From: Actinomycetota bacterium
GTDB lineage: Bacteria; Actinomycetota; Thermoleophilia; Solirubrobacterales; Solirubrobacteraceae
DNA length: 38,987 nucleotides
Assembly: GCA_005788585.1 (NCBI GenBank)
Contig: SYBY01000036.1
Span: 1 to 38,987, forward strand
Direction: 5' to 3'
This document shows positions 1 to 38,987 of the stretch, in pieces. The translations under genes were made by a program, and so were the position numbers. The first letter of the stretch is position 1, and each line of letters begins with the position of its first letter. The notes under the pieces were generated by a model. The model ran no database searches. It was not told the origin of the DNA and was given only the letters and a program-made list of their open reading frames with translations.

Positions 1-341
1 AGGTCCTCGACGGTGTCGAGGTGGTTCCAGTTCGGGTCCTTGACGGGGACGCAGAGGACCTTGTCGTCCTGCTCGCCGTCGTCGGTCATCCGGAACAGCC
101 CGATCACCTTCACCGGGATGATGCACCCCGGGAACGTCGGCTCGGAGACGCAGACCATCGCGTCGAGCGGATCGCCGTCGGCGCCGAGGGTGTTCTGGAT
201 GAAGCCGTAATCCGTGGGGTAGACGACGGACGAGAAGAGGAACCGGTCCAGCTTGATCGCCTGCAGCTCGTCATCCCACTCGTACTTGTTGCGGGACCCC
301 TTCGGGATCTCCACAAAGGCGTGTGTGAGGTAATCGGGCAT
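1..341 (-). CDS. ppa: Inorganic pyrophosphatase, 3' end outside the window
   Basis: Soluble family I inorganic pyrophosphatase, which hydrolyses the PPi released by biosynthetic reactions. Reading the minus strand from ATG at 341 gives [20 protein letters not shown], then [20 protein letters not shown], the active-site region holding the metal-binding aspartates, and later [11 protein letters not shown]. About 113 of the usual 160-175 residues are inside the window and the frame is still open at position 1. No Shine-Dalgarno sequence precedes the ATG; a TAGTAT hexamer lies 8 nt upstream, so the message may be leaderless. It diverges from transketolase with 19 bp between start codons. Family identity is secure from the motifs; the leaderless start is inferred. 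Confidence 0.93.
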
Positions 342-360
342 TGGCAGCGATACTACGGGC
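342..360. promoter_or_regulatory. Bidirectional leaderless promoter between ppa and tkt
   Basis: The whole spacer between the two divergent start codons is 19 bp. Positions 349-354 read GATACT on the plus strand, 6 nt before the tkt ATG. The same bases read on the minus strand give TAGTAT (355-350), 8 nt before the ppa ATG. One near-symmetric AT-rich hexamer could thus serve as the -10 element for both genes, with both transcripts starting at or next to the A of the ATG. There is no Shine-Dalgarno sequence on either side. Seen: the hexamers and spacings. Inferred: promoter function. Confidence 0.6.
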
Positions 361-2358
361 ATGTCGCCCTCCGCCGCCTCCTCCTCAACTGACATCGAGC
401 GTCTGTGCATCGACACCGTCCGGGCGCTGGCCATGGACATCGTGCAGCAGGCGAACTCCGGCCACCCCGGCATGCCGAGGGCGATGGCGCCTGCCGCGTA
501 CGTCCTGTACCGCGAGATCCTCAACCACGATCCGCGTGATCCGTCGTGGCCCGACCGCGACCGGTTCGTCCTCTCGGCGGGGCACGGGTCGGCGTGGATC
601 TACGCCGCGCTGCACCTCTCCGGCTACGACCTGCCGCTCGAGCAGCTGCAGAAGTTCCGGCAGTGGGGGTCGCTGACCCCGGGCCATCCCGAGCGCGACA
701 CGCAGCACGTCACGCCGGGCGTCGAGGTCACCACGGGCCCGCTCGGTCAGGGCTTCGCCAACGGGGTCGGCATGGCGATGGCCGAGCGCTTCCTGCGCGA
801 GAAGTTCGGCGCCGAGGTGCAGAACCATCACACCTACGCGATCTGCTCCGACGGTGACCTCATGGAGGGCATCAGCTCCGAGGCCGCGTCGATCGCCGGC
901 CAGAAGGGCCTCGGCCGGCTCGTCTACCTCTACGACGACAACGACATCTCGCTGGACGGCCCCACGTCGCTGAGCTTCAGCGCCGAGGACGTCACGAAGC
1001 GCTTCGAGGCGGTCGGCTGGCACGTCTCCACGGTCGAGGACGTCAACGACGTCGACGCGCTGCGCAGTGCGGTCGTCGCCGCACGCGATGAGGAGGAGCG
1101 CCCGTCGCTCATCCGCGTGAAGTCGGTCATCGGCTACCCGTCGCCCGCCAAGCAGGGGACGAGCAAGGCCCACGGCGCGCCGCTCGGCGACGACGAGGTC
1201 CGCGCGACGAAGGAGGCGCTCGGCCTCGACCCCGACCAGAAGTTCCACGTGCCCGACGAGGTCTACGCGGCGTTCAGCGCCCAGGAGAAGGGCACCGAGC
1301 TGCGGACCGCCTGGGAGGAGCGCTTCCGCGCGTTCCGCGACGCCCAGCCCGACCTGGCCAAGGAGTGGGACGCGGCGTGGGCCGGCAAGCCGATGACGGG
1401 CGTCGGCGCGGCGCTGGCCGACATCGACTGGGGCGACAAGCCGATCGCGACGCGCAGCGCCGGGGCGAAGGCGATGGCGGCGTTCTCGGCGCTGACGCCG
1501 ACGATGGTCGGCGGCGCCGCCGACCTGTCGGAGTCGACGAAGACGGAGTTCCCCGACGAGGAGCGCTTCACGGCCGAGAAGCCGGGGCGCAACGTGTTCT
1601 GGGGCGTGCGCGAGCACGGCATGGGCGCGGCGGTCAACGGCCTGGCCGCGCATGGCGGCATCGTCCGGCCGTACGGCTCGACGTTCCTGCAGTTCGCCGA
1701 CTACATGCGCGGGTCGGTCCGCCTGTCCGCGCTCCAGGCGCTCGACGTCGCCTGGGTCTGGACGCACGACTCGATCGCGCTGGGCGAGGACGGCCCGACC
1801 CACCAGCCGGTCGCGCACCTCGCGGCGCTGCGGGCGAGCCCGCAGCTCACCGTGCTGCGGCCGGCCGACGCGACCGCGCCCGCCGAGGCGTGGCGGGTCA
1901 TCCTCGAGGAGATCAGCGGCCCGGTGGCGCTCATCCTGTCGCGGCAGAACCTGCCGGTGCTCGACCGCAAGAAGCTCGCGCCGGCCGCGGACGTCGCACG
2001 CGGCGCCTACGCGCTGACGAAGGTGAAGAACCCCGTCGCGACGATCGTGGCCACCGGTGCGGAGGTCCACACCGCGATCGCCGCGCAGGCGCTGCTCGAC
2101 GTGCCGGTGCAGGTCGTCTCCATGCCGTCGTGGGAGCTGTTCGAGGCCCAGGACGAGGCCTACCAGCAGAAGACGCTGCCGGTCGACCTGCCGACGGTCA
2201 GCGTCGAGGCGGGGATCAGCATGGGCTGGGACCGGTACTCCGACGCGCAGATCGCCGTCGACAAGTTCGGTGCCAGCGCGCCGGCGGAGGTGCTGCTGGA
2301 GGAGTACGGCATCACGGCCGAGGCGACGGCCGCCGCGGTCAAGGAGCTGCTCAAGTAG
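361..2358 (+). CDS. tkt: Transketolase
   Basis: Thiamine-diphosphate transketolase of the pentose phosphate pathway, moving two-carbon units between ketoses and aldoses. It is 665 aa, full length for the family. The N-terminal TPP-binding domain has SGHPGM (residues 33-38), a catalytic-type His in SAGHGS (72-77) and the metal/TPP motif SDGDLMEG (163-170) followed by DDND (192-195). The central pyrimidine-binding domain has [19 protein letters not shown], and the C-terminal domain includes [10 protein letters not shown]. The first residue of the usual GDG motif is Ser here. The start is the ATG 6 nt after a GATACT hexamer, consistent with a leaderless message. It may feed ribose 5-phosphate and erythrose 4-phosphate synthesis as a stand-alone housekeeping gene. 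Confidence 0.97.
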
Positions 2359-2370
2359 TCCGGCCGGTCT

Positions 2371-2411
2371 CCGATCAGCGGGGCGATGCTGCGGCTTCGC
2401 CCCCTGATCGG
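2371..2411 (+). promoter_or_regulatory. Hairpin enclosing the start codon of the next gene
   Basis: The left arm 2371-2386 pairs with the right arm 2397-2411 through 15 base pairs, with a single bulged C at 2379 and a 10-nt loop. The loop begins inside the ATG of the downstream secreted-protein gene: the A at 2386 is the last paired base and TG opens the loop. It starts 12 nt after the tkt stop codon, so it may act as a tkt terminator, as a block to translation of the next gene, or both. No T-run follows it. Seen: the pairing. Inferred: the role. Confidence 0.55.
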
Positions 2412-3309
2412 TGTCGTCCTCGCCCTGACGTCGGTGCTCGCGCTGCCCGCGGGCGCCGCGGCGACCCCGCTGCTCTTCGTGCAGCAGACCGACGGCGGCA
2501 CGCTGGAGAAAACAGGCGGGTCGACCTACCGGCTGACGCTGCGCGGGGCCGCGCCCAGCGTTGCCGCGTTCGCGGACCGGCCGGGGCGCACGGCGACATC
2601 TGAGCGTGCGACGACCTTCGTCTCGCGCTGGCGGGGGCGGTTCGGGACCGACCCGCCGAATGCGGCGCTGGTGATCGACGGCGCGCCGCGAGGCCGCGAC
2701 GTCGCCATGCTCACGCTCAGCGCGCCGCGGTACCGGCCGCGGGCGCGCACACTGACCTACACGGCGCGGGCGCTGCGCGGGGACGCTGGCGCGGCGCTGA
2801 AGGCGTTCCATACCCGCCGTGATCCTGTTCGCGCGCTGCGCTTCGGCGCCGCGAGCCTGTTCATCGACGACGCGTCGGACCTCATGGCGCAGCAGATGAT
2901 GGTGGTGTTCGGCGGCGTCATGGAGCCCAGCACCGTGTTCGGCCTGGAGATCGGCGGGGACCCGTCGGTGACGTTCGCCGCGGGCACGAAGGCCGTGCCG
3001 GGCGTGTTCGACCTCGGCGGTGACGCCGACGTGGCGAACCTGCAGGTCGACGGCCGGCAGCTGTCGTTCAGCCCGACGAACATCGTCCCGGGCTCCTGGC
3101 AGATGGTGGTGATCGTGACGTTCCTCGCGCCCCAGGACCTCGAGACGTTCACGCTGCGCAACACGGGCAACGCCGGCGCCAGGGCGGTCACCGTCTACCA
3201 GAGCCTCGCGGGCCAGGACCCGACATACATCGGGTCGACTCCGGCGACGGTGGACTGGTGGGTCACCGCTGCGTCGTACTACGGGGGACCGGCGGCCTTC
3301 GGGGAGTGA
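2386..3309 (+). CDS. Secreted protein of unknown function
   Basis: A 307-aa exported protein. Residues 1-27 form a signal peptide (MLRLRPLIG, a hydrophobic core, then AGAAA before TPLLFVQQ). The rest has no membrane segment. The N-terminal half carries YRLTLRG, FADRPGRTA and FGTDPPNAALVIDG, a pattern I recall from uncharacterised exported bacterial proteins (F-[SA]-DRP-x-R followed by DPPNA); I cannot attach a function to it. The C-terminal half (about 150-307) is rich in beta strands and looks like a small sandwich. It lies 27 nt after tkt and its ATG sits in a 15-bp hairpin, so it may be read through from tkt under translational control. Function unknown. Confidence 0.8.
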   Translation: MLRLRPLIGVVLALTSVLALPAGAAATPLLFVQQTDGGTLEKTGGSTYRLTLRGAAPSVAAFADRPGRTATSERATTFVSRWRGRFGTDPPNAALVIDGAPRGRDVAMLTLSAPRYRPRARTLTYTARALRGDAGAALKAFHTRRDPVRALRFGAASLFIDDASDLMAQQMMVVFGGVMEPSTVFGLEIGGDPSVTFAAGTKAVPGVFDLGGDADVANLQVDGRQLSFSPTNIVPGSWQMVVIVTFLAPQDLETFTLRNTGNAGARAVTVYQSLAGQDPTYIGSTPATVDWWVTAASYYGGPAAFGE

Positions 3310-3342
3310 CGCGGGGCCCGGTCGGCGTTCTGGCCGGGCACT

Positions 3343-3360
3343 CCCGTCTAGGCTGACGGG
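3343..3360 (+). promoter_or_regulatory. -10-like element in a small inverted repeat before the CDF gene
   Basis: CCCGT (3343-3347) and ACGGG (3356-3360) form a short inverted repeat around TAGGCT (3349-3354), a -10-like hexamer 10 nt before the CDF transporter ATG. The same TAGGCT hexamer precedes the acidic-protein gene at 31226. No Shine-Dalgarno is visible, and an RNA starting 6-8 nt after the hexamer would have a leader of only 2-4 nt. Confidence 0.4.
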
Positions 3361-3364
3361 TCCG

Positions 3365-4306
3365 ATGGCGACGGCTCTCGATCCCGCGGCGCGCCAGCGC
3401 CGGCTTGTGCGCCTCGTCTGGCTGTCCATCGGCGCGGCGGTCCTGACGATCGCGCTGAAGACGGGCGCCTGGGCGATCACCGGCTCGGTCGGTCTGCTCT
3501 CCGATGCCGCGGAGTCCGTCGTGAACGTCGCGGCCGGCGTGTTCGCCCTCGGCGTCGTGCACTGGGCCGGCCGGCCGCCCGACGAGGAGCACACGTACGG
3601 CCACGAGAAGGCCGATTACCTGTCGGCCGGGCTGGAGGGCGCGCTGATCCTCATCGCGGCGGTGACGATCGGCGTCGCGGCGATCGGGCGGCTCATCGAC
3701 CCGGCGCCGCTGACCGACGTCGGGGTCGGCCTCGCGGTCTCCCTGCTCGCGACGCTCGTCAACCTCGCGGTCGCGCGGGTGATGCTCACGGAGGGACGCC
3801 GGCACCGGTCGCTGGCCGTCGAGTCCAACGGCCGCCACCTCATGACCGACGTGTGGACGTCGGTCGGCGTGGTCGCCGGTGTCGCCGCGGTGGTGCTCAC
3901 CGGCTGGGACCGTCTCGACCCGATCATCGCGCTGCTCGTCGCGGCGAACATCATCCGCGTCGGCGTGGGCCTGGTCCGCAACGCGACCGGCGGGCTCATG
4001 GACAAGGCGCTGGACCCCGACGAACTCGCCGAGGTCCAGCGCGTCCTCGACCGCTTCGCCGGCGACACCGTGCAGTTCCACGCGCTGCGCACCCGGCGCG
4101 CCGGCCGCCGCGCGTTCGTCACGGTCCACGTGCTGGTGCCTGGAACGTGGACGGTGCAGGCCGGCCACGACCTCGTCGAGCGGGTGGAGGCCGAGCTGCG
4201 GGCCGCGGTCGAGCCCGCGACGGTGTTCACGCACCTGGAGCCGATCGAGGACCCGGCGTCGTTCGAGGACGTCGCGCTGGATCGCGAGGAGATCGGGCGG
4301 GGGTGA
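3365..4306 (+). CDS. Cation diffusion facilitator (CDF) family metal transporter
   Basis: Inner-membrane divalent-metal/proton antiporter of the CDF family, 313 aa. About six membrane segments occupy residues 15-210, followed by a cytoplasmic ferredoxin-like dimerisation domain (about 215-300, with FHALRTRRAGRR and FVTVHVLVPG). The family signature HTYGHEKADYLSAGLEG lies between membrane segments 2 and 3. In the transport site, TM5 has the usual HxxxD (HLMTD), but TM2 has ESVVN (E-x-x-x-N) where zinc/iron exporters such as YiiP have D-x-x-x-D. Metal specificity therefore cannot be copied from YiiP. It stands alone and converges on the beta-helix gene, with a strong hairpin between them. Confidence 0.92.
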   Translation: MATALDPAARQRRLVRLVWLSIGAAVLTIALKTGAWAITGSVGLLSDAAESVVNVAAGVFALGVVHWAGRPPDEEHTYGHEKADYLSAGLEGALILIAAVTIGVAAIGRLIDPAPLTDVGVGLAVSLLATLVNLAVARVMLTEGRRHRSLAVESNGRHLMTDVWTSVGVVAGVAAVVLTGWDRLDPIIALLVAANIIRVGVGLVRNATGGLMDKALDPDELAEVQRVLDRFAGDTVQFHALRTRRAGRRAFVTVHVLVPGTWTVQAGHDLVERVEAELRAAVEPATVFTHLEPIEDPASFEDVALDREEIGRG

Positions 4307-4308
4307 TC

Positions 4309-4339
4309 CGGATTCGCGCAGTCCTGCTGCGCGAATCCG
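4309..4339. terminator. Bidirectional terminator hairpin
   Basis: A perfect 13-bp inverted repeat (4309-4321 with 4327-4339) with a 5-nt loop lies in the 46-bp gap between two convergent genes. There is no clear T-run on either side, so it may rely on stem strength alone or on Rho. Placement and perfect pairing support a shared terminator. Confidence 0.75.
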
Positions 4340-4352
4340 TCACACGTCCGCG

Positions 4353-6266
4353 TCAGCGCAGCCGCAGCGTGCCCTTCCGCGCCGCGCTGCGGTTGCCCGC
4401 CGCGTCGTGGGCGACGACCGTCACCACGTAGCGCCCCGCGCCGAGGCCGGACTTCCGGCCGAGGGCGATCGCGACCGTGCCGGCCTGGACGTCGCGGAAC
4501 ACCAGCGTCCGTGCCTTGGCCCGGCCACGCTTGAGGGTGACCGTGACGCGGCCGGCCTCGCCGAGCGAGAAGCGCAGGTCCGCGCCGCGCGACGCGAGTG
4601 TGCTGCGGCCGGTGCCCAGGCGCGCCTTCGACGTGAACCGCAGGGCGCCGAGCTTCGGCGCGACGGTGTCCCGGGCCGCGGGCTGCGTGCTCGTCGAGCC
4701 GGTGTTCGCCGGCGGGGCGTCCTGTGCGGGCGGGGTCTGCTCGGGCGCCGGCGCGGGCTGCTCGACGACCGGCGGCGCGCTGACCTGCACCGTCGCGGTC
4801 AGGGCCGTCGACCGGCCGGCCGCGTCGGTCACCGTGAGCTTCACGGTCTTCGGGCCCGGTGTCGCGTAGGCGTGCTGCGCCTGCACACCGCTCGCGGTCT
4901 GGCCGTCGCCGAAGGCCCAGCCGTACGTCATGTCGTCGCCATCCGGGTCGGTGGTGCCGGCTGCGCTGACCGCGACCGGCTCGCCCACCATGGCCGTCGC
5001 GGGAGCCGACAGGACCGGGACGGGCGCCGCGCGGCGGTACTCCAGCGCCCCGAGGTCGACCTTCGCTCCGCCCGTGCCGTCGCCGTCGACGGGCCGCGAC
5101 AGCCCGGCGAAATCGGTGGCCAGCACGCCGTTGCCATCGCCGGCGTCGATGAGCGCCGAGGGCGCCTTCAGGCGGAGGTCGGCGGCCGCGAGGTTCGCGC
5201 CGGGGGTGCCGCCCACGAACTGCGGCGCGCCGGTCAGCACGCCCGCGCCGGTGGTCAGGGTGCACTCGGGATCGGCCTGGCTCGTGCCGGTCTTCGAGGT
5301 GTACTGGAGGGTCAGGAGCGCGCTGCCGCCGTTGTCGCCCGAGCAGGCCGCGTACCGGGTGAACCCGCTGATGATCGCGTTGCGGACCTGGGCCGTCGCC
5401 GCCCAGTTCGCGGCCGCGCTCGCTGCGCCGATGGCGTTTCCGGTGCCCGAGCCGAGCAGCGTCACGTGCACGGCCGTGAGCGTGCCGTTGCCGACCGCTT
5501 TGAGGGCGGTGTCGCCGGCATGGGCGTCGCCCATCCGGATGACCGAGTTCGTCATCGTCAGGCTCGACCCCGAGCCGCCGACCGTCGCGGCGCCGCGCGC
5601 CGTGTCGATCGTCGCGCGGTCGACGATCATGCTGGAGCCCTTGTCGACGCTCACCCCGCCACGTCCGGTGATCGCGGTGCGGTCGACGCGCAGCCCGGTG
5701 ACGCCGTTCGGGTGGCCCGTCACGACGGCCTCGCCGGCGGTCATGGCGATCTGGCCGTCGGCGAACGCCGAGCCCGCGCCGTAGAGGTTGACGCCGGGCG
5801 TCGAGAAGTCATTGCCCGCCTGCTCGACCCGGACGCCCTCCGCGCTGCCGCCGTTCAGCCACAGCGCGGCGAACGACCCGCTCGACGCGGTGCGCAGCGT
5901 CAGGTTCTTCACGACGGAGTCCGCGTGGCCGAGCGACAGCGTGTGCCCGCCCGAGCCGTCGGACGACAGCACGGTCTGGCCGATGCCGGCGCCCTCGATC
6001 GTGAGCTTGCCTCCCCCGCCGCCGTCGTCATAGGTGAACGGGCCTGCATACGGGGTGGCCTTCGGGCCGATGCGGACGGTGTCGGTGCCGTTGCCGTCGC
6101 TCTCGGCCGCGTCGATGGCCGACTGCACGTCCGCCTTGAACGTCCCGAGGGCGCAGGACGGCGTGTTCACGCAGTAGATGTCTGCCTGCGCGACGGCGGC
6201 CGGGGTGACCGCGGCGGCGGTGGTCGCGGCGGCGAGCAGGGCGAGACGGCGGGTGCGGCGGGACAT
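4353..6266 (-). CDS. Exported beta-helix protein with PKD domain
   Basis: A 637-aa secreted protein. A signal peptide (MSRRTRRLALLAAATTAAA, cleavage near AQA-D) is followed by a right-handed parallel beta-helix of short repeating strands (about 30-400). A VDLGALEYRR segment comes next, then a PKD domain (about 410-495, with TDPDGDDMTYGWAFGDG), a Pro-rich linker, and a C-terminal beta-sandwich ending AGRYVVTVVAHDAAGNRS with a basic tail. The ATG at 6266 is chosen over upstream in-frame codons because AGGAGG lies 7 nt before it and the signal peptide begins there. Beta-helix/PKD proteins usually bind or cut polysaccharides or act at the surface; no catalytic residues can be assigned. The second beta-helix gene at 37257 has a comparable layout. 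Confidence 0.82.
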   Translation of the reverse strand: MSRRTRRLALLAAATTAAAVTPAAVAQADIYCVNTPSCALGTFKADVQSAIDAAESDGNGTDTVRIGPKATPYAGPFTYDDGGGGGKLTIEGAGIGQTVLSSDGSGGHTLSLGHADSVVKNLTLRTASSGSFAALWLNGGSAEGVRVEQAGNDFSTPGVNLYGAGSAFADGQIAMTAGEAVVTGHPNGVTGLRVDRTAITGRGGVSVDKGSSMIVDRATIDTARGAATVGGSGSSLTMTNSVIRMGDAHAGDTALKAVGNGTLTAVHVTLLGSGTGNAIGAASAAANWAATAQVRNAIISGFTRYAACSGDNGGSALLTLQYTSKTGTSQADPECTLTTGAGVLTGAPQFVGGTPGANLAAADLRLKAPSALIDAGDGNGVLATDFAGLSRPVDGDGTGGAKVDLGALEYRRAAPVPVLSAPATAMVGEPVAVSAAGTTDPDGDDMTYGWAFGDGQTASGVQAQHAYATPGPKTVKLTVTDAAGRSTALTATVQVSAPPVVEQPAPAPEQTPPAQDAPPANTGSTSTQPAARDTVAPKLGALRFTSKARLGTGRSTLASRGADLRFSLGEAGRVTVTLKRGRAKARTLVFRDVQAGTVAIALGRKSGLGAGRYVVTVVAHDAAGNRSAARKGTLRLR

Positions 6267-6358
6267 GCGAGGTCCTCCTGAGGGACGGGAGCTGTGGCGT
6301 GGCCGGTAGGGCATGACGCCCGGACAACCGGCACCCTCCCACCCCGTTACGCCGTCTT

Positions 6359-6376
6359 CTGTCGCGTTGGCGACAG
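6359..6376 (-). terminator. Small hairpin after the transglycosylase gene
   Basis: CTGTCGC (6359-6365) and GCGACAG (6370-6376) form a perfect 7-bp stem with a GTTG loop, 7 nt past the stop codon of the minus-strand gene at 6384. It is short and has no T-run, so its terminator role is tentative. The rest of the 117-bp gap up to 6266 shows nothing else I can name beyond the ribosome-binding site of the beta-helix gene. Confidence 0.4.
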
Positions 6377-6383
6377 TGCGTCC

Positions 6384-7889
6384 TCACTCGCCGTCGGCGA
6401 CCCGCTCGGATTCCTCGTCGAGCAGCGGCAGCAGGGCCTCCGCCCGCTCGCTCACCGTGATGTGGGCCGCACCGAACTCGGGCAGCCAGGCGATCATGTC
6501 GTGCGCCTGCAGGCGGCGCAGCATGAACCAGAACGCGTCCTCCTGGCGGGTGCCGCTGAACGACCGCAGGATGTCGAACGCGTACCCGGTGGTGTGCAGG
6601 CTGTACTCGCGCGTGGCCTGCGCGTTCACGCCGGTCAGGAGCTCCTGGTAGCGCTCGTCGCGCACCGTGCTCGTCACGCTGATGGGCTTCCTCGCCCCGC
6701 TGATCTCCTGCACACCCGCGCCGATCGTGACGAGCACCGCGAGCGCCTCGGGACGCAGGCCGCGGAACAGCCGGCGGCTGAGATCGCGCCGGGGCGCCAG
6801 CTCGCCCATCTGCGGGTCGATGCGCACGCCCTCGGCGGCCAGCAGGTCGGCGGGCAGGCGACGGAGCGTGCCGTCCTCGTAGGAGGCGCGCAGCTGCGCG
6901 GCGCTCGTGTACTGCGGCGTCGACCCCTCAGGCCACAGGACCTCCTCGGAGCTGTTCTTCGCCGTCTGAAGCGCCGCCTGCTCGCGCAGTGCGTCGGGAT
7001 CCTCGCGGTGCAGCCGCATGATCTCCTTGGCCGCGCCGATGCGCCACAGGTACGTCGACGAGTCGTCTCCCAGATCGGCGAGCCGCGCGTACGCGGCCTC
7101 GTTGTGCACGGGCGACGTGTCGAAGTACAGCTGCGCGTAGGAGACGTCGTCGCCCTGCCCGTAGGCCTTCACGACGTTCTGGATGTTGCCGACCCCGGCG
7201 TGGTAGCTCGCCAGCGCGAGGTCCTCGCGGCCCAGTTCCCCGCGCGCGAACTCGAGGTAGCGGATGGTGCCGGCCAGCGCCTTCGCCGGGTCGAAGCGCT
7301 CGTCGACCGTGCGGCGGCGGGCCTCGAGCAGCCGGACGGCCTCGGCGTCCCCGCGCCGCTGCGCGCGCCGGATGCTGCGCGTGATCGACCGCGCCTGACG
7401 CGGGTCGGTCCGCATGTCGAGGAGGTTCGCGCCGGTCTCGGCGAGGATCTGCGTGAGGCCCACGGCGCCGACGAACTGCGGGTCCGCCGCGGCCGTCGGG
7501 CGGCCGGCGCTCTCGAGGTACACGAGCGCCTCGAGATCGTCCGGATCGATGTCGGTGTCCGCGGTGAGGTCCTCGATCAGCTCGCGGTAGCGCGCGGTGC
7601 GCTCAGCGCTCGCGACGGCGCCGTTCGGCACCAGCGTGTACAGCGGGTGGGCGAACCCGCGGGACGCGGCGGCGACGAGTTCGTCCTCCCGGTCGGCATC
7701 CCAGGCGAGGGGGTCGACGACATCGTCGCTCTCGCCGGCCGCGACGCCGGTGCCGGGTGACAGGCGCGGCGGATCGTCATCGCTCAAACGGTCGGCGAGG
7801 ACCAGGAACGCGGCGAGGGCGCAGGCGACGGCGAGCAGGGCGAACAGCGCGCGCCGCAGCGACGCACGCTGGCCGCGGGGCGGGGACAT
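6384..7889 (-). CDS. Membrane-anchored lytic transglycosylase fused to a peptidase-like domain
   Basis: A 501-aa cell-wall enzyme. One N-terminal membrane segment (about 13-32) anchors it. The SLT-type transglycosylase domain spans about 90-250: the catalytic Glu is in LESAGR (Glu126), with GAVGLTQI (141-148) and ASYHAGVGN (227-235). The C-terminal part (about 380-490) contains SLHTTGYAFD (430-439), an exact match to the S-x-H-x-x-G-x-A-x-D zinc motif of M15/VanY-like D,D-peptidases, with His476 as a possible third ligand. It could cut both glycan and peptide in peptidoglycan. ATG 7889 is preferred over GTG 7895 because GAAGG lies 6 nt before it. It could be a sporulation, growth or division hydrolase; the target is unknown. 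Confidence 0.85.
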   Translation of the reverse strand: MSPPRGQRASLRRALFALLAVACALAAFLVLADRLSDDDPPRLSPGTGVAAGESDDVVDPLAWDADREDELVAAASRGFAHPLYTLVPNGAVASAERTARYRELIEDLTADTDIDPDDLEALVYLESAGRPTAAADPQFVGAVGLTQILAETGANLLDMRTDPRQARSITRSIRRAQRRGDAEAVRLLEARRRTVDERFDPAKALAGTIRYLEFARGELGREDLALASYHAGVGNIQNVVKAYGQGDDVSYAQLYFDTSPVHNEAAYARLADLGDDSSTYLWRIGAAKEIMRLHREDPDALREQAALQTAKNSSEEVLWPEGSTPQYTSAAQLRASYEDGTLRRLPADLLAAEGVRIDPQMGELAPRRDLSRRLFRGLRPEALAVLVTIGAGVQEISGARKPISVTSTVRDERYQELLTGVNAQATREYSLHTTGYAFDILRSFSGTRQEDAFWFMLRRLQAHDMIAWLPEFGAAHITVSERAEALLPLLDEESERVADGE

Positions 7890-7952
7890 GGACACCCTTC
7901 AAGGCTTGCACACGCCTCGTACGGGACCCATGACCCCGGCCCGCGGAACGGC

Positions 7953-9146
7953 CTACGGGAACAGCAGGCGCGGCGCGAACACCGTGATCAGCTCGGTGTC
8001 GTCGGGCCTGTCCCGGGCGGTCCAGCGGCCGTCGCTGCCCGGGAAGTTGTTGTCGTTGGCGATGAGCAGGACGCCGGTGCTCATGACCTCCAGGCTCTCG
8101 ACGGACTGCAGCGGGAACGAGAACCGGCGGCCGACGCCGAACTCGCCGGGCCGGCCCGGCAGGGACACCCGGAACGGGTCGGCGATGCGCAGCAGGTCGA
8201 GGATGCGGGTCTTCTTCAGGTACCCGTCGGCGTCGGTCCTGCGCAGGTCGACGAGGTAGATCTTCTTCTGGAGCGCCTCGGCCCCCTGGGCGTCGTCGCG
8301 CTCGATCGCGAGGTAGCGGTTGCGGTCCAGGGCGGTGAAGTCCCCGATGACCGCGCCCGGGAAGTCCGCGTCGGTGCGGTACTGCCATTCGCGGTCGGTG
8401 TACTGCTTCGTCGCGAGGTCGAACTCGCGGATGTACCGGCGGCGCGGGTCCGTGTCGGTGGTCAGGGCGCCCTCGAGGATCGGGAGCAGCCTCGCGCCGT
8501 CCTTCGTGATCGCCATGCCCTCGAACCCGCGGCTGCTCGGCAGGTTCGCCGGCGCGCCTCCGAGCGTGTGGTTCTGCGGGGCCTTCACGCCCGGAAGCTG
8601 GATCGGCGCATCGAGGACCTTGCCGGTCGCGTCGGTGTGCAGCAGGTACGGGCCGAACTCCTCGCCGAACCAGAACGTGCCGTCGGGCGCGCGCCGCACG
8701 GATTCGAGGTCGAAGTCCGCACCGGTCAGAAGCCGGTCCTCACGGGCGATGGGGAACGGGACGAGGTTGTCGGGGTCGCGCAGCTGGAGGTACTCGAGCA
8801 CCGTGACCTTGCCGCTGCCGCCGAGCGGCGTCTTCGCGCTCGTGCGGACCTTGTAGAGCCGCAGCAGGAAGTCCGCGGAGTTGCCCTTGCTGCCGAAGCC
8901 GTTGTCGGGCATGGCCCAGAACGTGCTGGCGCTGACCTTCAGCACAGCGGAGAAGCCGGGGATCGGCTGGCCTGGGAACGGCGGGGTGATGCCGTTGTTC
9001 GGCGCCACCGCCGCACCGGAGGGCGGGCCCTCCTGGTAGGCGTCGGCGGGCAGGATCGCGCGGGACAGCAGGGTGTCGGCGTGGGCGGTGGTGGCGCTGC
9101 CGGCGAGGGCGAGCGCCGCCATCGCGACGGCGGGGATGAGACGCAT
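7953..9146 (-). CDS. Exported esterase-like protein of the phytase-like beta-propeller family
   Basis: A 397-aa secreted protein. The signal peptide MRLIPAVAMAALALAGS ends at AHA-D, about residue 24. The mature part matches the esterase-like-activity-of-phytase type of propeller: STFWAMPDNGFGSKGNS near residue 75, LESVRRAPDGTFWFGEEFGP in the middle, RGFEGMAITKDG, and late SFPLQSVESLEVMSTG plus LLIANDNNFPGSDGR. Family members are periplasmic or extracellular phosphoesterase-like proteins with poorly defined substrates. The ATG at 9146 has GGAGG 9 nt upstream and starts the signal peptide, so the longer upstream open frame is not used. The next minus-strand gene starts 63 nt downstream with no hairpin between, so the two may be cotranscribed. 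Confidence 0.87.
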   Translation of the reverse strand: MRLIPAVAMAALALAGSATTAHADTLLSRAILPADAYQEGPPSGAAVAPNNGITPPFPGQPIPGFSAVLKVSASTFWAMPDNGFGSKGNSADFLLRLYKVRTSAKTPLGGSGKVTVLEYLQLRDPDNLVPFPIAREDRLLTGADFDLESVRRAPDGTFWFGEEFGPYLLHTDATGKVLDAPIQLPGVKAPQNHTLGGAPANLPSSRGFEGMAITKDGARLLPILEGALTTDTDPRRRYIREFDLATKQYTDREWQYRTDADFPGAVIGDFTALDRNRYLAIERDDAQGAEALQKKIYLVDLRRTDADGYLKKTRILDLLRIADPFRVSLPGRPGEFGVGRRFSFPLQSVESLEVMSTGVLLIANDNNFPGSDGRWTARDRPDDTELITVFAPRLLFP

Positions 9147-9254
9147 GGGGAGGGACCTCCGGACGGTTCGGACGGACCCGGCCAGCGTGCGGGGCATCGT
9201 GCGCGTGCGGGTTGCCGCACGGTGATCACGTGGTGAAGATCCGGTCAAGCGGGA

Positions 9255-9313
9255 CATCGGGTCGAGTTTGGGTCGGTATGCGACCTCAGATCGACCCGAT
9301 GTGCGACTAGGGT
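9255..9313 (+). promoter_or_regulatory. Long inverted repeat and leaderless promoter before the P450 gene
   Basis: An 11-bp perfect inverted repeat (9255-9265 with 9291-9301) encloses a second, smaller one, GGTCG-GTATG-CGACC (9271-9285). Immediately after comes TAGGGT (9308-9313), a -10-like hexamer 7 nt before the GTG start of the P450 gene, with no Shine-Dalgarno. The repeat covers the expected -35 region, so it is a good operator candidate. It lies between divergent genes (esterase-like at 9146, P450 at 9321) and could control both. The regulator is unknown. Confidence 0.55.
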
Positions 9314-9320
9314 CCCGGCC

Positions 9321-10304
9321 GTGCGCGAGCTCACCACCGACGCCGACGTCCGCGCCGCACTCACCGACTCCGCGCACTACTCGTCGCGGCCCATGGGCGC
9401 CCTCGACCGTGTCCTGATCGGCGCCGACCCGCCAGGCCACGCGCCCGTCCGCAGGCTCGTGGCCGCCGCGTTGCGCGCGACGGCGGTCCCCGACGACGTG
9501 ATCGCCGCCATGGCCGGTGAGCTGCTCGCTCCCGCGCTGCAGCACGGCAAGGCCGAGGCGGTCGCCGACCTCGCCCGCCCGCTCGCCGCCGCGGTCACCG
9601 CCGCGCAGCTCGGCGTCGACCGGGCCGCCGCCGGAGATCTCCTGCGCTTCGGCGACGCGGTCTCCGCGGTCGCCGACGGCCAGCCGCCGGACCTCGCCGC
9701 CTTTGCCGAGCTGGACCTGGCGGTCGCGCGGTGGGCCGCCTCGCGGCGCTCGTGCCCCACGGGTGACGGCATCAGCATCGTGGTCACCGGTGCGCGCGGC
9801 CAGGCCGGGCTGAAGCCGCGCGAGGTGCGCAGCCTGGTGCGGCTGCTCGTCGTCGCCGGGATCGTGACGAGCGCGCGGCTGAGCGCGGTCACGCTGCTGG
9901 CCGTCGCGACGGACCGCGAGCTCCAGGCGCGGGTCCGGGCCCGTCCAGCGGACGCCGCGTTGGTCGTCGAGGAAGCGCTGCGGCGCGATCCACCACTGCG
10001 CTTCGTCCTGCGCCAGGCCGCCGGTGAGACCGTCGCGTGCCGGCTCGACCAGGCCAACCGCGACCCCGTGGCGCACCCGGACCCCGAGCGCTTCGACCCC
10101 GATCGGGACGAGCCGCACCTCGCGTTCGGGGCGGGCCCGCACCGGTGTCCGGGCGCGGGCCTCGCGCGCCGTCAGGCGAAGGTCCTGCTCCAGGTCGTCC
10201 TCGCGCGCACCAGCGCGCTGTCACCCGCGGGCGACGCCGCGTGGGAGCGCGACCAGCACCTGCAGGGACCCGCCGCCGTCCCGCTCGCGCTGACGCCGTC
10301 CTGA
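9321..10304 (+). CDS. Cytochrome P450, unusually short
   Basis: Heme-thiolate monooxygenase-type protein. The heme loop FGAGPHRCPGAGLAR (Cys ligand) is intact near residue 275, and the K-helix Glu-Arg pair is present in EEALRRDPP. The I-helix motif is weak: AGIVT where soluble bacterial P450s usually have AG-x-[DE]-T. At 327 aa it is about 70 residues shorter than typical. It begins at the TTDADVRAAL segment, without the usual N-terminal helix A and beta-1 region, and about 15-20 residues are missing between LRQAAGETV and ANRDPVAHPDPERFD, where beta strands normally follow the K helix. No frameshift explains this. It may be a compact functional enzyme or a decaying one. No redox partner gene is nearby. 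Start GTG follows a leaderless-type promoter. Confidence 0.82.
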   Translation: MRELTTDADVRAALTDSAHYSSRPMGALDRVLIGADPPGHAPVRRLVAAALRATAVPDDVIAAMAGELLAPALQHGKAEAVADLARPLAAAVTAAQLGVDRAAAGDLLRFGDAVSAVADGQPPDLAAFAELDLAVARWAASRRSCPTGDGISIVVTGARGQAGLKPREVRSLVRLLVVAGIVTSARLSAVTLLAVATDRELQARVRARPADAALVVEEALRRDPPLRFVLRQAAGETVACRLDQANRDPVAHPDPERFDPDRDEPHLAFGAGPHRCPGAGLARRQAKVLLQVVLARTSALSPAGDAAWERDQHLQGPAAVPLALTPS

Positions 10305-10311
10305 CGACGGA

Positions 10312-10329
10312 CTCCCCGGAACCGGGGAG
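10312..10329 (+). terminator. Terminator hairpin after P450
   Basis: CTCCCCGG and CCGGGGAG (10312-10329) are perfectly complementary around AA, 8 nt after the P450 stop codon. A second pair of GGCGCC boxes (10329-10334 and 10343-10348) follows directly. There is no T-run. Because TTG 10341 of the next open frame lies inside this structure, it is unlikely to be the real start of the next gene. Confidence 0.55.
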
Positions 10330-10412
10330 GCGCCGGCCGGTTGGCGCCCGCGGGTGCGCAACGTGGCGCGCGGGGAGTCAAGTTCTGGGCGTGCTGCGCC
10401 GACCGGTACCCG

Positions 10413-12350
10413 GTGGGGGTTCGGACCAGCCTTGTCATCGGGTTCACAGGTGTCGCCGTGCACGGCGTCCTGGCGTTCGTCGCGCCGGACGGCACCGCGT
10501 CCGCCCTGCTCTATCTCAGCGTCGCCCTCCTGGCCTTCGGGCTCGTCCTCGCGCGCGGCGCCACCCGACGTGCCGAGCGTGCGGCATGGCTGCTGATCGC
10601 CACGAGCCAGGGGCTGTGGCTGGCCGCCGATCTGCTGTGGACCGCGCTGGGCGATCCGCCCTTCTTCTCGGCCGCCGACGCGACGTACGTCGCCTCGTAC
10701 GTCGCCCAGTTCGCGGGTATCGGCGTGCTCATGCACGACCGCCTGCGGTTGCTCCCGGGTGCGCGCTGGCTCGACGGTCTGGTCGTGGGGACCACGGTGG
10801 CCGCGATCGTCGCGGCCGTCCTCGTCGAGCCGATCCGCGCCGGCGCCGGGGACGAGGTCGTGACGGCGCTGTTCTACCCGAGCTTCGACCTCGTCGTGAT
10901 CGTCCTCGTCGCCGTCCCGGTCGGCATGACTGGCTGGAGGCCCGGGCGCGCCCTCAGCTGGCTGGCGTGCGGCGTCGGGCTCGTCGCGTTGACCGACGTC
11001 CTCTACGCACGCCAGGCGGTGGACGACGCCTCCGTCGCCGGGTCCCTGTTTGCCACGCTGTGGCTGCTCGCCTACATGGTGATCGCGACGGCGGCGTGGC
11101 AGCCGGAGGACGCGCGGTCCTTCGATCGCGAGCCGCGATGGCGTGAAGGTGTCGTCCCCGGTGCGTGCGGGTTCCTCGCGATCGCGGTCCTCGCGGCCGC
11201 GGGCCTGCTCGAGCTCGGCGCCGTTGCCGTGCTGCTCGCGGCCGTCGCGGCGGTCCTCTCCGGTCTGCGGGCCGCGATCGTCTTCTTCGCGCACATGCGG
11301 CTGCTGGAGCGCAGCCGCGCGGAGGCCCGGCAGGACCAGCTCAGCGGCCTGCCCAACCGGCGGGCGCTGATCGAGGACCTCGACGGCGTGTTCGACGGCG
11401 GCTCGCCGGTGACCCTTGCGTTCTTCGACCTCGACGGCTTCAAGCTCTACAACGACAGCTTCGGTCACGCCGCCGGTGACGCGCTGCTGCACCGGCTCGG
11501 CACGCGCCTCGGCCGCACCGTCGCCGGCGTGGGGCGGGCGTACCGGCTCGGGGGCGACGAGTTCTGCGTGCTGCTCGACGGCGACGACGCGCGGGTCCAG
11601 GACGTGCTGCACGCCGCCGGTCACGCGCTGCGTGAGCGCGGCGACGGGTTCGCCATCACCGCGTCGGCCGGGTCGGTGGCGATTCCCGCCGAGGTCGACG
11701 AGCCCGGTGAGGCGCTGCGCGTCGCCGACCAGCGGATGTACGCGCGCAAGGCCGAGCGCCGCGCCCCCGCACGCATGCAGGCCCGTGACCTGCTGCTCGC
11801 CGTCGTGCGCGAGACCGAGCCCGACCTCGACGAGCACAACGGCGACGTCGGGCGTCTCGCACGTCAGCTCGGAGAGCACCTCGGCCTGGAAGGCGACGAT
11901 CTCGACATCGTCGTCCGCGCCGCAGAGCTGCACGACGTCGGCAAGGTCGCGATCCCCGACGAGATCCTCCACAAGCCCGCCGCGCTGAGCGAGGAGGAGT
12001 GGCAGCTCATGCGCCAGCACACGATCATCGGCGAGCGCATTCTCGCCGCGTCTCCCGGGCTGGCGCCCGTCGCGGAACTCGTGCGCGCGAGCCACGAGCG
12101 GTGGGACGGCGGCGGCTATCCCGACGGGCTCTGCGCCGGGGAGATCCCGCTCGGCGCGCGGATCATCACGGTCTGTGACTCGTTCGACGCGATCGTGTCC
12201 GACCGGCCCTACGCCCGGGGTCGCACGATCCACGAGGCGCTCGCCGAGCTCGAGCGCTGCGCCGGCGACCAGTTCGATCCCGAGGTCGTTGCGGCCTTTG
12301 CCGAGCTCGTGCGCTCGGGCGCGCTGGGCCTTGGGGTGCAGCACGCCTGA
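10413..12350 (+). CDS. Membrane GGDEF and HD-GYP protein (c-di-GMP synthesis and breakdown)
   Basis: About 645 aa from GTG 10413. Nine or ten hydrophobic segments in the first half form an integral-membrane sensor region. A GGDEF domain follows, with intact RLGGDEFCVLL and no RxxD inhibitory site five residues upstream. The C-terminal HD-GYP phosphodiesterase domain has LHDVGKVAIPDEIL and SHERWDGGGYPDG. Both catalytic signatures are present, so it could make and degrade cyclic di-GMP. In the usual HHExxDGxGYP motif the first His is Ser, which may remove one metal ligand. The start is uncertain: TTG 10341 lies in a terminator-like structure and no clear ribosome-binding site precedes GTG 10413. 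A second diguanylate cyclase is at 29330. Confidence 0.87.
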   Translation: MGVRTSLVIGFTGVAVHGVLAFVAPDGTASALLYLSVALLAFGLVLARGATRRAERAAWLLIATSQGLWLAADLLWTALGDPPFFSAADATYVASYVAQFAGIGVLMHDRLRLLPGARWLDGLVVGTTVAAIVAAVLVEPIRAGAGDEVVTALFYPSFDLVVIVLVAVPVGMTGWRPGRALSWLACGVGLVALTDVLYARQAVDDASVAGSLFATLWLLAYMVIATAAWQPEDARSFDREPRWREGVVPGACGFLAIAVLAAAGLLELGAVAVLLAAVAAVLSGLRAAIVFFAHMRLLERSRAEARQDQLSGLPNRRALIEDLDGVFDGGSPVTLAFFDLDGFKLYNDSFGHAAGDALLHRLGTRLGRTVAGVGRAYRLGGDEFCVLLDGDDARVQDVLHAAGHALRERGDGFAITASAGSVAIPAEVDEPGEALRVADQRMYARKAERRAPARMQARDLLLAVVRETEPDLDEHNGDVGRLARQLGEHLGLEGDDLDIVVRAAELHDVGKVAIPDEILHKPAALSEEEWQLMRQHTIIGERILAASPGLAPVAELVRASHERWDGGGYPDGLCAGEIPLGARIITVCDSFDAIVSDRPYARGRTIHEALAELERCAGDQFDPEVVAAFAELVRSGALGLGVQHA

Positions 12351-12364
12351 ACGTCGCGGACATT

Positions 12365-12390
12365 CGTTCAGTATGGTACGACACGTACTG
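12365..12390 (+). promoter_or_regulatory. Promoter/operator region of the hydrolase pair
   Basis: TATGGT (12372-12377) is a -10-like hexamer about 33 nt before the epoxide hydrolase ATG. It overlaps GTACG-ACA-CGTAC (12376-12388), a perfect 5-bp inverted repeat, and a wider pair CAGTA/TACTG (12369-12373 and 12386-12390). CGTTCAGTATG (12365-12375) recurs with one change at 34984-34994 before the acyl-CoA dehydrogenase gene, also next to the -10. A TetR-type regulator is a reasonable guess. Confidence 0.45.
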
Positions 12391-12410
12391 TTGCTGGAGG
12401 GAGACATGCG

Positions 12411-13472
12411 ATGGACCACGGACGTTGGATCACCCGGCGCCGCCTGCTGCGCGACGCTGGCGCCGGGGCGGGAACGCTCGCGCTGGCCGGCGCGGGCGCG
12501 GCACACCATGCGACCGACGCGCGCGCGGCGACCCCCACCTCCTGGCAGGCCAGCGTCCGCGAGCTCGAACGGCGCGTCGAGTCCCGCTATGTGCAGAACG
12601 GCGACGTCCGCATCCACTACGCGGTCGCCGGCCGTGGCAGCGGGAAGCCGCTGCTGCTGTTCGTCCACGGCTTCCCCGGGTGGTGGTGGACCTGGCGCCA
12701 CCTGATGGCCGCGCTCATGGACCGCTACACGGTCGCCGCGCTCGACATGCGCGGGTACCACCTCTCGGACAAGCCGGAGGGCGTCGAGCGCTACCGGATC
12801 GAGGAGCTCGTCGTCGACCTCGCGTATGTCATCGAGGACATCGGGCAGAAGCCCGCCACCGTCATCGGCCACGACTGGGGCGGCGGCGCCTGCTGGGGGC
12901 TGGCGTGGGGCGGGCCCGACGGCGCGGCTCAAGGCTACGTCGAGCGCCTCGTCACCCTGAATTGCCCGCACCCCTGGGGCCTCGAGCGCGAGCGTCACCA
13001 GAACCCCGCGCAGGCCGCGGCCGCGAGGTACGCGCAGGAGTTCCGCCGCCCCGACGCCGCCCAGCGTCCGCTCCCCGAGCAGATGGCGCGCAAGATGTAC
13101 TACGTGCAGACGCGCGTGACGCCGCTCGCGCTCGCGCTGATCCTGTCCGTGCGGGAGCCGCTGGACCTCCCCCGGCACTACGAGGCGATGCGCCGCACCT
13201 CGATCCAGGCGGCACTGAACTACTACGGCGCGAACTGGCCGGCCGAGCCCTACCCGGCGCCGTCGACCGACTTCAAGGTCCGGTGCCCGACCCTGTGCAT
13301 CTTCGGCGAGAAGGACGAGTTCCTGTTCGTGGACACGCTGGACGGCACCCACCGGTTCGTCGAGAACGACCTGTCGGTCGAGATCATCCAGCGGGCCGAG
13401 CACTTCGTGCACAACGACGCCCGCCACCAGGTCACCCGGATCCTCGGCGACTGGCTGGAGCGCACGGCATGA
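12411..13472 (+). CDS. Epoxide hydrolase-type alpha/beta hydrolase with Tat signal
   Basis: A 353-aa alpha/beta hydrolase of the soluble epoxide hydrolase/haloalkane dehalogenase group. The N-terminus has a twin-arginine stretch (TRRRLLRDAG, residues 8-17) and a hydrophobic Ala/Gly segment, so it is probably exported folded by the Tat system. HGFPGWWWTWR (86-96) is the oxyanion motif, and the nucleophile is Asp155 in GHDWGG. The acid is likely in FGEKDEFL and the catalytic His in AEHFVHND near the C-terminus. Tyr-rich cap segments (MYYVQTR, NYYGANW) match epoxide hydrolases. The ATG at 12411 has GGAGG about 10 nt upstream. Its stop codon overlaps the next gene's start in an ATGA arrangement, so the two are translationally coupled. 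Confidence 0.88.
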   Translation: MDHGRWITRRRLLRDAGAGAGTLALAGAGAAHHATDARAATPTSWQASVRELERRVESRYVQNGDVRIHYAVAGRGSGKPLLLFVHGFPGWWWTWRHLMAALMDRYTVAALDMRGYHLSDKPEGVERYRIEELVVDLAYVIEDIGQKPATVIGHDWGGGACWGLAWGGPDGAAQGYVERLVTLNCPHPWGLERERHQNPAQAAAARYAQEFRRPDAAQRPLPEQMARKMYYVQTRVTPLALALILSVREPLDLPRHYEAMRRTSIQAALNYYGANWPAEPYPAPSTDFKVRCPTLCIFGEKDEFLFVDTLDGTHRFVENDLSVEIIQRAEHFVHNDARHQVTRILGDWLERTA

Positions 13473-14497
13473 GGGGCCGGGTGGTGGGTCTCGCCCTGCT
13501 GCTGGCCGTCGGTGCCGCGGCCCCCGCCCACGCGGCGTGTACCCCGGTGCGCATGCCCGCGACCCTGGCCGAGCGCGATGCGCCGTCCGTGACGATCGCC
13601 GGAACGCTGTGTCGTCCTGCCGGTCGCACGCCGCGCGTCGTCCAGGTGCTCGTGCACGGATCGACGTACGACCGCCGCTACTGGGACTGGCCCGGTCACG
13701 ACGGGCGGTACTCCTACGTCCGCGCGATGCAGCGCGCCGGGTACGCGACCCTGGCGATCGACCGGCTCGGGTCGGGCACCAGCGCGCACCCCGAGGCGGG
13801 CTTCGTCACCTACGCGAACAACGTCCGGACCCTCGGGCAGGTCGTCGACTGGGTGCAGCGCCGCCTGCCGCGCGCCCGGGTGGTCCTCGTCGGCCATTCC
13901 TACGGCACGCTGGTGAGCGCCGCCGTGGCGAACCGGCGGCGTGACATCGCGGCGGTGGTGGCCACCGGCGCGACGACCACCGCAGGCTCCGCGACGGCAG
14001 GCGGGATCACGCCGTGCCTCGTAGACGCACGGACAGACGCCGTGACGCGCGGGCTCCTTCCCCGGGGGAAGGCCGGGGCCGGCTACCTGACGACACGTGC
14101 GGGATGCCGTGCGGGCGTGTTCTTCGATGCCGCCTTCGCGGATGCGGCGGTCATCGCCGAGGATGAGGCGCGCAAGGGGACGCTCACGCCGGGTGAGGTG
14201 GTCGGCTCCCCGCTCTCCGGCACCGGGCGCTGGCCTGTCGGCCGCGTCCGGGCGCCGGTGCTGCTCGCCGTCGGCGACCGCGACGCGTTGTTCTGCGCGC
14301 CTGCGCCGGTCTGCGCGTCGTCCGCCGCGTTGCAGGCGTCGGAGCGCTCGCGCTGGCGTCGCGCGTCGCTCACGGCGCTCGTGCACGCGGGGTCGGGCCA
14401 CAACCTGAACCTGCACCGGTCGGCGCCGGCCTTCTTCGACGAGGTGACACGCTGGCTGCGCGGCGCGCTCAGGACGGGTCGCGCCAAAGTCGGATAA
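13469..14497 (+). CDS. Secreted alpha/beta hydrolase
   Basis: A 342-aa exported serine hydrolase. The signal peptide (MRGRVVGLALLLAVGAAA, cleavage near AHA-A at residue 23) precedes a hydrolase fold with the oxyanion-type LVHGSTYDRRYWDWPG (61-76). The nucleophile is Ser144 in GHSYG, a likely acid is in GDRDALFC, and the His is in GSGHNLNLH. Paired cysteines in the mature protein suggest disulfides. The family has esterases and lipases; the substrate is unknown. The ATG overlaps the stop codon of the epoxide hydrolase, so both exported hydrolases are made together and may act on related compounds. Its last codon and TAA stop lie inside the palindrome that precedes the next gene. Confidence 0.85.
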   Translation: MRGRVVGLALLLAVGAAAPAHAACTPVRMPATLAERDAPSVTIAGTLCRPAGRTPRVVQVLVHGSTYDRRYWDWPGHDGRYSYVRAMQRAGYATLAIDRLGSGTSAHPEAGFVTYANNVRTLGQVVDWVQRRLPRARVVLVGHSYGTLVSAAVANRRRDIAAVVATGATTTAGSATAGGITPCLVDARTDAVTRGLLPRGKAGAGYLTTRAGCRAGVFFDAAFADAAVIAEDEARKGTLTPGEVVGSPLSGTGRWPVGRVRAPVLLAVGDRDALFCAPAPVCASSAALQASERSRWRRASLTALVHAGSGHNLNLHRSAPAFFDEVTRWLRGALRTGRAKVG

Positions 14498-14509
14498 TGT
14501 ACGTTATCC
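14492..14509 (+). promoter_or_regulatory. AT-rich palindrome, likely operator of the glycosidase gene
   Basis: GGATAATGTACGTTATCC is an 18-bp palindrome with one mismatched pair. It contains GATAAT, a good -10 sequence, and includes the TAA stop of the upstream hydrolase. Its core ATAATG-TA-CGTTAT closely matches ATAATG-AC-CATTAT at 20650-20663 before the CMD-family gene. Such AT-rich symmetry stands out in this G+C-rich DNA. Confidence 0.6.
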
Positions 14510-14531
14510 ACACCGCGACGAGGGGGATCTC

Positions 14532-16523
14532 GTGCAGACAAGCAGGAAGGCGGCGCTCGGCGCCGTCGCACTCGCGGCCACGCTGGCCGCGGCGCCGGCG
14601 GCGCTCGGCGCCGCGCCGACCGCAACCGACGTCTCCGACAACTTCAACCGGTCGACCCTCGGCGGGAACTGGGCGACGGGCTCGTTGCCCGACGCACCGG
14701 GGGCGCCGGTCATCGCATCGAGCGCCCGGGTCGCGTTCCCGTCGACCGGCGTGTCGAGCGCGCACTGGGCGCCGCGCCAGTTCGGCGCCGGCCAGCAGGC
14801 GACCCTCACCAAGCGCAGCGGCGGCGTCGCGGGTGTGACCGCCTGCGTGCGCACGCCCGGGGCCTCGGCGTCCGGATACGCGCTGACCGGCAACGGCGCG
14901 GGCGCGCTGACGCTCAAGCGCTACAGCAACGGCTCGGTCACGACGCTGTACAGCGACCATGCAGCGGGCGGGACGTTCGTGTCCAACGACACGCTGGGCA
15001 TCGTCGTGACCGGCACCGGCGTCGAGGCGTGGATCAAGAAGTCCGGGTCATCGGCCTGGCAGCTGGCACGGGCCGTCACCGACGCGGCAGCGGCCTCCTG
15101 CACGGGGGCGGTCGGCATCGTCGGGCAGACGCCGAGCGCCGATGACTTCACGGGCGGAGCCGTCGCCCCCACGACGACCGGCCCGGCCCCGGTGCCGGTG
15201 CAGACGGGCGACGACTTCGTCGATCGGCTCGGTATCAACGTGCACTTCGGCTGGACCAGCACGCCGTACTGCACCGCGCAGGCGGCGCTGATCGCACGGC
15301 TCACCGAGCTCGGGCTCCGCCACGTCCGCGACAGCGCGGAGAGCTACAGCAAGGCGGCGAACCCGGGCAACGGCTGCCCGAGCGCGCTCACCGTGCTCAA
15401 GTCGCTGCACGCGCAGCACGGCATCAGGACGCAGTTCACCGCGCACACCATGGTCGGCCAGTTCACGACGGTCGCCCAGGGGCTCGCCGCGGTGGACACC
15501 GCCGGCCCGGCCAACGACGTGCTCGACGCCGCGCAGGAGCTCCACGCCGCCGGCGCGCTGACCGCGGTCGAGGGGACCAACGAGCTGGACGGCAAGGACA
15601 AGACGATCACGATCAACGCGTTCGACCCGACGAACTGGAACAGCTACGTGTTCCCGTGGCGCGACAAGCTGCGCCCGTTTCAGGACGGGTTCGCACAGCG
15701 CACCCGCGCGCGGCTCCCCGGTGTGCCGGTCGTCTTCTCGTCCCTCGCCTACGGGCCGGGCAGGCGGTACGACCCGACGAACTCCTACAAGGCCTACGCC
15801 CGTCTGGGTGACCAGACGGCGGCGTTCGACATCGGCAACATGCACCCGTACTCGGGCATCGACCACCCCGAGTTCGACGTCGCGGACTGGTTCGCCGACG
15901 CGCGGGCGATCTCGCGCGACAAGCCGCTGCAGGCCAGCGAGATCGGCTACTACGACACGCCTCGCGGCGACGGCCGGTACATCTCGCAGCAGGCCGCCGC
16001 GCAGTACCTTCCGCGCCACATCCTCGAGATGGCTGCGCGGGGCGCCCAGCGGACGTTCATCTACGAGCTCGCCGACGGGCGGCTCGACGAGGTCGATAAG
16101 TACAGCTGGGGCCTCGTGACGCGGACGGGCGAGCCCAAGCCGGTGTTCCACGCCGTGCGCAGGCTGATCGCCGCGCTGCGTGACCCGCAGACGACGGGCA
16201 CGGCGCCGACCACGGCGTCGCTCCAGGTCTCCGGGCCGGGCGTGCGGTCCCACGTCGTCGGCTGGCGTGACGGCCGGCTCGTGGTGGCCCTCTGGCAGCC
16301 GGCTCGCGTGTGGGACACGGCCAGCCGCACGGACGTGGTGCCAGCGTCCGTCCCGGCGAGCATCGCCGTCGGGCGGCGGTACGACGTGGAGACGCTGCCC
16401 ATCTCCAGCGCCCCGCTGACCGGCCCGCTGGGCTGGACCAGCGCGGCGCAGGCGACGACGACGGCTCCGGTCTCGGTCCCCGTCGGCGGCGCGCCGGTCT
16501 TGGTGCGGCTCACGCCGCGCTAG
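14532..16523 (+). CDS. Secreted clan-A-type glycoside hydrolase candidate
   Basis: A 663-aa exported protein. The signal peptide covers residues 1-27 (MQTSRKAALGAVALAATLAA). Residues about 35-205 form a concanavalin/laminin-G-like sandwich starting DNFNRSTLGGNW. Residues about 228-545 look like a TIM barrel with the two clan-A glutamates: Glu351 in VEGTNELDG (Asn-Glu acid/base on strand 4) and Glu470 in QASEIGYYD (nucleophile on strand 7). HPYSGIDHPEFD lies between them. A C-terminal beta domain (about 555-663) resembles those that pack on such barrels. The GH family and substrate cannot be named from this alone; an arabinan- or glucan-type target is possible. Start GTG has GAGGGGG about 6 nt upstream. 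Confidence 0.78.
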   Translation: MQTSRKAALGAVALAATLAAAPAALGAAPTATDVSDNFNRSTLGGNWATGSLPDAPGAPVIASSARVAFPSTGVSSAHWAPRQFGAGQQATLTKRSGGVAGVTACVRTPGASASGYALTGNGAGALTLKRYSNGSVTTLYSDHAAGGTFVSNDTLGIVVTGTGVEAWIKKSGSSAWQLARAVTDAAAASCTGAVGIVGQTPSADDFTGGAVAPTTTGPAPVPVQTGDDFVDRLGINVHFGWTSTPYCTAQAALIARLTELGLRHVRDSAESYSKAANPGNGCPSALTVLKSLHAQHGIRTQFTAHTMVGQFTTVAQGLAAVDTAGPANDVLDAAQELHAAGALTAVEGTNELDGKDKTITINAFDPTNWNSYVFPWRDKLRPFQDGFAQRTRARLPGVPVVFSSLAYGPGRRYDPTNSYKAYARLGDQTAAFDIGNMHPYSGIDHPEFDVADWFADARAISRDKPLQASEIGYYDTPRGDGRYISQQAAAQYLPRHILEMAARGAQRTFIYELADGRLDEVDKYSWGLVTRTGEPKPVFHAVRRLIAALRDPQTTGTAPTTASLQVSGPGVRSHVVGWRDGRLVVALWQPARVWDTASRTDVVPASVPASIAVGRRYDVETLPISSAPLTGPLGWTSAAQATTTAPVSVPVGGAPVLVRLTPR

Positions 16524-16528
16524 CGACA

Positions 16529-16582
16529 GCTCCTCCCCCGAGGAGCCCGGTCGCCCCGCTCGGGACAGGGGCGGGGCGACCG
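16529..16582. terminator. Double hairpin between convergent genes
   Basis: Two perfect inverted repeats sit back to back in the 72-bp gap between convergent genes: GCTCCTC-CCCC-GAGGAGC (16529-16546) and an 11-bp stem 16548-16558/16572-16582. The second ends 14 nt before the aldehyde dehydrogenase stop codon. Together they would stop transcription from both sides. Confidence 0.75.
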
Positions 16583-16595
16583 ACGTCGTTGCCGG

Positions 16596-18242
16596 CTACT
16601 TGATGCCCGGCGTGCGCTTGAGGATGCGCAGGCCGAGCGTCATGACCTTCGCCCACATGGCGGGGGTCATCGGCTTGACCGGTGCGATCGGCATCAGGCG
16701 CTGGACGGCGACGCCCTGCGACTCGGTGTACTTCTTGATGCCCTCGGCGCCATGGCGGCGGCCCAGGCCGGAGTCGCCCATGCCGCCCATGGGGGCGTCG
16801 GTCGAGCCCCACGTGGCGATGTAGCCCTCGTTGACGTTCACGGTGCCGGAGCGCAGGCGCGCGGCGATCTTCCGGCCGCGCGCGGTGTCCTTCGTCCACA
16901 CGCTGGCGTTCAGGCCGTACTCGGTGTCGTTGGCGCGGGCGATCGCGTCGTCCTCGTCCGTGAACCGGCTGACCGCGACGACCGGGCCGAAGGTCTCCTC
17001 GCGGAAGCACGTCATGCCCTCGCTGATCCCGTCGAGCAGCGTCGGCTCATGGAAGTACGGGCCGATGTCCGGCCGCGCCTTGCCGCCGGCCAGCACCTTC
17101 GCGCCCTTCTTCACCGCGTCCTCGACGTGGGCGCGCACCGTGTCGAGCTGGCCCTGGGAGATCAGCGACCCCATGTCGGCCTTCCACGACAGGTCGGTGT
17201 TCAGCTTCATCTCGCCGATGCGCTGCGCGAGGCGGCGGGTGAACTCGTCGGCCACGCTCTCGTGGACGAGGAGGCGCTCGATCGAGATGCAGAGCTGACC
17301 GGCGTTGCCGAACATCGCGCGCTCGGCGCCGTCGACGGCCTTGCTGATGTTCGCGTCCTCGCAGACGATCATCGCGTTCTTGCCGCCGAGCTCCATCGAG
17401 CACGGGATGAGCTGCTCGCCGGCCTGCGACGCGACGGTGCGGCCCGTCGCGGTCGAGCCCGTGAACATGATGTAGTCGCTGCCCTCGATCATCGGCTTGC
17501 CCAGGCGCGCGCCCGAGCCGGTGACGACCTGGAACAGGTCGGCGGGCATCCCCGCCTCGCGCAGGAGCTCGACGCCCCACAGCGCGCAGAACGGCGTCTG
17601 CTGGTCGGGCTTCAGGACGACGGCGTTGCCGGCCATGAGCGCGGGCGTCGCGTCGCTGATCGCCAGCGTCAGCGGGTAGTTCCACGGCGCGATGATCGCG
17701 ACGACGCCGATCGGGTGGTGGTGCTGCCAGGACTGGGTCAGGACGGGGATCGCGCCCTGGCGCTTCTGCGTGCGCAGGTGCGCTTCACCGGTGTTCGCGT
17801 AGTAGCGCGCGACGATCGCGGTGTCGATGACCTCCTCGAACGCCTGCGCGCGGGCCTTGCCGGCCTCGATCTGCAGCAGGTCGAGCGCCTCGGCCTGACG
17901 GTCGAGGACCAGGTCGTGGAAGCGCAGGAGGATGGCCTTGCGCTCGGCGAAGCTCGTCTGCGCCCAGCGGGCCTGGGCGACCCGCGCGCGCTCGAGCGCG
18001 GCGGTCAGGTCGGCTTCGTCGCACATCGGCACCGAGCCGATGGTCTGGCCCGTGAACGGGGCCTCGACCTCACGCATCTCACGCGGGCCCTCGGTGCGGA
18101 CGATGCCGGCGAGCCGTTCGAGGCGCGCGGCGTCGATGAGCGTCGAGCCGGTGGACGGGCGCGGGGCCGTGGGGGCCTTCGCGGTGGGATGACCGTTGGT
18201 CGCGGCGGCGGCGCCGTTGGACGTGGCGGCGGTTGAGGACAT
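16596..18242 (-). CDS. gabD2: NAD(P)-dependent aldehyde dehydrogenase, succinate-semialdehyde type
   Basis: A 548-aa aldehyde dehydrogenase. The first 45 residues are a low-complexity Ala/Pro/Thr extension. Cofactor motifs are VVAIIAPWNYPL, VLKPDQQTP and FTGSTATGR; the catalytic Glu is in MELGGKNA and the catalytic Cys in GNAGQLCISIER; EETFGPVVAV follows. Overall it resembles actinobacterial GabD2, which oxidises succinic semialdehyde to succinate; the exact substrate is an inference. The ATG at 18242 has GGAGG 7 nt upstream. It follows the PadR gene by 62 nt on the same strand and is last in a minus-strand run with an alcohol dehydrogenase, so it could take the aldehyde made by that enzyme. 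Confidence 0.88.
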   Translation of the reverse strand: MSSTAATSNGAAAATNGHPTAKAPTAPRPSTGSTLIDAARLERLAGIVRTEGPREMREVEAPFTGQTIGSVPMCDEADLTAALERARVAQARWAQTSFAERKAILLRFHDLVLDRQAEALDLLQIEAGKARAQAFEEVIDTAIVARYYANTGEAHLRTQKRQGAIPVLTQSWQHHHPIGVVAIIAPWNYPLTLAISDATPALMAGNAVVLKPDQQTPFCALWGVELLREAGMPADLFQVVTGSGARLGKPMIEGSDYIMFTGSTATGRTVASQAGEQLIPCSMELGGKNAMIVCEDANISKAVDGAERAMFGNAGQLCISIERLLVHESVADEFTRRLAQRIGEMKLNTDLSWKADMGSLISQGQLDTVRAHVEDAVKKGAKVLAGGKARPDIGPYFHEPTLLDGISEGMTCFREETFGPVVAVSRFTDEDDAIARANDTEYGLNASVWTKDTARGRKIAARLRSGTVNVNEGYIATWGSTDAPMGGMGDSGLGRRHGAEGIKKYTESQGVAVQRLMPIAPVKPMTPAMWAKVMTLGLRILKRTPGIK

Positions 18243-18304
18243 GCAGGTGCCTCCGGGAGTCTGGGGGGCCAAGGGTATCGGCCCACCCCAGCCCGTCCAT
18301 CTCC

Positions 18305-18829
18305 TCAGTCGTCGAGCGTCTCGTCTTGCAGGTCGATGAGCGCGCGGTGCAGCGCGGTGCCGAAGCGCAGGACCCGCTCGGCCTCGGGCAGGTTCCCGGC
18401 CGCGCGCACCCCCGCGAGGTAGTGCTCGAGCAGTTCGAGCTGCTCGGCGTGCCAGGCGCGCTTGCGCTCGGCCAGCGGCGCGGGGTCGGCGCCGAAGAAC
18501 ACCTTGAGCATGCTCTCGTCGTGCATCGCCGGCGGAGCGGCGTTCGCATCGGCGAGCCACGCGTCGAGGGCCGCGCGGCCACGCTTGGTGACGGTGTACT
18601 CCTTGCGGCGGCGCCCGCCCTCCTCCTGCTCTTCGTGCAGGTAGCCGCCGCCGGCCAGCCGTGCCGGCTCGGCGTAGAGGGTGGTGTGCGGCGTCGGCCA
18701 GAAGTTCGCGACCGTCAGCTCGACGGCCCGCTTCAGGTCGTACGGGGTGGCGGTGCCGAGCTGCGCGACGAGGCCGAGCACGACGTACGACGTGCTCGTC
18801 AGCTTGATGTCCTGAACCCCCTCAGCCAC
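18305..18829 (-). CDS. PadR family transcriptional regulator
   Basis: A 174-aa DNA-binding protein. The N-terminal winged helix is typical of PadR: SYVVLGLVAQLGTATPYDLK, then FWPTPHTTLYAEPARLAGGGYL and RRRKEYTVTKRGRAALDAWL. A helical C-terminal dimerisation domain follows, with ERKRAWHAEQLELLEHYL. GTG 18829 is preferred because AGGA lies 7 nt upstream; GTG 18835, two codons earlier, is possible. PadR proteins repress genes for phenolic-acid response, efflux or detoxification and often control a neighbour. The likely target is the aldehyde dehydrogenase directly downstream, or the whole run. No clear operator could be picked out. Confidence 0.88.
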   Translation of the reverse strand: MAEGVQDIKLTSTSYVVLGLVAQLGTATPYDLKRAVELTVANFWPTPHTTLYAEPARLAGGGYLHEEQEEGGRRRKEYTVTKRGRAALDAWLADANAAPPAMHDESMLKVFFGADPAPLAERKRAWHAEQLELLEHYLAGVRAAGNLPEAERVLRFGTALHRALIDLQDETLDD

Positions 18830-18870
18830 CGGCACATCCTGCTCTATTCGCCGGACCGCCGTCGTGCGGC

Positions 18871-20046
18871 TCAGTGCTCGAGCTGATGGCGCAGCCGGTC
18901 GCGCAGCTCGGCGAAACGCCAGGTCTCGTAGGCGATGAGCAGCCAGAGCAGGGCGACGATGACGCCGACGATCGCCAGCGCGGCGACGTCGCGGGTCAGC
19001 GGGATGAGCGCGAGGAGCACGACGGCGATGACGAGCCGCTGGACGCTGAACCGGTGCACGTTGCGCCAGCGGAACGCCACATGGCCGAGCAGGTACAGCG
19101 CGGGGCCCCCGAGCAGCGCGACCGCCGGGACGAGCTTCAGCGGGTCTTCCACGTGTTCGATGGTCTTCTTCAGGCCGAGCGCGCACAGGACGATGCCGAT
19201 CATCATCGGCAGGTGCAGATAGGAGTACGAGTCACGTGCGATCCCGTTCTGCTCGCGTCCCTTCTCGGCCGTGGCCAGCCGCCGTTCGGCGACGAGCGCG
19301 ACGACGTCGAAGTACAGCCACCACAGCGCCGAGGCGATCGCGATGCCGCCGAGCGCGGCAAGGACCTCGCCCGTGCCGAGGTCGATCCCCTCCGCCCCCA
19401 CGCCGATGGCGACGATCGACTCGCCCAGCGCGATGATGAGGATCAGGCCATGACGTTCGGCGTAGTGCCCTGGCGCGATCGTCCAGCCGTCCTGTCCGGC
19501 GACCAGCGGGCCGCCGTAGTCGATGAGCAGGGCGAGCGCCCAGACGGCGCCCTGCACCTCGGCGTCGAGGAACGACGCGCCGACGATGAGGCCCACGCCG
19601 ACCGCGGTGCTCACCGCGAGTCCGACGACGGACGAGCGCAGCTTCGGATCGTCACGACTGGCAAGCCAGAACAGCCAGATGTGGGCGAAGCGGACGCCTC
19701 CGTAGGCGCAGGCGAAGAGCAGCGCCCGGTCGTCGAAGGCCGCGGGGACGCAGAGCGCGACGATGATCAGCGCGCCCATCGCGGAGAACATCGCGAACCG
19801 GACCGCGCCCTCCTCGGGGTCGACGACGCTGGTCAGCCAGGCGTACCCGACCCACGTCCACCACAGCAGGGCCATGATGAGGACGCCCTTGGCGAAGCCC
19901 TCCCACGTCGGCTGGGAGGCCAGCAGCGCCGTGACCTGCGTGATCGCCAGGACGAAGACGAGGTCGACGAACAGCTCGAGGGGCTTGACGCGCGCCTCGT
20001 CGTCACGGCGGACGGGGCCCAGGCGGCGGGCGGTGGCGGTGCTCAC
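18871..20046 (-). CDS. LtrA family membrane protein (low temperature requirement A)
   Basis: A 391-aa integral membrane protein with about ten hydrophobic segments. Near the N-terminus KPLELFVDLVFVLAITQVT is the family hallmark, followed by WWTWVGYAWLTS and the conserved HYAERHGLILIIALGESIVA in the middle, then SYSYLHLPMMIGI. LtrA was first described in Listeria as needed for growth in the cold; its biochemical role is not established. The GTG at 20046 starts 14 nt after the upstream CMD-family gene ends, so the two are probably cotranscribed. The ribosome-binding site is weak and the start is chosen because the hallmark should lie near the N-terminus. Confidence 0.87.
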   Translation of the reverse strand: MSTATARRLGPVRRDDEARVKPLELFVDLVFVLAITQVTALLASQPTWEGFAKGVLIMALLWWTWVGYAWLTSVVDPEEGAVRFAMFSAMGALIIVALCVPAAFDDRALLFACAYGGVRFAHIWLFWLASRDDPKLRSSVVGLAVSTAVGVGLIVGASFLDAEVQGAVWALALLIDYGGPLVAGQDGWTIAPGHYAERHGLILIIALGESIVAIGVGAEGIDLGTGEVLAALGGIAIASALWWLYFDVVALVAERRLATAEKGREQNGIARDSYSYLHLPMMIGIVLCALGLKKTIEHVEDPLKLVPAVALLGGPALYLLGHVAFRWRNVHRFSVQRLVIAVVLLALIPLTRDVAALAIVGVIVALLWLLIAYETWRFAELRDRLRHQLEH

Positions 20047-20060
20047 GGCGCGGGATTCTG

Positions 20061-20648
20061 TCAGCGGTCGGACTCGGTCTGCACGCCAAGTCCGTTCAGC
20101 GTCATCGCGAGGCCCTCGTACGCGCCGACGAGCATGAGGACCTCGATCAGATCGCGCTCGTCGAGGTGCGCGCGGAGGTCGTTCCAGGTCTCGTCGCTCA
20201 GCGCATGGGCGGCGTGCAGCTCGTCGGCGCAGCGCAGCAGCGCTTCCTGTCGCGGCGTCCACCCGCCGGCGAGTGGCCCTTCCACCACTGCGGCGATGCG
20301 GTCGGCCGGCAGGCCGCAGTTGAGGCCGAGCAGCACGTGCTGGTGCCACTCGTAGGCCGACCCCGTGTTCGCCGCGACGCGGAGGATGATGAGCTCGGTG
20401 TCGACCCGCGGGAGCCTGCCGCCGGGCATGAGCGCGCCGGCGAAGATCAGCCAGCGGCGAAACAGCCACCGGTGCCGGCCGAGGGTCGTGAAGATGTTGA
20501 TCGGCCCCGTCCCGGCGATGCGGCCGGCGATGGCGGCGATGATCCAGTTCAGGACGCCCGTGTCGGCGCGCCGTCCCGGCAGGATGCGCGCCTCCGAAGG
20601 TCCACGGGGCGGAACGAGGGCGCGCAGATCAGGCAGAGTCGGCTCCAT
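20061..20648 (-). CDS. Carboxymuconolactone decarboxylase (CMD) family protein
   Basis: A 195-aa all-helical protein of the CMD/AhpD superfamily. The core is LIILRVAANTGSAYEWHQHV (E-W-x-x-H, as in the CMD branch) followed by LNCGLPADRIAAV and LLRCADELHAAHALSDETW. The AhpD peroxidase CxxC is absent, so it is probably not a thiol peroxidase; the family also holds ring-fission-lactone decarboxylases and many members of unknown role. ATG 20648 is preferred over ATG 20660: a GATAAT -10-like hexamer lies 10 nt before it and no Shine-Dalgarno is seen, giving a very short leader. It starts 17 nt after the alcohol dehydrogenase gene ends but seems to have its own promoter with a palindromic operator. 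Confidence 0.85.
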   Translation of the reverse strand: MEPTLPDLRALVPPRGPSEARILPGRRADTGVLNWIIAAIAGRIAGTGPINIFTTLGRHRWLFRRWLIFAGALMPGGRLPRVDTELIILRVAANTGSAYEWHQHVLLGLNCGLPADRIAAVVEGPLAGGWTPRQEALLRCADELHAAHALSDETWNDLRAHLDERDLIEVLMLVGAYEGLAMTLNGLGVQTESDR

Positions 20649-20649
20649 A

Positions 20650-20663
20650 ATAATGACCATTAT
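20650..20663 (-). promoter_or_regulatory. AT-rich palindrome at the CMD-family gene start
   Basis: ATAATG-AC-CATTAT is a perfect 6+6 bp inverted repeat that overlaps GATAAT on the minus strand, the likely -10 of the CMD-family gene. It nearly matches the palindrome at 14492-14509. A protein bound here would block that promoter. The TetR encoded 1 kb upstream on the same strand (21735-22430) is one candidate regulator. Confidence 0.6.
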
Positions 20664-20665
20664 CT

Positions 20666-21724
20666 CTACATGGTCGACATGTCAATGACGTACCGGAAAT
20701 CCAGCTGCCCGGCGGCCATCTTCTCGTAGGCCGCGTTGATGCCCTCGGCGGGGATCGTCTCGATGTCCGCCGTGATCTGCCGCTCGGCGCAGAAGTCGAG
20801 GAGCTCCTGGGTCTCGGGCAGTCCGCCGATCGGTGAGCCGGTCACGCTGCGCCGCCGCGCGAGCAGCAGGCGGGCGTCGACGCCCTCGGTGATCGGCTCG
20901 ACCGCGCCGACGATCACCAGTGTCCCGTCGAGACGCAGCAGCTTGACGTAGGGGTCCAGCCCATGGGTCACGGGGATCGTGTCGATGATGAGGTCGAGCG
21001 ACTCGCGCACGCGGCGCAGGTCGTCGCGCTCGGTTGAGACGACGACGTCGTGCGCGCCGGCCGCCCGCGCACGTTCGGCCTTCGCCGGGCTGCGTGTGAT
21101 CGCGGTGACCTCGGCGCCCAGTGCGGAGGCGAGCTTGATCGCCATGAGGCCGAGCCCGCCGAATCCGGCGACCCCGACGCGCGTCCCCGGGCCGGCCTCG
21201 TAGTGGCGCAGTGGCGACCACGTCGTGATGCCGGCGCACAGGATCGGCGCTGCGGCTGCCGGGTCGAGCCCGTCGGGGATGCGCAGGACGAACCGGTCCT
21301 GCACGACGATCGCGTTCGAGTACCCCCCGAACGTCGCGTGATCGAAGTCCGCGTCCGGCGAGTTGTAGGTCATGACCCCGCCGCGGCAGAACTGCTCGAG
21401 GCCGCGCCGGCAGGCGTCGCATTCCCGGCACGAATCCACGAGGCACCCGACGCCGACGGTGTCGCCGGGCGCGAACGTCGTGACGCCGGGGCCGACCTCC
21501 CGGACGGTGCCGATGATCTCGTGGCCGGGGACGCACGGGTACATCGTGCCGTGCCATTCGTTGCGTGCCGTGTGCAGATCCGAGTGGCAGATCCCGCACC
21601 AGTCGATGTCGATCACGACGTCGCCCTGACGCGGCGCGCGCCGCTCGAAGTCGATCGGTGCGAGCGGGGCGTCGGCCGCCTGAGCGGCCCAGCCCCGGGC
21701 GGGGAGCGGGGGAAGCGTGGCCAT
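20666..21724 (-). CDS. Zinc-dependent alcohol dehydrogenase, cinnamyl-alcohol/AdhC-like
   Basis: A 352-aa medium-chain dehydrogenase oxidising alcohols or reducing aldehydes with NAD(P). The catalytic zinc site is CGICHSDLH and PGHEIIG; the structural zinc site is the four cysteines of CRECDACRRGLEQFC. The Rossmann motif is VGVAGFGGLGLMAIKLA. A YNSPDADFDHATFGGYSN segment is typical of the NADP-preferring CAD/YahK-like branch. ATG 21724 begins 10 nt after the upstream TetR gene ends. TAGCGT lies 7 nt before the ATG and starts with the TetR TAG stop, so this gene may also have its own leaderless promoter. It is probably grouped with the CMD-family gene and the downstream aldehyde dehydrogenase. 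Confidence 0.92.
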   Translation of the reverse strand: MATLPPLPARGWAAQAADAPLAPIDFERRAPRQGDVVIDIDWCGICHSDLHTARNEWHGTMYPCVPGHEIIGTVREVGPGVTTFAPGDTVGVGCLVDSCRECDACRRGLEQFCRGGVMTYNSPDADFDHATFGGYSNAIVVQDRFVLRIPDGLDPAAAAPILCAGITTWSPLRHYEAGPGTRVGVAGFGGLGLMAIKLASALGAEVTAITRSPAKAERARAAGAHDVVVSTERDDLRRVRESLDLIIDTIPVTHGLDPYVKLLRLDGTLVIVGAVEPITEGVDARLLLARRRSVTGSPIGGLPETQELLDFCAERQITADIETIPAEGINAAYEKMAAGQLDFRYVIDMSTM

Positions 21725-21731
21725 GGGCTGC

Positions 21732-21737
21732 ACGCTA
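21732..21737 (-). promoter_or_regulatory. -10-like TAGCGT formed from the TetR stop codon
   Basis: On the minus strand the TAG stop of the TetR gene continues into TAGCGT, 7 nt before the alcohol dehydrogenase ATG. The same hexamer, also starting with a stop codon, precedes the cyclase gene at 23759-23764. Spacing fits a leaderless transcript. Confidence 0.45.
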
Positions 21738-22430
21738 CTCCGGTGCGAAGGCAAGCAGCTCGAGCATCTCGTAGACGGTGGGGGACAGATCGGGCAACGA
21801 CGCGGTGCCGTGCTCGAGGATGTGGGCGAGCACCAGCTCGCCGACACCGCCGACGAACATGAGGAGCACCTCCTCACCGGGCACGCGAATCGTGGGGTCG
21901 ACCTCCGCGGCCGCCGTCATCAGCCGGTGGATCGAGCGCGCGAACTCGCGGTTGATCGCGCGCTGGCGCTCGAGCGCGCGATGCCCCGCCGCGGGTCCCT
22001 CGACGACGCGCAGGCGGGTGAACAGCGGGATCGCGGCGATCTGCTCGAGGAACCCGCGGATCGCCTCGTCGGCCTGTCGGCGGGGGTCCTCCGGGTGCGG
22101 GGCGTCGTGGATCACGCCGACCACGATCCCGTCGAGCAGCGAGAACGTGGCGAAGAACGCCGACTCCTTGTCACCGAACAGGGCGTAGAACGTCTTGCTG
22201 GACACGCCGGCGCGCTCGATGATCGCCTTCGACGACGCCGCGGCGTAGCCCAGCTCGTTGACGACCTCGGCTGTCGCGACGATGATCCGCGCGCGCTGCG
22301 CCGTCTCCACCTGCGACCGCGTCAGGTTGTGCCGGTGACGCGGCAGCGGGGTTCGCTCCTCGGTGGCGGTCAGCCGGAAGACCTCCTCGATGAGGGGCCC
22401 GTCGATCTCGTACTCGTGCTCGTGCGCCAC
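21735..22430 (-). CDS. TetR/AcrR family transcriptional regulator
   Basis: A 231-aa repressor-type protein with an N-terminal extension of about 45 residues before the DNA-binding domain. The helix-turn-helix lies at about 60-90 (YAAASSKAIIERAGVSSKTF, then YALFGDKESAF). The helical ligand-binding domain follows, with FVGGVGELVLAHILEHG near the end. The GTG at 22430 lies 6 nt after TACGAT, a -10-like hexamer, without a Shine-Dalgarno, so it looks leaderless. Being directly upstream of the alcohol dehydrogenase and CMD-family genes on the same strand, it most likely controls that group. Its inducer is unknown. Confidence 0.9.
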   Translation of the reverse strand: MAHEHEYEIDGPLIEEVFRLTATEERTPLPRHRHNLTRSQVETAQRARIIVATAEVVNELGYAAASSKAIIERAGVSSKTFYALFGDKESAFFATFSLLDGIVVGVIHDAPHPEDPRRQADEAIRGFLEQIAAIPLFTRLRVVEGPAAGHRALERQRAINREFARSIHRLMTAAAEVDPTIRVPGEEVLLMFVGGVGELVLAHILEHGTASLPDLSPTVYEMLELLAFAPE

Positions 22431-22436
22431 CGCCCG

Positions 22437-22442
22437 ATCGTA
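22437..22442 (-). promoter_or_regulatory. -10-like TACGAT of the TetR gene
   Basis: TACGAT on the minus strand ends 6 nt before the GTG start of the TetR gene, in the 38-bp gap after the lipoprotein gene. Adjacent small palindromes CGATCG and CGTACG overlap it and could belong to an autoregulatory operator. No -35 element is obvious. Confidence 0.4.
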
Positions 22443-22468
22443 CGCACGTCCAAGGCGGCGGGCGCGGC

Positions 22469-22903
22469 TCAGGTGTCGACGGTCGGCCCGGCGGCCGGGC
22501 TGTCCTCGACACGCAGCCAGTCGGTGATCCTGCCGTCACGCACGCGGATGGCGACCCGCGCGATCGCGCCCCGGCCGTCGCCGCAGTCGGTGCCCCCGCG
22601 CCGGGCGGTGAGACGGAACGTGGCGATGACGAACCCGTCGTCGTCGTCCTGCGTGCCCTCGAGCCGCGCGCCGCACGGCAGGGCGGCGTTGAAGGACCGG
22701 ACGGCGGCCCGGCTCGTGAGCCGCTCGGGCGGCCCGCCGTTGGCCACGCGGCTGGGGACGGCGAACTGCTCGGCCGCGGCGTCGACGTCGCCGGCGCGCA
22801 GGGTGTCAGCCCAGGTCCGGATGACGTCTTCGGGCTGCTGCTCGCTGCCGCCGCAGCCGGCGAGCGTTCCGACCAGCAGCACGAGCAGGAGGCGTGCGCC
22901 CAT
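22469..22903 (-). CDS. Small lipoprotein with NTF2/SnoaL-like domain
   Basis: A 144-aa exported lipoprotein. MGARLLLVLLVGTLAGCGGS is a lipoprotein signal with lipobox LAGC, so the mature protein would be anchored through Cys17. The rest (about 25-140) has the helix-then-sheet pattern of small NTF2-like domains: EDVIRTWADTLRAGDVDAAA, then strands ending RVAIRVRDGRITDWLRVED. Two further cysteines (LPCGA and TDCGDG) may form a disulfide. The ATG is separated by one base from the cyclase stop codon, so translation is coupled to the cyclase. A ligand-binding or sensory role beside the cyclase is possible; function unknown. Confidence 0.8.
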   Translation of the reverse strand: MGARLLLVLLVGTLAGCGGSEQQPEDVIRTWADTLRAGDVDAAAEQFAVPSRVANGGPPERLTSRAAVRSFNAALPCGARLEGTQDDDDGFVIATFRLTARRGGTDCGDGRGAIARVAIRVRDGRITDWLRVEDSPAAGPTVDT

Positions 22904-22904
22904 G

Positions 22905-23750
22905 TCAGGTACTACGGGTGCCGGGCCCTCGCGGGTTCGACGACGGCGCCGCGGGCGCGATCGCATGCACTTCGAGGTCCCGCGGCGCGCCCTTGGCACG
23001 GAACCGCCGCCGCCGCTTCACCCTGAGCCCCGCGGTGTCGAGCGCGGCCAGGGCCCGGTCGGAGACGAGGACCTCCCCGCCCTTCGCGGCGTCGGTCACG
23101 CGCGCGGCGACGTTCACGTCGACGCCGAGGTAGTCCCGGCCGACCCGCCGCGGCCGCCCGACGTGCACCCCCACCCGCAGCTGGGCGGCATGCCCGTCGA
23201 CCACGACGCCGGCGAGCCGGCGCTGGATCTCCAGCGCGGCGTCGACGGCGTGCTGCGCATCGGGGAAGACCGCCATGTGGCCGTCGCCCAGGCGCTTGAC
23301 GACCCGGCCGCGGCTCTCGATCGCCGGCTCGACGACCGAGGCGACCTCTCGCAGCAGCTCGAGCGCACGCTCGTCGCCCGCGTCCAGCGCCCACGACGAG
23401 AACCCGACGAGGTCGGTGAAGGCGATCGCGATCTCGTCGGTGCCGGCGCCTCGGCCGATCGACTCGGCGAGCGCCTGCCAGACCTGCAGCGCGCCCAGGC
23501 CCAGTTCCCGCGCCGCGCTCGGCTGTTCGGCCCCGAGCTCTGCGAGGTGGCGGGCGAGGACGAGCGACGGCCGGTCCTCCGCCGCGGTCGAGAGCGCGTC
23601 GCCGAACTTCGGGTCGCCCGGCAGCGCGGCGCGGGTCGCCCGCGTGGCCTGCACCACGGCGGGGTGCGCGTCGAACCGGCGTGAGGCCAGGCGGACGCGG
23701 TCGAGCCGGCGCGCCTTCGGAGTGTCGTCCGCGCTCGGCTCGAGGTCCAT
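22905..23750 (-). CDS. Class III adenylate/guanylate cyclase
   Basis: A 281-aa cytoplasmic protein with a helical N-terminal region (about 1-105) and a C-terminal class III cyclase domain (about 106-265). Catalytic residues are present: metal aspartates Asp113 (FTDLVGFSSW) and Asp156 (RLGDGHMAVF), Lys152 for base recognition, and Asp211, Asn213 and Arg217 in YLGVDVNVAARV. The Lys/Asp pair suggests ATP rather than GTP, hence cAMP. There is no membrane segment or known sensor domain. The ATG lies 8 nt after TAGCGT, whose TAG is the sulfatase stop codon, consistent with its own leaderless message. The lipoprotein gene follows after one base. Confidence 0.9.
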   Translation of the reverse strand: MDLEPSADDTPKARRLDRVRLASRRFDAHPAVVQATRATRAALPGDPKFGDALSTAAEDRPSLVLARHLAELGAEQPSAARELGLGALQVWQALAESIGRGAGTDEIAIAFTDLVGFSSWALDAGDERALELLREVASVVEPAIESRGRVVKRLGDGHMAVFPDAQHAVDAALEIQRRLAGVVVDGHAAQLRVGVHVGRPRRVGRDYLGVDVNVAARVTDAAKGGEVLVSDRALAALDTAGLRVKRRRRFRAKGAPRDLEVHAIAPAAPSSNPRGPGTRST

Positions 23751-23758
23751 GCGCGCGG

Positions 23759-23764
23759 ACGCTA
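23759..23764 (-). promoter_or_regulatory. -10-like TAGCGT formed from the sulfatase stop codon
   Basis: The TAG stop of the sulfatase gene is the first half of TAGCGT on the minus strand, 8 nt before the cyclase ATG. No Shine-Dalgarno lies in the 11-bp gap. This is the same arrangement as at 21732-21737. Confidence 0.45.
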
Positions 23765-25369
23765 CCCGCTCGGCAGCGGCTGCAGCCGCGTCTTCTCCAC
23801 GCGCGCGAGCTTGCGCCGCAGCCGGGTGTACGCCCGCTGCTGCGCGGGCGTGCGCTTGTGGCCCTCGTGTGCGAGGTTCACCCGCTCGTACGGGTCAGTC
23901 GCGAGGTGGTAGAGCTCCCACTGGTCGGGTTCCTTGCCCGCGATGTCGTAGTAGCGCGCGATCTTCCAGTTGCGCTCGCGGATGCTCACGATGTGGTTCG
24001 GCGGCTTGGGGTAGGGGCCCTTCGGCTGTCCCGACTGGTAGTCGTCGTACGTGAAGACCGTGTAGTCCTGCACGCCCTTCGACGAGCGGCCGAGGACGAT
24101 GTCGCTGTAGTCCTTCCCCGCCCAGCCCGCACGCGCGGTGGATGGCGCGTCGACCAGGCTCGCCAGCGTGGGCAGGAAGTCGACATGCGACACGAGCGCC
24201 TGGCTGCTTCTCGCGCGCGGGAACAGACGCGGGTTGGAGTAGACGAGCGGGATGTGCGTCGCCTCCTCGTAGACGTTGAAGTTCTTCTGGCGCATCCCGC
24301 CGTGCGCGGTCCCCATCTCGCCGTGGTCGGCGGTCGCGATGACGAGGGTGTCGTTCGTCAGGCCGTTGCGGTCGAGCGCGTCGAGCAGCTGCACGAGGAA
24401 CGCGTCCGACGACGCCATGAGGTTGCCGTAGAAGTTCAGGTAGTTGCGCTTCATCTGCCGGGTCGGGATCGGCCCGGACAGGTTGAAGATCTTCAGGAAC
24501 TCGGCCTGCACCGACGGCTTCGTGGAGAGGTCCTCGTCCACCGTGCCCGGGGGCTCGATCTCGCCTTCCAGCCACGTGGAGTCGTACCCGCCGCTCGTGT
24601 AGGTCTTCGGGTAGAGCAGGACGTCGTGCGGGTTGACGAGCGACACGACCATGAAGAACGGCTGGTTCTGCGCCGCCACCGAGTCCAGGTACTGCAGCGC
24701 GCCCTCGGTCCCCGCGTCGGGCGTGCCTTGCGAAGTGATGAAGCGGCCGTCGTTGTCGTACAGGCCGCCGCCCTCCTCGGGGATCGACTGGTTGCCGCCC
24801 GCGTCCGGCGGGTTCCAGCGGGTGAAGCCGTACTGGTTGACGTCCTGGGGGACCCACGTCGAGCCGTTCGCGGGCTTGTTGCAGTGGAACTTGCCCTTGT
24901 AGACCGGCGTGTACCCGGCGGCGGCGACGACCGACGCGGGGTTCTTGAACGTCGTCGCCAGCTCGACCTGCGGGTACTGCGACGACGGCATGCTCGTCTC
25001 CAGCGTGTACTTCACGCCGTGCTGCGCCGGGAAGTAGCCGGACATCAGCGTCGACCGCGCGGGCGAGCACATGCACGCGTTCGTGAACGCGTTCTCGAAC
25101 GTGAGGCCACGGTTCGTCAGCCGCGTCAGGCCCGGCAGGTTGCGCTTGGCCCAGCCGCGCGGGAAGTGCTGCAGCGAGCGCTGCTGGTCGGTGAGGAACA
25201 GCAGGATGTTCATGCCGGCCACGCGCTTGGCGGGCGCGCGCCCCCGCGACCGTGCCCCGGCGCTCGCCGCAGGCCCGCCGAGGATGATCCCCGTGCCCGC
25301 CGCGGCGGCGCGCTTGAGGAGGTCGGCGCGGGTGATGCCCCGCCGGTCGGAGTCGGGCGTCTCGGTCAC
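23762..25369 (-). CDS. Tat-exported sulfatase (formylglycine type)
   Basis: A 535-aa sulfatase of the arylsulfatase/choline-sulfatase superfamily. The N-terminus has RRGITRADLLKRAAAAG (9-25), a Tat-type signal. The active-site cysteine to be converted to formylglycine is Cys101 in CSPARSTLMSG (C-x-P-x-R). Calcium ligands include Asp61 in FLTDQQR and the later ADHGEMG. The C-terminus has YELYHLATDPYE-like sequence (WELYHLATDPYERVN), typical of the family. The substrate is unknown. GTG 25369 overlaps the stop codon of the upstream beta-propeller gene by 4 bases and has GAGGA 7 nt upstream, so both exported proteins are coupled. No formylglycine-generating enzyme gene is in the window. Confidence 0.92.
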   Translation of the reverse strand: MTETPDSDRRGITRADLLKRAAAAGTGIILGGPAASAGARSRGRAPAKRVAGMNILLFLTDQQRSLQHFPRGWAKRNLPGLTRLTNRGLTFENAFTNACMCSPARSTLMSGYFPAQHGVKYTLETSMPSSQYPQVELATTFKNPASVVAAAGYTPVYKGKFHCNKPANGSTWVPQDVNQYGFTRWNPPDAGGNQSIPEEGGGLYDNDGRFITSQGTPDAGTEGALQYLDSVAAQNQPFFMVVSLVNPHDVLLYPKTYTSGGYDSTWLEGEIEPPGTVDEDLSTKPSVQAEFLKIFNLSGPIPTRQMKRNYLNFYGNLMASSDAFLVQLLDALDRNGLTNDTLVIATADHGEMGTAHGGMRQKNFNVYEEATHIPLVYSNPRLFPRARSSQALVSHVDFLPTLASLVDAPSTARAGWAGKDYSDIVLGRSSKGVQDYTVFTYDDYQSGQPKGPYPKPPNHIVSIRERNWKIARYYDIAGKEPDQWELYHLATDPYERVNLAHEGHKRTPAQQRAYTRLRRKLARVEKTRLQPLPSG

Positions 25370-26790
25370 TCTTGGGTCCTCGTGGTGGTGGTCCGCGCAA
25401 AGACGGTCAGCGCGTTGCTCTTGAAGGCTGCGGCGTACACGTGCCGGCCGTCCGGGCTGACCGCGATCGAGCTCACGCCCGAGAGCGCCCGCCCCGTCGC
25501 GCAGTCCGGTTCGTCCTTGCCGGTGACGCACCCGAGCCGTCCGGACTGCTGCTTCAAGGCACCTGAGCCAGAGCGGACGAAGGTCGCGATCGTGCCGGAG
25601 TTGTAGGCCGCGGCGTACACGCTCGCCCCGTCGGGGGACACGGCGATGCCTTCGGGGGCGGACAGGGACCGCGCGAGCGAGCAGCCGACGGCGAGCAGGT
25701 AGATGGCGCAGGCCGAGGTTCCCTCCTGCTGGGCGAGCAGCCCGGTGCCGGCGGTGCGGGTGAACGACGTCACGCTGTTGCTCATCAGCGAGGTGGCGTA
25801 CACGTCGTCGCCGGCCGGACTGACGGCGAGGGCGTTCGCGCCGGCGAGGGTCACGCCGACCGTACAGCCGGTGGTCGCGGCGTTGGCGACGCAGCCGGTG
25901 CCGTCGGTGGCCTGGGTGAGCGCGCCGGTCGACGCGTCCCGGGCCAGGGTGAGGATCGCGTTGCCCACAGCCGTCGCGACGTAGACCGAGGCGCCGTCGG
26001 CGCTGACCGCCAGGCCCTCGGGCGCGCCGAGCGCGATCCCGGAGGCGCAGCCGGCGGTGGCAGCGGCGATGCACCCGGTTGCATCTCCAGGCTGCGTGAG
26101 CGCGCCGGTCGAGCCGTCGCGCGTGAACGTGACGACGGCGTTGCCGAAGAACGACCCGGCGTAGACGTTCCTGCCGTCGGGGCTGACCGCGACGACGTCC
26201 GGTCCGTCGAGCGCACGACCCGCCGCGCAGCCGGGGGCCGCGGCGACGCCGGAGATGCAGCCGGCCGCACCGGCGAGCTGGGTGAGCGCCCCGGTCGACC
26301 CGTTGCGGCGCAGGACGCTGATGTCGTCGCTGGTGCGCGACGTGACGTACACGTTGCGGCCGTCAGGGCTCACGGCGACCGAGTTGGGGCCGTTCAGTCC
26401 GCGCCCCGAGGCGCAGCCCCTGGCGCCCTTCGCCGCGATGCACCCGGCGGCGCCGGAGGCCTGGGTGAGCGTCCCGGTCCGGCTGTTGCGGCGCAGGATC
26501 GCGACCGCGTCGCTCGTCGAGGACGCGACGTAGACGTGTCTGCCGTCGGGGCTGATCGCCACGGCGCGCGAACCCAGGAACGGGCCGGGGCCGAGCAGCG
26601 CCCGGGTGGGCGCGCAGTCGTCGCGGGTCGAGGAGCGGTCCACGAGGCACCCGCCGGTGCCGCTGAGCTGGGTGATCGCACCGAGGGTCTGCGAGGAGCT
26701 CTGTGCCTGGGCCACGCTCGGGGCGAGCACGATCATCAACGCGGCGAGCGTCGAGGTCATGGCTGCGGGGTGGGGGGAGAGCCGACGCAT
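25366..26790 (-). CDS. Secreted seven-bladed beta-propeller (YVTN/lactonase-like)
   Basis: A 474-aa exported protein. A signal peptide (cleavage near AQA-Q, about residue 30) precedes repeats of about 60 residues. Each repeat has VAVSPDGRNVYV, then a strand, TGALTQ, and an insertion with a Cys pair (GC-x(7-10)-GC or similar) ending in GRAL. Six full repeats plus split N- and C-terminal parts give seven blades closed by the usual velcro strand. The regular Cys pairs suggest one disulfide per blade outside the cell. No catalytic residues are apparent; binding of a surface ligand or a partner such as the coupled sulfatase is possible. ATG 26790 is chosen by position; ATG 26760 is an alternative with a shorter signal peptide. 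Confidence 0.84.
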   Translation of the reverse strand: MRRLSPHPAAMTSTLAALMIVLAPSVAQAQSSSQTLGAITQLSGTGGCLVDRSSTRDDCAPTRALLGPGPFLGSRAVAISPDGRHVYVASSTSDAVAILRRNSRTGTLTQASGAAGCIAAKGARGCASGRGLNGPNSVAVSPDGRNVYVTSRTSDDISVLRRNGSTGALTQLAGAAGCISGVAAAPGCAAGRALDGPDVVAVSPDGRNVYAGSFFGNAVVTFTRDGSTGALTQPGDATGCIAAATAGCASGIALGAPEGLAVSADGASVYVATAVGNAILTLARDASTGALTQATDGTGCVANAATTGCTVGVTLAGANALAVSPAGDDVYATSLMSNSVTSFTRTAGTGLLAQQEGTSACAIYLLAVGCSLARSLSAPEGIAVSPDGASVYAAAYNSGTIATFVRSGSGALKQQSGRLGCVTGKDEPDCATGRALSGVSSIAVSPDGRHVYAAAFKSNALTVFARTTTTRTQE

Positions 26791-26821
26791 GGTCCGAAGC
26801 TCAGACAGCCGCGGAGTGGTG

Positions 26822-26827
26822 ACGCTA
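26822..26827 (-). promoter_or_regulatory. -10-like TAGCGT of the beta-propeller/sulfatase operon
   Basis: TAGCGT on the minus strand lies about 31 nt before the beta-propeller ATG. It is the same hexamer seen before the cyclase and the alcohol dehydrogenase. A promoter here would drive the beta-propeller and the coupled sulfatase. Confidence 0.35.
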
Positions 26828-26888
26828 CTCCGATCGCCGGGCCCGCACGCCGCATGGCCACGCCCCGGAGGTCCCGGTCGCACGCCGC

Positions 26889-26906
26889 GTATAGCGGCGA
26901 TACACT
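26889..26906 (+). promoter_or_regulatory. Autoregulatory operator and leaderless promoter of the TetR gene
   Basis: GTATAGC-G-GCGATAC (26889-26903) is an inverted repeat with one mismatch. It overlaps TACACT (26901-26906), a good -10 that ends 7 nt before the GTG start of the TetR gene. The segment TATAGCGGCGATA matches TATATCAGCGATA downstream of the same gene at 11 of 13 positions, so the regulator probably binds both. Confidence 0.7.
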
Positions 26907-26913
26907 CGGGGAT

Positions 26914-27639
26914 GTGTCAATCCCCCAGTCCCCGGCCACCGACGTTGCCCGAACGCGTGACCGGCTGCTGTCGGCTGCCGCCGAGCTCCTGGAGGAGGCA
27001 GCAGGGGAAGACGTCTCGACCCGGGCGATCTGCGATCGGGCCGGGGTGCGTTCGCCGACGCTCTACCACCACTTCGGCAGCAAGGAGCAGCTGCTCGACG
27101 CGGTCGTGAGCCACGGGCTGCGTGAGTTCCTGGACTCCGTGGACGAGCCGCCGGCCGACGACCCGGTCGCGCACGTCCGCGAGGCCTGGGACCTGCACGT
27201 CCGGTTCGGCCTGGAGAACCCGAGCTTCTACGCGTTGGTGTACGGACGCACGAGGCCCGGAAGGCCCTGCGCCGTGGTCGCCGATCTGCGGGCGATGGTG
27301 CTGCAGGCGCTCGAGCCCGCCGCGCGGCACGGACGGCTCCGCGTGACGCCGGAGGACGCGGCGGCCCAGATCGTCGCGGCCAGCAGCGGCGTTGTCCTGG
27401 CCCTCATCGCGCAGCCGCCGGACGATCGCGACCTCGCGCTCTCGGCGCAGGTCCGTGACGCGATCCTCGAGTCCGTGACCACGAGTCCGAGTGGCCGGCG
27501 TTCGTCCCAGCGCGCGCCGACCACGGCGACGGCGGCCGTCGGGCTCGCCGCAGCGCTGTCGGAGACCCCCGAGGGCTTCAGCGACGCGGAGGCCGCGCTG
27601 CTGCGCGACTGGCTGCAGCGGCTCGCGGGTGCGAGCTAG
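26914..27639 (+). CDS. TetR/AcrR family transcriptional regulator
   Basis: A 241-aa regulator. The DNA-binding domain is N-terminal, with [20 protein letters not shown] and [12 protein letters not shown] (about 33-66), followed by a helical ligand-binding domain (about 75-200) and a C-terminal tail rich in Ala, Thr and Ser with [12 protein letters not shown]. The GTG start lies 7 nt after TACACT with no Shine-Dalgarno, so translation is probably leaderless. Matching palindromes lie over its own promoter and over the promoter that drives the SDR gene downstream, so it probably represses both until a ligand of the SDR pathway is present. It diverges from the beta-propeller gene across 123 bp. 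Confidence 0.92.
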
Positions 27640-27663
27640 AGGCAAACCGCCTCATCGCCTCCT

Positions 27664-27702
27664 TATATCAGCGATATAGAGCCGGCTATGCTGGCGCTAT
27701 AG
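27664..27702 (+). promoter_or_regulatory. TetR operator and promoter before the SDR gene
   Basis: TATATC-AGC-GATATA (27664-27678) is a perfect 15-bp inverted repeat, the partner of the operator at 26889. TATGCT (27687-27692) is a strong -10 candidate; the operator covers the place where the -35 would be. A looser second repeat (CTAT at 27686-27689, GCTATAG at 27696-27702) surrounds the -10. A bound TetR would block RNA polymerase. Confidence 0.7.
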
Positions 27703-27718
27703 GAGCGTTCAGCACGAC

Positions 27719-27868
27719 GTTGATGACCTCCGAGTTCTCGTCACCGGAGGGACGAAGGGGACGGGCGCGGAGACCGTCGCCCGCCTGCGGGCAGCCGGAA
27801 CGACTGTCATCACGACCGCGAGGTCCCTGCCGGCCTACGCGGCCGCCAAGGTCGCACTCCACACCGAA
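27719..27868 (+). pseudogene. Remnant of a second SDR gene with an internal deletion
   Basis: This 50-codon stretch has no start codon. In frame it reads [20 protein letters not shown] then [13 protein letters not shown], a typical SDR nucleotide-binding N-terminus, and jumps straight to [11 protein letters not shown], the catalytic Y-x-x-x-K region. About 105 codons between are missing compared with the intact SDR that follows. Over the first part about 20 of 36 residues match the intact gene, including an unusual GTG in place of the usual GIG of the TGxxxGxG motif, so the two are close relatives, probably a tandem duplicate that was deleted in place. AGGAG at 27701-27705 may be its old ribosome-binding site. 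It now forms part of the leader of the intact SDR. Confidence 0.72.
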
Positions 27869-27899
27869 GGCATGGGGCCAGGGGTCCCGAGGAGGACAC

Positions 27900-28685
27900 A
27901 TGGCACATGAAGATCGCGACCGGCTCGACGGCCGCCGCGCGCTGGTCACCGGCGGATCCAAGGGCACGGGCAAAGCGGTGGTCGAACGGCTCAGGGAACT
28001 CGGCGCCGATGTCTTCGCGACGGCGAGGACCATGCCTGAGGGCTACGCGTCCCCGGACCGGTTCGTCGAGGCCGACACGGCGACCGCCGAAGGCTCGCAG
28101 GTCGTGGCCGACCGTCTGATGGAGGCAGGAGGCGTGGACATCCTCGTCCACGTCGTCGGCGGGGCGTCCACCCCGCCCGGCGGCTTCGCGGTGATCACCG
28201 ATGAGCAGTGGATGGCGGAGCTGCAGCTCAACCTGCTCGGCGCTGTGAGGCTTGACCGGGCGCTCCTGCCGTCGATGCTCCAGTCGGGCTCGGGGGTCGT
28301 GCTGCACATCACCTCCATCCAGAACCAGCTGCCGCTGTTCGACGCGACGCTGGCGTACGCCGCCGCCAAGGCCGCGCTCCGCACCTACAGCAAGGGCTTG
28401 GCGAAGGAGCTGGCGCCGCGCGGTGTGCGCGTCAACGCGATCAGCCCGGGCGGGATCGAGACGGAGGCCTACGAGAGCTTTGTCGACCTGCTCGCCGAGG
28501 GCAACGGTGTGAGCCGCGAGGCGGCGAGGGACCAGATCCACGACTCGCTCGGCGGCGTGCCGCTCGGCCGGTTCGCGAGGCCGGAGGAGATCGCGGACCT
28601 CGTCGGGTTCGTCGTGTCCGACCGGGCCTCGTCGATCGTGGGCGCCGAGTACGTGATCGACGGCGGAACGGTCCCGACGATCTGA
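27900..28685 (+). CDS. Short-chain dehydrogenase/reductase (SDR)
   Basis: A 261-aa classical SDR oxidoreductase. It has the cofactor motif TGGSKGTG (17-24), structural Asn111, catalytic Ser139, Tyr153 and Lys157 (YAAAK), and late [13 protein letters not shown]. The C-terminal [16 protein letters not shown] is standard. Arg44 in TART after the second strand hints at NADP(H) preference. ATG 27900 is chosen because GAGGAGG lies just upstream, even though the frame is open further 5'. It lies behind a TetR operator and the SDR relic. The NTF2-like gene that follows has its own promoter. The substrate is unknown, though TetR-SDR pairs often handle xenobiotic carbonyl compounds. Confidence 0.92.
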
Positions 28686-28733
28686 GCACGACCGCCGCTC
28701 CAGCCGGCGAGCGGAGCGCGCGCCCCCATCCCC

Positions 28734-28765
28734 TTGACCCCACGCGCATGTGCGTGTCTCAGTAC
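28734..28765 (+). promoter_or_regulatory. Promoter with palindromic spacer before the NTF2-like gene
   Basis: TTGACC (28734-28739) is a good -35. It is followed at once by CACGCGCATGTGCGTG (28741-28756), a 16-bp palindrome with one mismatched pair. CAGTAC (28760-28765) is the best -10 candidate, giving a 20-bp spacer. A palindrome inside a long spacer is the layout used by MerR-type activators, but no MerR gene is in the window. Confidence 0.4.
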
Positions 28766-28784
28766 CGACCCAGAGAGAGCAACC

Positions 28785-29108
28785 ATGACTGTCACGAACC
28801 TGCCGCAGGCCATCGAGACGTTCATCGCGACCAACAACGCCCACGACGCCGACGCGCTGCTCGCGGTGTTCGCGCCCGGGGCAACCGTCGCCGATGACGG
28901 AAAGACCCACAGCACCGAGGACGACATCCGCGCGTGGATCAAGAGTCACCTGATCGACCCGAACATCGTCATCACGCCGAAGTCGTACGCGGCCGGTCGC
29001 CTCGTGGCGTCCAGCGACGGTGACTTCCCGGGTGGCCCGCTCGACTTCGCGTTTGACTTCGAGACCGAGGGCGACGCCATCACCAGCCTCTCGATCGAAC
29101 CTGTGTGA
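28785..29108 (+). CDS. NTF2/SnoaL-like small protein
   Basis: A 107-aa cytoplasmic protein of the SnoaL-like/NTF2-like fold. The start LPQAIETFIATNNAHDADAL forms the opening helices, then FAPGATVADDGKTHSTEDDI RAW is the usual loop and helix, and the C-terminal half is sheet, with DFAFDFETEGDAITSLSIEP at the end. Such proteins are isomerases, hydrolases or ligand carriers and often stand next to SDRs; catalytic residues cannot be assigned here. ATG 28785 has a GAGAG stretch upstream. It lies 99 nt after the SDR gene with its own promoter and is followed by a strong hairpin. Confidence 0.85.
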   Translation: MTVTNLPQAIETFIATNNAHDADALLAVFAPGATVADDGKTHSTEDDIRAWIKSHLIDPNIVITPKSYAAGRLVASSDGDFPGGPLDFAFDFETEGDAITSLSIEPV

Positions 29109-29148
29109 CCGCCGGCCACCTGCAGGGCATCGCTCACGCCTGAAACAA

Positions 29149-29174
29149 GAAGGGCCCGCGAGAGCGGGCCCTTC
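29149..29174 (-). terminator. Terminator of the tRNA-Ala gene
   Basis: A perfect 11-bp stem, GAAGGGCCCGC with GCGGGCCCTTC, has a 4-nt loop. On the minus strand it lies 7 nt beyond the tRNA 3' end and is followed by TTGTTTCA, a T-rich tail. On the plus strand it also follows the NTF2-like gene by 40 nt, so it can serve both directions. Confidence 0.85.
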
Positions 29175-29178
29175 CTGT

Positions 29179-29254
<76 letters not shown>

Positions 29255-29307
29255 ACGAAGCGACCAGTGTACCGCGCCCGCTGCGCCAGGACGGCTGGCC
29301 GCAGGGG

Positions 29308-29313
29308 TACTCT
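29308..29313 (+). promoter_or_regulatory. -10-like TACTCT of the diguanylate cyclase gene
   Basis: TACTCT lies 16 nt before GTG 29330, which would give a leader of about 9 nt. The 75-bp gap from the divergent tRNA gene holds nothing else I can name; no Shine-Dalgarno is seen. Confidence 0.4.
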
Positions 29314-29329
29314 GGGATCCGGGTTCTCT

Positions 29330-31228
29330 GTGAGCTTTCGTCAGCGTCTCACCGGCTTCTTCGTCGCGATCGTCATCCTGCCGATGGCGATCGTCGGCTT
29401 CGTGCTGTTCCAGCTCATCGAGGACAACGAGACCGGGAAGGCCGATGCGAGCCTCGCCGCGCAGCAGGAGGTCGAGATCAACCTCTTCCGCGCGGCGCGC
29501 GACCGGGCCCAGACGGCGGCGACGCAGATCGCGGCCGACCGCCAGCTCGCCACCGCCCTGCAGGAGGATGACGCGGACGCCGCGCGCGACCGCGCGTTCG
29601 AGCTGCTGGACAGCCGGCGCGCGCGCCGGATCGTCATCGAACGCGATGGCGGGGCGTACGTCGACGTCGGCAGCCGGACGGCCACCGCCCCCGCCGCGGC
29701 GCGGCTGATGACCGCCGACAACCAGCCGGCCGGCGAGCTGCAGGTGTCCGTCGAGGAGGCTGCGGAGTTCGCGGGAGAGGCCGCGGGCCTCGTCGACGGC
29801 GAGGTCGTCGTCCTCTCCGACCGGGCGGTGCTGGGCGCCTCCATTCCCGGGGCGGCGCGGACCGACCTGCCCGACGAGGGCGAGGTGACGATCGGCCCGG
29901 AGGACTACCGGGCCGCGTCCTTCGGGGCCGCAGGGTTTCTCGGCGAGCGCACCCGCGTCGTGACGCTCGCGGCGACCGGTGCGACCGCGGACGACATCAC
30001 GCGCAGCAGGCTGCTCGCGGCCATGCTCCTCGGGGGGTTCTTCATCCTGGCGTTCGTCTTCGCGCTTGTGGTGTCCCGTTCGCTGCAGCAGCAGATCGGC
30101 GGCGTGCTGTCGGCGGCTCGGCGCCTCGGCGGCGGGGATCTCGACGCCCGCGTGCCGACGGTCGGCAACGACGAGTTCGCCGAACTCGGCCACGAGTTCA
30201 ACAAGATGGCCGAGCAGCTCCAGGTGCGGCTCGCCGAGCTCCAGCGTGAGCGCGAGCGGGTGCAAAGCTCCATGCGGCGGCTCGGGCAGGCCGTCGGCTC
30301 GAACCTCGACGCGGAGGCCCTGCTCCAGCTCGTCGTCGAGACCGCGGTCGAGGGTGTCGACGCCGACGCCGGGCGCGTGATCGTGCGCGACAGCGACGGC
30401 GAGCTGCACGAGGCCGCGCGCGTGGGGCTCGGCGACGGGCTGGGCGACACCGTGCGTCAGGCCGAGAGCCGCGCCCTGCAGGCCGGGCGGCCGCAGACGG
30501 TGGCCGCGCCCGGATCGGTCGCCCTCGCGCACCCGCTACGGGTGCATGAGACCGACGGCCAGGTCTCCGACGTCGCCGGCGTCGTGTCGGTCGGACGCGC
30601 CGGCCGGCCGTTCAGCCTTGCCGAGACCGAGCTGTTCCACTACCTCGCCGCGCAGGCGGCGGTGTCCGTGGAGAACGTCGGGCGCCACGAGGCGGTCGCC
30701 CGGCAGTCGGTCACCGACCCGCTGACGCGCCTGGCCAATCGCCGTCGCTTCGACGAGGCGCTCGCGGCCGAGGTGGAGCGCGCGATACGGCTGGGGCAGC
30801 CGCTGGGGCTCGTGCTGCTGGACCTGGACGACTTCAAGGCCGTCAACGACGAGTACGGCCACCAGCAGGGCGATGTCGTGCTCCGTGAGGTCGCGCGCGC
30901 CGTGCGGCGTGCCTGCCGCGACATCGACATCCCCGCCCGCTACGGCGGCGAGGAGCTTGCGGTGATCCTCCCGGGCGCCGATCTCGACGGGGCGTACGAG
31001 CTGGCCGAGCGCGTGCGCCGTGGCGTCGAGGCGCTGCGCGTCCCGCGCCTGGAGGGCGAGGGCGCGCTGCGGGTGACGACGAGCCTCGGCGTGTCCGCGG
31101 TGCCCTCCACGGCGGAGGACGGCGGGTCGCTCGTCGCCGGCGCGGATGCCGCGCTGTACCGGGCCAAGCGAGACGGCAAGAACCGGACGGCGCGGGCCGT
31201 CGTCGCGGGCGCGGTGCCCGCCGAGTAG
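29330..31228 (+). CDS. Membrane diguanylate cyclase with HAMP, GAF and GGDEF domains
   Basis: A 632-aa sensor enzyme making cyclic di-GMP. TM1 (about 9-33) and TM2 (about 222-244) enclose an extracytoplasmic domain of about 190 residues. HAMP follows (GVLSAARRLGGGDLDARVPT), then a coiled-coil helix, a GAF domain (about 320-460) and a C-terminal GGDEF domain. The active-site loop reads ARYGGEELAVILPG, an active GG[DE]E form with Leu for Phe, and RDID five residues upstream matches the RxxD inhibitory site, so product feedback is expected. GTG 29330 is chosen to place TM1 at the N-terminus. The TAG stop begins TAGGCT, the -10-like element of the next gene. Confidence 0.9.
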   Translation: MSFRQRLTGFFVAIVILPMAIVGFVLFQLIEDNETGKADASLAAQQEVEINLFRAARDRAQTAATQIAADRQLATALQEDDADAARDRAFELLDSRRARRIVIERDGGAYVDVGSRTATAPAAARLMTADNQPAGELQVSVEEAAEFAGEAAGLVDGEVVVLSDRAVLGASIPGAARTDLPDEGEVTIGPEDYRAASFGAAGFLGERTRVVTLAATGATADDITRSRLLAAMLLGGFFILAFVFALVVSRSLQQQIGGVLSAARRLGGGDLDARVPTVGNDEFAELGHEFNKMAEQLQVRLAELQRERERVQSSMRRLGQAVGSNLDAEALLQLVVETAVEGVDADAGRVIVRDSDGELHEAARVGLGDGLGDTVRQAESRALQAGRPQTVAAPGSVALAHPLRVHETDGQVSDVAGVVSVGRAGRPFSLAETELFHYLAAQAAVSVENVGRHEAVARQSVTDPLTRLANRRRFDEALAAEVERAIRLGQPLGLVLLDLDDFKAVNDEYGHQQGDVVLREVARAVRRACRDIDIPARYGGEELAVILPGADLDGAYELAERVRRGVEALRVPRLEGEGALRVTTSLGVSAVPSTAEDGGSLVAGADAALYRAKRDGKNRTARAVVAGAVPAE

Positions 31229-31231
31229 GCT
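31226..31231 (+). promoter_or_regulatory. -10-like TAGGCT formed from the cyclase stop codon
   Basis: The TAG stop of the diguanylate cyclase gene continues into TAGGCT, 12 nt before the ATG of the acidic-protein gene. No Shine-Dalgarno is present in the 15-bp gap. Compare 21732-21737 and 23759-23764. Confidence 0.35.
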
Positions 31232-31243
31232 TTAGCCGTTCCA

Positions 31244-31819
31244 ATGGGCCTGCTCGACGACGCCATCCGAGAGCACCTCGAGCTCAAGCGCAAGCACGGC
31301 GGGGACCCGTCCGAGATTCAGCGCTTGGAGCAGGAGGCTCTCGGCCCCGTCCGCCGGACGGGGGATCACGCCGAAGACCCCGAGGCGGCTGTGCCCGCGG
31401 CGGCCGACCCGCCGATCGCCGAGCCGGAGCCCGCGCCGGAACCGCTCCTGCCGCCCGAACCCGAGCCGGTCGCTGAGGCGGACGTCCCCGCGGAGGAGCC
31501 GGAGGCTGTTCCGGAGCCGGAGGCCCTTCCCGAGCCCGAGCCCGCGCCGGAACCGCTCCTGCCGCCTGAGCCGGAACCGGTCGCGGAGGTGCCGCTCGAT
31601 GAGCCCCTGCCCGACCACCTGGCGCAGCCCACGGTCGAGTTCTCGGTCGAGGAGCACCTCGCCGAGACGGAGGTCGCGCCGGATCCCGATGTCGTGGCCC
31701 CGGATGACGAGGCCGAGGACGTCCTGGAGGAGACCCCGGACTTCCTCCAGGAGACCCCGGAGCACGACCGGCTGTGGTTCGAGCAGAAGCCGCCTCGCGA
31801 CTTCGACTTCGACGGATGA
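31244..31819 (+). CDS. Acidic Pro/Glu-rich protein with ordered ends, unknown function
   Basis: A 191-aa protein in three parts. The N-terminus MGLLDDAIREHLELKRKHG and the following RLEQEALGP form a charged helix. Residues about 45-130 are a Pro/Glu/Ala-rich, probably disordered linker that contains an imperfect tandem duplication with a 37-residue (111-bp) period: EPEPAPEPLLPPEPEPVAE occurs twice. The C-terminus ends TPEHDRLWFEQKPPRDFDFD. I recall proteins with these two ends and a variable acidic middle from related actinobacteria, but no function. Conserved ends with a flexible middle suggest an adaptor or tether. It follows the diguanylate cyclase by 15 bp and precedes PhzF by 22 bp, so cotranscription is likely. 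Confidence 0.8.
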   Translation: MGLLDDAIREHLELKRKHGGDPSEIQRLEQEALGPVRRTGDHAEDPEAAVPAAADPPIAEPEPAPEPLLPPEPEPVAEADVPAEEPEAVPEPEALPEPEPAPEPLLPPEPEPVAEVPLDEPLPDHLAQPTVEFSVEEHLAETEVAPDPDVVAPDDEAEDVLEETPDFLQETPEHDRLWFEQKPPRDFDFDG

Positions 31820-31841
31820 CCCCCTCCGCGGCGTTCTGAAC

Positions 31842-32693
31842 GTGCGCCGCGCGGTTACCTGGCTGGACGTCTTCACGTCGCGGCCCCTGACGGGCAACGG
31901 TCTCGCGGTCATCCACGACGCCGACGAGCTCACCGACGCGTTCATGCTCGCGCTCGCCCGCGAGACGCGGCTCTCCGAGACGACGTTCATCCAGCGGGCG
32001 ACGGTCGAGGGCGCCGACTACCGCAACCGGATCTTCTCCCCGCCCGGGGAGATGCCGTTCGCCGGCCATCCGTCGCTCGGCACCGCAGTCGCGCATGCCC
32101 GGAAGTCGGGCGTGCGCGCGGCCCGCTACGTCCAGCAGACCCGCGCGGGCCTGCAGCCCGTCGAGGTCGAACTCAGCGGCGTCACCGCCCGCGCGACCAT
32201 GCTGCAGGGACCGGTCCACTACGGCGCGACGCCTGACCCTGAACGTGTTGCAGGCGCACTCGGCCTCACGGCGGCAGACTTCGTGGCCGAGTTGCCGCCG
32301 CAGGTGGCCTCGACCGGTGCGCCGCACCTCCTGGTGCTCGTGCGCGGCGGGAAGCTGCTGCCGCGCTTGAAGCTCCAGGCCGGGGCACTCGGTGGACTGC
32401 TCGACGAGCTCGGGGCGATCGTCGCGTACGTCGCCGCCGTCGGGGACGCCGGGCGGGTCAAGGCCCGGTCGTTCTACCTCGACCGGGGTCTCGTGGTCGA
32501 AGATCCTGCGACCGGCTCGGCCGCCGGCCCGCTCGTCGCGCTGCTGCATCGCTCGGGTGTGGCGTCGAGGATCGAGATCGACCAGGGCGTGGAGATGGCC
32601 CGTCCGTCGCGGCTATTCGCGGAGATGGCGGGCGACCTCGTCCGGGTGGGCGGGGACGTGGTCGTGGTCGCCGACGCGACCCTCGTCGTCTGA
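31842..32693 (+). CDS. PhzF family isomerase/epimerase-like protein
   Basis: A 283-aa protein of the PhzF/diaminopimelate-epimerase fold, two similar alpha/beta halves. Signatures are LDVFTSRPLTGNGLAV near the start, LSETTFI with the Glu usually taken as catalytic, FSPPGEMPFAGHPSLGTA, and in the second half EDPATGSAAGPLVALL. PhzF itself isomerises a phenazine precursor, but most family members are of unknown substrate and no other phenazine gene is here. GTG 31842 begins 22 nt after the acidic-protein gene; the frame is open further 5' but the family N-terminus starts here. A GC-rich hairpin follows the stop codon. Confidence 0.9.
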   Translation: MRRAVTWLDVFTSRPLTGNGLAVIHDADELTDAFMLALARETRLSETTFIQRATVEGADYRNRIFSPPGEMPFAGHPSLGTAVAHARKSGVRAARYVQQTRAGLQPVEVELSGVTARATMLQGPVHYGATPDPERVAGALGLTAADFVAELPPQVASTGAPHLLVLVRGGKLLPRLKLQAGALGGLLDELGAIVAYVAAVGDAGRVKARSFYLDRGLVVEDPATGSAAGPLVALLHRSGVASRIEIDQGVEMARPSRLFAEMAGDLVRVGGDVVVVADATLVV

Positions 32694-32710
32694 CGCCCGC
32701 CCGGCGGGCG
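32694..32710 (+). terminator. Hairpin after phzF-like gene
   Basis: CGCCCGC-CCG-GCGGGCG is a perfect 7-bp stem that begins at the first base after the stop codon. Only a short T-run (TTT) appears 11 nt later, so its strength as a terminator is uncertain. Confidence 0.55.
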
Positions 32711-32756
32711 CTCCGGCCGTTTCGTGGACGTGTGTACGAACCGATCGCGGGCACCC

Positions 32757-32892
32757 TTGGGTCGCCGTGCGCACCGCCCGATAGGCACCTCGGACAGGGT
32801 TCGCATCACGGCCGCTGGGGATCGGCCGGATGCGACGGACTTGCCTCGGAGGGCAAGGACGCAACGGGGGCGCCTCTTCGGAGGCGCCCTCG
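32757..32892 (+). ncRNA. Candidate structured leader RNA or small RNA ending in a terminator
   Basis: In the 301-bp gap before the patatin gene, TTGGGT (32757-32762) and GATAGG (32780-32785) give a possible promoter with a 17-bp spacer, so RNA would begin near 32792. Three helices follow. Helix A is 32801-32814 with 32823-32835, 13 bp with one bulged A. Helix B is 32840-32845 with 32852-32857. Then comes the unpaired GACGCAAC and a very stable 9-bp terminator-like stem 32868-32889 with a UUCG loop. This looks like a riboswitch or attenuator, or a small RNA of about 100 nt. A stem followed by GACGCAA recalls c-di-GMP-I riboswitches, but other required parts are missing. No known class is claimed. 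Confidence 0.45.
32868..32889 (+). terminator. UUCG-loop hairpin ahead of the patatin gene
   Basis: GGGCGCCTC-TTCG-GAGGCGCCC is a perfect 9-bp stem with a UUCG tetraloop, followed by TCGCCATTTCC. It lies about 105 nt before the patatin ATG and can end the candidate leader RNA. Confidence 0.65.
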
Positions 32893-32994
32893 CCATTTCC
32901 GGGGAGGGCTCCGGCCGAGGCTCGACGCGATGTCGAAACGCCGGCGCGCCGGGTGGACCGTCCGGACCTATCGCCGTCGGGTGGGCGCGAGACA

Positions 32995-34314
32995 ATGCCT
33001 GACCGGATGGCGATGGAGAGCAACGGCACCGCGGCGCCCAGGGTGGCGCTCGTCCTGCCGGGAGGAGGAGCACGCGGCGCCTACGAGGCGGGCGCGCTGT
33101 CCGTGCTGCTTCCGGCGCTCGAGGCGCGCGGCGAGAAGGTGTCGGTCATCTGCGGGACGAGTGTCGGGGCCATCAACGCCGCAGCTGCCGCGTCGGTGGT
33201 GCACCGGCCGATGGACGAGCAGGTCGACCATTCGCTCGAGCACTGGCGCAGCCTGCGCAAGACCGATGTGATCAGCCCGGTGCTCGGCCCCGGCCTGGCC
33301 GTGTCCGCCGCGCGCGGCGTGGCCGAGGCGCTCGGGGTGCCCGGGGTGCGCCTGGCGTCCCTGCTCGATCCGCGCCCGATGGCGTCGAGCCTGGAGAAGT
33401 GGATCGACTGGATGGCGCTGCACCGCAACGTCCGCAACGGCACGCTCGACGCGGTGTGCGTGGTTGCGACGTCCCTGTCGACCGGCCGTCCCACGGCGTT
33501 CGTCGAGCGGCGCGGCCCGGCGCCGCGCAACAAGAGCACGGACGGCATCCGCTTCCAGAAGGTGACGCTGTCAGGGCAGCACGTCCGCGCGTCCGCGGCC
33601 ATGCCGCTGCTGTTTCCGCCTGTGGAGGTCACGCGTCCGGCGCGTGCCGCCGGCCACTACATCGACGGGGCCACGCGCCTGAACACACCGCTGGCTCCGG
33701 CCCTCGCACTGGGCGCCGACCGCGTGATCGTCATCGGGTTCAAGCCCTTCGCCACCCCGCCGGAGGAGGAGCTCGCGCGGCGTCCCCGCATGACGGACGT
33801 CCTCGCGAACGTGCTCGACGGCCTGATGGTCGACCAGATCGCCGACGACCTGCACCAGCTCGCGGCGATCAACTCGTTCTTCGCCGACAGCATCGGCGGG
33901 ATCTCCTCGTCGGCGCGGGCCTACCGCAACGCCCGGGGCCGGCCGTCGTACCGCAAGATCTCCTACGCGCTCGTCGCGCCCGAGACACGCACGACGCTCG
34001 CCGATGTCGCCGAGCGCATCCTCGACGAGAAGTACGGCGGCCTGCGCGCGCTCCGCGACCCGGACTTCCCGCTGCTCTCCCGGCTGCTGGACGGTGGCCG
34101 CCGCGGCGAGCTCATGAGCTTCGTGCTGTTCGACCCGGACTTCGCCGCGGCGCTCATCGAGATCGGCCAGGCCGACGCGCAGCGCTGGCTCGACCGTCAT
34201 CCGCGGTTCTGGTGCTCGGACGCCGCGCACGACCTCGACTTCGACGACGCGGGGACGGAGATGCTCCGCGAGGAGCACGCGATCGACGAGTGGCGCGAGC
34301 TGCGGCGCCGCTGA
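32995..34314 (+). CDS. Patatin-like phospholipase
   Basis: A 439-aa lipid acyl hydrolase with a Ser-Asp dyad. The oxyanion loop is LPGGGARGAYEAG (21-33), the nucleophile is Ser56 in GTSVGAINA, and the Asp is Asp224 in YIDGATRLNTPL. Patatins deacylate membrane phospholipids or neutral lipids. Beyond the catalytic domain there is a C-terminal region of about 190 residues (RKISYALVAPETRTTLADVA, later DAQRWLDRHPRFWCSD) seen in long bacterial patatins. No signal peptide, so cytoplasmic or peripheral. ATG 32995 is the first of three close in-frame ATGs (32995, 33007, 33013); no clear ribosome-binding site distinguishes them. The candidate structured RNA upstream may control it. It converges on TetR with a 6-bp gap and no hairpin. 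Confidence 0.9.
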   Translation: MPDRMAMESNGTAAPRVALVLPGGGARGAYEAGALSVLLPALEARGEKVSVICGTSVGAINAAAAASVVHRPMDEQVDHSLEHWRSLRKTDVISPVLGPGLAVSAARGVAEALGVPGVRLASLLDPRPMASSLEKWIDWMALHRNVRNGTLDAVCVVATSLSTGRPTAFVERRGPAPRNKSTDGIRFQKVTLSGQHVRASAAMPLLFPPVEVTRPARAAGHYIDGATRLNTPLAPALALGADRVIVIGFKPFATPPEEELARRPRMTDVLANVLDGLMVDQIADDLHQLAAINSFFADSIGGISSSARAYRNARGRPSYRKISYALVAPETRTTLADVAERILDEKYGGLRALRDPDFPLLSRLLDGGRRGELMSFVLFDPDFAAALIEIGQADAQRWLDRHPRFWCSDAAHDLDFDDAGTEMLREEHAIDEWRELRRR

Positions 34315-34320
34315 CGCGCC

Positions 34321-34944
34321 TCAGTCGCCGAGGAGGATCCGCTCGAGGACCGGCCGGGCGTCGGGCCACGGGTCCCGCGGCTCGCGGGCGGTCGGCTCGA
34401 AGGCCTGGGAGAGGGCCAGGCCGCGCAGCGCAGACAGCGCGAGATTGACCCGGGCGTTGAGGTCGTCGGGCTGCGGGCTGTCCTTGCCCGCGAGGTCGGG
34501 CACCGTCGCTGCGATCTCCCGTGCGAGCTGGCGCTCGAGCGGGACGAGGCGGTCGTAGAGCTCGCGGTCGTCCGCGGCCGCGACCCAGAGCTTCACGAAG
34601 ATCGTGAAGATCGGGCTGCTGAAGTCCTGCCAGATGAGGTCGAGCACCGCGCGGGTGCGCGCGGGCCGGGCGCTGGGAAGGTCGGCCATCCGGGCGCGCA
34701 GGTTCGCCGTGCGCTGGTTGGCGGCCTGCTCGAGCGCGGCCCCGACGAGGTCGACCCGCCGCGGGAAGTGGTGGGTCTGCGCCCCCTGGGACACGCCCGC
34801 GATCTCGGCGACGCGCCGGGTCGTCGTTCCGGCGTAGCCCACCTCGAGCAGGCTCGTGAGCGTCGCGTCGAGCAGCTTGCGCCGCGTCTCGGCGGTGCGT
34901 TCCTCCTGCGTGCGGCGGATGGGCCGGGGTTCGGTCGTCGACAT
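34321..34944 (-). CDS. TetR/AcrR family transcriptional regulator
   Basis: A 207-aa regulator. The helix-turn-helix is at about 38-66 (YAGTTTRRVAEIAGVSQGAQ, then THHFPRRVDLV), followed by a helical ligand-binding domain with a C-terminal stretch SALRGLALSQAFEP. The ATG at 34944 has GGAG 8 nt upstream, so unlike several neighbours it has a leader. It diverges from an acyl-CoA dehydrogenase across 62 bp containing repeated TATGTA elements, the usual layout of a TetR controlling fatty-acid or acyl-CoA catabolism and itself. The ligand could be an acyl-CoA; this is inferred from context only. Confidence 0.92.
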   Translation of the reverse strand: MSTTEPRPIRRTQEERTAETRRKLLDATLTSLLEVGYAGTTTRRVAEIAGVSQGAQTHHFPRRVDLVGAALEQAANQRTANLRARMADLPSARPARTRAVLDLIWQDFSSPIFTIFVKLWVAAADDRELYDRLVPLERQLAREIAATVPDLAGKDSPQPDDLNARVNLALSALRGLALSQAFEPTAREPRDPWPDARPVLERILLGD

Positions 34945-34960
34945 CGGGCGTCTCCGACCC

Positions 34961-35000
34961 TACACAGATATGTACAAAGCAAGCGTTCGGTATGTATCCT
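34961..35000. promoter_or_regulatory. Operator region between TetR and the acyl-CoA dehydrogenase gene
   Basis: TATCCT (34995-35000) is a -10-like hexamer 6 nt before the dehydrogenase ATG, so that message looks leaderless. Upstream, TATGTA occurs at 34969-34974 and 34991-34996, 22 bp apart (two helical turns), within an imperfect palindrome whose ends read GATATGTAC and GGTATGTATC. CGTTCGGTATG (34984-34994) also occurs, with one change, at 12365-12375. TAGGGT on the minus strand, 12 nt before the TetR ATG, is a likely -10 for that gene. Confidence 0.5.
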
Positions 35001-35006
35001 GGGCCC

Positions 35007-36170
35007 ATGGCCACAGCCACCACTTCCGGACGCACGATCTTCGAGTCCGAGCACGACGACTACCGCGAGAGCTTCCGCCGCTTCCTCGAGGCGGAGGTCA
35101 AGCCGCACTACGACGACTGGAACGCGGCGGGAATCATCCCGCGCGAGATGTTCGCCAAGGCCGCCGAGCACGGCTTCCTGGCGATGGAGGTGCCCGAGGA
35201 GTACGGCGGCCAGGGCGTCGACGACTGGCGCTTCAACGTCGTCCTCATGGAGGAGGCCGCGACCTCCGGCGTCGGCGACGCGTGGGCCGGCCCGCTGCTG
35301 CACACCGACGTCTGCCTGCCCTACTTCATGGCGAGCTGCACCGAGGAGCAGAAGGCGCGCTGGCTGCCGGGGATGGCGTCGGGCGAGCTCATCGCCGCGG
35401 TCGCGATGACCGAGCCGGGCACGGGTTCCGACCTCGCCGCGATCGCCACCAGCGCCAAGCGCGACGGCGACACGTACATCCTCAACGGCGCGAAGACGTT
35501 CATCACGAACGGCATCAACGCCGACCTCGTCATCGTCGCCGCGCGCACGAGCGACGATCCGCATGGCGGCCTGTCGCTCTTCATCGTCGAGCGCGGGTTC
35601 GACGGCTTCGAGCGCGGCAAGCAGATCGAGAAGCTCGGCCAGCACGCGTCCGACACCGCGGAGCTGTTCTTCAACGACTGCGTGGTCCCCGCGGAGAACC
35701 TCCTCGGCGAGGAGGGCTCGGGCTTCTACCAGCTCGTCGCGCGCCTGGTGCCCGAGCGCCTGACCCTGGCGGTCAGCTCGGTCGCGGGCTGCGAGACGGT
35801 GCTGGAGCAGACGCTGGAGTACGTCAAGGAGCGCAAGGCGTTCGGCCGCCCGATCGGGACGTTCCAGAACTCCCGCTTCAAGATGGCCGAGATGAAGACG
35901 GAGATCACGATCACCCGCGCCTTCGTCGACCAGTGCATCAGCAAGTACGTCGCCGGCACCTGCGGGGTCGACGAGGCCGCGATGGCCAAGTACTACACGA
36001 CCGATCTGCTCTGCAAGGTCGCCGACGAGTGCCTCCAGTTGCACGGCGGCTACGGCTACACCAAGGAGTACAAGATCGGCCAGGCGTGGATCGACGCCCG
36101 CGTCGGGCGGATCTACGCGGGCACGAACGAGATCATGAAGGAGCTCATCGGCAAGACCATGGGCTTGTGA
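35007..36170 (+). CDS. Acyl-CoA dehydrogenase
   Basis: A 387-aa FAD-dependent acyl-CoA dehydrogenase making the trans-2-enoyl-CoA in beta-oxidation or branched-chain catabolism. Family signatures are AMTEPGTGSD (133-142) in the FAD/substrate region, ITNGINADLVIVAAR, YVKERKAFGRPIGTFQ, and QLHGGYGYTKEYKIGQAWID near the C-terminus. The usual YEGT catalytic Glu is Ala here (YAGTNE, Ala371). The catalytic base is more likely Glu250 in VPERLT, the place used by isovaleryl- and long-chain acyl-CoA dehydrogenases. The ATG at 35007 is 6 nt after TATCCT, without a Shine-Dalgarno. Divergent TetR is its likely regulator. Its last codons form one arm of a terminator. Confidence 0.94.
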   Translation: MATATTSGRTIFESEHDDYRESFRRFLEAEVKPHYDDWNAAGIIPREMFAKAAEHGFLAMEVPEEYGGQGVDDWRFNVVLMEEAATSGVGDAWAGPLLHTDVCLPYFMASCTEEQKARWLPGMASGELIAAVAMTEPGTGSDLAAIATSAKRDGDTYILNGAKTFITNGINADLVIVAARTSDDPHGGLSLFIVERGFDGFERGKQIEKLGQHASDTAELFFNDCVVPAENLLGEEGSGFYQLVARLVPERLTLAVSSVAGCETVLEQTLEYVKERKAFGRPIGTFQNSRFKMAEMKTEITITRAFVDQCISKYVAGTCGVDEAAMAKYYTTDLLCKVADECLQLHGGYGYTKEYKIGQAWIDARVGRIYAGTNEIMKELIGKTMGL

Positions 36171-36189
36171 GGCAGGGCCTCACAAGCCC
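36161..36189 (+). terminator. Terminator overlapping the acyl-CoA dehydrogenase stop codon
   Basis: A perfect 12-bp stem (36161-36172 with 36178-36189) with a 5-nt loop. The last codons and the TGA stop are part of the left arm. The tail AGCTCTTTCG is modestly T-rich. It can end the dehydrogenase transcript with almost no 3' untranslated region. Confidence 0.8.
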
Positions 36190-36212
36190 AGCTCTTTCGA
36201 CCAAGCGTGCGC

Positions 36213-36247
36213 GCGTCCCGCGGCCCGGTCTGGGGGCCGCGGGACGC
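36213..36247 (-). terminator. Terminator of the polyester hydrolase gene
   Basis: A perfect 14-bp GC-rich stem (36213-36226 with 36234-36247) with a 7-nt loop, 16 nt beyond the stop codon of the minus-strand hydrolase gene. It may also back up the dehydrogenase terminator on the other strand. Confidence 0.8.
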
Positions 36248-36263
36248 CGCGCGAACTACCCGG

Positions 36264-37121
36264 CTAGAAGGGGCAGCTCGAGCTGTACGTCGAGAACTCG
36301 CCGGCGGTCAGCGCCGCCGGGCCGGGGCAGATGAACTGCGCGTAGCGCGTGTCGTTGTCGACGAAGCGCTTGAGCCAGGTCAGGACGCTCGCCATGTTGC
36401 GCTGCGTGTAGACGTTGGTGGCGAAGTGGCCGCCGCTGGGGTACTCGATGTAGGCCTTCGGCGTCGTGGCCGGGATCGAGCGGTGGAACGGGATGACGTG
36501 CATGAACGTTGGCGCGATGACGTCGTCCGCGATGCCGATCTGGAGGTTCGGCACCGTGATCTCGGGCCACGAGCCGTCCTGATGCCACGAGGCGAGACCG
36601 ATGGCCGCCTTCAGCGCGGGGCGGGCCTTCGAGGCCGAGAGCGTCCCGCCGCCGCCCATGGAATGGCCGATGACCGCCTGGCGGGTCGGGTCGACGATGT
36701 TCTTCGTCGAGGCCGCAACCTTCATGTGGTCCAGCGCCATCAGCAGCGCCTTGCCGCGGCTCGGGGGCAGATCGAACGGGGTGTTGGTGTTGAACGCCAT
36801 GACGACGAAGCCGTTGGAGGCGAGCTTCTGACCGAGCCAACGGGTCGCCGACATGTCCTCGGTGAACCCGGGCGCCATGGCGACGATGCCGAACTTCTCG
36901 CCGGTGGTCGTGACCGGCCGCCAGATCATCCCGATGCTGAAGGCGCTCGACGCCGCCTCGGTGACGCGCACAGCGGTCACGGCGTACGGACCCTGGGCGG
37001 CGCGAACCGACGCGACGGTGGGATCGGGACCCTTGGCGAAGGGGTTGGCGGCGGCAGGGGCCGCTGTGACCGCGAGCGCGAGCAGCGCAAACGCGGCCAT
37101 CAGGAGATGGCGTAGGCGCAT
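36264..37121 (-). CDS. Secreted polyester hydrolase, cutinase/PET-hydrolase family
   Basis: A 285-aa exported serine hydrolase matching actinobacterial cutinases and PET hydrolases along its length. The signal peptide ends near residue 25 and the mature protein starts NPFAKGPDPT. The triad is Ser154 in GHSMGGGGT, Asp200 in DDVIAP and His232 in GGHFATN. The oxyanion residues are Phe86 (PGFTED) and Met155; Trp179 and His180 (ASWHQ) line the binding site. The C-terminus has WLKRFVDNDTRYAQF, then ICPGP and SCPF with the conserved Cys pair (265 and 283). Thermobifida cutinases and Ideonella PETase have Tyr at the Phe86 position. ATG 37121 is chosen because GAGG lies 6 nt upstream. It is a single gene with its own terminator. 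Confidence 0.92.
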   Translation of the reverse strand: MRLRHLLMAAFALLALAVTAAPAAANPFAKGPDPTVASVRAAQGPYAVTAVRVTEAASSAFSIGMIWRPVTTTGEKFGIVAMAPGFTEDMSATRWLGQKLASNGFVVMAFNTNTPFDLPPSRGKALLMALDHMKVAASTKNIVDPTRQAVIGHSMGGGGTLSASKARPALKAAIGLASWHQDGSWPEITVPNLQIGIADDVIAPTFMHVIPFHRSIPATTPKAYIEYPSGGHFATNVYTQRNMASVLTWLKRFVDNDTRYAQFICPGPAALTAGEFSTYSSSCPF

Positions 37122-37203
37122 CGAGAACCTCATGAGACAGGCAGCGGAGCTGCCGTGGACAGGGAGCGCCGGACAGGGCGCGCGGGCACGGTACAGCTCG
37201 GTA

Positions 37204-37214
37204 CCCGTAACGGG
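37204..37214 (-). promoter_or_regulatory. Inverted repeat upstream of the polyester hydrolase gene
   Basis: CCCGT-A-ACGGG is a perfect 11-bp inverted repeat about 83 nt before the hydrolase ATG, in a 135-bp gap that otherwise shows TTGAGG and TTGCCC as possible -35 elements. It may be an operator; no matching site was found elsewhere in the window. Confidence 0.35.
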
Positions 37215-37256
37215 CAACCTCAAGTGCCGTAGTGATAATCCGCGTCTCTCGGCGGG

Positions 37257-38657
37257 TCAGCGACGGCGGGCGGCGCGCACGACGGTGAACCCCGCACGGC
37301 GCGTGGCCCCGCCGGTGCTCGCGCGGGCGATCAGCCGGTAGCGGCCGACCCGCAGCTGCCGGCCGCCGAGGCGTCCTGCGAACCGGATCGTGGTGGCGCC
37401 GGGCCGGACCGCCCGTGTGAAGCTCTCGCGGACCGCGACGAAGCGCGTGCACGCCGACCGGCGGCGGTTGGCCCGGGTCGGCGCGACGCACCGCCCGCCG
37501 ACGCGCCGCCCGCCACGCGCCCGCTGGACGGTGAACCGCACCGTGCCGGCGATGTTCGCGCGGACCGCGATGCGGGCGGCGCCCCCGGCGATCCGCCAGC
37601 GGTTCGGGGTGACACGCAGCGCGGTGAGGATGAACCGCTCGGGCGGCGTGGTGGACGGCGGCGGTGCCACGCCGGGGGCCGGCACCTCGACGGCGCCGGC
37701 ATCGCACGCAACGCCCTGTGGCCGTGCCAGCCCGCGCTGGTCCACGGCGCCCGCCGCGCACGACGGGTCGGCATCGACGGCCGGGCTTCCGGGCGCCGGG
37801 ACCATGGTCGCAGTCGCGCCGCCGTGGTCGGCGAGAGGGCCGAGCTGCAGCGGCGCGGTGCGCTCCAGCGCGCAGGCCGGGTCGGCGCTGGCGTTCGCCC
37901 CGAGGCTCCCGATCGCGCCGGCACACGAGCCGACGATCGACGCGTGCGCCGCGATCGCGCCCCGGACGTCGGGCCCGCCCGCGTTCTGCGCGACCGTCGT
38001 CCCGCGCACGGTCGCCAGGCCCTGATCCGCGGCGATGCCCGCCCCGTCGGGTGCGGTGTTGCCGGAGATGGTCGTGTTCACCGCGGTCACCCGTGAGCCG
38101 GCGCCGCCGAGGTAGATGGCGCCGCCCTTCCCGGTCGCGACGTTGGCCGTCAGCGTGCTGTGGGCGAGCTCCACCGTACCGCCCGTCGCGTCGATCGCGG
38201 CGCCGTTGGCCGCGGTGTTCCCGCTGAAGACGACGTTTGTCGCCCGGAAGGTCATGCCCGAGCCGAACAGCAGGACGGCCGACGCGTTGCGCGATCCGGT
38301 GAGGGTGACCCCCGACAGGTCCAGCGTCGCGTTCTGCTCGACGAGGAACACGCGTCCGTCTCCACCGCTGACCTCACGGATGGCCGTGGTGCGGGGATCG
38401 GCGCCGACGATCTCGACCTGCTCGCCGATGGACACGATGAGGTCCTGGCCGGTCTGGTCGTACGTGCCGGGCGGGACGCGGATGGTGTCGCGGCCCGGCA
38501 CCGTCTTGGCGTCGGCGATCGCCTGGCGCAGCGTGCACTGACCGGGTAGGGCGCAGTTGCCGTTCCCGGGGGCGGTGCTGTCGACCTGGAACTCCGCTGC
38601 GGTGGCGGGGCTCGCCGCGGCGAGGGTCAGGAGGGCGGTGAGAACCAGCGTGCGCAC
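37257..38657 (-). CDS. Exported beta-helix protein with choice-of-anchor-Q-like segment
   Basis: A 466-aa secreted protein. The signal peptide (MRTLVLTALLTLAAASPATA) precedes NCALPGQCTLRQAIADAKT, the usual opening of the polymorphic-outer-membrane/CSLREA-like beta-helix family. The right-handed beta-helix repeats run to about 240. GPLADHGGATATMVPAPGSP, then DQRGLARPQGVACDAGAVEV, is the choice-of-anchor-Q segment. A Pro-rich linker leads to a C-terminal beta-sandwich (about 345-466) with GGRCVAPTRANRRRSACTRF and a basic tail. No catalytic site is evident; adhesion, glycan binding or cell-wall attachment are possible. The GTG start has no clear ribosome-binding site. It resembles the 4353-6266 gene in layout. 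Confidence 0.84.
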   Translation of the reverse strand: MRTLVLTALLTLAAASPATAAEFQVDSTAPGNGNCALPGQCTLRQAIADAKTVPGRDTIRVPPGTYDQTGQDLIVSIGEQVEIVGADPRTTAIREVSGGDGRVFLVEQNATLDLSGVTLTGSRNASAVLLFGSGMTFRATNVVFSGNTAANGAAIDATGGTVELAHSTLTANVATGKGGAIYLGGAGSRVTAVNTTISGNTAPDGAGIAADQGLATVRGTTVAQNAGGPDVRGAIAAHASIVGSCAGAIGSLGANASADPACALERTAPLQLGPLADHGGATATMVPAPGSPAVDADPSCAAGAVDQRGLARPQGVACDAGAVEVPAPGVAPPPSTTPPERFILTALRVTPNRWRIAGGAARIAVRANIAGTVRFTVQRARGGRRVGGRCVAPTRANRRRSACTRFVAVRESFTRAVRPGATTIRFAGRLGGRQLRVGRYRLIARASTGGATRRAGFTVVRAARRR

Positions 38658-38686
38658 ACCGGGACAACCGGCGTGCGCGCCAGGAC

Positions 38687-38980
38687 TTACGCCTCGGGCT
38701 CGATATCCGTGACCTGGCCGAGCATCTGCGGCAGGACCGCGAAGAACATCTCCTCGAGCTCGTCGGGCACGGTCAGCGTGACGCCCTCGAAGTGAAAGTG
38801 GTCGCCGTGGGCGCGCACGTGGGTCTCCACCGACGCGCCCGCGATGACGAAGAACGGGATGAGCGAGAAGTACTCGAGGTCCTCGAACTCCTCGGGCTCG
38901 ATCCCGGTGTCGACGAGGAGCTTCCAGAGCCGGTCGTCGTACTGCGAGTCGCCGACGGAGATGCGCGCGATCTGGGTCAT
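38687..38980 (-). CDS. Small acidic protein of unknown function
   Basis: A 97-aa protein starting MTQIARISVGDSQYDDRLWK. It is rich in Asp and Glu and has no signal peptide or membrane segment, though LEYFSLIPFFVIAGASVETH in the middle is hydrophobic enough to be a core strand pair. HGDHFHFEG holds three His residues close together. The end is ELEEMFFAVLPQMLGQ. I do not recognise the family. The ATG at 38980 is close to the window end with GGGGGC before it. It precedes the beta-helix gene by 29 bp on the same strand and may be cotranscribed with it. Confidence 0.7.
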   Translation of the reverse strand: MTQIARISVGDSQYDDRLWKLLVDTGIEPEEFEDLEYFSLIPFFVIAGASVETHVRAHGDHFHFEGVTLTVPDELEEMFFAVLPQMLGQVTDIEPEA

Positions 38981-38987
38981 GCCCCCA

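Follow-up and report, generated by a model that had tools for sequence, protein, structure and literature searches.

The window (the whole stretch of DNA analyzed here, 38,987 nucleotides) contains a complete open reading frame of 285 codons on the minus strand, with the ATG at 37121 and the stop at 36264, that encodes a hydrolase of the PETase/cutinase family (Table 1). A preceding sequence-only reading delineated this span exactly but omitted the minus strand; on the plus strand, the same frame gives a different reading that contains a stop. The start codon is backed by the related proteins P0002, P0003, L001 and L002, each of which comprises 285 amino acids from the same methionine. The gene is far beyond chance expectation because the product matches the Pfam profile of PET hydrolase-like proteins (PF12740) with an E-value of 1.3e-83, has at least 962 homologs at E ≤ 1e-20 (among 7997 candidates scored), and has intact orthologs in two named genomes (L001 and L002). 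All residues and motifs listed in the sequence-only reading are present in the translation, with the precursor numbering unchanged: the GHSMGGGG sequence with Ser154, along with Asp200, His232, Trp179-His180, Phe86, NPFAKGPDPT, FVDNDTRYAQF, Cys265/Cys283, FNTNTPFDLPPSR and ADDVIAPTFMH. The N-terminus (MRLRHLLMAAFALLALAVTAAPAAA) has the appearance of a Sec signal peptide; the majority of the listed PDB chains begin to align at about residue 25, and the predicted model has low pLDDT over the first ~20 residues. As judged from the sequence, the protein is predicted to be exported by Sec, with the mature hydrolase probably beginning at about A25/N26.

Table 1. Coordinates of the hydrolase gene, its features and the adjoining genes in the window
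Feature	Position	Strand	Evidence
Patatin-like phospholipase, near hydrolase	32830-34314	+	PF01734, E 1.4e-25; 98.6% identity to L001 across 434 residues
TetR-family regulator adjoining acyl-CoA dehydrogenase	34321..34944	-	Pfam, synteny
Acyl-CoA dehydrogenase, convergent neighbor	34992..36170	+	Pfam; synteny in L001, L002, L044
PETase/cutinase-family hydrolase, 285 aa precursor	36264..37121	-	Pfam, homologs, predicted model, fold searches
Cys265-Cys283 C-terminal segment, conserved disulfide of the family (predicted)	36273..36329	-	Alignment; C in 115/119 and 114/119 homologs
His232, triad codon	36426..36428	-	Alignment; H in 119/119 homologs
Asp200, triad codon	36522..36524	-	Alignment; D in 119/119 homologs
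Ser154, nucleophile codon	36660..36662	-	Alignment; S in 119/119 homologs
Phe86, oxyanion-hole position (= Cut190 Phe106, IsPETase Tyr87)	36864..36866	-	Alignment
Probable Sec signal peptide, ~residues 1-25	37047..37121	-	Basic N-terminus, hydrophobic stretch, AxA
Right-handed beta-helix protein, upstream of hydrolase	37257..38657	-	Pfam; in L001 and L044, absent from L002

The PF12740 match covers positions 2-263 of the 263 in the profile and scores 280.9 bits against a cut-off of 28; at E ≤ 1e-3, the only Pfam families detected besides PETase were PAF-AH_p_II (25 bits, cut-off 20) and Hydrolase_4 (23.9 bits, cut-off 27). In the alignment of 135 rows, S154, D200, H232, M155, F86 and W179 correspond to the catalytic triad, GHSMGG elbow, oxyanion and stacking tryptophan set of the family. 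The predicted model (pLDDT 88.3) aligns with Cut190 (5zno) with a TM-score of 0.88 (query) or 0.96 (target), and superposes with PHL7, Cut190 and the Thermobifida cutinases at 1.0-1.3 Å, with 39-48% sequence identity to the listed solved entries. The 50 entries listed for each fold search are PETases, cutinases and close kin such as 1jfr. Among the ancestral PETases, 8etx and 8etz (47% identity) superpose at 4.8 Å in Foldseek, and 8eu0 from the same series at 1.7 Å. These profile and fold matches bear out the assignment to the PETase/cutinase family, apart from plain dienelactone hydrolases, that was proposed from the sequence. The equivalog profile for bis(hydroxyethyl) terephthalate hydrolase (NCBIfam NF051441) yielded 303.2 bits, below its cut-off of 520, and therefore the BHET hydrolase name is not earned.

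The type I anatomy proposed earlier also stands under the criteria of Joo et al., as summarized in PMC7031157. The protein has a lone C-terminal cysteine pair (Cys265 and Cys283), with Ile197 and Ala234 in the positions of Cys203 and Cys239 that form the second pair in the type IIb Ideonella sakaiensis PETase, and lacks the loop extension, such that 18 residues separate the catalytic histidine from the next tryptophan, the same as in LCC, compared to 21 in IsPETase. The two enzymes share the family, the triad and the tryptophan (Trp185 in IsPETase, Trp179 here), whereas Trp159, Ser214 and Ile218 of IsPETase are replaced by His153, His208 and Phe212. The Thermobifida cutinases (TfCut2/Est119; PDB 5zoa, 4cg1, 3vis) resemble the hydrolase in fold (1.2-1.3 Å), triad, cysteine pair, FVDNDTRY motif and C-terminal CPF, but are 45-46% identical and have tyrosine rather than phenylalanine in the oxyanion position.

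The sequence-only reading singled out Phe86 as a distinguishing feature, a claim that does not hold because about half of the family has phenylalanine in this position, including PHL7/PSH1, Cut190 and PE-H. Among the best 119 homologs (P0002-P0120) of the at least 962 detected at E ≤ 1e-20, we counted 63 Phe, 54 Tyr, one Trp and one Asp, with the caveat that a list of nearest matches may favor the residue of the query. Among the core-domain homologs in PAZy, 51% are reported to have Tyr and 46% Phe, with Phe63 of PHL7 as an example (PMC10213408). The Phe-to-Tyr change is reported to reduce the activity of PHL7 (PMC10213408) and the turnover of Cut190, where the oxyanion residue is Phe106 (PMC9039725), and the oxyanion hole of PE-H is described as the backbone NH groups of Met172 and Phe98 (PMC7031157). 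Given this frequency among homologs and in PAZy and the presence of phenylalanine in PHL7, Cut190 and PE-H, Phe86 represents a standard state of the family rather than a deviation.

Other positions are more particular to this protein and its closest relatives. Leu118, in the groove, replaces a glutamine that is present in 109 of the 119 homologs, and aligns with Gln138 of Cut190 (the Saccharomonospora viridis cutinase; PDB 7cef, 5zno, 4wfi) and with the groove glutamine of PHL7/PSH1 (PES-H1; PDB 7nei, 7cuv); leucine also occurs in P0002, L001 and L018 and in a single homolog that does not belong to the branch, whereas P0003, P0004 and the Svornostia ortholog (L002) have glutamine. The Svornostia ortholog differs from the window protein at position 231 as well, where it has serine. 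Ala198, which is conserved in all six rows of the branch that includes the window protein, takes the place of Glu, Gln or Asp (115/119), and Tyr227 that of Leu (113/119). The doublet Phe206-Met207 is usually Ser or Ala followed by Ser (Gly-Gln in P0004), and the catalytic histidine is followed by Phe233, as opposed to Leu210 in PHL7/PSH1. Only some of the loop residues that the sequence-only reading pointed to set this branch apart, namely, Ala198, Phe206 and Met207, with Leu118 only partly so. The residues of calcium site 2 of Cut190, given as Glu220, Asp250 and Glu296 (PMC9039725), align with Ala198, Pro228 and Ser277; a Cut190-type site is not a family-wide feature, with Asp in only 7 and Glu in 21 of the 119 homologs at the last two positions. 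Overall, among the columns with a majority residue, the mature protein has 42 positions whose residue is present in less than 2% of the 116 non-branch homologs, which fits a branch with a long separate history.

The placement of this branch is what stands out in the analysis. The phylogeny was inferred twice, as a quick tree with 135 rows and as a careful tree with 53; the latter combined six reference chains, 37 P proteins (of 120) and 10 locus proteins, with L014 omitted as identical to P0024. In the careful tree, the window protein belongs to a six-row branch with 100/100 support and a stem of 0.57. Eight reference rows, namely, IsPETase, LCC, Thermobifida cutinase (TfCut), Cut190, PSH1, Thermomonospora 7ykq, an ancestral construct (P0055) and an Amycolatopsis lipase (P0067), fall in a 17-row clade supported at 99/99 (98 in the quick tree). 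The hydrolase is not inside this smallest supported clade of the eight sampled references; two more starred branches separate the window branch from it, and both trees concur on this main point. The trees were midpoint-rooted, and the type IIa, Bacteroidota and archaeal enzymes, PE-H included, were not among the sampled rows; therefore, we claim an outside position only with respect to these eight references. IsPETase falls within the reference clade, so that type I is a grade rather than a clade in the careful tree. A single clade of the Thermoleophilia members of the family was not supported: P0024 (Solirubrobacter) and L016 lie nearer to the references, behind a starred branch, and therefore this class holds several branches. 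P0002 was labeled Thermoleophilia on the basis of 91% identity.

The host belongs to Thermoleophilia, order Solirubrobacterales, as had been surmised from the sequence: its nearest relatives among named genomes are a Solirubrobacteraceae MAG (L001) and Svornostia abyssi (L002), the latter assigned to Thermoleophilia, Solirubrobacterales and the family Baekduiaceae at NCBI, with hydrolases that are 94% and 82% identical to the window protein, respectively. The genes adjoining the hydrolase are also highly similar between the window and L001 (dehydrogenase and patatin 99%, TetR 92%, beta-helix protein 91%). Hence the earlier idea of a little-sampled Thermoleophilia polyesterase stands with respect to host and family, but the protein lies outside, not among, the eight sampled references. 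The distribution of the hydrolase is patchy: at E ≤ 1e-30, relatives were detected in 8 of 399 sampled genomes that belong to the same class as Svornostia (G002) and in 9 of the 146 genomes in the family of G001, with up to three copies per genome (G238). The latter genome, from the same family, encodes three diverged PETase-family proteins (L017, L020 and L021), of which L017 and L020 have Trp in the oxyanion position. The plasmid collection yielded 5 records at E ≤ 1e-30, every one below 60% identity, and nothing among these matches suggests plasmid carriage of the window branch. In the literature covered, no title was devoted to a PETase- or cutinase-type enzyme from Thermoleophilia, Solirubrobacter or Svornostia, a weak absence given that subscription papers were mostly outside the scope; likewise, no mention of Solirubro or Thermoleo was found in the passages covered of a paper on Antarctic PET hydrolases (PMC13422221).

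The gene order in the window and in L001 is patatin, TetR, acyl-CoA dehydrogenase, hydrolase, beta-helix protein and a 99-aa gene (97 aa from the first ATG). The order in Svornostia is the same, except that an SPFH-domain gene, rather than the beta-helix gene, lies between the hydrolase and the 99-aa gene; no SPFH match was found in the window or in L001. In G250 (L044), the order is patatin, TetR, dehydrogenase, SPFH, beta-helix and 99-aa gene, without the hydrolase: only 56 bases lie between the dehydrogenase stop and the SPFH stop, and a tblastn search for a hydrolase remnant gave a best E-value of 0.21. The shared block spans 33010-38980 in the window, 2146-8099 in L001, 2739-8148 in L002 and 4536-10317 in L044, with the hydrolase inside the block in the first three, and G250 providing an intact site for comparison. 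The family member of G250 itself is a 43% identical homolog on another contig, within a 12.5 kb stretch (L049) where none of the 5 other window genes searched for was found; the full gene block is also absent from L045-L048. Most simply, the hydrolase would have entered between the dehydrogenase and SPFH genes in the lineage shared by the window genome and Svornostia, after which SPFH was lost on one side and the beta-helix gene on the other; the hydrolase may instead have been lost in G250. Functional coupling of the hydrolase with the dehydrogenase or TetR was considered, but nothing beyond proximity speaks for it; G250 keeps these neighbors without the hydrolase, and therefore the linkage is not obligatory.

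With high confidence, we interpret the protein as a Solirubrobacterales member of the PET hydrolase/cutinase family, an alpha/beta-hydrolase predicted to be secreted, with the fold and the serine-esterase mechanism of that family, an assessment that does not extend to the use of polymers. By homology, catalysis would follow Sec export. The substrate would lie in an open surface groove, where its ester carbonyl would be attacked by Ser154 with the aid of His232 and Asp200; the oxyanion would be held by the backbone NH of both Phe86 and Met155, Trp179 would pack on the substrate, and water would then free the acyl-enzyme. The natural substrate is probably a polyester or lipid ester of plant or microbial origin, such as cutin or suberin pieces, PHA-like polymers or acylglycerol esters. 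The protein is also likely to act on BHET or on soft synthetic polyesters such as PCL and PBSA, and appreciable PET hydrolysis is possible although not predictable. Points against this interpretation are the NF051441 score, the modest identity to solved entries, the position outside the eight-reference clade and the groove differences.

An explanation that we regard as a credible contender, while leaning against it, is that this family member is secreted to act as a lipase or small-ester esterase and is inactive on polymers. The two readings share the family and the mechanism, and differ solely in the substrate: the groove with Leu118 and Phe206-Met207 would favor acylglycerols or short lipid esters, and the released acids would enter fatty-acid catabolism through the neighboring acyl-CoA dehydrogenase. 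However, the dispensability of that linkage in G250 weakens the latter argument, and “lipases” of this family can attack polyesters, the Amycolatopsis mediterranei lipase being stated to degrade PCL and PBS (PMC7851449). That a plain dienelactone hydrolase-like protein was mistaken for a polyesterase is highly improbable: several homologs are annotated at source as “dienelactone hydrolase family protein” or similar, and some have a precomputed PF01738 match, but this profile does not match the hydrolase at E ≤ 1e-3, against the strong PETase match, and the fold searches also disfavor this reading. Returning to the family assignment that we prefer, a more specific scenario can be entertained only tentatively and is rather unlikely as a whole: an outer branch of the PETase family in Solirubrobacterales, which one lineage acquired next to a gene of fatty-acid catabolism, with an altered groove (Leu118, Phe206-Met207) and no Cut190-type calcium site (Ala198, Pro228, Ser277), might represent a mesophilic polyesterase with a substrate range unlike that of the known enzymes.

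PET hydrolases are sought for plastic recycling. The eight references stem from one part of the family tree, and the window branch lies outside that part, so that an inexpensive test could show whether the family hydrolyzed polyesters ancestrally or gained this ability within the sampled clade; should it prove inactive on polyesters, the protein would be a natural negative control for identifying the groove residues that matter. The hydrolase is another, ordinary-looking member of a known family from a sparsely characterized host group, and as it stands, one more homolog among many uncharacterized ones, but given its outer position in the tree, it would be reasonable to include it in an assay panel.

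Elsewhere in the window, a second alpha/beta hydrolase (12411-13472, plus strand; PF00561, E 9.2e-24) has no PETase match at E ≤ 1e-5 and starts with what we take to be a twin-arginine-like N-terminus. Two GGDEF proteins are encoded on the plus strand at 10413-12350 and 29267-31228, one with an HD-type phosphodiesterase domain and one with a HAMP domain.
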